This document shows, in pieces, positions 1 through 64,000 of a DNA stretch of 64,000 nucleotides; positions within the stretch are counted from its first letter, which is position 1, and every line of letters begins with the position of its first letter. This stretch comes from Blastococcus mobilis. GTDB lineage: Bacteria > Actinomycetota > Actinomycetes > Mycobacteriales > Geodermatophilaceae. The notes beneath the pieces are model-generated. The model searched no databases. It saw only the letters and a program-made list of their open reading frames with translations, and was not told where the DNA came from. The position numbers were made by a program, and so were the translations under genes. The stretch lies in NCBI RefSeq assembly GCF_900188025.1, contig NZ_FZNO01000007.1, positions 1 through 64,000 of the forward strand, read 5' to 3'.

Positions 1-95
1 CCACCCGCTACGACAAGCTCGCCGTCCGCTACGAGGCCACCGTCCAGATCAGCGACATCGACATCTGGCTGCGCGACCTTTCAAACAGGGCCTAG
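1..95 (+). CDS. IS5-type transposase, C-terminal fragment (runs off left edge)
   Basis: Thirty codons in frame 3 end with TAG at 93-95. The residues read TRYDKLAVRYEATVQI and then a tail containing WLRDL. This resembles the C-terminus of DDE transposases of the IS5 family, where an R-Y-D-K motif just after the catalytic glutamate helix is followed by a short Trp-Leu tail. Only this tail is inside the window, so it cannot be said whether the gene is intact. It lies inside the integrative element, so the insertion sequence is a passenger. The subgroup is not certain. Confidence 0.6.
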   Translation, partial: TRYDKLAVRYEATVQISDIDIWLRDLSNRA

Positions 96-398
96 GCCGC
101 CGAAGGGCTCCCCCCGGCCAGGCGCGGCGCAGGCGCTGGACAACTTGTGCGGCAGCCCGGCCACCGCAGACCGGCGCAGCCCTGAAGAAGTACTGGGGAG
201 TAACTGGAGAAGGCACGTGGCGCGGACGAGACGAGCTGACGGCACACGCGCGGCGCTGACACGGCCGACCCATCACGGAGCCCGACTGGAGAGCAACCGG
301 AACAACAGGACCCAGGCTTCCGCCATGAGACCCGCAACCGGTCGTCGCGGGCTGTGCTCCCGCAAACAATCGGGCCTCCGCTACGGTCCTGGTGCCCG
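96..398. other. Intergenic stretch inside the element, no supported gene
   Basis: About 300 bases between the transposase stop and the next plausible gene. An open frame at 145-402 on the plus strand has an arginine- and threonine-rich composition typical of chance frames in GC-rich DNA and is not called. The right inverted repeat of the insertion sequence should lie in the first tens of bases after the transposase stop, but it cannot be identified without the left repeat. Confidence 0.5.
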
Positions 399-704
399 AT
401 GACCCGGGCCATGCAGCCACGGACCGTCGCAAGGAAACGGCAGGATGAGCCGCTAGCCATCGCTCGGGTTCGGGACTACCTCGGCACAGAAGAACGGCTC
501 AACCGCCGGGCCGGCGTCTCCTCGCTCAGCGGCGACCGTGCAGATGACGACCCCAGACTCACGAGCGTCTGCCACGCGCTGGCCGAAGCCCGGCGAGTGG
601 AGCAGTTCGAGGATCACATCCGCCGAGTCGTGGACGCGGCGCCGCCTCTAACCGCTGAGCAGCGCGACAAGCTAGCCCTGCTGCTCCGCGCAAGCTACGG
701 CTGA
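399..704 (+). CDS. Small hypothetical protein of actinobacterial mobile elements
   Basis: The 101-residue product has a basic N-terminus and a C-terminal helix-rich segment, ARRVEQFEDHIRRVVDAAPP followed by LTAEQRDKLALLLR. Sequences of this kind (V-x-R-V-V-D-x-A-P-P-L-T-x-E-Q-R-D-x-L-A-x-L-L) recur in short proteins beside integrases and insertion sequences in actinobacteria; their function is unknown to me. The start is uncertain: ATG 399 is used, ATG 411 is an alternative, and the frame is open upstream to 354. There are no cysteine motifs or membrane segments. The gene faces the integrase, 3' end to 3' end. Confidence 0.5.
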   Translation: MTRAMQPRTVARKRQDEPLAIARVRDYLGTEERLNRRAGVSSLSGDRADDDPRLTSVCHALAEARRVEQFEDHIRRVVDAAPPLTAEQRDKLALLLRASYG

Positions 705-808
705 CCAGCTCACGCCGCCACCGGCGTCGACCCCGACGTAGACCAGGACGATCACCCACCGTTCCGTGGACGGCGCCAAGCCGCCCACCAGCCGGGTCAG
801 CAGCGCGA

Positions 809-976
809 TCAACTGGTGCGCCGCATGATGCCCGACTCGCGGTGCCCCTGCGCGGCGGTGCGCGTGTACCGCTCCGTCGAACGGCCTTGACCGATGTGCA
901 CGTAGTCGGGGACGGCGACGCGCCGATACGGATGCGAGGGGTCGTCGCAGAGAATGAAGAGCTTCTCGATGCTCAC
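809..976 (-). CDS. 55-residue hypothetical protein coupled to the serine integrase
   Basis: A GTG at 974-976 overlaps the integrase stop TGA (973-975) in a GTGA junction, the standard signature of translational coupling. The product begins VSIEKLFILCDDPSHPYRRV, continues with a DYVHIGQG segment and ends in a basic tail rich in Arg and Ser. It contains one Cys and several His residues but no domain I recognise. Its position directly after the integrase suggests a partner of that enzyme, such as a recombination directionality factor or regulator, but that is inference from position alone. A longer reading of the same frame to 1078 would overlap the integrase by about 100 bases and is less likely. 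Confidence 0.5.
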   Translation of the reverse strand: MSIEKLFILCDDPSHPYRRVAVPDYVHIGQGRSTERYTRTAAQGHRESGIMRRTS

Positions 977-2382
977 GACGTCCTCCACGCGATCTCGATG
1001 CCGCGAGGGTCGAAGTAGGAATCCCCAGGCCGCCAACCGGGCGGGCGACCCCGGCGGGTTCGGTGGACGGTCACGCACATGAGGGTGTCGAGGATGGCCC
1101 GACGCCGCGACAAATCGAGGATGGGCCAGATTTCGGCCGCGTCCCCGCCGACTACTCCGTCGAGCACTGACGCGCCGGCGGCTGCGGCGAGCTGCCGATC
1201 CAGATCTTCGAGTTGTGATCTCAGGGTGGCGGAGCCGCGCTCCATCTGCTGCCCGGTGATGTGACCGGCTGCGAAGCGGTCGACGAGCTCATCCAGTCGG
1301 GCCTGGATCGCGAGCCGCTCAACGTGGAGGTCGGTCGTATCCACGGTCGTCGGCGTTCGAGCCAGGTCCGCCGCGTCGGGTCGGGACAGCCGTTCGATGA
1401 GGATGTGCTCGACGAAGTCATCGAGCGGTTCGCAGCGACGCACGACATGCGCGCCCTGTTCGCACCGGTAGGCCGGTGCGTGTCCCCGACCCAGGCCGCC
1501 CGTCCCTGCCGTGGTTGCCCGCAGGGCGGCGCCGCAGATCCCACACAGGTACAGGCCTCCCCCGAGCCACCTACGGGCGTTTCCGGTCGTCGTGCGGCGG
1601 CTGACGTCCGACAGCATGGCCCGCACGGCCTGCCACAACGGCTCCTCGACGATCGCGGGCCACCCGGCCCTGCCCACCACCTCGCCGCGGTGCTCCATCA
1701 GTCCGGCGTTCCGGGGACGCGCCAGCAGCTTTCGCACCTCGGTCGGCTTCCAGACACCACCCGTCGAGGTCGTGATGCCGCGGGCGTTCCAGTCGCGGGC
1801 GATGGCGTGGAGACTCATTCCAGCCAGCAGGTCGTCGGTCACCCGGCGGATCTCGGCCGCCTCGCTTTTGCGGATCGTGACCCCGTCCGCCTCGTAGCCG
1901 AACGGACGCCGGCCACCCTTCCACCGACCGGACGTCGCCGCCTGCAGCTTTGCCGCCTGCTGGCGCTCGATCAGGTGCTCGACCTCGTATCGGCCGGCGC
2001 TGCCGAGCATCCGGGCCACCATCCGACCGGACGGTGTCGCGAGGTCCAGCGGCCCGGCCTTCACGGTCTGCGTGATGACGCCGCGGGGGTCGCAGACATC
2101 GATGTAGTGCTCGAGCTCAACCGGTCGGCGGTGCAGCCGGTCGGTATGCCATACGACGACGGCGTCGGCGCGCCCTTCCTCGAGGTCGTCGAGAAGGGCG
2201 CGATACCCCGGACGCGGCTTCGCAGAGTAGGCGGAGAGGTCGTTGTCACTGTGGTGGCCGATAATCTTCCAGCCGAGCCGCTCGGCCAGGTCCATGCAGT
2301 CCTGGCGCTGCCGATCCACGCCGAGTCCGGCGCCCTCCCGGTCCCTGCTCATCCGCGTGTAGATGACCGCTCGACGGCGCAT
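973..2382 (-). CDS. Large serine recombinase (site-specific integrase)
   Basis: The 469-residue protein has the layout of large serine integrases. The N-terminal resolvase-type catalytic domain (about 1-150) contains VIYTRMSRD, giving a nucleophile at Ser12. It is followed by DRQRQDC, a VWHTDRLHRR arginine cluster and a long helix. A recombinase domain covers about 158-258 (RRPFGYE, GITTSTGGVW, LLARPRNAGL). A zinc-ribbon-like segment has Cys280, Cys283, Cys307 and Cys317, and an alpha-helical segment at about 350-405 could be the coiled coil that controls directionality. The ATG at 2380-2382 is one base from the stop of the truncated yifB fragment, so the gene begins at the chromosome junction. 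It probably catalyses integration into and excision from the yifB att site. No truncation or frameshift is seen. Confidence 0.93.
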   Translation of the reverse strand: MRRRAVIYTRMSRDREGAGLGVDRQRQDCMDLAERLGWKIIGHHSDNDLSAYSAKPRPGYRALLDDLEEGRADAVVVWHTDRLHRRPVELEHYIDVCDPRGVITQTVKAGPLDLATPSGRMVARMLGSAGRYEVEHLIERQQAAKLQAATSGRWKGGRRPFGYEADGVTIRKSEAAEIRRVTDDLLAGMSLHAIARDWNARGITTSTGGVWKPTEVRKLLARPRNAGLMEHRGEVVGRAGWPAIVEEPLWQAVRAMLSDVSRRTTTGNARRWLGGGLYLCGICGAALRATTAGTGGLGRGHAPAYRCEQGAHVVRRCEPLDDFVEHILIERLSRPDAADLARTPTTVDTTDLHVERLAIQARLDELVDRFAAGHITGQQMERGSATLRSQLEDLDRQLAAAAGASVLDGVVGGDAAEIWPILDLSRRRAILDTLMCVTVHRTRRGRPPGWRPGDSYFDPRGIEIAWRTS

Positions 2383-2383
2383 G

Positions 2384-2659
2384 CTAGAAGCGTCCCACCG
2401 ACAACATTGACAGGTCGAAGCCGCTCCCCTGCTTGGGCATCGACGCCGGCGACAGACCGATGGTGATCCGCCGCTGCGGAAAGCTTGCTCCGGCGTTGAC
2501 GACCGCTGCGCGGACCCGGTCGACCGACTGGCGGACCACCGCGTCGGGAAGGCCGACCAGCGCCACGTGCGGCACGCCGGCGGCCATGTCGACCTCGACC
2601 TCGACCATGGCGCCGTGCACCCCTGCGAGGCCCACCGACCAGGTGCGGGCGAGGGTCAC
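2384..2659 (-). pseudogene. yifB: yifB/comM (Mg-chelatase-like AAA+ protein), 5' fragment interrupted by the element
   Basis: Ninety-one codons remain of a protein normally about 500 residues long. The N-terminus (ARTWSVGLAG, ALVGLPDAVVRQSVDRVRAA, GASFPQRRITIGLSPAS) matches the N-terminal domain of the YifB/ComM family, which aids branch migration of natural-transformation intermediates in some bacteria. The AAA+ ATPase and C-terminal domains are missing. The GTG start at 2657-2659 overlaps the yraN stop in a GTGA junction. The last ~6 residues come from the inserted element. The remainder, and probably dprA, should lie at the far end of the element outside the window. Confidence 0.88.
2387..2415. 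other. Probable attachment-site junction (attL/attR) in yifB
   Basis: Reading yifB on the minus strand, the conserved segment PKQGSGFDLS is followed by a few non-family residues and a TAG at 2384-2386. In intact YifB/ComM proteins G-S-x-F-D-L is followed by a hydrophobic A-V-A-V-L helix. The switch marks where host sequence ends and element sequence begins. The crossover dinucleotide cannot be set from one end alone. Confidence 0.6.
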
Positions 2660-3015
2660 GGGAACGCCGCCCGGAGGTGCGTGACCAGCGCCGGCCGGGA
2701 CGGGCGCACGAGCACCCCGACGACGTCGAAGCGCAGCTCCGGCGCGTGCTCGTCGTGCGCCGCCAGCCACCGCTGGGCGAGGGTGCGCAGACGACGCTGC
2801 TTGGTGCGGGTGACCGCCTCGACCGGATGGCCGTAGCCGACCCCGCGCCGCGTCTTGACCTCGCAGAAGACGAGGGCGTCCCCGTCGCGGGCGACGATGT
2901 CGAGCTCACCCTCGCGGCAGCGCCAGTTCCGGTCCAGCACGCGGAAGCCGCGGTCGGTGAGATAGGAGACGGCGATCCGCTCGCCATGGACGCCGAGATC
3001 GGTGGATGTGGACAC
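2656..3015 (-). CDS. YraN family (UPF0102) nuclease-like protein
   Basis: The 119-residue protein starts GVHGERIAVSYLTDRGFRVL and contains GELDIVARDGDALVFCEVKTR, the E-x-D...E-V-K pattern of the PD-(D/E)XK-like fold that defines YraN/UPF0102. A metal-dependent nuclease role is predicted for the family, but no defined cellular function is established that I know of. The ATG at 3013-3015 gives the usual length. It overlaps the start of yifB by four bases and sits in the conserved rnhB-DUF2469-yraN-yifB order of actinobacteria. Confidence 0.9.
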   Translation of the reverse strand: MSTSTDLGVHGERIAVSYLTDRGFRVLDRNWRCREGELDIVARDGDALVFCEVKTRRGVGYGHPVEAVTRTKQRRLRTLAQRWLAAHDEHAPELRFDVVGVLVRPSRPALVTHLRAAFP

Positions 3016-3101
3016 CCACCGACGGTCGCCCGTGCCGGGCCGTCAGGACAGCGGCGGCGACGATCTGTGGACGCCGCCCGGCACTGTGGACGGCCGGCCG
3101 G

Positions 3102-3422
3102 CTAGGGCAGCCGCGGGTTGTCCGGCAGCTCCAGATCGGGCTTGTCGAGCTCCTCGACGTTGACGTCCTTGAACGTCAGCACCCGCACGTTGCGCACGAA
3201 GCGCGCCGGCCGGTACATGTCCCAGACCCAGGCGTCGGAGAGCTTGAGCTCGAAGTAGACCTCTCCCCCGGCCTCGCGCACCTGGAGATCGACGGAGTTC
3301 GCCAGGTAGAACCGTCGCTCGGTCTCCACCACGTAGGTGAACTGACGGACGATGTCCCGGTACTCCCGATAGAGCTGCAGCTCCATCTCGGTCTCGTACT
3401 TCTCGAGATCCTCGGTGCTCAT
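3102..3422 (-). CDS. DUF2469 family protein
   Basis: The 106-residue acidic protein (MSTEDLEKYETEMELQLYRE) contains FTYVVETERRFYLANSVDL and ELKLSDAWVWDMYRPARFV, highly conserved features of DUF2469, a family largely confined to actinobacteria and nearly always next to rnhB. Its biochemical function is unknown. The ATG overlaps the rnhB stop (ATGA), so the two are likely translated together. No signal peptide or membrane segment is present. Confidence 0.92.
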   Translation of the reverse strand: MSTEDLEKYETEMELQLYREYRDIVRQFTYVVETERRFYLANSVDLQVREAGGEVYFELKLSDAWVWDMYRPARFVRNVRVLTFKDVNVEELDKPDLELPDNPRLP

Positions 3423-4171
3423 CGAACCTCTCCGGGCACTGGACTCATGGGCCCATCATCGACCATGCCGCCCGGGCGGGGCAGCCGACCCACCCGCGCG
3501 GCGTGCGCGTCGCGCGCCCGAGCCACGTTCACGAAGCGCATGCGGTGCTCGGGGCAGGGCCCGTGCCGCTCCAGTGCCGCGCTGTGGACGTCGGTGATGT
3601 AGCCCTTGTGCCCGGCGAAGTCGTACTCGGGCCACCGCTCGTGCAGCTCGAGCATCATCCGGTCCCGGGTGACCTTGGCGAGCACCGAGGCGGCCGCGAC
3701 GCAGGCCGCCACGCGGTCGCCCTTCCACACGGCCAGGCCGGGACGGGTCAGTCCGGGAACCGGGAAGCCGTCGGTCAGCACGTAGTCCGGAGAGGGATCG
3801 AGCGCGCAGACGGCTCGGCGCAGGGCCTCGATGTTGGTCACGTGCATACCACGGGCATCCAACTCGCCGACCGGGATGGCCACCACCGACCAGGACAGCG
3901 CCCGGTCGACGACCTCGTCGTACACCCGCTCGCGTGCGGCGGCGGTGAGGAGCTTGGAGTCGGCGAGGCCGGGGACGCGGCCACGGCGCCCGGACGGGAG
4001 CACGCAGGCGGCCGCCACCAGGGGGCCGGCACAGGCACCGCGGCCGGCCTCGTCGGCGCCGGCCACGACCTGGAAACCACGACGGCGCAGGGATCGCTCC
4101 ATGTCCCAGAGGGCGCCGGAGCGGTCCTCGTCGGCGAGCGTGCGGCCGGAGGGGGCGGATCTGAGGGCCAT
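3419..4171 (-). CDS. rnhB: Ribonuclease HII
   Basis: RNase HII cleaves the RNA strand of RNA-DNA hybrids and removes single ribonucleotides misincorporated in DNA. The sequence shows the catalytic DEAGRG motif (GADEAGRGACAGPLVAAA), LADSKLL, the VLTDG block and the VAAASVLAKVTRDR block, with the expected acidic residues. The start at ATG 4169-4171 (MALRSAPSG) is preferred over an upstream in-frame ATG at 4219, because the extra residues are not family-like. The C-terminus extends slightly past the core with an Arg/Pro-rich tail. It is coupled to DUF2469 downstream. Confidence 0.95.
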   Translation of the reverse strand: MALRSAPSGRTLADEDRSGALWDMERSLRRRGFQVVAGADEAGRGACAGPLVAAACVLPSGRRGRVPGLADSKLLTAAARERVYDEVVDRALSWSVVAIPVGELDARGMHVTNIEALRRAVCALDPSPDYVLTDGFPVPGLTRPGLAVWKGDRVAACVAAASVLAKVTRDRMMLELHERWPEYDFAGHKGYITDVHSAALERHGPCPEHRMRFVNVARARDAHAARVGRLPRPGGMVDDGPMSPVPGEVR

Positions 4172-4231
4172 CGTCGTCCGACAGTACGACGGCCCGGGCC
4201 GGGATCGCCGACCGGACACCCGGCCCCGGAA

Positions 4232-4273
4232 CGGCAGAACGGGCCGGCCCCGAGGGGTCGGCCCGTTCTGCCG
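4232..4273 (-). terminator. Strong hairpin between the response regulator and rnhB
   Basis: An inverted repeat with about 18 paired positions (one G-T mismatch) and a short loop lies just after the response-regulator stop. It fits a rho-independent-like terminator of that gene, although no T-run follows, as is common in high-GC actinobacteria. It separates the regulator from the rnhB operon. Confidence 0.6.
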
Positions 4274-4288
4274 GAGAAGATGCCGGGA

Positions 4289-5038
4289 TCAGATCTCGGC
4301 GAGCCCCAGGTCGGGGCTGGTCAGCTCCGCCTCCGCCGGTCCGGCCGAGGACAGGCCGTGGGCACCGCAGGTGCAGCCGGGCTGGCGGTTGGACAGGACC
4401 AGCGAGACCGCGTGCGCCCGGTCACGGGCCCCCAGCTTGCGCAGGATCGCCTTGACGTGGGACTTGACGGTGTCCTCGCTGATGAAGAGGTTCCGTCCGA
4501 TCTGCCGGTTGGACTGCCCCAGCAGCAGCTCGTCCAGCACGTCGGACTCGCGCCGGGTGAGCGGCACCTCCGGCGTGAAGGGCTTGGCGACCGGGAGGGT
4601 CGACGGCTCGACGCGGCGGATCTGCGGGTCGACGACGGTCCGGCCCGCACGGGCGGCCAGGATCGCCCAGCCGAGCAGCGTCGGCGAGGTGTTGATCATC
4701 AGGTAGCCGCGGACACCGGCGGCGAGGGCCTCGTTCACGACCGAGGAGTCCTCGGAGGTGGCGAGGGCGACGATCGCGACACGGGGGAAGCGGCGCCGCA
4801 GGTCGCGGCAGGCGTTGAGGGTCGCGGCGCGACCGGAGCCGAGCTCGACGACGACGGCGTCGGGGCGGGCCGACTCGACCAGCGTGAGGGCGCGACGCAG
4901 TTCGCCGGGCGTACCCACCGACTGCATGCCGGCCGTCTCGTTGATCATGCTGACCAGACCGCGACGCAGGACGGGCGCGTCGGCGAGGAGAAGCACGCGG
5001 GTGACCCCGCGGGCGGTGCTCGCCATAGGTGCAGACAC
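4289..5038 (-). CDS. NarL/LuxR-type response regulator with degenerate receiver domain
   Basis: With the GTG at 5036-5038 (GGAG six bases upstream) the protein has 249 residues. Residues ~13-130 form a receiver-like domain and ~155-220 a LuxR HTH (LTRRESDVLDELLLGQSNRQ, ISEDTVKSHVKAILRKLGA). The receiver lacks key phosphorylation residues. The usual Asp-Asp pair is reduced to Ala19-Asp20, the phosphoacceptor Asp is Glu65 (DAVVVELGSG) and the conserved Lys is Ile115 (GYLMIN). It is therefore probably not controlled by a kinase, and no histidine kinase gene is adjacent. A Cys-containing tail (PGCTCGAHG) follows the HTH. Alternative starts are ATG 5080 and ATG 5026. DNA targets are unknown. Confidence 0.85.
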   Translation of the reverse strand: MSAPMASTARGVTRVLLLADAPVLRRGLVSMINETAGMQSVGTPGELRRALTLVESARPDAVVVELGSGRAATLNACRDLRRRFPRVAIVALATSEDSSVVNEALAAGVRGYLMINTSPTLLGWAILAARAGRTVVDPQIRRVEPSTLPVAKPFTPEVPLTRRESDVLDELLLGQSNRQIGRNLFISEDTVKSHVKAILRKLGARDRAHAVSLVLSNRQPGCTCGAHGLSSAGPAEAELTSPDLGLAEI

Positions 5039-5270
5039 AACTGACTCCGTTTCGACTCCGGGAACTAGCAATGTCTCCATCGGAAGGGTGAAACGGTTGC
5101 TTGAACGCTTTTCGACATTTTCTTCGCCGCTGTTTCCGGATCGGTAATGGCACGACCGCTGTCCCATCCGTAACAGCGAAACGGTCCGGAACAGCACATG
5201 CGACGACGCACACCCGGGCGAGGAGCGTGCTGGGCAGGAGGAACGGCTGGGAGAACGCAGCGCAAGAGGG

Positions 5271-6218
5271 TCAGTCGCCGGAGGGACGGCGCCGGCGCCG
5301 CCAGGCGGCCACCGGGACTGCGCCCGCCAGGCCGATCGCCCACGGCGCCACCGTCGACGCCGCGACCGTCGAGACGGTCACCCCCGAGGGGGCTGCCGCC
5401 GCGGCCTCGGCGCCCTGGATGTCGGGTGAGTCGAGGAGCCCGAACCGGCTGACCGGCCAGACGATCAGCGCGGCCTTGCCGATGACGTCGTCGACACCGA
5501 TCGTGCCGCCGTACTCGTCGCCGACGTGCGATCTGGAGTCGGCCGAGGCCGAGCGGTGGTCGCCCATCACCCAGAGCCGCCCCTCCGGAACGGTCACCGG
5601 GCCGAACGCCCGCGACTCGAGCGGAGTGTTCTCGAAGATGTAGGGCTCGTCGAGGGGCTCACCGTCGACGGTCACGCGGCCCTCGGCGTCACAGCACTGC
5701 ACGGTCTGGCCCTCGACGGCGATCACGCGCTTGACGAAGTCGTCCTCGCCGGGCGGCGCCACCCCGACCGCCCGACCCAGCCAGAGCAGGGCGCCGGTGA
5801 CCCAGTTCTCCGGCTGGGCGACGGCGATCTCGGGCGTCCAGGTGTCAGGCCCCTTGAAGACGACGACGTCGCCGGGCTCCGGCTCGCCGAACCAGTAGGG
5901 CACCTTGTTGACCAGCACACGGTCGCCGGTGCACCCGGCGCAGCCGTGCAGCGTCTGCTCCATCGACCCGGAGGGGATGAAGAACGCCTGGACGAAGAAG
6001 GTCTTGACCACCAGGGCCAGCACGAACGCGACGAGCAGGAGCACCGGCAGCTCGCGCAGCAGGGAGCCCTTCTTGGCCGACGCCTCCCGACGGGCGCGCC
6101 GGGACCTCCTGCCGGTCGCTGCCTGCCGCGACAGGGAGTCGTCCCGGTGCGGGCCTTCGTCCCTTCGGTCATCCCCAGGAACGACGTCGGCGGGCCCCCC
6201 GGGCCGATCACTGCTCAT
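5271..6218 (-). CDS. lepB: Signal peptidase I
   Basis: This membrane-bound serine protease cleaves signal peptides from exported proteins. It has a long charged cytoplasmic N-terminus (~1-60), a transmembrane segment (LPVLLLVAFVLALVVKTFF) and the catalytic serine in FIPSGSMEQTL. The catalytic lysine is in DDFVKRVIAVEGQTV, the MGDHRSASADSRSH box is present, and a second hydrophobic segment and Arg tail lie near the C-terminus. A pair of cysteines after the serine box (HGCAGCTGD) and another in VQCCDAEG are notable. The ATG at 6216-6218 gives 315 residues. It lies downstream of rplS, as in many actinobacteria. Confidence 0.95.
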   Translation of the reverse strand: MSSDRPGGPADVVPGDDRRDEGPHRDDSLSRQAATGRRSRRARREASAKKGSLLRELPVLLLVAFVLALVVKTFFVQAFFIPSGSMEQTLHGCAGCTGDRVLVNKVPYWFGEPEPGDVVVFKGPDTWTPEIAVAQPENWVTGALLWLGRAVGVAPPGEDDFVKRVIAVEGQTVQCCDAEGRVTVDGEPLDEPYIFENTPLESRAFGPVTVPEGRLWVMGDHRSASADSRSHVGDEYGGTIGVDDVIGKAALIVWPVSRFGLLDSPDIQGAEAAAAAPSGVTVSTVAASTVAPWAIGLAGAVPVAAWRRRRRPSGD

Positions 6219-6285
6219 CGAAGGCAGCGTACGGCGCGGGGGACCCGCCGGGACGACAGCCGACCGGAACCGGCGGTCAGGCGTG

Positions 6286-6642
6286 TCAGCGCGAGACGAC
6301 GTCGCGCTTCTCCTTGATCTTGGCGGCCTTGCCGCGCAGCTCGCGGAGGTAGTACAGCTTGGCGCGGCGCACGTCACCGCGGGTGACGACCTCGATCTTC
6401 TCGACGACCGGGGTGTGCACCGGGAAGGTGCGCTCCACGCCGACGCCGAAGCTCACCTTGCGCACGGTGAAGGTCTCGCGGATGCCGCCACCCTGACGAC
6501 GGATGATGACGCCCTGGAAGACCTGGATGCGGGAGCGGTTGCCCTCGACCACGCGCACGTGCACCTTGACGGTGTCCCCCGGGCGGAACTCGGGGATGTC
6601 GTCGCGCAACGAGTCGGCGTCGAGTGCGTCCAGGGTGTTCAT
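6286..6642 (-). CDS. rplS: 50S ribosomal protein L19
   Basis: The 118-residue protein contains [40 protein letters not shown] and [20 protein letters not shown], the full L19 signature. L19 sits at the 30S-50S interface. The ATG at 6640-6642 is preceded by GAGGA about nine bases upstream. It begins a rplS-lepB unit separated from the nudix-trmD genes by about 150 bases that probably hold its promoter. Confidence 0.97.
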
Positions 6643-6789
6643 CTCGGCAGTCCTCAGTCTCAGATGGCTCGTTCTCGGTGCGGACAGCGGAACGCCCCGG
6701 CTGTCCGGTCCCGGGGAGCTGCGGCTCCTGTGGAGAGCTCCCACCGGCGGTGCCGGAGGTCTGCAGCAGCTCTCTACTGTGCCACATCT

Positions 6790-7287
6790 TCAGAGAACGA
6801 CGCGCGGCGGCCCTGCCCACGGGCCGGCGAGCAGCTCCGGCAGCCGGTCGGCGAGATCCCCGGGAGCGAAGACCTCCGTGCTGGTCGCGATCTCCTCGGC
6901 CGACCACCAGCGGTGCGGTTCCTCCCCCAGCACCTCCAGCTCGGTGCGCCCGGCGGGATCCACCTCGTGCACGACGTCCCGGAGGACGAAGAAGGTCTCC
7001 CGGGAGTCGATGTCGACCCCGGCGAAGGCGCCGAGGTGTCGGCGCAGCCAGACCGGGCCTTCCAGGGCCGAGGGCGGAACGACCAGGCCGATCTCCTCGG
7101 CCAGCTCCCGGACGGCGGCCTCGCGCAGGCTCTCGCCGTCCTCCACACCCCCGCCAGGCGTGTACCAGAACAGGACGTCGCCCGGCGGCAGTGCCGGATC
7201 GGTCAGCCGGGCGCCCAGCAGCAACACGCGCCCGGCGGGGTCGATGACCACCACCCGGGCCGTGGGCCGCACCCAGGGGCGGTTCAT
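6790..7287 (-). CDS. NUDIX hydrolase
   Basis: The 165-residue protein has a complete Nudix box ([20 protein letters not shown] followed by EIGL), which binds Mg2+ and hydrolyses a nucleoside-diphosphate-linked substrate. N-terminal strand [18 protein letters not shown] and a WYTPGGG lead-in are typical. The substrate cannot be told from the sequence. The ATG overlaps the trmD stop (ATGA), so it is the last gene of the rpsP-khpA-rimM-trmD operon. Confidence 0.9.
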
Positions 7288-8021
7288 GGGAGGTCCAGGG
7301 CGGCCCGTTCGGCGTCGGTGAGCCCGTGCTCGGGCAGGGCGGCGAGCAGATCCGGCCGCCGGGTCGCGGTGCGCCGCAGCGACTCCGCACGCCGCCAGCG
7401 CGCGATGGCGGCGTGATCACCCGACAGCAGGACCGGCGGCACGTCGAGGCCCCGCCAGTTCGCCGGCCGGGTGTAGGACGGCCCCTCGAGCAGACCGTCG
7501 GCGTGCGAGTCGAACTCCACGGACTCCCGGTTGCCCACGACCCCGGGCAGCAGCCGGGTGACGGCCTCGACCATCACCAGGACGGCGGACTCCCCGCCGG
7601 CGAGCACGTAGTCGCCGATGGAGACCTCGGACACCGGACCGGCGTCGGCGGCCCAGTCGGCCACCCGCTGGTCGATGCCCTCGTAGCGGCCGCAGGCGAA
7701 GACCAGGCCGGGCTCGGCCGCCCACTCGGCGGCCATCGCCTGGGTGAAGGGCCGGCCGGCAGGCGTCGGCACGACCAGGCGGGTCCCGGGTGGGCGGACG
7801 GCCTCCAGCGCCAGCGCCCACGGCTCGGGCTTCATGACCATGCCGGGGCCCCCGCCGTAGGGGGCGTCGTCGACGGTGCGGTGCACGTCGTCGGTCCACT
7901 CCCGCAGGTCGTGCACGCCGATGGCCACGAGGCCGCGCTCGGCGGCCTTGCCGAGCAGCGACTGCCGCAGGGGCGCCAGGTACTCGGGGAAGATGGTGAT
8001 GACGTCGACGCGGTAGGTCAC
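7284..8021 (-). CDS. trmD: tRNA (guanine-N1)-methyltransferase
   Basis: TrmD methylates G37 of tRNAs using S-adenosylmethionine through a trefoil-knot site, preventing +1 frameshifts. Motifs seen are [15 protein letters not shown] at the start, the [16 protein letters not shown] block, [10 protein letters not shown] and the knot region [15 protein letters not shown]. The 245-residue length is usual. It follows rimM with a gap of about 55 bases in the conserved rpsP-khpA-rimM-trmD order. Confidence 0.97.
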
Positions 8022-8076
8022 GACGTCACCCGCCGGTTCGCTCCCGCCCGGCGGAGCCGGCCGATCACAGGGCCGC

Positions 8077-8622
8077 TCACAGGTCGAGCAGCCCCTCGGG
8101 TGGGTCGACCACCAGGAAACCGCCGGCCAGGTCGACCGCGGGCACGATCGCCGAGACGAACGGGATCAGCGCCTCGCCCCCCTGCGCGCGGCGCAGGACG
8201 AGCAGGTCCTGAGCTTCGTGGCGGACGGCGGTGACCTCGCCGACGACCGAGCCGTCGGGCAGCCGCGCGGACAGGCCGACCAGCTGGTGGTCGTAGTAGG
8301 AGTCCGGGTCCTCGATCACCGGGAGATCGGCGACCGGGACCAGCAAGAGGGTGTTGCGGAGGGCGTCGACGTCCTCGCGGGTGCCGTAGACCTCGCCGGA
8401 CGGCGCGGCCACCTGCAGCAGCAGCGTGCCGCTGTGCCACCGCTTGTCGACGACGGTCAGCGGGCCGCGCTGCGGTGGGTCGGTCAGCAGCACCGTGCCG
8501 GGGGCGAACCGGTGGTCGGGGTCGTCGGTGCGCACCTCGACGGTGGCCAGACCACGGACACCGTGGGGCCGGCCGATGCGGCCGACCACCACGGTGTCGG
8601 TGTCGTGCGGAGTTCCCGGCAA
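8077..8622 (-). CDS. rimM: Ribosome maturation factor RimM
   Basis: RimM assists 30S head assembly, binding S19. The N-terminal barrel ([20 protein letters not shown]) is followed by the PRC-barrel domain ([55 protein letters not shown]). The start used is a TTG at 8620-8622; no strong ribosome binding site is visible and a GTG ten codons later is possible, so the first residues are uncertain. It lies 11 bases after khpA. Confidence 0.93.
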
Positions 8623-8633
8623 GGGAGGTGTGC

Positions 8634-8870
8634 TCAGCGCCCGTCGGTGTCGACGACGTCGACCCGGAGGCCACGTCCGCCGACGCCGGTCATCACCTGG
8701 CGCAGCGCCTTGGCGGTGCGCCCGCCACGGCCGATGACCTTGCCGAGATCGTCGGGGTGCACCCGGATCTCGAGGGTCTTGCCGCGGCGGTTGGTGAGGA
8801 GATCGACGGTCACGTCTTCCGGATGGTCGACGATGCCCTTGACCAGGTGCTCGAGCGCGTCTTCGAGCAC
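8634..8870 (-). CDS. khpA: KH-domain RNA-binding protein KhpA
   Basis: The 78-residue single KH domain (VHPDDLGKVIGRGGRTAKALRQ) carries the GRGG loop that contacts RNA. KhpA proteins lie between rpsP and rimM in Gram-positives and, with KhpB/Jag, bind many RNAs and affect cell division in Streptococcus. Here it is separated from rpsP by three bases, so it is co-translated with the ribosomal protein. Confidence 0.93.
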   Translation of the reverse strand: MLEDALEHLVKGIVDHPEDVTVDLLTNRRGKTLEIRVHPDDLGKVIGRGGRTAKALRQVMTGVGGRGLRVDVVDTDGR

Positions 8871-8873
8871 GTC

Positions 8874-9353
8874 TTACTCGGCAGGCGTCTCGGCGGGTGC
8901 GTCCGCGGCGGAGGCCTCGGGCGCAGCCTCGGCAGCCGGCGCCTCGTCGGCAGCGGCTGCCTTCTTCGGAGCGGCCTTCTTCTTGGCGGTGGTCGCCTCG
9001 GTGGTCGGCTCGTCCATGCCGGCGCGGACGGCGGCCTCGTAGAGGGCCTTCTTGTCCGGCTTCGGCTCGGCGACCTTCATCGGCGCGGGGGCCGGCTCGC
9101 CCTTGAACTTCTGCCAGTCACCGGTCACCCGGAAGATGGCGGCGACGGCCTCGGTCGGCTGAGCGCCGACGCCCAGCCAGTACTGCGCCCGCTCGGAGTC
9201 GACCTCGATGAAGGAGGGATCCTCCTTCGGGTGGTACTTGCCGATCGTCTCGATCGAGCGGCCGTCACGCTTGGTCCGGGCGTCGGCGACGACGATGCGG
9301 TAGTAGGGCGCGCGCATCTTGCCCAGGCGCATGAGCTTGATCTTGGTGGCCAC
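8874..9353 (-). CDS. rpsP: 30S ribosomal protein S16 with long C-terminal extension
   Basis: Residues 1-~85 are canonical S16 ([46 protein letters not shown]). Beyond this comes an extension of about 70 residues: a short helix ([17 protein letters not shown]), a Lys/Ala stretch ([17 protein letters not shown]) and an acidic Ala-Glu tail. Such low-complexity tails on S16 occur in actinobacteria and are probably disordered. It is the first gene of the operon with khpA, rimM and trmD. Confidence 0.95.
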
Positions 9354-9638
9354 GGTGGGTGGTGTACTCCTCGAACGCTGTGTGGTTGCTCGCCGGAGCG
9401 GCGTGTGGGGGTACGCCGGGGCGGAGCGATGGACACGGCCGGAAACGGTGAGAGGGCCGCCACCGCCGTGTTCGACCGACCATGATGCCAGATCACCGGA
9501 GAGGAGCTGCGGCCAGGAGCGGTCCGCTGCACCACATCGAGCTGCGGGGGCCCGATCTCGCCAGCGCCGAGCTGTCCTGGCGGACGCCGATGGGCTACGA
9601 GGTGGAACCGGTCGCGGAGCAGCCTGACGACGGAACCG

Positions 9639-9980
9639 TCACGCGTCCTCGGTGACCAGGAAGCCGCTCCACCCGTCATAGGTGCCGCCGTGGCGGTCGA
9701 CGACGCCGACGACCTCGCGGGTGAACGCCGCGGCCGACTCGTGGTCGACCGGAATCTCCTTGCCGAATGCCAGCCAGACGGTGAGCCAGCGGCGGCGGAG
9801 GCCGTCGATCTCGTACCCCAGACCCTCGAGCTCGCCTGCGGCCGCGAGTGCGGCCGACCGCGACGGGAACCCGGACAGGTGGTCGAGCCGCCGGGGCCGG
9901 TGCACCTGGTCGCCGTAGCCGAGGTTCACCTCGACCAGCTCGGCGGTGGACCGCAGCTGGACGTCGATGTCGTTCGGCAC
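9639..9980 (-). CDS. RraB-domain protein
   Basis: The 113-residue acidic protein ends with EVVGVVDRHGGTYDGWSGFL, resembling the Y-D-G-W end of RraB (regulator of RNase E activity B), and has the ferredoxin-like strand-helix spacing of that family. In E. coli RraB binds and inhibits RNase E; whether this actinobacterial version does so is unknown. It lies downstream of proS on the same strand with a gap of about 48 bases and may share its transcript. Confidence 0.7.
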   Translation of the reverse strand: MPNDIDVQLRSTAELVEVNLGYGDQVHRPRRLDHLSGFPSRSAALAAAGELEGLGYEIDGLRRRWLTVWLAFGKEIPVDHESAAAFTREVVGVVDRHGGTYDGWSGFLVTEDA

Positions 9981-10028
9981 GGACTCAGTCGACCACGCTC
10001 CGCCGCCATCCCTGCGGAGGCGACGCCG

Positions 10029-11786
10029 TCAGGAGCGGACGGCGGCGAGCACGCGGGCCCCGGCCTCGGCGACCGGCACCTCCTCGCGGTCCCCGGTCTT
10101 CCGGTCGCGCACCTCGATGACGCCCTCGGCCAGACCACGGCCGACGGTGACGATCGTCGGCATGCCGAGCAGCTCGGCGTCCTTGAACTTCACCCCCGGG
10201 CTGACCTTCGGCCGGTCGTCGTAGAGCACCGTCAGACCGGCGGCGACGAGCTCGGTGGCCAGCGCCTCCGCGGCCTCGAACACGGCGGCATCCTTGCCCG
10301 TGGCGACGACGTGCACGTCGGCGGGCGCCACCTCGCGGGGCCACACCAGGCCGAGCTCGTCGTGGGTGGACTCGGCGATCGCCGCGACGGCGCGGGAGAC
10401 CCCGATGCCGTAGGAGCCCATGGTGACGGTGACCAGCTTGCCGTTCTCGTCGAGCACCTTGAGGTCGAGCGCCTCGGCGTACTTGCGGCCGAGCTGGAAG
10501 ATGTGCCCCATCTCCACGCCTCGGGCCAGCTCCAGCGGGCCGGAGCCGTCGGGGGCGGGATCGCCCGGCAGCACCTCGGCGGCCTCGATGACGCCGTCCC
10601 AGGTGAAGTCCCGGCCGGCCACGAGGTCGAACACGTGCTTGCCCGCCTCGTTGGCCCCGGTGATCCACCGGGTGCCGGGGACGACCCGCGGGTCGACCAG
10701 GTAACGGATCTTCGACTCGCTCTCGCTGCCGAGCACCTGCGGGCCGATGTAGCCCTTGACCAGGACGGGGTTGCCGGCGAAGTCGGTGAAGGGCTCGACC
10801 TCCGCGGGGGCCAGCTGGGCCTCCAGCCGCTTGGCGTCGACCTCGCGGTCACCGGGCAGGCCGATGACCAGCGGCTCCCGGCTGCCGTCGGGGTGCACCA
10901 GGCTGACGACGACGTTCTTCAGCGTCGAGGCGGCCGTGTACCCGGCGTCCGGGAACAGCTGCTGCGCGACGGCGACCAGCGTCTCGATGGTCGGGGTGTC
11001 CGGGGTGTCCTCGACGTGCGCCTCGGGCAGGCCGTCGAACGGGATCGCGTCGGGGACGACGGTCGACACCGCCTCCACGTTGGCCGCATAGCCGCCGGGC
11101 GAGCGGACGAAGGTGTCCTCGCCGATCGGCGTCGGGTGCAGGAACTCCTCGCTCTTGGAGCCGCCCATGGCGCCGGACATCGCCGAGACGATCACGTAGT
11201 CGAGGCCGAGCCGGTCGAAGATCTTGATGTAGGCGGCGCGGTGCGCGGCGTAGGAGCGGTCCAGCCCGGCGTCGTCGACGTCGAACGAGTAGCTGTCCTT
11301 CATCGTGAACTCGCGGCCGCGGAACAGCCCGGCCCGCGGCCGCGCCTCGTCCCGGTACTTGGTCTGGATCTGGTACAGCGAGACGGGCAGGTCCTTGTAG
11401 GAGCCGTAGAGGTCCTTCACGAGGAGCGTGAACATCTCCTCGTGGGTGGGGCCCAGCAGGAAGTCGTTGCCCCGGCGGTCCTTGAGCCGGAAGAGGTTGG
11501 GGCCGTACTCGGTCCACCGGTTGGTCGCCTCGTAGGGCTCCCGGGGCAGCAGCGCGGGGAAGTGCACCTCCTGCGCGCCCATCGCGTCCATCTCCTCGCG
11601 GACGATGCGCTCGACGTTGCGGAAGACGCGGAACCCCAGCGGCAGCCAGGTGAACCCACCGGGCGCGGCCCGGCGGATGTAGCCGCCGCGCGCGAGCAGC
11701 CGGTGGCTGGGCACCTCGGCATCGGCCGGATCGTCACGCAGGGTCCGCAGGAACAGGGTCGACATCCGCAACAGCACGATGCCCAT
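10029..11786 (-). CDS. proS: Prolyl-tRNA synthetase (bacterial type with editing domain)
   Basis: This class II synthetase charges tRNA-Pro. The N-terminal catalytic part shows [20 protein letters not shown], motif 2 region [19 protein letters not shown] and MKDSYSFD. An insertion of about 180 residues (~220-400; [30 protein letters not shown]) is the YbaK-like editing domain that removes Ala from tRNA-Pro. The class motif 3 ([17 protein letters not shown]) and the anticodon-binding domain follow. The start is uncertain: ATG 11784-11786 (used), GTG 11777 or ATG 11765. A perfect hairpin abuts the first of these. Confidence 0.95.
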
Positions 11787-11806
11787 TGTCGGGCTACCGC
11801 CCGACA
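11787..11806 (-). promoter_or_regulatory. Perfect 8-bp hairpin abutting the proS start
   Basis: An 8-bp inverted repeat (arm TGTCGGGC) with a 4-base loop ends exactly one base before ATG 11784-11786, where a ribosome binding site would be. It could fold in the mRNA and hide the start, be an operator, or lie outside the transcript if proS is leaderless. No T-box features (specifier loop, antiterminator) are seen. Confidence 0.4.
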
Positions 11807-11891
11807 CCGCGGCCAGCGGGCCTCCCGCAGCTGCGACGAGCGTGTCCGCGCCGCCGCTCGGGAACCCTCCGGGCCCCACTCGCGAAGCGCC

Positions 11892-12970
11892 TTATCCGAC
11901 GACCCGTCCGCGCAGGACCATCCGCTGCGGCCGGGCCAGGACATCGAGATCCGTCCGCGGGTCGCTGTCGTAGACCACGACGTCGGCCGGCGCGCCCTCC
12001 TCGATGCAGGGCAGGCCGAGCCAGGCTCGCGCTGACCAGGAGGCAGCGGCCAGCGCCGCCTCGGCCGGCAGGCCGGCGTGGTGCAGCGCGCGCACCTCGT
12101 CGGCGATGCGTCCGTGCCGGATCCCCCCGCCTGCGTCGGTGCCGGCGAAGACCGGCACCCCCGCATCGAACGCCGCGCGCACGACGGCGCCGGAGTTCGC
12201 GTACAGCTGCCGCATCGTGCTGGCGTAGGCGGGGAACTTCTTCTCCCCCGCGCTCGCGAAACCCGGGAAGTTCTCCACGTTGACCAGGGTGGGGACGACG
12301 GCGGTACCGCGGCGGGCCATCTCACCGATGAGCTCCTCGGTCAGGCCGGTGCCGTGCTCGATGCAGTCGATGCCCGCGGCGATCAGGTCCGGCAGCGCAT
12401 CGGTGCCGAAGGTGTGCGCGGTGACCCGGGCGCCCGCGGCGTGCGCGGTCTCGATCGCCGCCTCCAACGCCGGACGCGGCCACTCCGGCGCCAGGTCGCC
12501 CGCGCCGCGGTCGATCCAGTCCCCGACCAGCTTGACCCAGCCGTCGCCCCGACCGGCCTGCACGCGCACCTCAGCGGCCAGGTCGTCGGGCTCCAGCTCG
12601 ACGGCCAGGCCGGGGATGTAGCGCCGGCTGCGGGCGATGTGCCGTCCTGCCCGGATGATCCGGGGCAGGTCGGGCTCTTCGTCGAGGGCGCGGGTGTCGA
12701 CCGGCGAGCCGCAGTCGCGCAGCGCCAGCACCCCGGCGGCGAGTTCGGCCAGCGCCTGGCCCCGCATGCCGTCGAGATCGGTCACGTGACCGCCGCCGGT
12801 CGCGATGCCGACGTGGCAGTGCGCGTCCACGAGGCCCGGCAGCAGCCAGCCGCCACGGCTGACCGTCTCCGCGCCCGGTACGGGTTCGAACGTGAACCGT
12901 CCCTCGCTCACCCACACATCGCGGTGCTCCCCCCCGGGGAGGACCACACCGGAGAGGTGCAGCGACGCGG

Positions 12971-12974
<4 letters not shown>
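11892..12974 (-). CDS. Amidohydrolase family protein
   Basis: The 360-residue protein has the composite domain of imidazolonepropionase/prolidase-like amidohydrolases. A short beta-domain N-terminus is followed by WLLPGLVDAHCHVGIATGG (metal-binding H-x-H). Further metal ligands are in ARVTAHTFGTDALPDLIAAG and IDCIEHGTGL, FAGTDAGGGI holds the catalytic Asp, and the beta-domain strand EGAPADVVVYDSDPRTDLDVL closes the protein. The substrate is unknown. The ATG at 12972-12974 overlaps the ffh stop (ATGA). Confidence 0.88.
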
Positions 12975-14554
<1,580 letters not shown>

Positions 14555-14637
14555 AGCACGTCCTCAGAAGTCGCGGGCACGGGCTCGCCGCGCCACCTGG
14601 CTCCTAGGCTACGGCCCCGTCCAGGGCACAGCCTCGC

Positions 14638-14717
14638 TGCAGGGGCCCACTGCGAGCATGCGACGCGTGGGGGCAGCGGGGTCCTTCCACGAGGGGCGGG
14701 GAGGACGGGGTCCTTCT
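14638..14717. repeat. Dispersed GC-rich intergenic repeat, copy 1
   Basis: The segment starts CTGCAGGGGCCCACTGCGAG and ends with a 20-base block (14698-14717, GGGGAGGACGGGGTCCTTCT) that recurs exactly at 51700-51719. The same core (a GGGTCCC/CTGCGAGC run followed by a GGGGGCA-type run and GGGGTCCT) also appears in the gaps at 25.8 kb and 32.9 kb. It lies between ffh and a small zinc-binding-type gene, ending immediately before that gene's stop codon. Confidence 0.65.
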
Positions 14718-14909
14718 TCAGGCGGCGTGCCGCTGGCGCACGACGTCGGCCACCAGGGACAGCTCGCCCATGACGACGGCCGCGCCGCACCCGGCGCACG
14801 CCCACTCGGGGCACTCGCCACCGTCATCGATGTGCCCGTCGACGCACGGGGGCTGCACGAACTCGGTGACCTCCCCGCACGGGGGGCAGGGCCACATCCG
14901 GCTGTCCAT
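14718..14909 (-). CDS. Small cysteine-rich (probable zinc-binding) hypothetical protein
   Basis: The 63-residue protein begins MDSRMWPCPPCGEVTEFVQP. Paired cysteines in CPPC and later CAGCGA form two knuckles suggestive of a zinc ribbon, with additional Cys residues between them and a hydrophobic helix at the end (SLVADVVRQRH). The ATG has an excellent ribosome binding site (GGAGGAGA). Family function is unknown to me. It lies alone between glnD and ffh. Confidence 0.75.
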   Translation of the reverse strand: MDSRMWPCPPCGEVTEFVQPPCVDGHIDDGGECPEWACAGCGAAVVMGELSLVADVVRQRHAA

Positions 14910-14986
14910 GGGTCTCCTCCGGTCAGGGGGACCGTTCCGTCCCGTCCTGCCGACGGTGACACGTGGTACTGACAGATCGCGGGAGC

Positions 14987-17368
14987 TCACCCCGGCGTGT
15001 CGGCCTTGCGGAGCTCCTTCGACGCACTCGCCCCGACGGTGGCCGCCACCAACGCCTCGTCCACCCGCGCGCGCTGGTCGGGCTCGACCGGCGAGCCGGA
15101 GGGGTTGCAGACGTAGAAGCAGTCGACCGCGTCCGCCCCGAGGGTCTCGATCCGGGCCGACGTCACGTCCAGGCCCTCCTCCGCGATCGCCGCGGTGAGC
15201 CGGTAGAGCAGCCCGGCCCGGTCGGTGGCGCGGACCTCGACGATCCCGGTCGCGGCACCGCTCACCTCGCCGTTGTGCCAGGAGATGCGCGGCGGCGCCG
15301 TCCGTCCACCGTTCTGCCGGTAGTCGGCCTCCCGCTGGCGCAGCCGGGCGGCCAGCGGCAGTGTGCCCTCCAGCGCGGCCCGCACGGCGTCGGCCAGGAT
15401 CTCCGGCACCGGCGCACGACCGAACCGCGGGCGCACGGCGAAGACGCCGGTCGTGTAGCCGTTCTCCACCGACATCTTCGCCGCCCGGACGTCGAGCTGG
15501 TTCAGGGCCAGGACGCCCGCGCACGTGCTCAGCAGCCCGGACCGGTCGGGACCGCCGATGGTGACCTGCTGGCCGTCGGCGACGTCCTCGATCCCGACCG
15601 TCACCGCGCCCGCGGTCCCGGGGACGTCCAGCAGCCGGGCGGTGACCCGAGCCTCGGTCGGGTGCAGCACGGGCTCCAGCTCCGGTACCGGACCGCCGTT
15701 CAGCCTGCCCTGCACACGAGCCACCAGGGCAGCCACCAGGTGCGCCTTCCACGGCGACCAGGCCGAGCTGCTGGTGGCCGCCCCGTCGGCCTGGGCCAGG
15801 GCGTGCAACAGCTGCAGGACGGCGGGGTCGTTCCCGATGGTCGCCGCGACCCGGTCGATGGTCGCGGGGTCGTCGATGTCGCGCCGGGTCGCCGTCGCCG
15901 GCAGCAGCAGGTGGTGACGCACCAGCGTGGCGAGCGTGGCGACGTCGGCCTCCCCGAAGCCCATGCGTGCGCCGATCCCGGCCGCGATCGGCTCACCGAC
16001 CACGCTGTGGTCGCCCGGCCAGCCCTTGCCGATGTCGTGGAGCAGCGCGGCCACCAGCAGGAGATCGGGGCGGTCGACGTCGTGGGTGAGCTCGGCGGCA
16101 GCCGCAGCGGCCTCCACCAGGTGGCGGTCGACGGTGAACCGGTGCCACGGATGCCGCTGGGGCAGCGAGCGGACCCGGTCCCACTCCGGCAGCAGGCGGG
16201 AGAGCAGCCCCTCCTGGTCCAGCTGCTCGATGACCGGAACAGCGGCACGCCCGCTGGCCAGCAGCCGCAGGAACGACCAGCGGACCTCCGCCGGCCACGG
16301 CTCGGGCACCGGCGGGCTGTGCACCGCGAGCACCTTGAGCGTGTACGGCGAGAGCAGCAGATCCGCCCGGGCGGCGGCGGCCGCCGCCCGCAGCAGAAGA
16401 CCCGGATCCGCGGCCGGCCTGGCGCCCTGCGCCAGGACCACCTCGTCGCCCTGGCGGACGACGCCCTCGGCGAGCGGCTCACGACGCACCCGCCGGTACC
16501 GGCCACGCGGGCGGCGGACGAGTGCCGCCTCGACCCGGCGCCAGGTCTCGTCGACGACGAACGCCAGTCGCCGTCCCGCAAGGCTCACCTCGCGCAGCAG
16601 GGCATCCTCGTCGGCCAGGCCCAGGGCGACCGAGACCGGCCGCTGCTCCTGGCGGACGAGGACGTCGTGCGGCCGGCCGATGCGCCGGCGCAGCTCGTCA
16701 CGGACGTCGAGCAGGAACGCGTACGCCCGCTCGAGCTCCGCGTCCGGCTCGTCGCCGAGCTGTGCCGCGGCGACGGCACGCAGGACCTGCCCCTCGCGGA
16801 GGCCGCCGTAGGCCTCCTTCAGGTCGGGCTCGAGCAGGAAGGCCAGCTCCCCCAGCCGGCGGGCGCGCTCCCGCCGGAGGTCCCGCAGCTGCGGCAGGAG
16901 CTTCGAGGCCGCCTGCCGCCAGCTGCCGAGAGTGGCCGCACGCAGCCGCGCGGCGAGGTCGGCGTCCCCTGCCACGAGCCGGGCGTCGAGGAGACCGAGG
17001 CCGGCCTTCACGTCCGTGGAGGCCACGGAGACCGCCTCGGGGATCGAGCGGACGGAGTGGTCCAGGCGGAGGCCGGTGTCCCAGATCGGGTACCAGAGGG
17101 CGTCGGCGACGGCCCCGATCTCCGACCGGCCCTCGTGCACGAGGACGAGGTCGAGGTCCCCGTACGGCGGCAGCTCCCGGCGACCGAGGCTGCCGACGGC
17201 GACGAGAGCGACGCCTTCGGTGCCGCTCTGCGGCGGAGGTCCCCCACTGCGCTGCCTGGGCGGTGGCGTGCCCGCCACCGCCTCCACCAGCAGACCGCCC
17301 AGCCAGGTGTCGACGGCCCGCACGCGCTCGGCTCGGCTCAGGCCCGGGAGCGCCTCGAGGTCCAGCAC
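14987..17368 (-). CDS. glnD: [Protein-PII] uridylyltransferase/uridylyl-removing enzyme
   Basis: GlnD modifies PII in response to glutamine. The nucleotidyltransferase motif is VGSLGRRELPPYGDLDLVLV. An HD domain (about 415-560) has LLVAALLHDIGKGWPGDHS, and two C-terminal ACT domains include VRATDRAGLLYRLTAAIAEE. In Streptomyces the homologue adenylylates rather than uridylylates PII, so the exact modification here is open. The start is set at GTG 17366-17368, which has GAGGAGG five bases upstream; a longer frame to GTG 17452 would add a basic N-terminus without family similarity. It is the third gene of the amt-glnB-glnD operon. Confidence 0.94.
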   Translation of the reverse strand: MLDLEALPGLSRAERVRAVDTWLGGLLVEAVAGTPPPRQRSGGPPPQSGTEGVALVAVGSLGRRELPPYGDLDLVLVHEGRSEIGAVADALWYPIWDTGLRLDHSVRSIPEAVSVASTDVKAGLGLLDARLVAGDADLAARLRAATLGSWRQAASKLLPQLRDLRRERARRLGELAFLLEPDLKEAYGGLREGQVLRAVAAAQLGDEPDAELERAYAFLLDVRDELRRRIGRPHDVLVRQEQRPVSVALGLADEDALLREVSLAGRRLAFVVDETWRRVEAALVRRPRGRYRRVRREPLAEGVVRQGDEVVLAQGARPAADPGLLLRAAAAAARADLLLSPYTLKVLAVHSPPVPEPWPAEVRWSFLRLLASGRAAVPVIEQLDQEGLLSRLLPEWDRVRSLPQRHPWHRFTVDRHLVEAAAAAAELTHDVDRPDLLLVAALLHDIGKGWPGDHSVVGEPIAAGIGARMGFGEADVATLATLVRHHLLLPATATRRDIDDPATIDRVAATIGNDPAVLQLLHALAQADGAATSSSAWSPWKAHLVAALVARVQGRLNGGPVPELEPVLHPTEARVTARLLDVPGTAGAVTVGIEDVADGQQVTIGGPDRSGLLSTCAGVLALNQLDVRAAKMSVENGYTTGVFAVRPRFGRAPVPEILADAVRAALEGTLPLAARLRQREADYRQNGGRTAPPRISWHNGEVSGAATGIVEVRATDRAGLLYRLTAAIAEEGLDVTSARIETLGADAVDCFYVCNPSGSPVEPDQRARVDEALVAATVGASASKELRKADTPG

Positions 17369-17507
17369 CACGTCCTCCTCGGAAGAACTGCACCGCCGCG
17401 GGAAGAACCGTCGCACCGGGGCGATGAGACGGGCTCCCACCCACCCCACCACCCCGGCCGACGGGATGCGCAGCCGCTCAGCGCGTCGGGATCACCGCGC
17501 CCGGGAA

Positions 17508-20153
<2,646 letters not shown>

Positions 20154-20157
<4 letters not shown>

Positions 20158-20465
20158 GCCGCGGCCGCACCCTCTGGATCGCCGGCCTGCTGCTCGCGCT
20201 GCTGGTCGCCGGTGTCGGCAGCTGGTACGCCAGCGCGCACCCCGACGGCCTCGAGTGGTCGGCGGAGCAGACCGGGTTCGACGACACCGCCCAGGACAGC
20301 GTCACCGCCGGTTCCCCGCTGGCCGACTACACGGTCGACGGCGCGGAGGGCCGCCTCCCGGGCAGCGTGGCCGGGGTCATCGGCGTGGTCGCCGTCCTGG
20401 CCGTCGCCGGGACGTTGGCCTGGGTCGTGCGCCGCCGCGACACACCCGCGCCGGTCGGCGACTGA
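20154..20465 (+). CDS. CbiN-like PDGLE-domain membrane protein
   Basis: The 103-residue protein has an N-terminal transmembrane helix (IAGLLLALLVAGVGSWYASA), the PDGLEW motif directly after it, an extracellular linker and a second helix (VAGVIGVVAVLAVAGTLAWVV). This is the two-helix PDGLE layout that replaces or equals CbiN in metal ECF transporters. The ATG overlaps the cbiM stop (ATGA). Confidence 0.88.
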
Positions 20466-20466
20466 G

Positions 20467-21249
20467 GTGGGTGCCGCCCACGGCGGCGCCCTGGCCGCCC
20501 GGTACCTGGCCGGCACCAGCCCGGTGCACCGGCTGGAACCGCATCTCAAGGTGGTGTCGGTCCTCGCCTTCGCGCTCGTCGTCGTCGCCACCCCGGTGCA
20601 CGCGCCGTGGGCTCCCCTCGCCTACGCCGGCCACCTCGTCGCCGTCCTGTCCGTGGCAGCGATCGCCGGTGTCGACCCCGGGCGGCTGGTCCGCGGACTG
20701 GTGGTCGAGATCCCGTTCGTCGGGTTCGCGCTGCTGATGCCGTTCGTGGCACCGGGGCCGCGGGTGGAGGTTCTCGGGCTGTCGCTGTCGCAGTCCGGGC
20801 TCGCCGCCGGAGGCGGACTGCTGGCCAAGGCGACGCTCTCGGTCCTGGCCGCGACGATCCTCGCCGCGACGACCGAGCCGCGGGAGCTGCTGCGCGGGCT
20901 GGAGCGGCTGCGGCTGCCCCAGGTCCTCGTGCAGATCCTGATGTTCATGATCCGCTACGCGGACGTGGTGGGCGGTGAGCTGCACCGGATGCGGGTGGCC
21001 CGGGAGTCCCGCGGTTTCCGCGGTGGACGGGTCAGCGCCCTGCGCGTGCTCGGGCCGGCCACCGGGTCGCTGTTCGTCCGGTGCTTCGAGCGGGGCGAGC
21101 GCGTGCACCTGGCGATGCTCTCGCGCGGCTACACCGGACGGCTGCCGGCCGGCCCCGCGGCCGCTGTCGGCGGGCGGTCGTGGGCGGTCGCCCTGGCCCT
21201 GCCTGCGGTCGCCGGCGTCGTGCTCCTCAGCGGATTCGTGCTCGGGTGA
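20467..21249 (+). CDS. cbiQ: ECF transporter transmembrane component CbiQ
   Basis: The 260-residue membrane protein starts at GTG 20467, one base after the preceding stop, and reads SPVHRLEPHLKVVSVLAFAL as in CbiQ proteins. The two Ala-Arg-Gly-type coupling helices are represented by RMRVARESRGFRGG and LAMLSRGYTGRLPAG, which contact the ATPase. It links CbiM to CbiO. Confidence 0.92.
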   Translation: MGAAHGGALAARYLAGTSPVHRLEPHLKVVSVLAFALVVVATPVHAPWAPLAYAGHLVAVLSVAAIAGVDPGRLVRGLVVEIPFVGFALLMPFVAPGPRVEVLGLSLSQSGLAAGGGLLAKATLSVLAATILAATTEPRELLRGLERLRLPQVLVQILMFMIRYADVVGGELHRMRVARESRGFRGGRVSALRVLGPATGSLFVRCFERGERVHLAMLSRGYTGRLPAGPAAAVGGRSWAVALALPAVAGVVLLSGFVLG

Positions 21250-21989
21250 CCGCACCCCCGTCCCTGCTCGTCGAGGACCTCGCCTACGCCTACCCCGACG
21301 GGCACCAGGCCCTCTACGGCGTCGACCTGCGGATCGAACGTGGCGAGCGGGTCGCCCTGCTGGGCCCGAACGGGGCGGGCAAGACCACCCTCGTCCTGCA
21401 CCTCAACGGCATCCTGCGCGCCGGACGCGGGCGGGTGACGGTCGGGGGGCTGCCCGTGGACAAGCCCGCGTTGCAGGAGATCCGGCGTCGGGTCGGCATC
21501 GTCTTCCAGGACCCCGACGACCAGCTGTTCATGCCCACCGTCGGGGAGGACGTGGCGTTCGGGCCACGCAATCTGGGGCTGCCGGAGGCGGAGATCGCTG
21601 CCCGGGTCGCCGAGGCCCTGGAGCAGGTCGGGATGAGCGGCTACGAGAACCGCCCGCCGCACCACCTGTCGTTCGGCCAGCGCCGCCGCGTTGCCGTCGC
21701 CACCGTGCTGTCGATGCACCCGGAGATCCTGGTGCTGGACGAGCCGTCCTCGAACCTGGACCCCGCCGGTCGGCGGGAGCTCGCCGAGGTCCTCCAGGCC
21801 CTTCCGGTGACCCTGCTGATGGTCACCCACGACCTGCCCTACGCCCTCCAGCTCTGCCCGCGTTCGGTGATCCTCGACGAGGGTGTGGTGGTCGCCGACG
21901 GGGCGACCCGTGAGCTGCTCGCCAACCCGGACCTCCTGTCGAGGCATCGCCTCGAGCTGCCGTACGGCTTCGACGTCAGCCGCACCTAG
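21246..21989 (+). CDS. cbiO: ECF transporter ATP-binding protein CbiO
   Basis: The 247-residue ABC ATPase has Walker A LLGPNGAGKTTLVLHLNG, Q-loop IVFQDPDDQLFMPTVGEDVA (the Q-D-P-D-D-Q signature of ECF ATPases), signature HHLSFGQRRRVAVA, Walker B ILVLDEPSSNLDP and the H-loop MVTHDLPYA. The signature has F in place of the second S of LSGGQ, as seen in many CbiO proteins. The GTG overlaps the cbiQ stop (GTGA). One ATPase gene is present, so it presumably works as a homodimer. Confidence 0.94.
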   Translation: MTAPPSLLVEDLAYAYPDGHQALYGVDLRIERGERVALLGPNGAGKTTLVLHLNGILRAGRGRVTVGGLPVDKPALQEIRRRVGIVFQDPDDQLFMPTVGEDVAFGPRNLGLPEAEIAARVAEALEQVGMSGYENRPPHHLSFGQRRRVAVATVLSMHPEILVLDEPSSNLDPAGRRELAEVLQALPVTLLMVTHDLPYALQLCPRSVILDEGVVVADGATRELLANPDLLSRHRLELPYGFDVSRT

Positions 21990-22016
21990 CCCACGACGCG
22001 CACCGGGCGATCTCTG

Positions 22017-22063
22017 GCCTCAGTCGGCTCCGCCGACCCCGCGCCTCAGTCGGCTCCGCCGAC
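22017..22063. repeat. Short tandem duplication at the 3' end of ftsY
   Basis: A 21-base unit (GCCTCAGTCGGCTCCGCCGA plus C) occurs at 22017-22037 and again at 22043-22063, with a period of 26 bases. The second copy encodes the last residues and stop of ftsY (VGGAD). The first copy is in the gap between cbiO and ftsY, so a recent duplication copied the gene end. Confidence 0.8.
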
Positions 22064-23251
22064 GAGCGCCTCGGCGAACGTCCTCGGCTCGAACGGCGCG
22101 AGGTCGTCGGGGCCCTCCCCCAGGCCGATCAGCTTCACCGGGATGCCGAGCTCGCGCTGCACCGAGACGACGATGCCGCCCTTGGCCGTCCCGTCGAGCT
22201 TGGTGAGCACGATGCCGGTGACCGTCACCGCCTCGGTGAACACCCGCGCCTGGACGACGCCGTTCTGGCCGGTCGTCGCGTCCAGGACCAGCAGCACCTC
22301 GGTCACCGGCGACTGCTTCTCGACGACCCGCTTGACCTTGCCCAGCTCGTCCATCAGGCCGGACTTGGTGTGCAACCGGCCGGCGGTGTCGATCAGCACG
22401 GCGTCCACCTCGCCCTCGACGCCGGTCCGCACCGCCTCGAAGGCCACCGACGCCGGGTCACCGCCCTCCCGGCCCCGGACGGTGAGCACCCCGACGCGCT
22501 CCCCCCAGGTCTCCAGCTGGTCGGCGGCCGCGGCGCGGAAGGTGTCCGCCGCCCCCAGGACGACGCTCTTCCCGTCCCCCACGAGCACGCGGGCGATCTT
22601 GCCGACCGTCGTCGTCTTCCCGGCGCCGTTGACGCCGACGACCAGGACGACCCCCGGCCGGCCCTCCCGCCGCTGGGTGCCGAGGGTGCGGTCCAGGTCC
22701 GGCCCGAGGACGGCGGTGAGCTCACGGACCAGCAGCTCGCGCAGGTCGGCCCCCGAGGCGGTCGCCAGCACCATCGACTGGGTGCGCAGCCGCTCCACGA
22801 TCTGCGTCGTGGCGGCGATGCCGACGTCGGCGGCCAGGAGGGTCTCCTCGAGCTCCTCCCAGTCCTCCTCGGTGAGCTTCTCGCGGGCGAGGACGGTGAG
22901 CAGGCCGCGGCCCAGCGAGGACTGCGAGCGGGCCAGCCGGGAGCGCAGCCGCACCAGGCGACCGGCGGACGGCGGCGGGGTCTCGAATACCAGGCCGGGC
23001 TCGGGCTCGGCGGGTGGCAACTCGACGGGGGGCGCCTCGGCCGTCTCCGGCGGCAGCCCCAGCCCGGAAGCGGTGGCCCCCGTCGCACGCGGTTCCTCGA
23101 CGGGTGCGGGCGGCCGGGGCCGGGTGAGCGTCGTCCCGGTGGCCGCGTCGTCGTCCAGGCGCGTCGTGCGCCGTCCTCTGCCGACCAGCAGGCCCACTCC
23201 GGCGATGAGTGCCACGACGAGGATCGCGATCGCGATGAGGACGAATTCCAT
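22046..23251 (-). CDS. ftsY: Signal recognition particle receptor FtsY
   Basis: FtsY receives Ffh-ribosome complexes at the membrane. The N-terminus is a hydrophobic helix (MEFVLIAIAILVVALIAGVG), as in membrane-anchored actinobacterial FtsY, followed by an acidic, proline-rich linker to ~120. The NG domain has LVVGVNGAGKTTTVGKIARV, GAADTFRAAAADQLETWGER, VLIDTAGRLHTKSGLMDELG and TKLDGTAKGGIVVSVQRELG. The length of 401 residues is normal. The ATG at 23249-23251 is chosen because the hydrophobic anchor begins there. Confidence 0.96.
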   Translation of the reverse strand: MEFVLIAIAILVVALIAGVGLLVGRGRRTTRLDDDAATGTTLTRPRPPAPVEEPRATGATASGLGLPPETAEAPPVELPPAEPEPGLVFETPPPSAGRLVRLRSRLARSQSSLGRGLLTVLAREKLTEEDWEELEETLLAADVGIAATTQIVERLRTQSMVLATASGADLRELLVRELTAVLGPDLDRTLGTQRREGRPGVVLVVGVNGAGKTTTVGKIARVLVGDGKSVVLGAADTFRAAAADQLETWGERVGVLTVRGREGGDPASVAFEAVRTGVEGEVDAVLIDTAGRLHTKSGLMDELGKVKRVVEKQSPVTEVLLVLDATTGQNGVVQARVFTEAVTVTGIVLTKLDGTAKGGIVVSVQRELGIPVKLIGLGEGPDDLAPFEPRTFAEALVGGAD

Positions 23252-23318
23252 GCCGCGAGTCTCCCAGCTCGCGGCGGTGCTGCAGGCAGGACACAGGTTC
23301 GTGGTCCACGCTGGACCG

Positions 23319-24992
23319 ATGTCGTCACCCACGAGCGCTGATCCGGTCCTCCTGCTGGGCCCACTGCTGCGGCACGTGGACCCGGTGTCCGCCACGGTGT
23401 GGGTGGAGACCGATCGCCCCTGCGAGGTCGACGTCCTCGGCCGGCGGGCGCGCACGTTCTGCGTCGGCGGTCACCACTACGCCCTGGTGATGGTCGAGGA
23501 CCTCGAGCCCGGCAGCACGACGCCGTACGAGGTGCGGCTGGACGGCGCGCAGGTGTGGCCGCCGAGGAACTCGGAGTTCCCACCCAGCCGGATCCGGACG
23601 CCCGGTCGCCCGGGGCCGTTCCGTCTGGCCTTCGGTTCCTGCCGCTACGCCAGCCGGCGAACGGTCGAGGACTCCGAGGGCATCCCCCCGGACGCGCTGG
23701 TCCTCTACGCCTCCCAGATGGCCGCCGTGCCCGAGGACCAGTGGCCCGATGCCCTCGTGCTCCTCGGCGACCAGGTCTACGCCGACGAGCTCACGAAGGA
23801 GACGACGTCGTGGCTGCACCGCCGGCGGAACGGTCGGGAGGAGAAGCGGTCCCCGGACCACGAGGTCGCCGACTTCGAGGAGTACACCCGGCTGTACTTC
23901 GAGTCCTGGCGGGACCCGCAGGTGCGCTGGCTGCTGTCGACGATCCCGTCCTCGATGATCTTCGACGACCACGAGATGATCGACGACTGGAACACCTCGG
24001 CCGCCTGGCGCGAGAAGATCACCCGCCGGTCCTGGTGGCGGGGACGGATCACCGGCGGCCTGACCAGCTACTGGGTCTACCAGCACCTGGGCAACCTCAG
24101 CCCGCAGGAGCTGGCCGAGAACAAGACCTGGCAGGCGATCCAGGGCATGAGTGCTGACGACCCCACTCGGGACGCCGAGCCGATGCTGCGCGAGATGGCC
24201 GAGCTGGCCGATGCCGAGCCGGCGACCATCCGGTGGAGCTTCGTGCGGCACTGGGGCGAGGCTCGACTGATCATGGTCGACAGCCGGGCCGGCCGCGTCC
24301 TGGAGGAGCAGCACCGCCGGATGCTCGACGAGGACGAGTTCGCCTGGGTCGAGGCCGCGATGCGCCGCGCCGTCGACGAGGGCGTGGAGCACCTGATCCT
24401 CGGCACGTCGCTGCCGTGGCTGCTGCCGCACGCGATCCACAACCTGGAACGCTGGAACGAGACGCTCAACGTGCGCCACCACGGACGGTGGCGCGGGCGG
24501 ATCGCCGAGTCGCTGCGGCAGGCCGCCGACCTCGAGCACTGGGCGGCGTTCGGGCACTCCTTCGACCGCCTGGGCGCGGCGCTGGCGGCCGTCGCGCGCG
24601 GGGACCACGGCCGGGCACCCGCGACGGCGCTGGTGCTCTCCGGCGACGTGCACCACGCCTACGCCGCGGAACTGGTCGAACCGGGGGACCTCACCAGCCG
24701 CGTGCACCAGCTCACCGTCTCCCCGCTGCACAACCAGGCACCGCACCCGATCCGCGTCGGGTTCACGATCGGCTGGAGCCGCGCGGCGAAGCGGTTCACG
24801 AACGCCCTGGCGCGGCTGGCGAAGGCGGAGCCGAACCGGCTCGAATGGAACAAGCTCGCCGGCCCCTTCTTCGGCAATCAGATCGGTGAGCTCGTCCTGA
24901 AGGACCGGTCGGCACGCTTCGTGCTCCTGGTGAGTCAGCGCGGGCGGCCCGAGCTGCGACAGGTGCTCGACGTTCCCCTCGCGGAGGCCTGA
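23319..24992 (+). CDS. PhoD-like alkaline phosphatase/phosphodiesterase family protein
   Basis: The 557-residue protein has an N-terminal Fn3-like domain (SATVWVETDRPCEVDVLGRR) and a PhoD-type metallophosphatase domain with FGSCRYASRRTVED, ALVLLGDQVYADEL, MIFDDHEMIDDWN and LVLSGDVHHAYAAEL. These supply the calcium/iron-binding residues of the family. There is no signal peptide at the start, unlike secreted PhoD, so it is probably cytoplasmic. The substrate is unknown. It diverges from ftsY. Confidence 0.85.
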   Translation: MSSPTSADPVLLLGPLLRHVDPVSATVWVETDRPCEVDVLGRRARTFCVGGHHYALVMVEDLEPGSTTPYEVRLDGAQVWPPRNSEFPPSRIRTPGRPGPFRLAFGSCRYASRRTVEDSEGIPPDALVLYASQMAAVPEDQWPDALVLLGDQVYADELTKETTSWLHRRRNGREEKRSPDHEVADFEEYTRLYFESWRDPQVRWLLSTIPSSMIFDDHEMIDDWNTSAAWREKITRRSWWRGRITGGLTSYWVYQHLGNLSPQELAENKTWQAIQGMSADDPTRDAEPMLREMAELADAEPATIRWSFVRHWGEARLIMVDSRAGRVLEEQHRRMLDEDEFAWVEAAMRRAVDEGVEHLILGTSLPWLLPHAIHNLERWNETLNVRHHGRWRGRIAESLRQAADLEHWAAFGHSFDRLGAALAAVARGDHGRAPATALVLSGDVHHAYAAELVEPGDLTSRVHQLTVSPLHNQAPHPIRVGFTIGWSRAAKRFTNALARLAKAEPNRLEWNKLAGPFFGNQIGELVLKDRSARFVLLVSQRGRPELRQVLDVPLAEA

Positions 24993-25004
24993 GAAGCTGC
25001 ACGC

Positions 25005-25802
25005 ATGACCAAGCCCGCCCCTGGTCCCGACCAGCCGCCGATCCCCGTCCGGCTGGTCACCTTCAACACCCACCACGGGGTCGGTGAGGACGCGCGGCAC
25101 GACCTGCCGCGGCTGGCCAAGCTGCTGCACTCGGTGGACGCCGACGTCATCTGCCTGCAGGAGGTCGACCGGTACTTCGGTGAGCGCAGCGAGGACGTCG
25201 ACCAGGCGCTGCTGCTCTCGCGGGCCCTGGACATGCAGCTCGCCTGGGGACCGGCGATCGACGACCCGGGACCGGACGACCGGCCGCGTCAGTACGGGAA
25301 CGCGCTGCTGTCGCGGCTGCCCATCCTGATCAGCGACGTCCACCCGCTGCCCGGCGAGGGCGAGCCCCGCAGCGCCCTGCGGACGATGCTCGAGCTGGAC
25401 GGCGGGACGCTCTGGGTGACCAACACCCACCTGAGCGCCGGCCGGCCGGATCGGCGGACCGAGCAGGTGACCGCCCTGGCCGCGCTGCACACCGAGTCGA
25501 TGGAGGCCGGGGTGCTCGTGGGCGACCTCAACGCCCGCCCGGACGCGCCCGAGCTCGAGCCGCTGCAGGGGCGCTTCTCCGACGCCTGGGACCTGGCGCA
25601 CGATCGCGACGACCAGGCGGGCTGGCGCTTCTGGCAGCGCGAGGAGGGGCTGACCCACCCCGCGCACGCACCACACCGCCGGATCGACCAGGTGTGGGTC
25701 ACCTCCGGGGTGACGGTCGCCGCGGCCCAGGTCCTCGACGCCGGCGGCGCGTCGGACCACCTGCCGGTCATGGTCGATCTGCTGGTGCAGTCCGGCGTGT
25801 GA
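25005..25802 (+). CDS. Endonuclease/exonuclease/phosphatase (EEP) family protein
   Basis: The 265-residue protein has the EEP motifs in order: RLVTFNTHHGVGE, VICLQEVDRYF, VTNTHLSAG, GVLVGDLNARPD, RRIDQVWV and ASDHLPVMVDLLV. Metal-dependent hydrolysis of a phosphodiester is expected, but whether the target is nucleic acid, a lipid head group or a small molecule is not evident. It follows the PhoD-like gene by 12 bases, so the pair are probably co-transcribed; two phosphodiester hydrolases together hint at a shared phosphate-salvage task. Confidence 0.82.
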   Translation: MTKPAPGPDQPPIPVRLVTFNTHHGVGEDARHDLPRLAKLLHSVDADVICLQEVDRYFGERSEDVDQALLLSRALDMQLAWGPAIDDPGPDDRPRQYGNALLSRLPILISDVHPLPGEGEPRSALRTMLELDGGTLWVTNTHLSAGRPDRRTEQVTALAALHTESMEAGVLVGDLNARPDAPELEPLQGRFSDAWDLAHDRDDQAGWRFWQREEGLTHPAHAPHRRIDQVWVTSGVTVAAAQVLDAGGASDHLPVMVDLLVQSGV

Positions 25803-25804
25803 AA

Positions 25805-25861
25805 GAGGACCCCCCTCCTCCCCTCCCCTCGCAGGCTCGGGGCGGTGCCCTGGAGGGGGCC
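25805..25861. repeat. Dispersed GC-rich intergenic repeat, copy 2
   Basis: In reverse orientation, this gap between two convergent genes reads CCAGGGCACCGCCCCGAGCC followed by a TGCGAGGGGAGGGG run and GGGGTCCTC. It matches the core of the copies at 14.6, 32.9 and 51.7 kb. It fills nearly the whole gap. Confidence 0.55.
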
Positions 25862-25864
25862 GGA

Positions 25865-28800
25865 CTAAGCCGGCTCGAGCTCGCGCAGCCGCTGGCTGAT
25901 CACGCCGGTGATGCCGTCGCCGCGCATGCTCACGCCGTAGAGGGCGTCGGCGATCTCCATCGTCCGCTTCTGGTGGGTGATGACGATCAGCTGCGAGGTC
26001 GACCGGAGCTGCTCCACCAGAGTGAGCAGCCGGCCCAGGTTCACGTCGTCCAGGGCGGCCTCCACCTCGTCGAGCACGTAGAACGGCGAGGGGCGGGCGC
26101 GGAAGATCGCCACCAGCAGGGCCACGGCCGTCAGCGACCGTTCGCCGCCGGACAGCAGTGAGAGCCGCTTGACCTTCTTCCCCGGCGGGCGCGCCTCGAC
26201 CTCGATGCCGGTGGTGAGCAGGTCGTCGGGCTCGGTCAGGACCAGTCGCCCCTGCCCGCCGGGGAACAGGGTCGCGAAGACGCCCTCGAACTCCCGCGCC
26301 ACGTCGGCGAAGGCCGCGGCGAAGACGTCGTGGATCCGCTCGTCGACCTCGCGGACGACGGTGAGCAGGTCCCGGCGGGTGGACTTGAGGTCCTCCAGCT
26401 GGGTGGCGAGGAATCCGTGCCGTTCCTCCAGCGCCGCGAACTCCTCCAGCGCCAGGGGGTTGACCTTGCCCAGGGTGGCCAGGTCGCGCTCGGCCTTGGC
26501 CGCCCGGCGCTCCTGCACGGCCCGGTCGTAGGGCACCGGGTCGGGCTCGGCCACCCCCGCCGCCTCGGCCGCGGCGACCTGCTGGGGCGACGGCGGCACC
26601 GGTGCACCAGGCCCGTACTCCCCGAGCAGCGTCGGCAGGTCGACGCCGTACTCCTCGGCCGCGCGCGCCTCCAGCGCCTCGATGCGATAGCGCTGCTCGG
26701 CGCGGGCCACCTCGTCGCGGTGCACCTCGTCGGTGAGCCGGTCGAGGTCCGCGGTGGCGGCACGCACCCGCCCACGTACCTCGAGCAGTTCGGCCTCCTG
26801 CGCGGACCGCGAGGCGGCGAGCGCGTCACGTTCGGCGGCCGCCCGCGTCAGGGAGGTCGCGAGGGCGGCGAGCGCCACGTCGGCATCGGACCGGACCGTG
26901 GCGGCGACGGCGGCGCCACGCTCCCGCGCCGCCCGTGCCACCGCAGCCCGCTCGCGGGCCGCCCGCTCCTGCCGGGCCTGGCGCCGCAGCGACTCGGCCC
27001 GGCCGTGCAGGGCCCGGGCGCGCTCCTCGGCGGTCCGGACGGCCAATCGCGCCTCGGTCTCGGCCTGACGGGCCGCGGCGACCTCGGCGCGCAGCCGGTC
27101 GCGAACCTCCGTCGACGGCTCCTCCTCGACGGGGGCCGCCTCCGCCTCGGCCAGCCGCTGCTCCAGTCCGGAGAGGGTGGTCAGCACCTGTTCCAGCGCC
27201 TGCTCGGCGCGGACGCGGGCGGCGAGGGAGCGCTCGGCCTCGGCCTGGGCGGACCGGGCGGCTGCGCCCAGCTCCGCCAGCTCGGCGGCGACCGCCGAGC
27301 GCGAGCGGTCCGAGGCCTGGCGGGCGACGAGGGCGGCGTCGACGTCGGCGGATCGGTCGCGGGCGGCGTCCCGGGCCTCCGCGAGACGGTCGGCGAGCTC
27401 AGCCGCCCGGGTGACGGCCTGAGCCAGCTCGCCGTCGGCCTCGTCCACCCGCGCCCGGACGACGAGGTTCGACGGCGCGTCGGTCTGCCCGCCGACCGCC
27501 CAGTCCGCGCCGACGAGGTCGCCGGCGGCGGTGACGGCGCGCACCCGCGGGTGCGTGCCCACGAGCGTGACGGCAGTGTCCAGGTCGGGGACGAGAGCGA
27601 CGCGCTCCAGGGCCCGGGCCAGCGCCGGCTGCAGCTCGTCGGGAGCGTCGACGGCGTCGAGTGCCCACCGGACACCCTCAGGCAGCACGGGCCAGCCGTC
27701 CCGCGGGACCGGCGGGAGTCCGCCGGTGACCAGCAGCCCGGCCCGGCCGCCGTCGGTGCCCTTGAGGTGTCCCAGCGCGGCCGCGGCCGCGGCGACGCCG
27801 GAGACCACGACGGCGTCGGCCATCCCGCCCAGGGCGGCACCCAGCGCCACCTCGTCGCCGGCCCGCACGGTCAGCCGATCGGCCACCGGGCCGAGCACCC
27901 CGGTCAGACCGGCCCCGAGGAGCGCGGCGGCGCCGTTGACCGGCGTCAGTCCCTGGGCCAGGGCGTCCCGGCGGGCCTGCCAGGAGGCGCGGTCCCGCTC
28001 GGCTGCCCGCTCGGCCGCGGTCAGCTCGGCGACCAGCCGGGCCGCGGCAGCGTGGGCGGCGACGGCCTCCTCGTGGGCCGCGACCAGCGCGACGTCGCCG
28101 TCCTGCTGGTCGGCCACCACCGCACGCCGCTCGGCCAGCCGCTCAGTGGCCACCTCGGCACGATCGGCGGCCTCGCCGGCGGCCAGGGTGAGTCGCTCGA
28201 TCTCCGACTGGCCGGCGGCGACCCGCGAGCGGGCCGCCGCGACCTCACCGGACAGCCGTGCCAGGCCTTCCCGACGGTCGGCCAGCGCCCGGGCCGCGGC
28301 GACCCATGCCCGCTCCTCCGCGGCCAGCGCCGTCTCGAGCTCGGCGCGCTGCGCGACGACGGCGGCCAGGCGGGTGCGTTCGGCCTCCAGACCGGCCGCG
28401 AGCTCGGTCTCGGTCGCCGCCACCCGGTCGGCCTCGGCGTCCAGCTGGTCGGGGTCGCGCCCCGCACTGGCGGCCGGTCCGGCGGCGGAGAGGTGGCGGT
28501 GCCGTTCGGCGGCCAGCTGGGCCACAGCGCGGAAACGCTCACCGAGCGCGGAGAGGCGGTACCAGGTGTCCGACGCCGCCTGCAGCCGCGGGGCGCTCGC
28601 GGCGAGCCCCGACTCCAGCTCGGCCTCCCGGCGCGAGACGACGGACAGCTCACGCTCGACCAGGGCCCGCCGTTCCCGTGCCGCCGTCTCGTCGGCGACG
28701 TCCTTGTCGAGGGAGTCCCGGAGCTGGACGAGGTCGTCGGCGAGCAGCCGCAGGCGGGCGTCCCGGAGGTCGGCCTGCACGCCCGCCGCCCGGCGGGCCA

Positions 28801-29431
28801 CCTCGGCCTGCTTGCCCAGCGGCTTCAGCTGGCGGCGCAGCTCGGTGGTGAGGTCGGCCAGCCGATCGAGGTTGTGCGACATCCCCTCGAGCTTGCGAAG
28901 CGCCTTCTCCTTGCGCTTACGGTGCTTGAGGACCCCCGCGGCCTCCTCGATGAAGGCACGGCGGTCCTCGGGACGGCCGGAGAGGACGGCGTCGAGCTGC
29001 CCCTGCCCGACGATGACGTGCATCTCGCGGCCGATGCCGGAGTCGCTGAGCAGCTCCTGGACGTCGAGGAGGCGGACCTTGTCGCCGTTGATCTCGTACT
29101 CGCTCTCCCCGGAGCGGTACATGCGGCGGGTGATCGACACCTCGGTGTACTCGATCGGCAGCGCGCCGTCGGAGTTGTCGATCGTGAGGGTCACCTCGGC
29201 CCGGCCGAGGGCGGGGCGGCCGGCGGTGCCGGCGAAGATGACGTCCTCCATCTTGCCGCCGCGCAGGCTCTTGGCGCCCTGCTCGCCGAGGACCCAGGCG
29301 ATGGCATCGACGACGTTGGACTTGCCGGACCCGTTGGGGCCGACGACTGCGGTGATGCCGGGCTCCAGCCGGAGCGTGGTGGCGGACGCGAAGGACTTGA
29401 AGCCCTTGAGCGTCAGGCTGGAGAGGTGCAC
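25865..29431 (-). CDS. smc: Chromosome segregation protein SMC
   Basis: The 1188-residue protein has the full SMC plan. The N-terminal head carries VVGPNGSGKSNVVDAIAWVL. Long coiled coils cover ~170-490 and ~680-1010, with a hinge at about 500-660 (GAALGGMADAVVVSGVAAAA). The C-terminal head carries the signature LLSGGERSLTAVALL and Walker B PFYVLDEVEAALDDVN. It compacts and segregates the chromosome with ScpA/ScpB, which are not in the window. The coils are very rich in Ala, Arg and Glu. It starts with GTG. Confidence 0.97.
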   Translation of the reverse strand: MHLSSLTLKGFKSFASATTLRLEPGITAVVGPNGSGKSNVVDAIAWVLGEQGAKSLRGGKMEDVIFAGTAGRPALGRAEVTLTIDNSDGALPIEYTEVSITRRMYRSGESEYEINGDKVRLLDVQELLSDSGIGREMHVIVGQGQLDAVLSGRPEDRRAFIEEAAGVLKHRKRKEKALRKLEGMSHNLDRLADLTTELRRQLKPLGKQAEVARRAAGVQADLRDARLRLLADDLVQLRDSLDKDVADETAARERRALVERELSVVSRREAELESGLAASAPRLQAASDTWYRLSALGERFRAVAQLAAERHRHLSAAGPAASAGRDPDQLDAEADRVAATETELAAGLEAERTRLAAVVAQRAELETALAAEERAWVAAARALADRREGLARLSGEVAAARSRVAAGQSEIERLTLAAGEAADRAEVATERLAERRAVVADQQDGDVALVAAHEEAVAAHAAAARLVAELTAAERAAERDRASWQARRDALAQGLTPVNGAAALLGAGLTGVLGPVADRLTVRAGDEVALGAALGGMADAVVVSGVAAAAAALGHLKGTDGGRAGLLVTGGLPPVPRDGWPVLPEGVRWALDAVDAPDELQPALARALERVALVPDLDTAVTLVGTHPRVRAVTAAGDLVGADWAVGGQTDAPSNLVVRARVDEADGELAQAVTRAAELADRLAEARDAARDRSADVDAALVARQASDRSRSAVAAELAELGAAARSAQAEAERSLAARVRAEQALEQVLTTLSGLEQRLAEAEAAPVEEEPSTEVRDRLRAEVAAARQAETEARLAVRTAEERARALHGRAESLRRQARQERAARERAAVARAARERGAAVAATVRSDADVALAALATSLTRAAAERDALAASRSAQEAELLEVRGRVRAATADLDRLTDEVHRDEVARAEQRYRIEALEARAAEEYGVDLPTLLGEYGPGAPVPPSPQQVAAAEAAGVAEPDPVPYDRAVQERRAAKAERDLATLGKVNPLALEEFAALEERHGFLATQLEDLKSTRRDLLTVVREVDERIHDVFAAAFADVAREFEGVFATLFPGGQGRLVLTEPDDLLTTGIEVEARPPGKKVKRLSLLSGGERSLTAVALLVAIFRARPSPFYVLDEVEAALDDVNLGRLLTLVEQLRSTSQLIVITHQKRTMEIADALYGVSMRGDGITGVISQRLRELEPA

Positions 29432-29555
29432 GGAACAGGCACTCTAGCCGGGACACCGGCGTCGGCCTCGCATGTCGGGGCCGATGGTGCAGGTGGGACG
29501 CGGGGGGTGTCGGGCCGTCAGGCGACGTCCTGGCCCGACTCCGAGGTGTCCGGCT

Positions 29556-29747
29556 TCAGGCCAGGGCCGGCTCGGCGTTGTCGCCGGCCATCGACAGCAG
29601 TTCGCGGGCGATCGCGGCCTCCCGCTGGGCGCGCAGCTCCAGGAGCTCCTGCTCCAGCCGCCGCACCTTGGCCCGCAGGACTGCGTTCTCCTCGACTACT
29701 CGGAGCTCCGCGGGTGCGACGACGTGACCGAACAGGGCCTTGGCCAT
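29556..29747 (-). CDS. Small conserved actinobacterial coiled-coil protein
   Basis: The 63-residue product begins MAKALFGHVVAPAELRVVEE and continues as one leucine-zipper-like helix (LRAKVRRLEQELLELRAQRE). Short proteins starting MAKALFGH with a coiled coil are common in actinobacteria and uncharacterised as far as I know. The start ATG 29745-29747 is preferred over an upstream ATG at 29852 that adds a non-conserved stretch. It sits between acyP and smc on the same strand. Confidence 0.7.
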   Translation of the reverse strand: MAKALFGHVVAPAELRVVEENAVLRAKVRRLEQELLELRAQREAAIARELLSMAGDNAEPALA

Positions 29748-29896
29748 GACTGCAACGGCCTTTCCGAGCGAGAGGGTGAGCCCGGCGCCCCGGATGTCGG
29801 TCGGCGCCAGCTGTGGTATCCCCAGGGTGACAGGCCCGGACACGCAGGTCAACGCGAAGACCGCCTACTCCCCGTGTCGGGGGGATGTCGCGTTCG

Positions 29897-30166
29897 TCAC
29901 TCTGTGGTGAAGCTCGCTGTCCCCTGTGCGGGCTCGTCCCGGTAGTCGACCCCAGCCACCGTTCCGGGGGCGCGCGGACCGTCGAGAGCGCCCAGGACGG
30001 CGGCGACGGCGTCGTCGGCTCCCTCCAGCACGACCTCGACCCGCCCGTCGGGCAGGTTCCGGGCCGAGCCGCTCAGCCCCGCCTCGCCGGCGAGCCCGCG
30101 CACGAACCACCGGTACCCGACGCCCTGCACGTGCCCCGAGACGAGGGCGACAGCCCGGCGCGTCAT
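29897..30166 (-). CDS. acyP: Acylphosphatase
   Basis: The 89-residue protein has the two acylphosphatase signatures, [19 protein letters not shown] (catalytic Arg) and [20 protein letters not shown] (catalytic Asn). It hydrolyses the carboxyl-phosphate bond of acyl phosphates. It is located between mutM and smc, the usual actinobacterial place, with only ten bases to mutM. Confidence 0.95.
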
Positions 30167-30176
30167 GAGGGGCGCT

Positions 30177-31106
30177 TCATGCGCGGGGGGCCCTGGGCGC
30201 CGCCGGCTTCCGCCGGCCCCGCGGGGACGGCTGGCACTGCGGGCAACTGAAGCTGGAACGGTTCATGAAGGACTCCCGCCGGATCGGGGTCCCGCACCGG
30301 GGGCAGGGCCGATCGGCCTGGCCGTAGACGGCGAGGAACCGGGAGAAGTAGCCGCTCTGCCCGTTGACGTCGACGTACAGGGAGTCGAACGACGTCCCAC
30401 CCTGGGCCAGGGCCTCCCCCAGCACGTCGCGGACCCCGTCGAGGAGGTCGGCCACCTGGCCCCGGGTGAGTTTGTCGGTCGGCCGGGCACCGTGCAGCCG
30501 GGCCCGCCACAGCGCCTCGTCGGCGTAGATGTTGCCGACGCCGCCGATCAGGGTCTGGTCGAGCAACGCGCGCTTGACCTCCGTACGGCGCCGCCGGAGC
30601 GCGGCGCTGAAGGCCGCCTCGTCGAAGGTGCCGTCCAGTGGGTCGATCGCGATGTGCGCCAGCCGCGACGGGATGTCCGCCGCGATGGCTCCGCCCGCCC
30701 CACCACCCCGAGGCAACTCCTCGACCGCCAGGCCACCGAAGGTCCGCTGATCGACGAAGCGCAGCTCGCGGCCGCCGTCGGTGAAGGTGAACCGGGCACG
30801 CAGGTGCGTCTCGTCCGGCTGGCTGGGCTTCTCCACCAGCAGCTGTCCGCTCATGCCCAGGTGCGCCACGAGCGCTCCGCCGGACGGCGCCCCGTCCGGC
30901 TCGGCGAGCGGCAGCCACAGGTACTTGCCGCGACGGTGGGCGGCGGTGAGCGTGCGGCCGGTCAGCTGCGCCACGAAGGAGTCGGCCCCCTCGAGATGCC
31001 GGCGCACCGCGCGCGGGTGATGCACCTCGACGGCGGCGACGGTGCGCCCGGCGACCCACTGCTCCAGGCCCCGCCGGACCACCTCGACCTCGGGAAGTTC
31101 CGGCAC
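30177..31106 (-). CDS. mutM: Formamidopyrimidine-DNA glycosylase
   Basis: This bifunctional base-excision enzyme removes 8-oxoguanine and Fapy lesions. The protein starts [15 protein letters not shown] (catalytic Pro2, Glu3) and has [20 protein letters not shown] and the C-terminal zinc finger [10 protein letters not shown]...FSCPQCQ. A basic C-terminal tail follows. It is 309 residues, slightly longer than E. coli MutM. It lies three bases after rnc, likely the same operon. Confidence 0.96.
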
Positions 31107-31109
31107 CGC

Positions 31110-31880
31110 TCAGCCGTCCTGGGAGAGCGCCCGCCAGGCCGCCTCGGCGGCCTCCTGCTCGGCGGCCTTCTTGGTGCGGCCACTGCCCCGTCCGTAGACG
31201 GTGCCGGCGAGGAGGACCGCGGCGGCGAAGGTCTTGGCGTGGTCGGGCCCGTCGTCCTCGACCCGGTAGCTGGGCGCCCCCAGACCCCGGACCGCACCGA
31301 GTTCCTGGAGGCTGGTCTTCCAGTCCAGACCGGCACCCCGGGTCGCCGCCTCGACCAGTAGCGGGTCGAACAACCGGTGGACGATCGCGGCGGCGATGTC
31401 GAGGCCGCAGCCGAGGTGGATCGCGCCGATCAACGCCTCGAGGGCGTCGGCCAGGATCGAGTCCTTCTCCCGGCCGCCCGTGGCCTCCTCGCCGCGGCCG
31501 AGCAACAGGTGCGGGCCGACGCCGCCGTCACCCAGCCGCCGCGCCACGCCCGCCAGCGAGGTCATGTTGACCACCGAGGCACGCAGCTTGGCCAGCTGGC
31601 CCTCGGGGAGGTCCGGCTGGCTGCGGTAGAGCTCGTCGGTGACGACCAGGCCGAGCACCGAGTCGCCCAGGAACTCCAGCCGCTCGTTGGTCGGCAGGCC
31701 GCCGTTCTCGTACGCGAAGGACCGGTGCGTCAGCGCAAGGCCGAGCAGGCCATCGGGCAGCTCGACGCCGAGGGCGTCCCGCAGCCAGGCGGCGGATCGA
31801 TCGGCGTGAGCGGGACCGCCCGGGGGGCGGCCGACGGCGGCACCCTCGCGAGGGTGCGCCCCGGCGGCCGTCGTCCCCAC
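31110..31880 (-). CDS. rnc: Ribonuclease III
   Basis: RNase III cleaves double-stranded RNA, including rRNA precursors. The nuclease domain has [13 protein letters not shown] and the signature [20 protein letters not shown] with catalytic acids, plus [15 protein letters not shown]. The C-terminal dsRNA-binding domain ([40 protein letters not shown]) is complete. The GTG at 31878-31880 with GAGGA six bases upstream is selected. It gives an Ala/Gly/Pro-rich N-terminal tail of about 25 residues before the core. Confidence 0.95.
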
Positions 31881-31900
31881 GGCAGATCCTCGGGAGGTCG

Positions 31901-32080
31901 TCAGACCGAGAGAACCTGGCGGCCGTCGTACTGGCCGCAGGTCGGGCAGGCCTGGTGCGGGGGCTTGAGCTCGCCGCAGGCGCGGTTCGGGCACGGCGAC
32001 AGGGTCGGCGCCGTGGCCTTCCACATCGAGCGGCGCTTGCGGGTGTTGGAGCGGGACATCTTCCGCTTCGGGACAGCCAC
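31901..32080 (-). CDS. rpmF: 50S ribosomal protein L32
   Basis: The 59-residue protein reads [20 protein letters not shown] at the start and carries two cysteine pairs (CPNRAC and CPTC), the zinc-binding form. The GTG start at 32078-32080 lies two bases from the DUF177 stop, so translation is coupled. The YceD(DUF177)-rpmF-rnc-mutM order is conserved. Confidence 0.96.
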
Positions 32081-32082
32081 GG

Positions 32083-32736
32083 TCAGTTCTCCTCAGTGGT
32101 GGGGCTCTCGCCGGGGGCGCCCGGCGAGGAAGTGGACGGGTCGGTACCCAACTTGGCGGCGAGACCGGCCCAGCGGGCGTCTACGATCTCGTGCGCGTGG
32201 TCGGCCGGCAGGTCGTCGAGGCGCTGGCCGCAGTCGACGCAGAGCCCGGCACAGTCCTCGCTGCAGACCGGGGCCAGCGGCAGGGCCAGGACGACGGTGT
32301 CACGGGCCAGCGGCTCGAGGTCGAGGTGGTCGCCCTCGATGCGGCGGACCTCGTCCTCCTCGCTCGTCGCCTCGGTGGTGCTTCCCTCGTAGGCGTAGAG
32401 CTCCTGGACGTCCAGGGAGAGGGTGTCCTCGATCGGCTCCAGGCACCGGGCGCAGGAGCCCGTGACCGGGACGTCGAGGTCGCCGCTGACGAGCACGCCC
32501 TCCATCACCGACTCCAGCCGCAGCCGCAGGTGCACGTCGGCGCCCGCGGGGACGCCGATCAGCTCCACCCGCCAGTTCTCCGGCGCCGGCGCCGTCCGGT
32601 CGAGTTCGTGCAGCGACCCCGCGCGACGGCCCAGCTCACGGAGATCCACGCGCCAGGGGTTGGCTGCGGGACGCCGGGCGTCCGTGGTCCGTGGACCCGA
32701 GGACTCGGCGCCTGAGCTGAGCGAAGAGGCAGACAT
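32083..32736 (-). CDS. YceD family (DUF177) protein
   Basis: The 217-residue protein contains the DUF177 features: [30 protein letters not shown] with a Cys pair, and [19 protein letters not shown] with four cysteines. Such proteins, encoded just upstream of rpmF in nearly all bacteria, are linked to 23S rRNA accumulation/ribosome assembly (shown for YceD in E. coli and plants). The Cys pattern suggests a metal site. The N-terminal ~25 residues are disordered. Confidence 0.88.
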
Positions 32737-32887
32737 GTCAGTACTCGCGGTAGGCAGTGGGTTGGCGGCCGGCCGGGACCACCCCGCGTGCAGCGGAGCA
32801 ACCGGCGATCGGACCAGGAGTCGAGACTACCCGATCGCCGGACGGCACCGGCGCCCTGCAGTCCGACCCGGAGTGCGGCCCCCGTGC

Positions 32888-32934
32888 GGGGTCCCGCTGC
32901 GAGCGGAGCGAGTAGCGGGGGGCACGGGGTCCTC
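32888..32934. repeat. Dispersed GC-rich intergenic repeat, copy 3
   Basis: The segment GGGGTCCCGCTGCGAGCGGA is followed by a GCGAG-TAGCGGGGGGCACGGGGTCCTC run. It matches the family core seen at 14.6, 25.8 and 51.7 kb. It ends at the stop codon of the SepIVA-like gene. Confidence 0.55.
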
Positions 32935-33621
32935 TTACTCGCGGAGCGTCGTCCGCGCCTTCTCGACCGAATGGAGCATCCGCTCGAGCGTCGTCCCGAA
33001 GTCCGCGAGCCGGCTGTCGACGTACTGGTCGACCTCGGCACGCATCCGCGCGACGTCGGCGGCGGTCCGGGCGCCCAGCTCGTCGGCCCGGTCGACCGCC
33101 CCGCGGTAGACCTCGGTCTCGGTGATCAGGCGCTCGTGCTCGGCCTGCGCGGCGGCGAGCATCTCGGCTCGTTGCGCCTGGGCGTCGGCGAGCAGTGCCT
33201 CGCGATGGGCCATCCCCTCGGCGACGAGCCGCTCGGCCTCGGCCTCCGCCTCGGCGAGGATGTCCTCGGCGTCGGCCTGGGCCTGGGCGAGGATCTCGTC
33301 GCGCTGGCGGCGGGCAGTGCCCAGCAGCTCGTCGCGCTGGCGCCGGGCCGAGCTGAGCAGCTGTTCGCTCTCGCCGCGGGTGCGACCGGTCAGCCGCTCG
33401 GCCTCGGCCTGCGCCTGCTGCAGGATCTCGGTGCGCTGCTCGACGATCGCGCCGGCGGCCTGCACGTCCTCGGGGAGGGATTCGCGGAGGTCGTCCAGGA
33501 GGTCGAGCAGGTGGTCCCGCGGCACCATGCAGGACGCCGACATCGGCACGCTGCGCGCGTTCTCGATCACCGTGGTCAGCTCGTCGACCGTCTCGTACAG
33601 CCGGTAGACCACCTCGGTCAT
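32935..33621 (-). CDS. SepIVA-like (DivIVA-related) coiled-coil cell-division protein
   Basis: The 228-residue protein has a short N-terminal domain (VYRLYETVDELTTVIENARS, MVPRDHLLDLLDDLRESLP) followed by a coiled coil of ~140 residues rich in Ala, Glu, Gln and Arg with heptads (QAQAEAERL, ARRQRDELLGTARRQRDEIL, AQADAEDILAEAEAEAERLV). M. tuberculosis SepIVA (Rv2927c), which coordinates septation and polar growth, is encoded in the same neighbourhood of rnc and the DUF177 gene. The ATG overlaps the coaD stop (ATGA). Confidence 0.82.
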   Translation of the reverse strand: MTEVVYRLYETVDELTTVIENARSVPMSASCMVPRDHLLDLLDDLRESLPEDVQAAGAIVEQRTEILQQAQAEAERLTGRTRGESEQLLSSARRQRDELLGTARRQRDEILAQAQADAEDILAEAEAEAERLVAEGMAHREALLADAQAQRAEMLAAAQAEHERLITETEVYRGAVDRADELGARTAADVARMRAEVDQYVDSRLADFGTTLERMLHSVEKARTTLRE

Positions 33622-34106
33622 GGGGCGCCGTCCTGTCGCGTGCGCTCCCGCAGCCGGTCGTCGACGGCCTTGGGGACCAGCCTGGAGACGTCACCGCCGA
33701 AGGTCGCGATCTGCTTCACCAGGCTCGAGGAGAGATGGCCGACCTGCGGCGCGGTGGGGACGAACAGGGTCTCGACAGCCGCCAGCTCACGGTTCATCTG
33801 GGCCATCTGCAGCTCGTACTCGAAGTCGCTCACCGCGCGCAGGCCCTTGACGATCACCGGGATCCCGTGGGCGCGGCAGTAGTCGACGAGAAGTCCCTCG
33901 AAGCTGTCGACGGTCACGTTGCCGAGGTCGGCCACCGCCTCGCGCAGGAGGTCCATCCGCTCGGCGACCGAGAACAAACCGGCCTTGCCCGGGTTCACCA
34001 GCACCGCGACGACGAGTTCGTCGTAGAGGCCGGCGGCCCGGGTGATGACGTCGACATGACCGTTGGTCACCGGGTCGAAGGATCCCGGGCAGACGGCGCG
34101 TCTCAC
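33618..34106 (-). CDS. coaD: Phosphopantetheine adenylyltransferase
   Basis: CoaD converts 4'-phosphopantetheine and ATP to dephospho-CoA. The nucleotidyltransferase signature is CPGSFDPVTNGHVDVITRA, and VIVKGLRAVSDFEYELQMAQ and SSLVKQIATFGGDVS follow. The GTG at 34104-34106 overlaps the rsmD stop (GTGA) and gives 162 residues, the family length; longer readings run into rsmD. The rsmD-coaD pair is nearly universal. Confidence 0.96.
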   Translation of the reverse strand: MRRAVCPGSFDPVTNGHVDVITRAAGLYDELVVAVLVNPGKAGLFSVAERMDLLREAVADLGNVTVDSFEGLLVDYCRAHGIPVIVKGLRAVSDFEYELQMAQMNRELAAVETLFVPTAPQVGHLSSSLVKQIATFGGDVSRLVPKAVDDRLRERTRQDGAP

Positions 34107-34657
34107 GGTGAGCGACCGTACCGGAGCTGGGCCTCTCCGTAGCGTCGGTCGCGCAAGCCGATCAGGGGTGTCGGCCATTCCCAGGGCTGTTCGCGGCTGG
34201 ACCGTTCCACCACGAGCACCGCGTCCGGTGCCAGCCACTCGCCCGTCGCCAGCGACCGGAGCACGCTGAGGACCTCGTCCGACGGCGTGGCGTACGGCGG
34301 GTCGGCGAGGACGACGTCGAACCGCGCGGGCGGCGCGCCGCCGACCACGGTGGGCACCGACCCGGCGACCACCCGTCCACCGGGCAGCCCGACGGTCGCC
34401 AGGTTCTCCTTGAGCACCGGCAGCACGCCCGGGGCGGACTCGACGAAGACGACGGTGGCCGCACCACGGGAGAGCGCCTCCAGCCCGAGTGCGCCGGACC
34501 CCGCGTAGAGGTCGAGCACGGCCGCGCCGCGGAGGTCGGTCAGGTGCGTGAGCGCGTTGAACAGCGCCTCGCGGGCCTTGTCGCCGGTGGGTCGCACGCC
34601 GGACCGGGGCACCTTGAGCCGGCGCCCGCCGGCCGTTCCCGAGATCAGCCGAGTCAT
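34103..34657 (-). CDS. rsmD: 16S rRNA (guanine(966)-N(2))-methyltransferase
   Basis: RsmD methylates G966 of 16S rRNA. The sequence shows RLISGTAGGRRLKVPRSGVR, the SAM-binding VLDLYAGSGALGLEALSRG and the catalytic DPPYATP. The length of 184 residues is usual. The ATG is at 34655-34657, seven bases after recG. Confidence 0.95.
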   Translation of the reverse strand: MTRLISGTAGGRRLKVPRSGVRPTGDKAREALFNALTHLTDLRGAAVLDLYAGSGALGLEALSRGAATVVFVESAPGVLPVLKENLATVGLPGGRVVAGSVPTVVGGAPPARFDVVLADPPYATPSDEVLSVLRSLATGEWLAPDAVLVVERSSREQPWEWPTPLIGLRDRRYGEAQLRYGRSP

Positions 34658-34664
34658 GGGACGG

Positions 34665-36866
34665 TCACGCCTTCTCCAACCACTCGGCACGTTCGTCGGT
34701 GGCCAGGCGGGCGACCTCGGTGGCCAGCCCCGGATGGTCGGCCAGCCCGCGCTCGTTCTCCAGCAGCGCGGTCGCCTCGGCGCGCGCGGTGGCGATGAGT
34801 TCCTCGTCCTCGAGGAGGGACAGCATCCGGACCCCCGAGCGCCGGCCGGACTGCGCCGCGCCGAGGATGTCGCCCTCGCGCCGGGTCTCCAGGTCCAGCC
34901 GGGCCAGTTCGAAGCCGTCGGAGGTGGCGGCGACCGCGGCGAGCCGCTGCCCGGTGGACGACGAGGTCGACGCATCGGTGACCAGGAGGCACAACCCGGG
35001 GTGCTGCCCACGGGCGACGCGGCCCCGGAGCTGGTGCAGCTGGCTGACGCCGAAGCGATCGGCGTCCATGACGACCATGACGGTGGCGTTGGGGACGTCG
35101 ACCCCGACCTCGACGACGGTCGTGGCGACGAGGACGTCGATCTCGCGCGCGGCGAAGGCGCGCATCCGGGCGTCCTTCTCCTCCGGGGTGAGCCGGCCGT
35201 GGAGGACGTCGAGCCGGAGGCCGGCCAGCGGGCCGCCGCGCAGCAGCTCGGCGATGTCGAGGACGGCCAGCGGCGGGCGGCGATCACCGCGCGGCCCGTC
35301 GTCGGGTGCGCCGTCGGCGTCCTCGGGCTCGTCGTCGGCCCCGGCAGCGTCACTGGGACTGTCGCCGATCCGCGGGCAGACGACGTAGGCCTGGCGACCG
35401 GCGGCCACCTCCTCGCGCAGCCGCTCCCAGGCGCGGTCGAGCCAGGCCCGCTTCTCGGTCACCGGCACGACCGAGCTGGACACGCCGCCACGACCGCTGG
35501 GCAGCTGACGCAGCGTGGAGATCTCGAGGTCGCCGTAGACGGTCATCGCGACGGTGCGCGGGATGGGCGTGGCGGTCATGACGAGCACGTGCGGGGGGCG
35601 GTTCCCCTTGGCGCGCAGGGCGTCCCGCTGCTCGACCCCGAACCGGTGCTGCTCGTCGACCACGACCAGGCCCAGGTCGGCGAACTCCACGCCCTCCTGC
35701 AGCAGGGCGTGGGTCCCGACGACGATGCCTGCCCGGCCCTCGGCGACCTCGGCCCGGGCCTCCCGCTTGGCGGCCGCCTTGAGTGACCCGGTGAGCAGCG
35801 TGACGCGGGTGCCGGCGGGGTCGCCGTCGAGCTCGCCGGCCCGGCCCAGCGGCCCGAGGAGCTCGCGGATGCCGCGGGCGTGCTGCGCGGCGAGGACCTC
35901 GGTGGGCGCCAGCAGCGCTGCCTGGCCACCGGCATCCACGACCTGGGCCATCGCGCGCAGGGCCACGACCGTCTTCCCCGAGCCCACCTCCCCCTGCAGC
36001 AGCCGGTGCATCGGCTGGTCGCGGTCGAGCTCGGCGGCCAGCTCCTCCCCCACGGCCCGCTGCCCCTCGGTGAGCGCGAAGGGCAGCGCGGCATCGACGG
36101 CGTCCAGCAGCCCGCCGGCGCGCCGCGGCCGCGCGGTGCCCGGTTCGAGGGCCGCGGCCCGGCGGCGGGCGGCAAGGGTCAGCTGCAGCGTCAGCGCCTC
36201 GTCCCACTTGAGCCGGTGGGCGGCGCGCTCGACGTCCGCCATGGTGGTGGGCCGGTGGATGTCGAGGAGGGCCGCGGCCAGCGGGAGGATCCCGTGCCTG
36301 GTCCGCATCTCCTCGGGCAGCGGGTCCTCGACCAGGCCGGCGAGGTTGCCCTGCGGTCCGAGCAGCAGCTTCAGCGACTTCTGGATCACCCAGCTCGAGA
36401 CGTCCTTGCTGGCGGGGTAGATCGGGACGAGGGCGCGGGCCCAGTCGTCGTCGCCGTTGTCCCCGTCCAGCAGGTGGCAGTCGGGGTGGGTGAACTGCAG
36501 CTTGCCCTGGTAGCTGCCGACCGTGCCGGCGAACAGGCCCCAGGCGCCCTGCCGGAGGTGGGCGTGCCGGTGGTTGAAGAACACCAGGGTCATCGACCCG
36601 GCGCCGTCGCCGACGGTGACCTCGGTGATCGTTCCGTGGCGCTGACGCATGCGGCGGGTGTTCACGCTCTTGACCTGGGCGAGGATCGTGACCCGGTCGC
36701 CCTTCTCGAGGTCGTCGAGCCGGGCCATCTCGCCGCGACTGGCGTAGCGGCGCGGGTAGTGGCGCAGCAGGTCCCGGACGGTGTGCAGAGAGAGCTGCTC
36801 GGCCATGCTGCTCGCGGTCTTGGGCCCCAGGACGCGGGTGAGCGGGGTCTCGAGGGTCACCGCCAT
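34665..36866 (-). CDS. recG: ATP-dependent DNA helicase RecG
   Basis: RecG remodels stalled forks and Holliday junctions. The wedge domain (~60-150; LEKGDRVTILAQVKSVNTRR) precedes the helicase core with LLQGEVGSGKTVVALRAM, APTEVLAAQH, VVDEQHRFGVEQR (DEQH box), VMTATPIPRT and the motif V/VI region TVVEVGVDVPNATVMVVMDA and QLRGRVARGQHPG. A low-complexity acidic insert (about 490-510) lies between motifs IV and V. Length 733 is normal. It is upstream of rsmD-coaD. Confidence 0.96.
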   Translation of the reverse strand: MAVTLETPLTRVLGPKTASSMAEQLSLHTVRDLLRHYPRRYASRGEMARLDDLEKGDRVTILAQVKSVNTRRMRQRHGTITEVTVGDGAGSMTLVFFNHRHAHLRQGAWGLFAGTVGSYQGKLQFTHPDCHLLDGDNGDDDWARALVPIYPASKDVSSWVIQKSLKLLLGPQGNLAGLVEDPLPEEMRTRHGILPLAAALLDIHRPTTMADVERAAHRLKWDEALTLQLTLAARRRAAALEPGTARPRRAGGLLDAVDAALPFALTEGQRAVGEELAAELDRDQPMHRLLQGEVGSGKTVVALRAMAQVVDAGGQAALLAPTEVLAAQHARGIRELLGPLGRAGELDGDPAGTRVTLLTGSLKAAAKREARAEVAEGRAGIVVGTHALLQEGVEFADLGLVVVDEQHRFGVEQRDALRAKGNRPPHVLVMTATPIPRTVAMTVYGDLEISTLRQLPSGRGGVSSSVVPVTEKRAWLDRAWERLREEVAAGRQAYVVCPRIGDSPSDAAGADDEPEDADGAPDDGPRGDRRPPLAVLDIAELLRGGPLAGLRLDVLHGRLTPEEKDARMRAFAAREIDVLVATTVVEVGVDVPNATVMVVMDADRFGVSQLHQLRGRVARGQHPGLCLLVTDASTSSSTGQRLAAVAATSDGFELARLDLETRREGDILGAAQSGRRSGVRMLSLLEDEELIATARAEATALLENERGLADHPGLATEVARLATDERAEWLEKA

Positions 36867-36884
36867 GGGATCACCGGCACGGCC

Positions 36885-38492
36885 TCACTCGACCCCGACC
36901 TGCAGGGGGATGCTGCTCGGACCGCCGCCGTACCGACTCACCTCGATGGTGGGGTGGACGGTCGCGAGGTGTCGGCAGACCGTGTCACCGAGCGCATCGT
37001 CGTCGCCGACCACGAGGGTCGCCATCTCCCCGCCGGCGGAGAGGAGGCGGTCGAGGAGCTCGCAGGCCACGGCGGCGAGGTCGCTGCCGATGACCACGAC
37101 GTCGCCCTCCGCCGAGCCCAGGGCATCCCCCGGCTGGCAGCGGCCCGCCGTGGTGAGGGCTTCCTGCTCGGCCACGGTGACCTCCGCCCACCGGGTGGCG
37201 GCTGCGGCCTCGGCCATCGCGACCACGTCGTCACCGAAATGGCCGGCCGGGTCGGAGACGGCGATGGCGGCCAGCCCCTGGACCGGGGACCGGGTCGGGA
37301 CGACACCGACCTCCCGACCGGCCTCCCGCGCGCGGGTGGCCGCCCGGGCGGCGATCGGGACGAGCCCGGCGTCGTTCGGCAGCACGACGACCTCGTGTGC
37401 GGTGGACGCGAGGATCTCCTCCAGGACCTCGTCCTCCCCCACGCCGTCGGCGCCGCAGGTGACCACGCGGACACCTTCACCGGTAAAGAGGGCGGCCAGC
37501 CCGTCGCTGGGCACGACCGCCACGACCGCCCGGGTCCCCGGGACCGGCGCGACGGGCTGGACGGGGGCCAGCGGGGTGACCGAGATCCGGTACGGCCGGC
37601 CGGCCTCGATGCCGGCCTCGATGGCGGCCCCGACGTCCGCGACGTGCACGTGCACGTTCCACGCCCGCCCCGTGGGGGTGTCGACGCCGACGACGACGAG
37701 GCTGTCGCCGAGCGCGGCCAAGCGTTCGTGCAGGCGGGCGACGGACTCCTCGTCGGCGTCCGCGAGCAGGTACTGGACCTCGCTGCCCGGACCCGCGGGA
37801 GGGGGGTGCGGCAGGTGCTCGCCGGAGTGCCCGTGCCCGCGGTCGCGGCGGGCCAGCGGCGGGCGAGCGGGCTCCACGCCGGTCACCGTCGTCACCAGGG
37901 CGTCGAGGACCAGACACAGGCCCGCGCCGCCGGCGTCGACGACACCGGCCTCCCGGAGGACGGCCAGCTGACCCGGGGTGGCCTCCAGGGCGACGCGCGC
38001 GCCGTCGGCGGCGGCCCGGACGACGTCGGCGAGCCCGGTCCGGCCCGCGTCGACCGCGGCCCTGGCGGCCTCGCCACCGGCCCGGGCGACGGTGAGGAAG
38101 GTGCCCTCCTCGGGGTCGGCGACCGCGCCGTAGGCCGTGTCGGCCGCCTTCTGGAGCGCGGCAGCGAACGCCGGGCCGTCCGCCGGCGGCTGGCCGGCGA
38201 GCTGGTCGGCGAGTCCGCGCAGGAGCTGGGCGAGGATCGTGCCGGAGTTCCCCCGGGCGCCGAGCACGGCCCCGCGGGCGAGGATCGACCAGGCGGACTC
38301 GGTGGTGCGCGGCCCCTCGGCGTCCAGCGCGGCCACGGCGGCCTGCGCGGTGAGCAGGAGGTTGGTGCCGGTGTCGCCGTCGGGCACGGGGAAGACGTTG
38401 AGGTCGTCCAGCCGCCCCCGGGCCTCGGACAGGACCTCGACCGCGGTCCGGTACCACTGCCCGACCGCGCCGTCGTCCAGCGCCTGCACCAC
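36885..38492 (-). CDS. DAK2-domain protein (FakA/YloV-like)
   Basis: The 535-residue protein has an N-terminal DAK2 domain with LNVFPVPDGDTGTNLLLTAQ and ARGNSGTILAQLLRGLAD, the nucleotide-binding segments of dihydroxyacetone kinase-like proteins. Two C-terminal domains resemble FakA (EDEVLEEILASTAHEVVVLP). In Firmicutes FakA phosphorylates fatty acids bound to FakB; no fakB gene is in this window and the actinobacterial role is unproven. The gene lies next to recG, as in mycobacteria (Rv2974c-Rv2975c). Confidence 0.85.
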   Translation of the reverse strand: MVQALDDGAVGQWYRTAVEVLSEARGRLDDLNVFPVPDGDTGTNLLLTAQAAVAALDAEGPRTTESAWSILARGAVLGARGNSGTILAQLLRGLADQLAGQPPADGPAFAAALQKAADTAYGAVADPEEGTFLTVARAGGEAARAAVDAGRTGLADVVRAAADGARVALEATPGQLAVLREAGVVDAGGAGLCLVLDALVTTVTGVEPARPPLARRDRGHGHSGEHLPHPPPAGPGSEVQYLLADADEESVARLHERLAALGDSLVVVGVDTPTGRAWNVHVHVADVGAAIEAGIEAGRPYRISVTPLAPVQPVAPVPGTRAVVAVVPSDGLAALFTGEGVRVVTCGADGVGEDEVLEEILASTAHEVVVLPNDAGLVPIAARAATRAREAGREVGVVPTRSPVQGLAAIAVSDPAGHFGDDVVAMAEAAAATRWAEVTVAEQEALTTAGRCQPGDALGSAEGDVVVIGSDLAAVACELLDRLLSAGGEMATLVVGDDDALGDTVCRHLATVHPTIEVSRYGGGPSSIPLQVGVE

Positions 38493-38677
38493 GGGCGGAG
38501 GGTACCCATGACAGCCGACAGGACCGGCGGTCGCGCGTGACCGCGGCGCTCGTCGGCGCCTCCGTGGAGGGGGCCGGCGACATCATCTGCACGGAGCGGT
38601 TAGACTGCTGGACGGTCTTCGATGCGGGTGCTGCCTTGCCCCGCCGTCTGTGAACGATTCTCTGGGAGTGATCAACC

Positions 38678-38869
38678 GTGGCTGCCGTGTGCGATGTGTG
38701 TGGCAAGGGGCCCGGTTTCGGTATGTCGGTGTCGCACTCGCACCGCCGCACGCCGCGCCGTTGGAACCCGAACATCCAGTCCGTGCGGGCGCTGATCGCC
38801 CCCGGCAACCGTCGCCGGATCAACGCATGCACCTCGTGCATCCGCGCCGGCAAGGTCGTGCGCGCCTGA
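38678..38869 (+). CDS. rpmB: 50S ribosomal protein L28
   Basis: The 63-residue protein has two Cys pairs (CDVCGKGPGFG and CTSCIRAGKV), the zinc-binding form, and the L28 core VSHSHRRTPRRWNPNIQSVR. It starts with GTG at 38678. It diverges from the DAK2 gene, as is typical. A TAGACT sequence at 38601 is a possible -10 element. A strong terminator follows. Confidence 0.96.
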   Translation: MAAVCDVCGKGPGFGMSVSHSHRRTPRRWNPNIQSVRALIAPGNRRRINACTSCIRAGKVVRA

Positions 38870-38890
38870 TCGAGGCGTGACTGCAGGGAG

Positions 38891-38923
38891 AACCCCGGGG
38901 GCTCTGGCCCCCGGGGTTCTTTG
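38891..38923 (+). terminator. Rho-independent terminator of rpmB
   Basis: A 12-bp perfect stem (arm AACCCCGGGGGC) with a 4-base loop and a short T-containing tail (CTTTG) begins 22 bases after the rpmB stop. Confidence 0.85.
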
Positions 38924-39004
38924 CGTTCGCCTCGGCGTTCTGGGCGTTCGCCGGGCGTCGAACCGCGCGGGCCGGGAGGGCGGCGTCATCCGGGGCCGTG
39001 TGTG

Positions 39005-39634
39005 TCAGCGCAGCCCGATCCCCCGGGCCCTGGCCGCGGTCACCACCAGGTCCACCACCGTCTGGACCGGCAGCGCCGTCCCGTCGATCACCAGGTGGTA
39101 GTGCTGCGCCGATGCGGGGTCGCAGCGGTAGAAGTGCCGCACGTAGGCTTCCCGCGCCCGGTCGGTGGCCACCATCTCCCGCCGCACCTCCTCCGCGCTG
39201 CGGTCCGACCGCTGCACCGCTGCCGCCAGGCGCCGGTCGGGTGGCCCGTCCAGCCGCACGTGCAGCACGTCCGGCCGATCCCGCAGCACCATCGCCCCGG
39301 CACGGCCGAGGACCACGCCTCCGGCGCCGGACGTGATCTCGGCGAGCACGCGCTCGGTCTGCTGCCGATAGGCCCGGGCGTCGGGCAGCGCGGACGTCGG
39401 CAGGACCCCGCCGACCGGGTCGGGCATGGTGCCGAGCGAGGCGACCAACCGCCACAGCCCACGCACCACGGTCTCGTCGTTGGCCTCGGCCTCCTCGACG
39501 GGCACGCCCAGCCGCCCGGCCACCTGGGCAGGGATCGCCCGGTCGTGGAAGGGCAGTCCGAGCCGTTCGGCCACGGCCGGCGCCACCTCCGCACCGGCGG
39601 CACCGTAGGCCGCCGAGATCGTCACGACGCCCAC
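39005..39634 (-). CDS. Cytidylate kinase-like family protein
   Basis: The 209-residue protein has TISAAYGAAGAEVAPAVAER, the P-loop-like start of the cytidylate kinase-like family, then GAGGVVLGRAGAMVLRDRPD, DVLHVRLDGPPDRRL and a DRAREAYVRHFY segment similar to lid and NMP-binding parts. The P-loop lacks the usual Lys/Arg after Gly, so kinase activity is uncertain. It overlaps the preceding GNAT gene by 13 bases. Confidence 0.78.
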   Translation of the reverse strand: MGVVTISAAYGAAGAEVAPAVAERLGLPFHDRAIPAQVAGRLGVPVEEAEANDETVVRGLWRLVASLGTMPDPVGGVLPTSALPDARAYRQQTERVLAEITSGAGGVVLGRAGAMVLRDRPDVLHVRLDGPPDRRLAAAVQRSDRSAEEVRREMVATDRAREAYVRHFYRCDPASAQHYHLVIDGTALPVQTVVDLVVTAARARGIGLR

Positions 39635-40206
39635 GACGACTCCTCGTCCTCGTCCCGGCCCGTTGCGGCACGGGAGACGGTCAGCTCCTTACCCAGAAAG
39701 ACGGCGCCGGGCGCGCACGCGTAGACCCCGTACCCGGGCACCGGCCGGTAGCCGAGCTCGGCGTACAGCGCCAGGGCCTCCGGCTGCTCCTGACCGGTGT
39801 TGAGCACGACCTCCGGGTGCCCGGCCGCGGCGGCGCCCTCCTCCAGGGCGGCGACGACCAGCTGGGCGATCCCGCGGCGCCGGAAGGCCGGCTCCACGTA
39901 CACCCGCTTGATCTCCGCCGGGCCCGACGGCCGGACCCGCCAGGCACCGCATCCGGCCGGGACGCCGTCGACCTCGGCGACCAGGAACACCCCGCGAGGT
40001 GGCAGGAACTCCGCCGGATCCACCACGGCCTCGTCCCGACCGCCGTAGCGCCGCACGTACTCCTGCTGCACCTGCTCGATCAGGTACTGCGCCAGCGGGT
40101 CGTCGTAGGGCAGGGGGCGCAGGGTCGCGACCGTCCCGTCCCGGAGCATCCGCCGGACCGTGGTGGACCGCTCAGCCGCCCGGGTCCGGTCAGCCGAAGT
40201 GCACAT
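39622..40206 (-). CDS. GNAT family N-acetyltransferase
   Basis: The GNAT core is clear: GVFLVAEVDGVPAGCGAWRV, then EIKRVYVEPAFRRRGIAQLV with the R-x-x-G-x-A acetyl-CoA loop, and a C-terminal ALYAELGYRPVPGYG. The ATG 40204-40206 is chosen for its GGAGGG site, though it overlaps thiL by 17 bases; ATG 40149 would remove a disordered N-terminus. The substrate is unknown. It sits between thiL and the cytidylate-kinase-like gene. Confidence 0.85.
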   Translation of the reverse strand: MCTSADRTRAAERSTTVRRMLRDGTVATLRPLPYDDPLAQYLIEQVQQEYVRRYGGRDEAVVDPAEFLPPRGVFLVAEVDGVPAGCGAWRVRPSGPAEIKRVYVEPAFRRRGIAQLVVAALEEGAAAAGHPEVVLNTGQEQPEALALYAELGYRPVPGYGVYACAPGAVFLGKELTVSRAATGRDEDEESSWAS

Positions 40207-41230
40207 GCCCCGCACCCTCCGCCCCTACGGCCGCGACGACATCCCCGGCTGGTTCCCCGTTCACCGACACCCCGGGCGTCCTGCCACCCTTCCGCACCTC
40301 ACCGATCGGGACCCAGCCCACCGGCAGAGCCGTCCGCGGCGGGAACGTCGCCACGAGAGCGTGGTCCTCCCCACCCGTCAGCACCCAGGACAACGGATCG
40401 ACGCCGAGGGCCGATCCCACCTGCTGCAGCGGTCCCGCGGGCTCGAGGCAGGCCCGGACCAGTGCGGCCCGGTCCAGGTCGATCACGACGCGACTGTCCG
40501 CGGCGATGTGGCCCAGATCGGCGAGCAGGCCGTCGCTGACGTCGCACATCGCGGTCGCCCCGGCGTCGGCCGCGCCGGGTCCCGCCGCGTACGGCGGAGT
40601 GGGACGGCGGTGTGCCGAGACCACGGCGACCGGACTGCTGAACCCCCGGCGGAGGACGGCGAGCCCACACGCCGACCAGCCCAGCCGGCCGGCCAGCGCC
40701 ACCACGTCACCGGGACGGGCGCCCGACCGCAGTACCGCCGTCCGGCCGCCCAGGTCGCCCAGCGCGGTCACCGACAGGACCACGGAGGCGCTGTCGGCCG
40801 CGGCCGCCACGAGGTCTCCACCGACGACGGCGGCACCCAGCGGTGCGCACTCCTCCGCCAGACCTGCGGCCAGCCCCTCGAGCCACGACGTCTGGGTGTC
40901 CGGCGGGCAGGCCAGACCCACCAGCAGCGCCGTCGTCACCCCGCCCATGGCGGCGACGTCGGCGAGGTTGGCGGCGGCCGCCTTGCGGCCGATGTCCTCG
41001 GCCGAGGACCAGTCACGGCGGAAGTGCCGGCCCTCCACCAGGACATCGGTGGTCGCGACCACGCGCCCGTCGGACGTCCAGAGCACGGCGGCGTCGTCCC
41101 CAGGACCGACCTGCGCCGCTCGTGCGGTGCCGGCCTGGGCGAGGACGCGACCGATGACGCCGAACTCCCCCACCACCTTCACGGTGTCTGCGGGATCGCC
41201 GCGAGGGACGAGCGGGCGGGGGCGAGTCAT
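40190..41230 (-). CDS. thiL: Thiamine-monophosphate kinase
   Basis: ThiL phosphorylates thiamine phosphate to the diphosphate cofactor. The AIRS-type fold is shown by VGEFGVIGRVLAQ, VGPGDDAAVLWTSDGRVVAT with metal-binding Asp pair, DVLVEGRHFRRDWSSAEDIG, ANLADVAAMGG, CDVSDGLLADLGHIA and LTGGEDHALVATFP. At 346 residues it is normal. It is divergent from the Lrp-like gene. Confidence 0.95.
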   Translation of the reverse strand: MTRPRPLVPRGDPADTVKVVGEFGVIGRVLAQAGTARAAQVGPGDDAAVLWTSDGRVVATTDVLVEGRHFRRDWSSAEDIGRKAAAANLADVAAMGGVTTALLVGLACPPDTQTSWLEGLAAGLAEECAPLGAAVVGGDLVAAAADSASVVLSVTALGDLGGRTAVLRSGARPGDVVALAGRLGWSACGLAVLRRGFSSPVAVVSAHRRPTPPYAAGPGAADAGATAMCDVSDGLLADLGHIAADSRVVIDLDRAALVRACLEPAGPLQQVGSALGVDPLSWVLTGGEDHALVATFPPRTALPVGWVPIGEVRKGGRTPGVSVNGEPAGDVVAAVGAEGAGHVHFG

Positions 41231-41325
41231 CCGTCACCTTCCGGTGCTGAGGTAGGTTCCCGAACTGACCGCCAACTCCCGGCGGGGACGACGAACCGGC
41301 AGTTGCGCCCGAGGAAAGGTCTCCC

Positions 41326-41559
41326 GTGGTCCACGCCTACATCCTCATCCAGACCGAAGTCGGCAAGGCCGCCCAGGTGGCAGCGACGATCAGCGAGATC
41401 GACGGCGTGACCAAGGCCGAGGATGTCACCGGGCCCTACGACGTCATCGTCCGGGCCCAGGCCGACACCGTCGACGAGCTCGGCCGCCTGGTCGTCGCAC
41501 GCGTGCAGTCGGTCGACGGCATCACCCGGACGCTCACCTGCCCGGTCGTCAACCTCTGA
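41326..41559 (+). CDS. Lrp/AsnC ligand-binding-domain protein without DNA-binding domain
   Basis: The 77-residue protein (VHAYILIQTEVGKAAQVAAT, EDVTGPYDVIVRAQADTVDE, SVDGITRTLTCPVVNL) is a stand-alone RAM domain, the amino-acid-binding oligomerisation part of Lrp/AsnC regulators. It lacks an HTH, so any regulatory effect would be through hetero-oligomers. The start GTG 41326 has GAAAGG upstream. Single-domain Lrp-like proteins next to thiL are conserved in actinobacteria. Confidence 0.9.
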   Translation: MVHAYILIQTEVGKAAQVAATISEIDGVTKAEDVTGPYDVIVRAQADTVDELGRLVVARVQSVDGITRTLTCPVVNL

Positions 41560-41624
41560 GGTCGAACGCCCTGACCGAGCAGAACATCCCCGCCCGGACG
41601 CCGCCCGAGGACCCGCTCCGGCGC

Positions 41625-42182
41625 GTGGCGTTGGTCACGGCAGCAGTCCTGGTCCCCGTCGTGGTCGCCCTGGTCGTGCTGGTGAACGTGCTCGGCGGCT
41701 CCGTCGACGCGTCGGACGCCGACCACTCCGGGCACGGGCCGGCGACGATCGACGGGACGGCCCCCCCGCAACGGGAGGACCTTCCCGTCGTCCCCGTCGA
41801 GGTGCCTCCCGTGACGCCCGAGGCCGACGCCTCCTGCCCCGCCCTGATGGGCACGCTGCCGCTGGAGCTGACCGGTGAGCCCTCCCGGCGGGTGGACTCC
41901 GACTCGCCCTACGCCTACGCGTGGGGCGATCCGCCGATCGTGCTCGTCTGCGGGGTGGACCGGCCGGCGGGCTTCGTGACCGGTGTCTCGGCGATGCAGA
42001 TCAACGGCGTGCAGTGGTACGTCGACACCTCCGATCCCGAGTCGACGGTCTGGACGACGGTCGACCGGCCGGTGTACGTCGAGATCACCCTCCCGGCGGA
42101 CGTCGACAGCGGCCCGGTGACCGCGCTGACCCCGCAGATCGCCGAGGCCCTGCCCTATCGGGAGCCCCAGCCCGGCCCGTGA
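41625..42182 (+). CDS. DUF3515 family secreted/membrane protein
   Basis: A hydrophobic anchor (VTAAVLVPVVVALVVLVNVL) is followed by an extracellular domain with CPALMGTLP, YAYAWGDPPIVLVCGVDRP and WTTVDRPVYVEITLP, the DUF3515 core with two conserved cysteines. The function is unknown. The equivalent gene in M. tuberculosis is Rv2980, between ddlA and thiL. The start is uncertain: GTG 41625 is used, but an in-frame CTG at 41571 with GAGG upstream would give a more usual N-terminus (LTEQNIPARTPPED). Confidence 0.82.
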   Translation: MALVTAAVLVPVVVALVVLVNVLGGSVDASDADHSGHGPATIDGTAPPQREDLPVVPVEVPPVTPEADASCPALMGTLPLELTGEPSRRVDSDSPYAYAWGDPPIVLVCGVDRPAGFVTGVSAMQINGVQWYVDTSDPESTVWTTVDRPVYVEITLPADVDSGPVTALTPQIAEALPYREPQPGP

Positions 42183-42187
42183 CCGCG

Positions 42188-42853
42188 TCAGGCGGGGGGC
42201 AGCCTGTCCAGCTGCTCGTCGAGGACGGCGCGGACCTCCTCCTCCGCGGCCTCGACCGACCCGGCGACGGCGGTCACCCCGACGCTGAAGACCCCGTGAG
42301 CGCACCAGACGAGCGCGGCGGGGCCGGCCATCCGCGAGTCCGCCCGGGGCTTCTCGATCGTGAGCAGCCGGCACGTGCCGGGCAGGTCGACCGGCCGCTC
42401 CTCCAGGACGCCGTCGTAGTGCTCGGCGTCGTTGTGGGCGAGGTCCTCGGCGTAGGCCCCCGCCCCGGCCCGGGTGTGGAACTGGTCGACGAAGACCCCG
42501 GTGGTCAGCGCGGAGCCGTCACCCCAGAACCGCTCCCAGCCGTGCCGGTAGCCGTAGTCCTCGAGCACCTGCCGCTCGCGCGCCGGGTTCTCGGCGTAGC
42601 CGGCGACGTCCTCGGCCCGCTTGGCACCGGCGGGCGGGTGGAGCTGCCCGTCCTCGAGGCGGGGCAGTCCCGACGGCACCTCGGTCACGATCAGCGGCTC
42701 CAGCTCCTCGACCGACCCGGGCAGCGACCGCACGGGAACCGCCGTGGGCACGCCGTCGACGGCTCGCGTGCAGCCGGCCAGCGGCAGGAGGCCGGACAGG
42801 ACCGCGAGCAGGACGGCTCCCCGGGCGGACCGGGATCGCCGCCCCGAGGTCAC
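42188..42853 (-). CDS. Putative lipoprotein
   Basis: The 221-residue protein has a signal peptide with lipobox ([20 protein letters not shown]), giving Cys30 as the acylated residue. The mature part is Glu-rich and contains [40 protein letters not shown] and a final segment [10 protein letters not shown]-like strand; two more cysteines could form a disulfide. No function is known to me. The GTG overlaps the ddl stop (GTGA). Confidence 0.82.
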
Positions 42854-44001
42854 CGAACGGCCCGGGAGCCGCCGTCCAGAGCCGACCGGACGAGCCGGTC
42901 GACGAGCTCGGGGTAGCTCACCCCGCTGGCCGCCCACATCCGGGGGAACATCGAGATGGGAGTGAACCCGGGCATGGTGTTCACCTCGTTGACGACCAGC
43001 CGATCGCGCCCGTCCCGCCCGGTGCCCAGGAAGAAGTCCACCCGGGCCAGGCCGCGGCAGTCCAGCGCCTGGTAGGCCCTCACCGACGCCTCCTGCACCG
43101 CCGCGGTCTGCTCCGGGGTCAGGTCGGCGGGGACGTCGAAGTCCACCGAGTCGTCGAGGTACTTGGCGGAGAAGTCGTACCAGTCCACGCCCGGGCGCAG
43201 CCGGATCTCCGCGGGCAGGGATGCCTCGGGTCGCCCGCCGCCGACGCCGGCCAGCACGCCGCACTCGATCTCGCGACCGGGCAGGGATGCCTCGACGACG
43301 ACCTTCGGGTCGACGGCGGCGGCCGTGGCGACGGCCTCGGGGAACTGCGCCCAGTCGGTCACCTTGGTGATGCCGATGCTCGACCCGGCCCGCGACGGCT
43401 TCACGAACACCGGTAGACCCAGCCGCTCCCGGGCCGCCTCGTCGAGCACCTCCGGGTCGGGGCAGACGGCGCCGGTGGCGTCGCGGAGCACCACGTGGTC
43501 GCCCTGCGGCAGCCCGGCCGCGACGAGCAGCTTCTTGGTGAACTCCTTGTCCATGGACGCGGCGCTGGCGAACACACCCGACCCGACGTAGGGCAACCCG
43601 GCCATCTCGAGCAGGCCCTGGATCGTCCCGTCCTCCCCGTAGGCGCCGTGCAGCACCGGGAAGACGACGTCGACGCCGGTGAGCGCGGGCCCGATCGCGG
43701 CGCCGGGGTCCAGGACCGCGAGCCCGCGCCCGGCCGGGTCGCCCACCAGGGAGACAGCCGTGCCGTCGGTGACCTCGGGCAGCACGCCGTCGTCGATGGC
43801 CAGGCGCTGCTCGGGATCGGCCAGCACCCAGCCGCCGTCCCGGGTGATACCGACCCGCACGACCTCGTAGCGGTCGGGGTCCAGCGCGGCGATCACGCTC
43901 CCCGCCGAGACGCAGGAGATGGCGTGCTCGGCGCTACGGCCGCCGAACACGACCGCGATCCGCACCTTGGCCGACGTCACGCCGCCTGAGATCCCGCTCA
44001 T
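42850..44001 (-). CDS. ddl: D-alanine--D-alanine ligase
   Basis: Ddl makes the D-Ala-D-Ala end of the peptidoglycan stem. The ATP-grasp enzyme shows [20 protein letters not shown]-type N-terminal residues, [57 protein letters not shown] and [19 protein letters not shown]. Starting at ATG 43999-44001 it is 383 residues. It is the first gene of a unit with the lipoprotein. Confidence 0.96.
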
Positions 44002-44041
44002 CACCGCGACCCTAGTGGAGCCGGTGTGACAACCTCTTCGC

Positions 44042-44857
44042 GTGCGGAAGAACCCGGCTCCTCCCTCGGCCGGAGCTGTCCCCGACCCGGCGGGTCGCGT
44101 CCCGGACGCCGCCTCGACGCCGGACCGGTTCCCGCTCCGCCTGCGGCTGGCCGGTGCCGCCGTGCACCTCTACACGGCCAGCGGCTCGGTGCTCGCCCTG
44201 CTGATCGTCGTGGCGGCGCTCGAGGGCGACGCCGTCACCGCCCTGTGGCTGGGGCTGGCGACCCTGGTCATCGACGGCACCGACGGGATGCTCGCCCGCC
44301 GGTTCCGGGTCAAGCAGACGATCCCGTGGTTCGACGGCGCGCGGATGGACGACATCGTCGACTACCTCACCTACGTCTTCGCCCCCGTCGTCCTCCTCTG
44401 GACGACGGAGCGGCTCCCGGAGGGGCTCGGCGGCTGGGTGCTGGCCGCCCTGCCGCTGCTGGCGTCGTGCTACCAGTTCTGCCGGATCGACGCGAAGACC
44501 TCCGACCACTTCTTCCTCGGCTTCCCGAGCTACTGGAACGTCGTCGCCTTCTACGTGATCGTGCTCGACGTCGGCCGGACCGGGGTCGCGATCGCCCTCG
44601 TCGTCCTGACCGTGCTGGTGTTCGTGCCGGTCCGGTACGTCTACCCCTCGCGCACCCGGCTGCTGCGCGGGCTCAACCTGGCGCTGGCAGCCCTCTGGCT
44701 GGTCACCTACGCCGTCCTGCTCGCCCAGTACCCCGACCCGCACCCGGTCGTCGTGGTGCTGAGCATGGGCTACGTCGTCTACTACATCGGCCTGAGCCTG
44801 TACCTCACCGTTGCCGGCGCGACCCGCCGCCGGCTCGCCTCACGCCAGGGCGCGTAG
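44042..44857 (+). CDS. pcs: CDP-alcohol phosphotransferase, probable phosphatidylcholine synthase
   Basis: The 271-residue protein has about eight membrane helices. The CDP-alcohol motif is Asp78-Gly-x-Asp81-Gly82-x2-Ala85-Arg86, then 12 residues, Gly99-x3-Asp103-x3-Asp107. The 12-residue spacing (8-9 in ordinary family members) is the form I associate with bacterial phosphatidylcholine synthase, which joins choline to CDP-diacylglycerol. A Tyr-rich [14 protein letters not shown] segment after the motif fits Pcs. It starts at GTG 44042, diverges from ddl and overlaps the next gene 3' end to 3' end by 18 bases. Confidence 0.78.
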
Positions 44858-45994
44858 CGCGGCGGAGAGATCGGCCACCAGATCGGCGGTGTCCTCGATG
44901 CCGCAGGACAACCGCACGAAGCCGGGCGCCACGTCGTCGGCGCCCCACTGGGCCCGCCGGTCGATCGTGCTGTGCACGCCACCGAAGCTGGTCGCCGCGG
45001 TCCACAGCCGGCTGCCCGCCAGCAGGCGGGCCACCGCGTCCTCGTCGGCCAGCTCGGCGGAGACCACGCCGTTGGGCCGCAGCATCTGACGGGCGGCCAG
45101 CGCGAACGACGGGTCCTCCGGCCGCCACGGCCACCGGACCCCCGCGACGCCCGGAGCCGATGCCAGCAGGTCGGCCACGGCGGCCGCGTTCGCCGCCTGG
45201 CGGGCCAGCCGCAGGTCCAGGGTGCTCATCGAGCGGTGGCCGAGCCACGCCTCGAATGGACCGGGGGTGCTTCCGCTGTGGTTCCGCCAGCCCTGCAGGC
45301 GCCTGTACAGCTCGTCGTCGGCGGTGCTGACGTGCCCGAGCAGCAGGTCGCTGTGCCCGGTCAGCGCCTTCGTGTCACTCCCGACGGTCATGTCGGCGCC
45401 GAGCTCCAGCGGGCGCTGCCCGAGGGGCGTGGCCGTGGTGTTGTCGACGGCGAGCAGGGCGCCGGAGGCCTTAGCCGCCCGGGCCACCGCGGCGATGTCG
45501 CAGACGTCGAGCTGCGGGTTGCTGGGGGTCTCCAGGAGCACCAGCCGGACGCCGTCCAGCCCGCCCCCTGCGGCGAACTCCGCGATGCCGAGGGTGGGTA
45601 CGTACTGCACCTCGATGCCGAACCGCCGGAGTTCCTGGGCGGCGAGCAGCCGGGTCGTGTAGTAGCCGTCCGAGGGCAGGACCACCCGGTCACCGGACCC
45701 CGCACAGGCCAGGACAGCCGCGGTGAGGGCCGCCATGCCGGTCGCGAAGGACAGACAGCGGCCACCGTCCAGCTCGCCGACAGCGCCCTCGAAGTCCCGC
45801 AGCGTCGGGTGCTCGGTGCGGGCGTAGGCATCGGCGCCGCCGGCCCGCGGCGGCAGGTCGGCGAGGTGGAAGGGCGCGGCGAACACCGGAGACGGGCGCA
45901 GCGGCGCACCCGCGACCGGGGCACCCTCCCCCGCCCGCACCGACCGCGTCCCGTCGCCCCAGGACGTCCCGCTCGTCATCCCGGGTCCGCTCAC
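44840..45994 (-). CDS. Cystathionine gamma-lyase/synthase-type PLP enzyme
   Basis: The 384-residue protein belongs to the Cys/Met metabolism PLP family: [66 protein letters not shown] and the PLP lysine in [20 protein letters not shown]. It probably cleaves or forms cystathionine in transsulfuration; lyase is favoured by context-free similarity only. The ATG overlaps the gpsA stop (ATGA). Confidence 0.88.
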
Positions 45995-46986
45995 TCCGGT
46001 TTCGCTTCGCGCGTCATGATCTCCCGCACCATCTGGGCGGGCGCCTCGCCTTCATGGCACACCCGGACGACGGCCTCGGTGAGCGGCACGTCGACGTCGT
46101 GCGCCCGCGCGAGGTCGAGCACCGAGCGACTGCTCTTGACCCCCTCGGCGGTCTGGCGCGTGCTCTGCTGCACCTCCTCGACCGACATCCCTCGCCCGAG
46201 CTTCTCGCCGAAGGTCCGGTTGCGGGACAGCGGGGAGCTGCAGGTGGCCACCAGGTCGCCCATCCCGGCCAGCCCCGCGAACGTGGTGAGCTCGCCACCC
46301 AGGACCATGCCGAGCCGCGCGGTCTCGGCCAAGCCGCGGGTGATCAGGGAGGCGCGGGTGTTGTCGCCGAACCCGAGGCCCTCCGCGATTCCGCAGGCCA
46401 GCGCGATGACGTTCTTGACCGCCCCACCGAGCTCGCACCCGATGATGTCGGGATTGGTGTACGGCCGGAAGTACGGCGTGTGACAGGCCGCCTGGAGGGC
46501 CTCGGCCCGCGCGGTGTCGGTGCAGGCGATCACCGTCGCCGCCGGCTGCTCCTCGGCGATCTCCCGCGCCAGGTTGGGCCCCGAGAGCACCGCGACCCGG
46601 TCGGGTCCGGCGTCGGTCACCTCGCAGATGACCTCGCTCATCCGTTTGGTCGTGCCCAGCTCGATGCCCTTCATGAGCGAGAGCAGGGTGGCGTCGCCGG
46701 GGAGCAGAGGCGCCCAGCCGGTGAGGTTCTCGCGAAGCGACTGCGACGGCACGGCCAGGACGACGACGTCGGCGTCCAGCAGCGCCTCCCCCGCGTCCGC
46801 GGTGGCCCGGACCGCCGCCGGCAGCCGGACCCCGGGCAGGTAGTCGCGGTTCTCGCCGTCCTCGGTGATCGACTTGGCCAGCTCCGGCCGGCGGGCGTGC
46901 AGCGTCACGCCGCAGCCGGCGTCGGCCAGGACCTTGGCGAACGTCGTACCCCAGGAGCCGGCGCCCAGCACGGCGGCGCGGATCAT
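45991..46986 (-). CDS. gpsA: NAD(P)-dependent glycerol-3-phosphate dehydrogenase
   Basis: GpsA makes sn-glycerol-3-phosphate for phospholipids. The Rossmann start [20 protein letters not shown], the [20 protein letters not shown] block, [20 protein letters not shown] with the catalytic Lys and [20 protein letters not shown] are present. The ATG at 46984-46986 gives 331 residues. The gene lies between an acyltransferase and a phosphatidyltransferase, so phospholipid genes are grouped here. Confidence 0.95.
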
Positions 46987-47059
46987 CGGGCCTCCTCGCC
47001 GGCACTCGTCGGCCTCATGCCCCAGCGTGCTGTGTCGCCGGATGATCTCGCAAGCCGGG

Positions 47060-47881
47060 TCATGCAGCGCTCCCCGAGAGGTCGCCGGGCAGCTCGCGGC
47101 GGGGCCGCGGGTGGAACGCCGTCGGCGCGGGAGTCCCCCGCAGCTCGGCCAGCTGGTCACGCACGCGGGCCATGATCAGGTCGGTCGTCCCGCGGAGCAG
47201 CTCGACGGTCAGCGGCCGGCCGGCGCGCACCTCCGCCCGCAGGTCGGAGAGGTCGACCGGCTCGCCGACGAGGTACTGGGCGGGGGCGCGGAAGCGCAGT
47301 CGCAGCTTCCTGCGGTGGTAGTCGTGCACCTCCTGGGGGCCCCACTGGGCGACGGGGAGGACCACGGCGTCAGTGGTCAGCGCCAGCCGCGCGACGCCGG
47401 TACGTGCCTGCATGGGCCACCAGTCCGGATCGCGGGTCACCGAGCCCTCGGGGTAGATGACGACGACGTTCCCGGCGTCGAGGTCGGCCTTGGCGGCGTC
47501 GAGCGCTACGTGCGCGTCGGCCGAGAACCGCGCCACGGGGATCTGGCCGGCGCTGCGCAGGAGCGTCCCGGCGGGCCCCCTGAAGACCGACTCCTTGGCC
47601 AGGAAGTGCGGAAGCCGGCCGTTGTCGAACACCAGCCGGGCGCAGGCCAGCGGATCCAGGATCGAGACGTGATTGACCACCAGGAGGACCGGTCCCCGCG
47701 CGGGGAGACGGTGGGCGTGCCGAGAGCGCAGCCGGAACATCAGCGACGCCACGGGATGGATGACGACGACGGCCGCGATCGTCCCGTAGGACATCCGGCC
47801 GCGGGTGCGCCACCTCGTCGCGCGGGACGCGGCCGGCCGACCACCGGTTCCCGCGCCGTCCGAGGACGTCAGCTCCGTCAT
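47060..47881 (-). CDS. 1-acyl-sn-glycerol-3-phosphate acyltransferase (PlsC family)
   Basis: The acyltransferase motif NHVSILD (H-x4-D), [15 protein letters not shown], the YPEGSVTRD block and [13 protein letters not shown] match PlsC, which turns lysophosphatidate into phosphatidate. A hydrophobic helix near residue 30-50 anchors it. Start ATG 47879-47881 has a GGAGG site about eight bases upstream; an ATG 12 codons earlier has none. It precedes gpsA, giving a short phospholipid-precursor unit. Confidence 0.92.
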
Positions 47882-48000
47882 CGGCCCGCCTCCCCTCATC
47901 GCCGTGATCCCGCCCATGATCGACCCCGGCCCCGTGGCGGGGATGCACCGGGTCCCCCCGCCACGCCGGAGGCGCCCGCCCGATGTGCTGACATGGGCCC

Positions 48001-48636
48001 GTGCGCAGCTGGTCGGTGGTGGTCCCCGCGAAGCGGCTGGCCGTCGCGAAGACCCGGCTGCGGCCGCTCACCGGCGACCGCGAGCACGCCGAGGCGACCC
48101 ACCGCGAGCTGGTGCTGGCGCTGCTGGCCGACACCGTCGCCGCGGCGGTCGCCTGTCCGGCCGTCGGCGCGGTGGTGGTCGTGACCGACGAACCGGCCGC
48201 GGCCGACGTCGTCCGGCCCCTCGGCGCCCGGATCGTCGGCGACGAGCCCGACCGGGGCCTGAACCCCGCCCTCGAGCACGGGGCGCGCACCGCCCCGGGG
48301 ACGGCGGTCGCCGCGCTCTCCTCCGACCTGCCGGCGCTCCGGCCGGAGGAGCTCGCGGCCGCCCTGGGAGCCGCGGCCGGTACCGCCCGCGCGTTCGTGG
48401 CCGACGCCCACGGCACCGGGACGACGCTGCTCACCGCCGTGGACACCGAACTGCTGCCGCGGTTCGGGGCGGGCTCGGCCGCGGCCCATCTCAGGGGTGG
48501 CGCGGCGGCGCTCTCCGGGCCCTGGCCCGGGCTGATCCGGGACGTCGACACCGAGGACGACCTCCGTGCCGCGCTGGCCCTCGGCGCAGGACCACGCACG
48601 ACAGCAGTCGCCGGACGGTTGTGGTCCGCCGATTGA
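48001..48636 (+). CDS. fbiD: Phosphoenolpyruvate/2-phospho-L-lactate guanylyltransferase
   Basis: This enzyme (FbiD in mycobacteria, CofC in archaea) makes the guanylylated three-carbon precursor of coenzyme F420. Sequence features are [20 protein letters not shown] with the GTP-binding Lys, [29 protein letters not shown] and [16 protein letters not shown]. It starts with GTG at 48001. The rest of the F420 pathway is not in the window. Location beside ppk1 and gpsA equals that of Rv2983. Confidence 0.92.
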
Positions 48637-48674
48637 GCAACTCATGGTCGCCCCGGGTGCGGCACGATGGATCC

Positions 48675-50747
48675 GTGCCCTCCGAGAGCTCGTCCCGGAC
48701 CCGTCCCCTCCCGGCCGACCGCTTCCTGAACCGGGAGGTGTCCTGGCTGGACTTCAACGCGCGCGTCCTCGAACTCGCCGAGGACGAGAAGCTGCCGCTG
48801 CTGGAACGCGTCAAGTTCCTGGCGATCTTCGCCAGCAACCTCGACGAGTTCTTCATGGTGCGCATCGCAGGCCTCAAGCGCCGGCAGACCACCGGGCTCA
48901 CCGTCCGCTCCCCCGACGGCCTCACCATCCGCGAGCAGCTGGAGCGGGTCACCCGACGGACGCAGGACCTGGTCCAACGGCACGCCGACGTCTTCATCAA
49001 GGACGTCGCCCCACGGTTGGAGGAGGTCGGGATCCGGATCGTCCACTGGCCGCAGCTCGAGGACGACGAGGCCCGGCGGCTCCGTGAGTACTTCCGCGAC
49101 CAGGTGTTCCCGGTGCTCACCCCGCTGGCGGTGGACCCGGCGCACCCGTTCCCCTACATCAGTGGCCTGTCCCTGAACCTCGCCGTGAGCGTGCGCGATC
49201 CCGACAGCGGCGCCTCCCACTTCGCCCGGGTGAAGGTTCCCAACAACGTGCCCCGGTTCATCCCGGTGGGCCCCACGGACGACACGGCGACGTTCCTCCC
49301 CCTCGAGGACCTCATCGCCGCCCATCTCCCGCACCTCTTCCCCGGGCTGGACGTGGTGTCCCACCACCTGTTCCGGGTGACGCGGAACGCCGACCTCGAG
49401 GTCGAGGAGGACCGGGACGAGGACCTGCTGCAGGCGCTGGAGCGTGAGCTGGCCCGCCGGCGCTTCGGACCGGCCGTGCGGCTGGAGGTCACCGAGTCGA
49501 TGGACCCCCAGATCCTGGACGTGCTGCTCTCGGAGATGGAGATGCAGCCGCACGACGTCCTGCACGTCCCCGGGCTGCTCGACCTCGGCTCGCTGTGGGC
49601 GCTGTACGACCTCGACCGGCCCGAGCTCAAGGACGACCCGTTCGTCCCCGTCACGCATCCGCGGCTGTCCGAGGGCGAGACCCCCAAGAGCGTCTTCGCC
49701 ACCCTGCGCGAGGGTGACGTGCTCGTGCAGCACCCCTACTACTCCTTCGCCACCAGCGTCCAGCGGTTCATCGAGCAGGCCGCGGCCGATCCCCAGGTGC
49801 TGGCGATCAAGCAGACGCTCTACCGGACCTCCGGTGACTCCCCGATCGTGAACGCCCTCATCGACGCCGCCGAGGCAGGCAAGCAGGTCGTGGTCCTCGT
49901 CGAGATCAAGGCGCGGTTCGACGAGGAGGCCAACATCACCTGGGCCCGGTCGCTGGAGCGCGCCGGTTGCCACGTGGTCTACGGCCTGCTCGGCCTGAAG
50001 ACGCACTGCAAGACGGCGCTGGTGGTCCGCCGCGAGCACGGGGTGCTGCGCCGGTACTGCCACATCGGAACCGGCAACTACAACCCCAAGACGGCACGGA
50101 CCTACGAGGACCTCGGCATCCTGACTGCCGACCCCCGGGTGGGGGCGGACCTCACGGACCTGTTCAACACCCTCACCGGCTACTCCCGGCAGACCAACTA
50201 CCGGATGCTCATGGTGGCCCCGCACGGCATCCGCGCCGGTCTGATCGAGAAGATCCGCCGGGAGGCCCGTCACGCCGCTGAGGGCAGGCCCAGCGGCATC
50301 CGCTTCAAGCTCAACTCGCTGGTGGACGAGCGGATCATCGACGCGCTCTACGAGGCGTCGGCGGCCGGCGTACCCGTGGAGCTGCTGATCCGCGGTATCT
50401 GCGCGCTGCGTCCCGGGGTGCCGGGGCTGTCCGAGACGATCCGCGTGCGCTCGATCGTCGGCCGGTTCCTGGAGCACTCCCGCGTCATGTCGTTCACCAA
50501 CGGCGGCGACGCCGAGTGGTGGATCGGCAGCTCCGACCTGATGCACCGCAACCTCGACCGCCGCGTCGAGGTGCTGCTGCGGGTGTGCGACGACACGGCC
50601 CGCCGCGACCTGGCCCGCATCCTCGACGAGGCGATGGCTCCGGAGGTCCGCTCATGGCAGCTCGGTGGGGACGGGAGCTGGACCCGTACCGGCGACGTCG
50701 ACTTCCAGGCCGAGCGCCTCGCCGAGGTGGGTGAGCACGCTGGCTGA
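48675..50747 (+). CDS. ppk1: Polyphosphate kinase 1
   Basis: PPK1 polymerises ATP gamma-phosphate into polyphosphate. The N-terminal domain begins [20 protein letters not shown], followed by [20 protein letters not shown]. The catalytic domain has [20 protein letters not shown] with the autophosphorylated His, [20 protein letters not shown] and [20 protein letters not shown] with the second catalytic His. The GTG 48675-48677 gives 690 residues. It overlaps the next gene by 17 bases. Confidence 0.96.
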
Positions 50748-51660
50748 GCGGCCACTGGTCGTCCGGGCCGCCGGGTGCGTGATCTGGCGGCACCGGGGCG
50801 ACGGCACGCTGGAGACAGCGGTGGTGCACCGGCCGAAGTACGACGACTGGTCGCTGCCGAAGGGCAAGCCGGAGCCTGGCGAGCACCTGCTGCAGACGGC
50901 CCACCGCGAGGTCCTCGAGGAGTCCGGCTTCGACGTCGTGCTGGGTCGGCGCAGTGTCCGGACGCGCTACGACGTCAGCCTCCCCGGCGGCGGCTCCGCG
51001 CCGAAGGAGGTCGACTACTGGACCGCGCAGTGGACCGGTGGGGAGTTCGTGCCCAACGACGAGGCCGACGAGCTGCGCTGGCTGCCGGTCGACGCGGCTA
51101 CGGCGCTGTGCAGCCACGACCACGACCGCGCCGTTCTGGTCGACCTGGAGCGGACCGACGTCCCGTGCATGCCGAGGCTGGCTCTCGTCCGGCACGGGCA
51201 TGCCGGCCACCGCCGCGACTGGGACGGGCCCGACGACACGCGGCCGCTGGACGGCCGCGGCGAGCGTGAGGCGGCCCGCCTGGCAGAGGTACTGCCGGTG
51301 TTCGGCCCCGTGGACGTCCTGTCGGCACGGCGGACCCGATGCGAGCAGACCGTCGCACCCCTCGCGGAGCGGCTCGGCGTCCCGGTACAGCCCCTGCCCG
51401 AGCTGGGCGAGGAGGAGTTCGGCGAGGACCCGCAGGCCGGTCTGGCGACCGTGGAGCGGCTGCTGGCCCCGCGGAGCACGCCCGGGATCACCGTCGTCTG
51501 CAGCCAGGGCGGGGCGATCCCGTCGGTACTGCTCAGTCTGGGCGTGCGCTGGGAGCGGGGCGCCGGGCGGCTGCACCCGCCCGCGGCCAAGGGCAGCGTC
51601 TGGGTGCTGGGCGGCCGGCCCGGGGCGCTGAGCGCGGACTACTACCGCGACTTTTTTTAG
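50731..51660 (+). CDS. mutT1: NUDIX-histidine phosphatase fusion (MutT1-like)
   Basis: The N-terminal NUDIX domain (~1-140) has [20 protein letters not shown] followed by ESGF, a complete Nudix box. The C-terminal domain (~148-309) is a histidine phosphatase with [20 protein letters not shown] and [12 protein letters not shown]. This two-domain design matches mycobacterial MutT1 (Rv2985), which hydrolyses 8-oxo-dGTP/8-oxo-GTP and diadenosine polyphosphates, and lies right after ppk1 there too. The GTG 50731 overlaps ppk1. The last two Phe codons and stop are made by a run of seven T. Confidence 0.92.
51633..51658 (+). terminator. Possible terminator overlapping the mutT1 stop codon
   Basis: A 5-bp GC stem (CGCGG...CCGCG, 7-base loop) is followed by AC and a seven-T run that runs into the TAG stop. 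A T run this long is unusual in such GC-rich DNA. It would end the fbiD-ppk1-mutT1 transcript at the stop codon, before the convergent leuD. Confidence 0.4.
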
Positions 51661-51699
51661 AGGCCCCGTCCCGGGTCCCGGCCTGAGCGTGCGAAGGCT

Positions 51700-51768
51700 G
51701 GGGAGGACGGGGTCCTTCTACCTGCCCCCACCGCTCGCAGGCTCGCGGCGGGACCCTGCAGAGGGCCG
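51700..51768. repeat. Dispersed GC-rich intergenic repeat, copy 4
   Basis: It begins with the 20-base block GGGGAGGACGGGGTCCTTCT, identical to 14698-14717, and continues with a CCCCCACCGCTCGCAGGCTC segment and GCGGCGGGACCCTGCAG. It fills the convergent gap between mutT1 and leuD, stopping five bases before the leuD stop codon. Confidence 0.65.
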
Positions 51769-51772
51769 CCGC

Positions 51773-52377
51773 TCAGCGGACCGGAAGCGCCGTCGGCAGC
51801 CAGGCCGGGCGACCGGCCTCGAAGGCCTCGACGTCGTCGAGGTTCCGTTCGGTCAGACCGACGTCGTCCAGGCCCTCCAGCAGGCGCCAGCGGACGTAGT
51901 CGTCGATCTCGAACGGCACGGAGACGTCGTCATACGTGATCTGCTTCGCCTGCAGGTCGACGGTCACCTGCATCGCCGGATCGGTCTCGATCGCGGTCCA
52001 CAGCGCCTCCACCTGCTCCTGCGGCAGGACGACGGTGAGCAGTCCCGCCTTGGTCGAGTTGTTGCGGAAGATGTCGGCGAACCGGGAGCTGATGACGACG
52101 CGGAAGCCGCCGTCCAGCAGGGCCCAGTTGGCGTGCTCGCGGGACGACCCGGTGCCGAAGTCGGGTCCGGCGACGAGGATCGAGGCGTCGGCGTACTGCG
52201 GCTGGTTGAGCACGAAATCCGGCTCGTTGGTGCGCCAGGCCTTGAAGAGACCGTCGGCGAAGCCGGTGCGGGTGATCCGCTTGAGGTACTCGGCCGGGAT
52301 GATCTGGTCGGTGTCGACGGCCGACCGGCGCAGCGGGGCCGCGGTGCCGGTGTGCGTGGTGAAGGCGTCCATGGTCA

Positions 52378-52378
<1 letters not shown>
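51773..52378 (-). CDS. leuD: 3-isopropylmalate dehydratase small subunit
   Basis: LeuD completes the isopropylmalate isomerase with LeuC. The swivel domain shows [40 protein letters not shown] and [20 protein letters not shown]. The length of 201 residues is usual. The start codon shares its A with the leuC stop (TGATG), so the subunits are translated together. Confidence 0.96.
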
Positions 52379-53790
<1,412 letters not shown>

Positions 53791-53837
53791 GGTTCGTCCT
53801 CTCACCGGGGCACCCCGACCGGTGATCGCGGTGGCGA

Positions 53838-53852
53838 TCTCACACTGTGGGA
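53838..53852. promoter_or_regulatory. Candidate IclR-type operator between leuC and its regulator
   Basis: TCTCACA-C-TGTGGGA is a 15-base palindrome with six of seven arm positions matched, in the divergent gap. Its inner 12 bases resemble the LtbR operator of Corynebacterium glutamicum as I recall it, CA(T/C)ATAGTG(A/G)GA, at 10 of 12 positions. Confidence 0.5.
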
Positions 53853-53867
53853 TGCGAGTATTGCTGT

Positions 53868-54569
53868 GTGGGACAGCCTAACCCCGTCGCCGTCTTGGAC
53901 AAAGCGGTGACCATTCTTCGTGCCGTCGCCGACGAGCCGGCCACGCTGGCCGAGCTGGTCAGCCGTACCGGCCTGCCCCGGGCGACCGCCCACCGGCTCG
54001 CCGTGGCCCTGGAGGGGCACCGGCTCGTCCGGCGCACCGCGGAGGGCTCGTGGGCCCCCGGACCCGCCCTGGCCGAGCTGGGTCGTGGCGGCGTCGACCT
54101 GGCCGAGCTCGCCGGGCGACACCTGATCGCGCTGCGCGACGCGAGCGGGGAGAGCGCCCAGTTCTACGTCCGGGACGGCGCCACCCGCGTGTGCGTCGCC
54201 GCCGCCGAGCGCACGAGCGGGCTGCGCGACACCGTGCCGGTCGGCGCACGGCTGCCGATGACCGCCGGGTCGGCAGCGCACGCCCTGCTGGCGTTCACTC
54301 CCGCCGAGGAGGTCACCCGCCTGCTCCCGGCGGCCAGCTTCACCGCACGGACGCTGCTCGACGTCCGCCGCCGCGGCTGGGCGCACAGCGTCGCCGAGCG
54401 GGAGCCGGGCGTGGCCTCCCTGTCCGCCCCGGTGCGTGACGGCTCCGGGGCGGTCCTCGGTGCCGTCTCGATCTCCGGACCGGTCGAGCGGCTGGGCCGC
54501 CGGCCCAGCCCCGAGGTCATCGGCGCCGTCCTCGACGCGGCCGCCGCCATCTCCCGGGCGGCGCGCTAG
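53868..54569 (+). CDS. ndgR: IclR family regulator (NdgR/LtbR-like)
   Basis: The 233-residue protein has an N-terminal winged HTH ([40 protein letters not shown]) and a C-terminal effector domain ([40 protein letters not shown]). In Streptomyces NdgR and Corynebacterium LtbR, members next to leuCD control leucine synthesis, so this gene probably does the same. The GTG 53868 is chosen because the longer frame from GTG 53847 starts inside the operator palindrome. Confidence 0.88.
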
Positions 54570-54709
54570 CGGCCCGTCCACCCGGCGACCGCACTGGCCG
54601 CATGAGCGCGGATGCGAGGCGTGGTCGGGTCGCGCCGCTCGGCAGGGCATGGCGAACGATGTCGGCCCGCGGGTGCCGGCCACCGTGCTGGTCTGATGCC
54701 CCGGGTCGC

Positions 54710-55228
54710 TCAGAGCAGTACGGCGCTGTCGCCCCGCCGGATGGTGCCACCCCGCAGCACGGACGCCTGGACGCCGAAGGTCAGGTCGCGCCCGTCGGCC
54801 AGGGCCCGGAGGATCCGGCCGAGCACGCGGCCGAGGCTCCGGAGCGCCGCGCTGGTGATCACGTGCACCGGGGACTGGTCGTGGTGTGGGACCTCGCCCT
54901 CGGGGCGCAGCTCCAGCGGCCGGCCCAGCACGGTGCTGAGCGTCTGGTTCGCGGCCGCGTCGTCGGCGGTGAGTGGGCCGCTGGGGAAGTCCACGACGGG
55001 TACGGCGCCCGCGAGCCTCGCCCGCAACTCCAGCAACCCGTCGACCCGGCGGAAGCGGCGGGTGGTCTTGCCGCTGCCGATGCCTCCGTCCTCGGTGTGG
55101 ACCGCCCAGCCACGGTCACCGGCCAGCCCTCGCGGGCCGACCTCCACCACCGCCAGCTCCTCGCCGGCCAGGGACTTCACGGGGTACCGCGTCAGCCCGG
55201 CCACGACTCCGGCCGGCCGCCGCGTCAC
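54710..55228 (-). CDS. MOSC-domain protein
   Basis: The 172-residue protein has the MOSC N-terminal barrel (VAGLTRYPVKSLAGEELAVV, GPRGLAGDRGWAVHTEDGG) and a shortened C-terminal MOSC part ending FGVQASVLRGGTIRRGDSAV. The usual Arg/Pro-rich block and catalytic Cys region are missing, so it is atypical and possibly inactive as a sulfur carrier. The GTG 55226-55228 overlaps the stop of the small membrane protein (GTGA). The link to galactose genes is not understood. Confidence 0.72.
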   Translation of the reverse strand: MTRRPAGVVAGLTRYPVKSLAGEELAVVEVGPRGLAGDRGWAVHTEDGGIGSGKTTRRFRRVDGLLELRARLAGAVPVVDFPSGPLTADDAAANQTLSTVLGRPLELRPEGEVPHHDQSPVHVITSAALRSLGRVLGRILRALADGRDLTFGVQASVLRGGTIRRGDSAVLL

Positions 55229-55491
55229 CGGCCGGGCTGATCGGCGCCGGTCTCCTTCGGTGCCTCGACGAGGATCGGGCGCAGCCGTGACCACAGCGCG
55301 AAGCCGGCGGCGACCACGACCATGGCGAGCCCGGCCCAGAGGTTGGCGTTGATGCCACCGGCCTTGGCGAGGGTCTCCTCCGACCGGTCGACCAGGCCCA
55401 CGATCACGAGGACGACACCGTAGAAACCGATCAGGCCGGCGATGACGTTGCGGACGTCGAAGGCGCCGGCCGAGCGCTGCGGGTTGCTCAT
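55225..55491 (-). CDS. Small two-helix membrane protein beside the symporter
   Basis: The 88-residue protein has two hydrophobic helices, VIAGLIGFYGVVLVIVGLV and LWAGLAMVVVAAGFALWS, with a short loop and a polar tail. Small proteins of this type accompany sodium:solute symporters in actinobacteria and may be accessory subunits; that is inference. It lies 14 bases after the symporter gene on the same strand. Confidence 0.7.
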   Translation of the reverse strand: MSNPQRSAGAFDVRNVIAGLIGFYGVVLVIVGLVDRSEETLAKAGGINANLWAGLAMVVVAAGFALWSRLRPILVEAPKETGADQPGR

Positions 55492-55505
55492 CGGATGCTC
55501 CTGAC

Positions 55506-57179
55506 TCAGCGGAAGACGACGTTGAGAGCGATGACCATGGCCAGCGCGATCCCGGCCAGCGGCACCGGTGACTGGTACCAGGGCAGCCGGTGCGCCTCGG
55601 GGTCGGTGCGCAGCTCCCTGGGTGTCTCGGAGTAGACCAGCCCCGCGAGCTCGGCCGCGGGCTTCGGCGCGGTCACCTGCGTCACCAGGACGCTGACGAC
55701 GATGTCGACGACGAAGGCCGCGGCCGCCGCGACGAACGCGCCACCCTGGCCCGGGAGGTCGAACACGCCTGCGGCCACCAGCCGGTCCACGGTCAGCGCG
55801 GCGAGCGTGCCCGAGACGAGGCCCATCCATCCGGCCGTCGGCGTCATCCGCTTCCAGAACATGCCGAGGATGAACGTGGCGAACAGCGGGGCGTTGAAGA
55901 ACCCGAAGAGGGTCTGCAGGTAGTCCATCAGGTTGCTGTAGCCGGCGGCGATCAGCGCCGTCCCGATCGCGGCGACCGTGGCGCCCACCGTCGCCCACCG
56001 GCCGACCTTCAGGTAGTAGCCGTCGGGCCGGTCCTTCCGCACGTACTGCTGCCACAGGTCGTAGCTGAAGACGGTGTTGAAGGAGGAGATGTTGGCCGCC
56101 ATGCCGGCCATGAAGGCCGCCAGCAGGCCGGCGATCGCGATGCCCAGCAGGCCGTTGGGCAGGACGTCGCGGATGAGCAGCAGGATCGCGTCGTTGTACG
56201 TGACACCGCTGTCGCCGGTCGGATCGGCCTTGTAGTCGATCATCTCGGTGACCAGGACGGCCGAGATCATGCCCGGGACGACCACGATGAACGGCACGAA
56301 CATCTTCGGGAAGGCCCCGATGATGGGCGTGCTGCGCGCCGCGGACATCGACTTGGTCGCCATCGCGCGCTGGACCTCGACGAAGTTCGTCGTCCAGTAG
56401 CCGAAGGACAGGACGAAGCCGAGACCGAAGACGATCCCGATCACCGACCACACCGGGTTCTCGAAGCCGGAGAGGTTGGTCGCCGGCCACGAGGAGAGCT
56501 GCTCCTCACCGCCCGGGGTCTCCTGGATGGCGTCGATCAGCCCGCCCACGCCGCCGACCTTGTGCAGCCCGATGAGGGTCAGCGGCAGCAGCGCGGCGAC
56601 GATGACGAAGAACTGCAGGACCTCGTTGTAGATGGCCGCCGACAGCCCGCCGAGGGTGATGTAGCTGAGCACGATGGCCGCGGCCAGGATCAGCGACACC
56701 CACAGCGGCCAGCCGAGCAGTGACCCGACGATCGTGGCCAGCAGGTACAGGTTGATTCCGGCGATCAGGACCTGGGCCACGGCGAAGCTGATCGCGTTGA
56801 CCAGGTGGGCGCCGGTGCCGAAGCGGCGTCGCATGAACTCCGGGACGCTGCGGACCTTCGACCCGTAGTAGAAGGGCATCATCACCACGCCCAGGAAGAG
56901 CATGGCCGGGACGGCGCCGATCCAGAAGTAGTGCATCGTCGCCATGCCGTACTGCGCGCCGTTGGCCGACATCCCGATGATCTCGACCGCGCCCAGGTTG
57001 GCCGAGATGAACGCCAGCCCGGTCACCCACGCCGGCAGCGACCGCCCGGACAGGAAGAAGTCGAGGCTGTCGGACACCCGGCGGCGGGCGGCGAGCCCGA
57101 TCCCGAGGACGACGGCGAAGTAGACGGCGACCAATGCGTAGTCGAGGAGGGATGCGTCCAGTCTCAGGGTGTCGTCCAC
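55506..57179 (-). CDS. Sodium:solute symporter family protein (probable galactose transporter)
   Basis: The 557-residue protein has about 13-14 transmembrane helices and SSS family segments: DFFLSGRSLPAWVTGLAFIS, SANLGAVEIIGMSANGAQYG, SYITLGGLSAAIYNEVLQFF and GMAANISSFNTVFSYDLWQQ. It is located directly after galK and galT, so galactose is the likely substrate, as in SGLT-like proteins of the family, but the sequence alone does not prove it. The ATG/GTG start at 57179 gives a full-length protein. Confidence 0.88.
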   Translation of the reverse strand: MDDTLRLDASLLDYALVAVYFAVVLGIGLAARRRVSDSLDFFLSGRSLPAWVTGLAFISANLGAVEIIGMSANGAQYGMATMHYFWIGAVPAMLFLGVVMMPFYYGSKVRSVPEFMRRRFGTGAHLVNAISFAVAQVLIAGINLYLLATIVGSLLGWPLWVSLILAAAIVLSYITLGGLSAAIYNEVLQFFVIVAALLPLTLIGLHKVGGVGGLIDAIQETPGGEEQLSSWPATNLSGFENPVWSVIGIVFGLGFVLSFGYWTTNFVEVQRAMATKSMSAARSTPIIGAFPKMFVPFIVVVPGMISAVLVTEMIDYKADPTGDSGVTYNDAILLLIRDVLPNGLLGIAIAGLLAAFMAGMAANISSFNTVFSYDLWQQYVRKDRPDGYYLKVGRWATVGATVAAIGTALIAAGYSNLMDYLQTLFGFFNAPLFATFILGMFWKRMTPTAGWMGLVSGTLAALTVDRLVAAGVFDLPGQGGAFVAAAAAFVVDIVVSVLVTQVTAPKPAAELAGLVYSETPRELRTDPEAHRLPWYQSPVPLAGIALAMVIALNVVFR

Positions 57180-57225
57180 AGGAACTTTCTCGTCTCGGTC
57201 GCGGGGGTTCGGGCTGACTTGCCTG

Positions 57226-58395
57226 TCACGTCAACCTGCGCGCTCCAGCGGACGGGACGACGGTGAACGTTCTCGGGGCGGGCTGGCTCTCGCGGGCGAA
57301 ACGGTCGGTCACCGCGTGGGCGACGTCGGCGATCCGGTCGACCTCGACGAGGGCGAGCGCGCTGCCCCCGAAGCCGCCGCCCACCATGCGCGCCCCGTGG
57401 GCGCCGGCCCCCACCGCCGCGTCGACGATCGCGTCGAGCAGCGGGACGGAGATCTCGAAGTCGTCGCGGAGGGACACGTGACCTGCCGTCAGGATCCGGC
57501 CGATCGCGCGGGGGTCGGCGTCCCCACGGAGGGCATCGACCACCTCCAGCACGCGGGCGTTCTCCGTCACGACGTGCCGCGCCCGCCGGTGGAGCACGTT
57601 CCCCTCGGCGGTGCCGTCGGCCAGGACACCGAGGTCGGCGACGTCCGTGATCTCCCGGAGCAGGCCGACGCCCAGCCGCGCGGCGGCCTCCTCGCACTCG
57701 CGCCGGCGGTCGCCGTAGCCGCCGTCGGCGTGGTCGTGGGTGGTCCCCGAGTCGATGACCAGCAGCGCCAGCCCGGCGGCCTCGAGATCGAGTGGGACCT
57801 GCTCGCTCGAGCGGTCCTGGGTGTCCAGGAACAGCGCGTGACCGGCGGTGCAGAGCAGGGAGGCCGACTGGTCCAGGATGCCGGTGGGGGCACCGACGAA
57901 GTCGTTCTCCGCTCGGCGGGCGACGTCGACGAGGTCCGCCGCGGCCAGGTCGAGGCCGAGCAGGTCCCGCAGGGCGAGGGCGACGGCGCACTCCAGCGCG
58001 GCCGACGACGACAGGCCCGCGCCCGCGGGGACGTCGCCGTCCACCAGGATGCTCAGGCCGCTCGCCACCCCGTCGCGCAGCTCGTGCACCACGCCGGCGG
58101 GATATCCCGCCCAGCCGTCGGGATGCCCCGGGGCCAGGTCCTCGATCGCGGTCCGCACGGTGTTCCCGGGGTGCTGCAGGGAAGCGATCGCGACCAGTCC
58201 GTCGTCCCGCCGGGCGACCGCCGCGCGCGTGGTGTGCGGCAGCGCGACCGGCAGGACGTAGCCGCCGTTGTAGTCGGTGTGCTCGCCGATCACGTTGACC
58301 CGGCCGGGCGCGGCCCAGACCCCCTCGGGAGCATGTTCGAACGACTCGGTGAAGGCCTTCCGGGCGCGGGAGACCATCTGCTCGTCGGAGATCAC
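57226..58395 (-). CDS. galK: Galactokinase
   Basis: GalK phosphorylates galactose at C1. GHMP-kinase motifs are all present: GRVNVIGEHTDYNGGYVLPV (galactokinase signature), VPAGAGLSSSAALECAVALA (ATP-binding) and GARMVGGGFGGSALALV. The GTG at 58393-58395 overlaps the galT stop (GTGA) and yields 389 residues. The operon lacks galE and galM. Confidence 0.95.
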   Translation of the reverse strand: MISDEQMVSRARKAFTESFEHAPEGVWAAPGRVNVIGEHTDYNGGYVLPVALPHTTRAAVARRDDGLVAIASLQHPGNTVRTAIEDLAPGHPDGWAGYPAGVVHELRDGVASGLSILVDGDVPAGAGLSSSAALECAVALALRDLLGLDLAAADLVDVARRAENDFVGAPTGILDQSASLLCTAGHALFLDTQDRSSEQVPLDLEAAGLALLVIDSGTTHDHADGGYGDRRRECEEAAARLGVGLLREITDVADLGVLADGTAEGNVLHRRARHVVTENARVLEVVDALRGDADPRAIGRILTAGHVSLRDDFEISVPLLDAIVDAAVGAGAHGARMVGGGFGGSALALVEVDRIADVAHAVTDRFARESQPAPRTFTVVPSAGARRLT

Positions 58396-59474
58396 TGCAC
58401 CACCACGGCGCGGAGCTGCTCGGCGACGTCCTCGGGATTGGTGTCGGTGATGAAGGCCCCCATGCCCGACTCCGACCCGGCCAGGTACTTGAGCTTCCCC
58501 GGCGCCCGGCGCAGCGAGAACAGCTGCAGGTGCAGCCACCAGTCGTCCCGGTGGCGCACCGGCGCCTGGTTCCAGGAGGCGATGTAGGGCATCGGGGTGT
58601 CGAACCGACGGGCGAACCGGGCCAGCACGTCCAGGTAGACCTCGACGAACGCGTCGCGCTCGGCGTCGCCCAGGGCCGGGAGGTCGGGGACCTTGCGCAG
58701 CGGGAAGAACTGCACCTCGTAGGGCCAGCGCGCGGCCGCCGGCACGAACGCCGTCCAGTGCTCGTTGGCCACGACCACCCGTGGGCCGGCCGCCTCGGCC
58801 GCGACGACCTCGGCGAACAGGTCTCCCCCGGTTGCCGCCCGGTGCCGCTGCACCGAGCCCAGCACCTTCTCCACCCGCGGGGTCACGAAGGGGTAGGCGT
58901 AGATCTGCCCGTGGGGGTGCGACAGCGTGACCCCGATCTCCTCGCCGTGGTTCTCGAAGCAGAAGACCTGCTCCACGCCGTCCAGTGCGGACAGCTCCGC
59001 GGTCCGCTCGGCCCACACGTCGACGACCAGGCGCGCCCGATCGGCGCCGAGATCGGCGAAGACGCGGTCGTGGTCGCTGGTGAACAGGACGACCTCGGCC
59101 CGGCCGAAGCCGGGCCGCAGCTCCGCGAGCGGGTTCCCGGGCGCCTCCGTCGGGACGTCGCGGTCGACGCCCGTGGACAGGGAGGGGAACCGGTTCTCGA
59201 AGACGACGACCTGGTAGTCGCTCTCGGGCACCTCGGTCGGGCGGCCGGGCCGGGACGGATCCAGGGGACACTCGTCGGCCGGCGGCAGGAAGGTGCGCGT
59301 CTGGCGGTGGGAGGCGACGACGACCCACTCCCCCGACAGGGCGTCGTAGCGCAGCTGGGAGCGGGTGGCGACGGCCGGCAGGTCGCGCAGGTCGACGGCG
59401 TCGCGCGAGGTCGGCTCCCTGTCGAAGTAGAGGATCTCCCGGCCGTCGGCCAGACGACGACTCGTACGGATCAC
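58392..59474 (-). CDS. galT: Galactose-1-phosphate uridylyltransferase
   Basis: GalT exchanges UMP between UDP-glucose and galactose-1-phosphate. It has VVFENRFPSLS, the catalytic histidine triad-type motif LSHPHGQIYAYP and a C-terminal HLQLFSLRRAPGKLKYLAGS. The GTG 59472-59474 with a GGGGG run eight bases upstream fits actinobacterial N-termini (IRTSRRLADGREILYFD); GTG 59492 is the longer alternative. It is the first gene of the operon. Confidence 0.95.
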   Translation of the reverse strand: MIRTSRRLADGREILYFDREPTSRDAVDLRDLPAVATRSQLRYDALSGEWVVVASHRQTRTFLPPADECPLDPSRPGRPTEVPESDYQVVVFENRFPSLSTGVDRDVPTEAPGNPLAELRPGFGRAEVVLFTSDHDRVFADLGADRARLVVDVWAERTAELSALDGVEQVFCFENHGEEIGVTLSHPHGQIYAYPFVTPRVEKVLGSVQRHRAATGGDLFAEVVAAEAAGPRVVVANEHWTAFVPAAARWPYEVQFFPLRKVPDLPALGDAERDAFVEVYLDVLARFARRFDTPMPYIASWNQAPVRHRDDWWLHLQLFSLRRAPGKLKYLAGSESGMGAFITDTNPEDVAEQLRAVVVQ

Positions 59475-59580
59475 TGCTGCCACCCCCTTCACCGCCCGTC
59501 ACTGTGCGTGAGGAGCGTATCGACGCGGGCCCCCGTCGCTGACCACTGGCCATTCGGCGGGCGTCCGTCACCCAGAACGG

Positions 59581-59615
59581 CGGGAGCCCCCGACCGGGCA
59601 GGTCGGGGGCTCCCG
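59581..59615 (-). terminator. Terminator after tRNA-Glu copy 1
   Basis: A perfect 15-bp inverted repeat (arm CGGGAGCCCCCGACC) with a 5-base loop lies just downstream of the first tRNA-Glu gene. The same element, slightly changed, follows the second tRNA-Glu. Confidence 0.8.
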
Positions 59616-59622
59616 CGTGCTG

Positions 59623-59695
59623 TAGCCCCGAAGGGATTCGAACCCTCGCTACCGCCGTGAGAGGGCGGCGTCCTAGGCCGCTAGACGACGGGGCC
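59623..59695 (-). tRNA. tRNA-Glu (CTC), copy 1
   Basis: The cloverleaf reads GGCCCCG at the acceptor, an AGCGGCC-type D arm, anticodon CTC in the CCCTCTCACGG loop region and GGTTCGAATCCC in the T arm. The acceptor has a G-U pair at 1-72 and discriminator A; CCA is not encoded. It is 73 bases long, on the same strand as gltX. Confidence 0.97.
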
Positions 59696-59758
59696 GGACC
59701 CGGACAGTTTGCCATGCCGCCACGAGCGCTCTGGCAGGGGGGCGGCACCCAGGAACGC

Positions 59759-59794
59759 CGAGAGCCCCCGACCCGGGCAGGTCGGGGGCTCTCG
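59759..59794 (-). terminator. Terminator after tRNA-Glu copy 2
   Basis: A 15-bp stem (arm CGAGAGCCCCCGACC) with a 6-base loop lies between the two tRNA-Glu genes, nearly the same as the terminator after copy 1. Confidence 0.75.
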
Positions 59795-59801
59795 TGCGCT
59801 G

Positions 59802-59874
59802 TAGCCCCGAAGGGATTCGAACCCTCGCTACCGCCGTGAGAGGGCGGCGTCCTGGGCCGCTAGACGACGGGGCC
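59802..59874 (-). tRNA. tRNA-Glu (CTC), copy 2
   Basis: It is identical to copy 1 except for one base in the D-arm/anticodon-stem region (CCTGGGCC versus CCTAGGCC on the plus strand). The distance between the two genes is 179 bases, and the downstream hairpin is repeated too, showing a tandem duplication of tRNA plus terminator. Confidence 0.97.
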
Positions 59875-59908
59875 GTGCAGTGCTGCGGAGGAGAGAACTG
59901 CTTCCTCG

Positions 59909-59980
59909 CTGGGGTACCAGGACTCGAACCTAGACTAACGGAACCAGAAACCGTCGGGCTGCCAATTACCCCATACCCCA
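59909..59980 (-). tRNA. tRNA-Gln (CTG)
   Basis: The acceptor is TGGGGTA pairing with TACCCCA, with discriminator G. The D arm has GGTAATTGGCAG, the anticodon loop is TTCTGGT (anticodon CTG), and the T arm is GGTTCGAGTCC. It is 72 bases. In actinobacteria lacking GlnRS this tRNA is first charged with Glu by GltX, encoded 1.3 kb upstream. Confidence 0.96.
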
Positions 59981-60059
59981 TGGGTGGCACCTCGCGGCGC
60001 CGCAGAAGACGATACCCGACGCCTCTGGCGACGGCGGCACCGCCCCCGGTGTCGGCGGG

Positions 60060-61280
60060 TCAGCGAGCTGGGACGGGCAGCAGGGGGGCGGGCGTCCGCA
60101 GGTCGACGGCGGACGTCCGGGTCTCCGGACGCAGCCGCTGTCGGGAACGGGCGACCGCGACGACGTAGGCGGCCATCGATGCCAGGCTCAGCGCGGCGAA
60201 CCCGAGGCCGATGCCGGCGGGGACCGCCTCGGTGGCCACGCCATCCCCCAGCGCGCCGGCCAGGACGAACACCACGACGTTGTTGACCGCGTGCAGGACG
60301 ATGGCGGCCTCCAGGCCACCGGTCAGCCAGACCACCGCCGAGGCGGCCAGCCCGAAGGCGAAGCGGTCGAGGAAGGTCAACGGGTCCTGGGGGCCGTGTG
60401 CCGCCGCGAAGAGCGCGGCGCTGAGCACCGCCGCGACCACCGCACCGGTCCGCGGCGCGCGGATCCAGCCGGCGATCGCCTGGCTGAGGTAGCCGCGGAA
60501 GACGAACTCCTCGGCGGCCGACTGGAGCGGCGTCGTGAGCAGCACCACCAGCAGCAACCAGCCGAAGGACGGGACCGGCCCGGAGACCTGCTCCTCCCCC
60601 ACGGTGAACGTGATCAGTACCGACAACCCGATACCGACTCCGAGGGTGGCCAGGGCGATCAGGGTGTACGGGAGCAGGAGCCGCCACCGCAGCCGCGCCA
60701 GCACGGAGGAGGACCACCCGCGTCGCATCCCGTGCGCCACGACCCACACCATCCACACGCACGGGATGGCGACGATCAAGGAGGCGTTCAGGAACAGCAG
60801 CATCCAGGGATCGGTGAACTCGTCGAAGGAGAGGTCGGGCAGGACAGCCACGTCCGTGCCGGAGGCGAGCAGACCCACGACCCCGGCGACCGCCGTGACC
60901 ACCGCGAGGGCGACGTAGACGACGCCGAGCAGGAGCAGGCCGAGCAGCGGCCGCCACCATGCCCAGTCCCGCGACCGCATGGCCTGGAGGAAGGAACGCG
61001 GCTCGTCGTGCGGCGGGGTGCCGGGCGGCGGCGCCCACCGAACCAGAGGTGGGGCCGGCTGCGGCGCCCACGGCCCGGGCACCCACGGTCCCGGCGCCCA
61101 CGGCCCGGGGCCGCCGTGCGGTGGCCCCCATGCTCCAGGCCCCCATGCTCCAGGCCCCCACTGCTGCGGTGCCCACGGCTGCGGCGCCCACGGCACGGGC
61201 CCGGCCTGCCAAGGTTCGGGGCGCCGCGTCGGGGGCGGGCCCTCGTACACCTCGGCCGGCTCGACCCGGGGATCGGTCAT
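60060..61280 (-). CDS. CPBP family intramembrane metalloprotease
   Basis: The 406-residue protein has a proline/tryptophan-rich cytoplasmic N-terminus (about 24-95, repeats of PGPW, APQPW and GPGAW), then about eight membrane helices. CPBP (Abi/Rce1) motifs are [13 protein letters not shown] (E-E-x3-R), LFAAAHGP (F-x3-H) and LHAVNNVVV (H-x3-N), so the catalytic residues are complete. The ATG overlaps the gltX stop (ATGA). No substrate is known; CAAX-like prenylated proteins are not expected in bacteria. Confidence 0.9.
61120..61165. repeat. Short in-frame repeats in the CPBP protease N-terminus
   Basis: A 15-base unit (GCCCCCATGCTCCAG) occurs twice in direct succession, embedded in a longer degenerate repeat array (about 61070-61200). 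It encodes the repeating Gly-Pro-Gly-Ala-Trp residues. Confidence 0.7.
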
Positions 61281-62791
61281 CCGACCGACGGGCCGGGCGC
61301 GTCCTCGGTCATGGCGCGCGCGGCGGTCAGCCGGGCCAGCGTGCGCTCGCGGCCGAGGAGTTCGAGGGACTCGTAGAGCGGCGGTGAGACGGTGCGGCCG
61401 CTGATGGCGACGCGGACGGGGCCGAAGGCCTGCCGGGGCTTGCGGCCCAGCCCGTCGACCAGCGCCGTCTTCAGGGCCTCCTCGATGGCCGCGGTCGACC
61501 AGTCGGCCAGCTCCGAGAGGGTCGCCGTCGCGGCGTCGAGGACCTCGGCGGCCGCCGGGCCCGCGAGCTGCTTCTGGGCGGCGGCCGGGTCGACGTCGAC
61601 CTTCTCGACGAACAGGAAGCCGAGCAGCCCGACCGCCTCGGAGAGCACGATCATCCGCTCCTGGGCCATCGGCGCGATGGCCCGCAGGACCCGGTCCTGC
61701 TCGGGCGTGAGAGGGTCGCCGACCAGCCCGGCACCGGCCAGGAACGGCGTCACCGCGGCGACGAACTGGTCCACGGGCAGCGCCCGCAGGTGCGTGGCGT
61801 TGATCGCCTCGGCCTTCTTGAGGTCGAACCGCGCCGGGTTGGCGCTCACCCGGGTGACGTCGAAGGCCTCGACCATCTCCGCCAGCGAGAAGACGTCGCG
61901 GTCCTCGGCGATCGACCAGCCCAGCAGCGCCAGGTAGTTGACCAGCCCCTCGGGGAGGAACCCCCGCTCCCGGTAGACGTCGAGGTTGGACGTGGGATCG
62001 CGCTTCGACAGCTTCTTGGTGCCCTCGCCGGTCACCAGCGGGAGGTGCCCGAACCGGGGCGTCCCGGCGGCCACGCCGATGTCGGTCAACGCCGCGTAGA
62101 GCGCCAGCTGCCGGGGGGTGGACGGCAGCAGGTCCTCGCCGCGCAGGACGTCGGTGATACCCATCAGGGCGTCGTCCACCGGGTTGACGAATGGGTACAG
62201 CGGCGCACCGTTGCCGCGGACCAGCACGAAGTCCGGCACGGCGCCGGCGGCGAACCGGACCTCGCCACGGACGAGGTCGGTCCAGACGAGGTCCTCGTCG
62301 GGCATCCGCAGACGCAGCACCGGCGTCCGGCCCTCGGCGCGGAAGCCGGCCTTCTGCGCCTCGGTGAGGAACCGGTCGTGGTTGTCGTAGCCCAGCTTCG
62401 GGTCCTGGCCGGCGGCCCGTCGGCGGGCGTCGACCTCCTCGCTGGTGGAGAAGGACTCGTAGGCGTGCCCCGCCGCGAGCAGCTTCGCCGCCACCTCCCG
62501 GTAGAGGTCGTGCCGTTCCGACTGGCGGTAGGGCCCGTGCGGGCCGCCCACCTCCGGGCCCTCGTCCCAGTCGAGTCCGAGCCAGCGCAGGCTGTCGAGC
62601 AGATGCCGGTAGGACTCCTCGGAGTCGCGGGCGGCGTCGGTGTCCTCGATGCGGAAGACGAAGGTCCCGCCGGCGTGCCGGGCGTGGGCCCAGTTGAACA
62701 GCGCCGTGCGGATCAGGCCGACGTGGACGAGGCCCGTCGGGGACGGGCAGAAGCGAGTGCGGACCCCGGAGGAACCGGTCGGGGCGCTCAT
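61277..62791 (-). CDS. gltX: Glutamyl-tRNA synthetase (probably non-discriminating)
   Basis: This class I synthetase shows [20 protein letters not shown] (HIGH-like motif), [18 protein letters not shown], and the KMSKS equivalent [15 protein letters not shown]. The C-terminal helical domain is present (504 residues). Actinobacteria use GltX for both tRNA-Glu and tRNA-Gln followed by GatCAB, so it is likely non-discriminating. The ATG at 62789-62791 overlaps the upstream gene's stop. Confidence 0.96.
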
Positions 62792-63606
62792 CGCGCGCCA
62801 GCCGCGGTGGAGACGCCTTCGGCTGCCGCGACGCTGTTGGCCAGCGTCCCCAGGCCCTGGATCGTGGCCTCGACCCGCTGTCCGGGGCGGATGGGCCCCA
62901 CGCCGGACGGCGTACCGGTGAGGACGACGTCGCCGGGCAGCAGCGTCATGACCTGCGAGATGTAGGAGATCAGCGTCGGCACGTCGAAGATCAGCTGGCT
63001 CGTGCGGCCCTGCTGGCGGACCTCGCCGTCGACGGCGCAGGAGACCTCGAGGTCGGCCGGGTCCAGGCCCAGCGCGCCGAGGTCGGTCTCGATCCAGGGG
63101 CCGATCGGGCAGAAGGAGTCGAAGCCCTTCGCGCGGGTCCACTGCCCGTCGCTCTTCTGCATGTCCCGCTCGGTGACGTCGTTGCCGATCGTGTAGCCGA
63201 AGATGCTGGCGGTGGCCTGCTCCGGCGTCACGTTGCGGGCGCCGCGCGCACCGATGACGACGGCCAGCTCGACCTCGTGCTGGACGTTGGTGCTGCCCGG
63301 CGGGATGCGGATGGCGTCACCCGGGCCGATGACGGCGGTCGAGGGCTTGAGGAACAGCAGGGGCTCGGTCGGGGCGTCCCCGGTGAGCCCCTTCATCTCC
63401 TCGATGTGCGCGGCGTAGTTCTTGCCGACGCACACCACCTTGCTGGGCAGGATCGGCGAGAGGAGCCGGATGTCGGCCTGGGCATGGCGGGCGCCGGTGA
63501 AGGAGATCCGGCCGAAGGGGTGGCCCTCGATCTGGGCGACCTGGCCGTCCCCGTCGAGGACGCCGAAGGACATGCCCTGGGGCGAGGCGAAACGGACGAT
63601 GCGCAC
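62788..63606 (-). CDS. Fumarylacetoacetate hydrolase family protein
   Basis: The 272-residue protein has the FAH C-terminal fold with [60 protein letters not shown] and [12 protein letters not shown]. The metal-binding acidic residues and the conserved Lys are present. It likely hydrolyses or decarboxylates an acylpyruvate-like compound; the substrate is unknown. Its stop overlaps the gltX start (ATGA), a placement common in actinobacteria. Confidence 0.9.
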
Positions 63607-63650
63607 GCCCCGAGGCTAGTCCGGCCCCCCGACCCCTAAGGTTCGCGCCC

Positions 63651-64000
63651 ATGGCCTGCCGTTTCTCCGAGCTCGTCGTCGACAGCCGCGACCCCGAGGC
63701 GCTCGCCGCCTTCTGGGCCGCCGTCCTGGATTACCGGGTCCTGGGCCGGGAGGACGGCGAGGTGGAGATCGGGCCCGATGTCGGGTTCGGCGGCGCAGCG
63801 CCCACCCTGGTGTTCGCCCCGGTGGCCGACCCCACGCCGGGCAAGGTCCGGCTGCACATCGACCTCAACGCCACGGACCGCGACCAGGAGAAGGAGCTCG
63901 GGCGGCTGCTGGGGCTGGGCGCCACGCGGGCGGACGTCGGCCAGACGGGGGACGAGGGCTGGCACGTGCTCGCCGACCCGGAGGGGAACCAGTTCTGCCT
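63651..64000 (+). CDS. VOC superfamily (glyoxalase-like) protein, partial
   Basis: It starts with ATG at 63651 (MACRFSELVVDSRDPEALAA) and shows a glyoxalase-like pattern: FWAAVLDYRVLGRE, RLHIDLNATDRDQE and WHVLADPEGNQFCL with the typical metal/ligand positions near the end. It runs off the right edge at residue ~116 with only the last few residues missing. It is divergent from the FAH gene. The substrate is unknown. Confidence 0.85.
   Translation, partial: MACRFSELVVDSRDPEALAAFWAAVLDYRVLGREDGEVEIGPDVGFGGAAPTLVFAPVADPTPGKVRLHIDLNATDRDQEKELGRLLGLGATRADVGQTGDEGWHVLADPEGNQFC

Follow-up and report, generated by a model that had tools for sequence, protein, structure and literature searches.

A mobile element very probably integrated at codon 83 of yifB in Blastococcus mobilis through its own large serine recombinase

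The genes yifB and comM, which we take to be one family, are already known as a target of large serine recombinases (LSRs). According to passages of Durrant et al (2022; PMC10083194), magnesium-chelatase/ATP-dependent-protease homologs are targeted by 12.4% of predicted site-specific LSRs, an annotation that in our own reading corresponds to the YifB family. Likewise, excerpts of a study of phage WO describe most sr1WO recombinases as integrating in the Wolbachia magnesium chelatase gene (PMC9203015). A preliminary description of the locus presented here had proposed that integration in yifB would define a distinct niche; with magnesium-chelatase/ATP-dependent-protease genes already reported as LSR targets in the passages of both sources (PMC10083194; PMC9203015), that proposal is not supported, and the integrase group described below adds an actinobacterial case.

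The stretch analysed (hereafter the window) comprises 64,000 nucleotides of B. mobilis, at the start of contig C63. We assign a probability of roughly 94% to the reading that a mobile element integrated here at one exact point of yifB via its own LSR, by recombination of attP with attB. The preliminary description had suggested the same, with a serine-integrase element in yifB/comM and its att site within the gene, and both junctions as well as empty sites have now been found. A minus-strand frame of 128 amino acids (2384-2770) matches YifB (TIGR00368, E 7e-24, residues 44-122; PF13541, E 7e-21). Read from the GTG at 2659, it encodes 91 amino acids that follow the family through codon 83 of 506 and continue as unrelated sequence (C-terminus ...GFDL-SMLSVGRF-stop); over residues 1-85 the YifB of another genome of the genus (G012) is 96% identical. 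The 5′ part of yifB, from codon 1 to the junction, occupies 2414-2659 (minus strand) and forms the host side of attL. It is followed on the same strand by the predicted core dinucleotide CT (2412-2413), placed by the sharing of CCT across four elements and by a dyad centre, and by the element arm of attL (2383-2411), delimited by junction and dyad comparison, whose GGGACGC nearly mirrors the GTGTCC of the attR arm. The pattern AAGCAGGGGAGCGGCTTCGACCT was located at 2412-2434. The stop codon of the yifB head (2384-2386) is separated by the single base 2383 from the LSR ATG at 2382. Earlier observations of a yifB frame intact to about codon 85, then non-family residues and a stop, and of a complete LSR beginning one base further on are therefore upheld, with the break now placed in codon 83. 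The one-base spacing is not kept in relatives, and translational coupling from the yifB head to int was rejected as a conserved feature: in five Geodermatophilaceae-type elements the yifB stop lies at offsets of 39, 141, 45, 102 and 78, with the int starts 40-41 bases from the same reference codon.

The LSR gene (973-2382, minus strand) is intact and encodes 469 amino acids, a length equal to that of its relatives, with a resolvase catalytic domain (PF00239, residues 5-154, E 7e-29) and a Recombinase domain (PF07508, residues 173-258, E 1e-13). The N-terminal YTRMSRDRE aligns with VIRLSRVTD of PDB entry 9iu2 ('Integrase'), which is presumably Bxb1, the aligned serine presumably being the catalytic one. 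Cysteines near residues 280-307 also align with the 9iu2 chain; Pfam returned no zinc ribbon in this protein, and PF13408 does match the site-2 LSRs L046 and L129. The window LSR shares 79-84% identity with Blastococcus and Geodermatophilus integrases located at this yifB site, and a search for a close relative in phage and plasmid records matched 750 and 2585 records, respectively, every one below 60% identity. In a tree computed without L016 (broken frame), the codon-83 LSRs form one group (nine rows, one change) found in 96% of 200 bootstrap trees, with support of 93/91, short of the 95/80 that the tool marks with a star.

Residues 80-506 of yifB are present in the same genome on contig C77 (G000:C77:43786-45066, minus strand), so that the absence of the remainder, raised in the preliminary description as a possibility, can be set aside. 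This 3′ part adjoins a dprA-like gene (judged by eye in this genome; the B. saxobsidens copy matches PF02481). The cargo had been expected to the left, outside the window, which proved right only in part: 2.4 kb of the element lie inside the window, and C63 ends at window base 1 within repeated sequence, so the assembly does not contain the element's middle portion in linked form. With a further 5.8 kb on C77, the element is visible over at least 8.2 kb; the GC content of the C77 arm is 0.64-0.75, against 0.76-0.78 in the adjoining host sequence. The repeat at 1-96 (plus strand), of which 95-96 bases recur with 100% identity at three further genomic positions, probably represents the 3′ terminus of an IS5-like transposase, a family assignment that we presume (Pfam gave no match), and it likely caused the contig break; the end of C77 carries a transposase match (PF13701). 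No end-to-end overlap of 15-300 bases was found between the C77 end and the C63 start, nor any common run of at least 12 in their terminal 200 bases. Because the arms lie on separate contigs without overlap, we infer their linkage as parts of one element. An ORF of 116 amino acids in the C63 arm (354-704, plus strand) gave no Pfam or NCBIfam match and a weak match to a phage family, phrog_24177 (function not known; E 2.5e-4), and by eye its C-terminal motif resembles a 75-amino-acid ORF of element L053. A Pfam scan of an 867-amino-acid protein on C77 returned no match.

Relatives supply the uninterrupted state of the gene. The listed matches in all 15 other genomes of the genus are continuous across codon 83 (match span), and all 12 aligned at the empty site are uninterrupted there. 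By the matches listed for the 112 genomes of the family, yifB is continuous across codon 83 in 104 and split in four, while four could not be classified (no match in G134; only 3′ parts in G020, G103 and G112). In each of the four split genomes the break falls at codons 77-87 and this LSR lies directly behind the yifB N-terminal part. The preliminary description had also considered that relatives lacking the LSR might share the truncated yifB; theirs is uninterrupted at the site. The left junction at the window site recurs in seven other elements. All eight LSRs at least 50% identical to that of the window and with flank available sit at codon ~83 (L054 has no upstream flank), against none of the 32 more distant loci examined; for one set of LSR homologues, the target site was examined at 14 other loci among the matches listed.

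Other LSR lineages enter yifB near codon 306 and near codon 480. A class-wide yifB search matched 235 of 246 genomes among the matches listed, a figure that cannot serve to count how often yifB is split; in one genus, many genomes had two yifB matches among those listed.

Alignment of both junctions revealed CCT as common to attL and attR. Two junctions are available for four elements (those of the window, B. saxobsidens, B. aggregatus and G. obscurus). Apart from CCT, no run of at least two bases is shared in register between attL and attR in all of them. Three (window, B. aggregatus and G. obscurus) share the five bases GACCT at both ends; the right end of the B. saxobsidens element reads TTGCCCT, leaving CCT only. 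When the element ends are joined, a dyad centred between C and T gives 44 paired positions pooled, compared with 15-30 for the 12 remaining centres between bases and 13-32 for centres placed on a base. Its arms lie at ±22, forming an imperfect dyad in the predicted attP; taken by itself, the G. obscurus element (Gobs) shows a weak dyad (9 pairs, shuffle p 0.13). The position of this centre supports CT as the core dinucleotide of attL, a prediction from sequence comparison. In B. aggregatus and G. obscurus, attR conserves the arm seen in attR on C77 (TAGACGTGTCCTGACCGT..TTGACCT), which can also be recognised in B. saxobsidens. A Nonomuraea right junction lacks the GTGTCC arm; its CCT is shifted by one base from the register, for which reason the junction was left out of the dyad count.

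According to the integration model, the element would enter this Geodermatophilaceae genome in circular form; its LSR would recombine attP with the chromosomal attB in yifB, exchanging strands at the CT with which codon 83 begins (the Leu codon of the KQGSGFDL motif). Strand exchange would split yifB in two: a head of 83 codons, behind which the integrase gene lies, and a 3′ part without its head, which contains the AAA+ domains and sits beside the dprA-like gene. Insertion sequences would later have invaded the element, and the assembly would break there. The insertion was presumably carried out by the window LSR, the element would still be able to excise, and YifB/ComM function has presumably been lost; given the IS-bearing ends, rearrangement may have followed integration.

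The elements at this site differ in what they carry. That of B. saxobsidens (10,315 bp, contiguous) carries a phage terminase, and that of B. aggregatus (90,844 bp, contiguous) a conjugation coupling protein and, by tblastn, a single integrase; two terminase frames and a VirB4-like frame recognised by eye had no match in Pfam scans. A search for head-to-tail accretion in the 90.8-kb B. aggregatus element found the exact attR-arm and yifB-site patterns once each, at the true ends (a third pattern, which failed to recover even the true end, was uninformative). It could be proposed that the codon-83 integrases are a portable module on elements of unrelated type (conjugative-like ones as well as phage- or satellite-like ones with a terminase) and that their int promoter spans attP. 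The −35 (TTGACC/TTGCCC) would come from the right arm, a GACACT-like −10 would lie 6-7 bases before the int start, and integration would turn the −35 into TCGACC and set int behind the yraN-yifB operon. We hold this proposal to be improbable, and it is made less likely by a sigma-70 scan of window 2300-2700 (the integrated form), which found no promoter at attL.

It is more doubtful still that the locus is a domesticated host switch, in which the integrase-yifB arrangement is kept and conditional excision restores competence. Such a switch would accord with the intact LSR and conserved att arms, and passages on phage A118 in Listeria comK offer a precedent (PMC4701971), but the distribution is patchy (4 of 112 family genomes, among the matches listed) and the differing carried genes and IS decay look parasite-like. 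Two unrelated events, an IS-driven rearrangement that broke yifB and an LSR remnant beside it, are very unlikely: although both contig ends lie in repeat or transposase sequence (PF13701 at the C77 end; a four-copy repeat at C63 base 1), the break codon is identical in seven other flanked elements, two of them contiguous within one contig, and the LSR is intact. The ends of Tn7-like elements are TGT...ACA. Scarcely credible is a Tn7-like transposon (as AbaR in Acinetobacter comM, a known target according to an excerpt of PMC11472951) with GACCT as a 5-bp duplication (it stands at either end of the elements of the window, B. aggregatus and G. obscurus) and the integrase merely a passenger, since the four elements together have only CCT at both ends (TTGCCCT in B. 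saxobsidens), the LSR start is fixed at 40-41 bases from the reference codon in five elements, the LSR group tracks the codon-83 site, the element ends differ from TGT...ACA, and Pfam scans of 11 frames of the two arms (the middle is missing from the assembly) gave PF13701 at the end of C77 as the sole transposase family match and no TniA/TniB-type genes.

Within titles, abstract openings and passages of the literature, we found the codon-83 integrase group not named, and no paper joining Geodermatophilaceae with a serine integrase or joining Mg chelatase, integrase and insertion site; the passages of PMC9341999 have no bearing on the yifB site.

With its junctions, predicted core and natural empty sites, the codon-83 LSR group could provide a tool for integration in hosts among the Geodermatophilaceae and some other actinobacteria. 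Together, the sites at codons 83, ~306 and ~480 would allow the convergence of elements on one gene to be studied within one family and its relatives. Wolbachia, the host of phage WO, belongs to a phylum other than that of the window organism. Compared by description, phage WO resembles the window in its serine recombinase and in a prophage lying between two parts of the magnesium chelatase gene (excerpts of PMC9203015). Phage A118, likewise compared by description, uses a serine recombinase to split a competence gene (passages of PMC4701971), but its target comK is the competence activator and not the YifB/ComM ATPase. The AbaR islands in Acinetobacter comM interrupt the same gene family (excerpt of PMC11472951), but through Tn7-like transposition with no serine recombination. 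The LSRs in the passages of Durrant et al (PMC10083194) resemble that of the window in enzyme class, kind of target gene, disruption of the coding sequence and cluster-level site specificity, and the codon-83 group is an actinobacterial case of the known tendency of serine-integrase elements to break yifB.

On the minus strand of the window, yraN (3015-2656; PF02021) overlaps yifB, whose head starts at 2659 and runs unbroken up to the leucine of KQGSGFDL, after which the frame continues as SMLSVGRF and ends at a stop (2384-2386). With the intact gene of the relative G012 as reference, the break falls at codon 83 of 506. The large serine recombinase (LSR) gene, int, starts at 2382, just past this stop (2382-973, minus strand); the best match of its product among PDB sequences was 9iu2 'Integrase' (E 3.7e-14), in an alignment that pairs YTRMSRDRE with VIRLSRVTD. 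A PF01078 search of the genome (5.09 Mb, 88 contigs) found the Mg_chelatase domain on a second contig, C77, where yifB residues 80-506 match 43786-45066 (minus strand) and are followed by a dprA-like gene (the same gene of B. saxobsidens matches PF02481, E 4.6e-64).

The element is visible only as two arms, of 2,413 and 5,821 bases, because both contigs end in repeat or transposase sequence: the first 95-96 bases of the window contig have 100% identical copies at three further places in the genome, and pieces of a DDE transposase (PF13701) lie in several frames at the end of C77, with related sequence on C36. GC content is 0.64-0.75 in the C77 arm versus 0.76-0.78 in the adjoining host genes. 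This arm carries a polyketide-cyclase-like frame (PF10604) and an 867-aa frame that had no match in a Pfam scan. The genome holds a second LSR (C83:1773-3281), ~35% identical to that of the window, on a 17 kb contig without a yifB match.

Codon 83 is spanned without a break in 15/15 other genomes of the genus, and 12 empty sites from the genus read TTCGACCT (11) or TTCGATCT (one) followed by unbroken yifB; in G004 and G005 the yifB match stops at a contig edge downstream of codon 83. Across the family, 104/112 genomes span the codon, four are split (the window genome, G067, G074 and G097) and four gave no call (G020, G103, G112, G134). The genomes of B. saxobsidens, B. aggregatus and G. obscurus recur among these with the same match coordinates, which places the host in Geodermatophilaceae, in a different genus (g1) from theirs. 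Since the yifB tail is present on C77 and the gene is continuous in relatives, it is neither missing from the genome nor equally truncated where the integrase is absent, and the insertion into yifB proposed in the preliminary description stands.

Large serine recombinases pair attP with attB, cut at a central dinucleotide and rejoin the strands to give attL and attR. Both junctions could be read in five elements: attL is TTCGACCT in 5/5, while three have TTGACCT as attR and the two of B. saxobsidens and Nonomuraea have TTGCCCT. Because the right junction of the Nonomuraea element is offset from register by one base, four elements were used for the comparison. Here CCT is the sole run of at least two bases that attL and attR share in each of the four, and three share GACCT. 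The joined element arms form an imperfect dyad (GTGTCC versus GGGACAC, GAGACAC or GGGACGC) equidistant from the C^T boundary. Pooled over the four elements, 44 positions pair about this centre, versus 15-30 at the other 12 centres between bases and 13-32 at centres on a base; shuffles of single elements gave p values of 0.003, 0.02, 0.005 and 0.13. The common run and the dyad centre together make CT a well-supported, but not proven, core dinucleotide.

Related integrases were collected from scans of genome_contigs (4 loci out of 27 stretches) and viral_contigs (2 out of 4) and from a class search in which 20/394 genomes, own genome included, matched at E 1e-75 and two more loci were added. All eight LSRs with at least 50% identity and an upstream flank lie at yifB codon ~83: those of the window, B. 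saxobsidens, B. aggregatus, G. obscurus, Nonomuraea cavernae, an IMG/VR contig, G269 and G386. A ninth, L054, comes without the flank and is separated from the B. saxobsidens copy by a branch length of zero. Among the matches listed, none of 32 more distant loci (14 from one listing, 18 from the class search; flanks up to 1.5 kb) has this location, and three (L013, L112, L117) have yifB elsewhere in the flank. In a tree of 43 rows, the nine rows at this site require one change (shuffled mean 8.3); their group has support of 93/91, below the starred level, and is present in 96% of 200 bootstrap trees. The long-branch warning concerned L129, L019 and L121, none of them rows of this site.

Other LSRs break or adjoin yifB elsewhere. 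A different lineage does so at the Walker B motif, HRGVLFLDE (~codon 306), in G039 (L046, 3630-5333) and G005 (L125, 340-2013); the yifB match of G005 is split near codon 300. The L046 and L125 enzymes share 79% identity and are ~28-32% identical to that of the window. In G091 an LSR (L129, 460-1803; ~26% identity to the window's) adjoins yifB residues 301-506. LSR domains were found in L046 and L129. G073 has yifB split near codon 300, and LSR queries found none near either part. Codon ~480 is a third integration point: in G326 (L112) and G474 (L117), yifB runs to codon 479-480 and is followed by an LSR with 39% identity to the window's. In G033 (L013/L144) an LSR adjoins a 3' fragment of yifB that is about 15 kb away from the remainder of the gene; LSRs at or near codon ~480, this one included, range from 37 to 39% identity. 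Four genomes with a near-complete yifB have an additional partial match to it (G010:C2:44714-44818; G106:C119:4839-5165; G088:C16:3627-3917; G095:C1:776562-777410); these may be remnants of earlier integrations or pieces of the gene carried by elements. Many genomes of genus g56 (family f33) have two yifB matches each, among the matches listed, which may reflect a long insertion in the protein, a split gene or a paralogue.

The carried genes of the codon 83 elements differ. That of B. saxobsidens (10,315 bp, contiguous) encodes a large terminase (phrog_9, E 2.6e-83), and the IMG/VR element also has a terminase (phrog_9, E 5e-25). The B. aggregatus element (90,844 bp, contiguous; L066-L070, C8, about 48 kb-139 kb) has conjugation and pilus-type genes, with a coupling protein of TraG/TraD type (PF12696, E 4e-26), an M23 peptidase and T2SSE/T2SSF-type genes; by eye, it also carries a large group of catabolic genes (acyl-CoA, phenylacetate, transport). 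The Nonomuraea arms, on different contigs, carry a tape-measure protein and an FtsK-like protein (PF01580), respectively. From these differing genes, a single integration module appears to be carried by elements of very different kinds.

Integration places int directly 3' of the yifB head, in the orientation of yraN-yifB, and, as read from the junctions, gives the yifB tail an in-frame TAG within the attR arm; the open frame of the tail is 432 aa in all four split family members. We infer that YifB/ComM function is lost and dprA expression reduced. Loss of comM in Acinetobacter lowers transformation with heterologous DNA and is discussed as lessening the removal of mobile elements (PMC11472951); by analogy, the element here might benefit likewise.

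Visual inspection shows a box resembling GACACT (GACGCT in the window) 6-7 bases ahead of the int start in the five Geodermatophilaceae-type elements. In the joined arms this box is preceded by TTGACC (three elements) or by TTGCCC (B. saxobsidens), where attL has TCGACC, and on one reading the int promoter spans attP; a consensus scan at attL found no promoter. The simpler reading, as the box overlaps the dyad arm, is that these are putative integrase binding sites.

The preliminary description saw in yifB a distinct integration niche, a claim that gives way to precedent. In Durrant et al. 2022 (PMC10083194), magnesium chelatase/ATP-dependent protease homologs, an annotation that we read as the YifB family, are targets of 12.4% of predicted site-specific LSRs, and LSR targets are enriched in competence genes. 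What is added here is an actinobacterial LSR group with its codon, predicted core and empty sites, which the tables of that study may already list. This kind of insertion is thus known from that survey and from phage WO in Wolbachia, which likewise targets the magnesium chelatase gene (PMC9203015).
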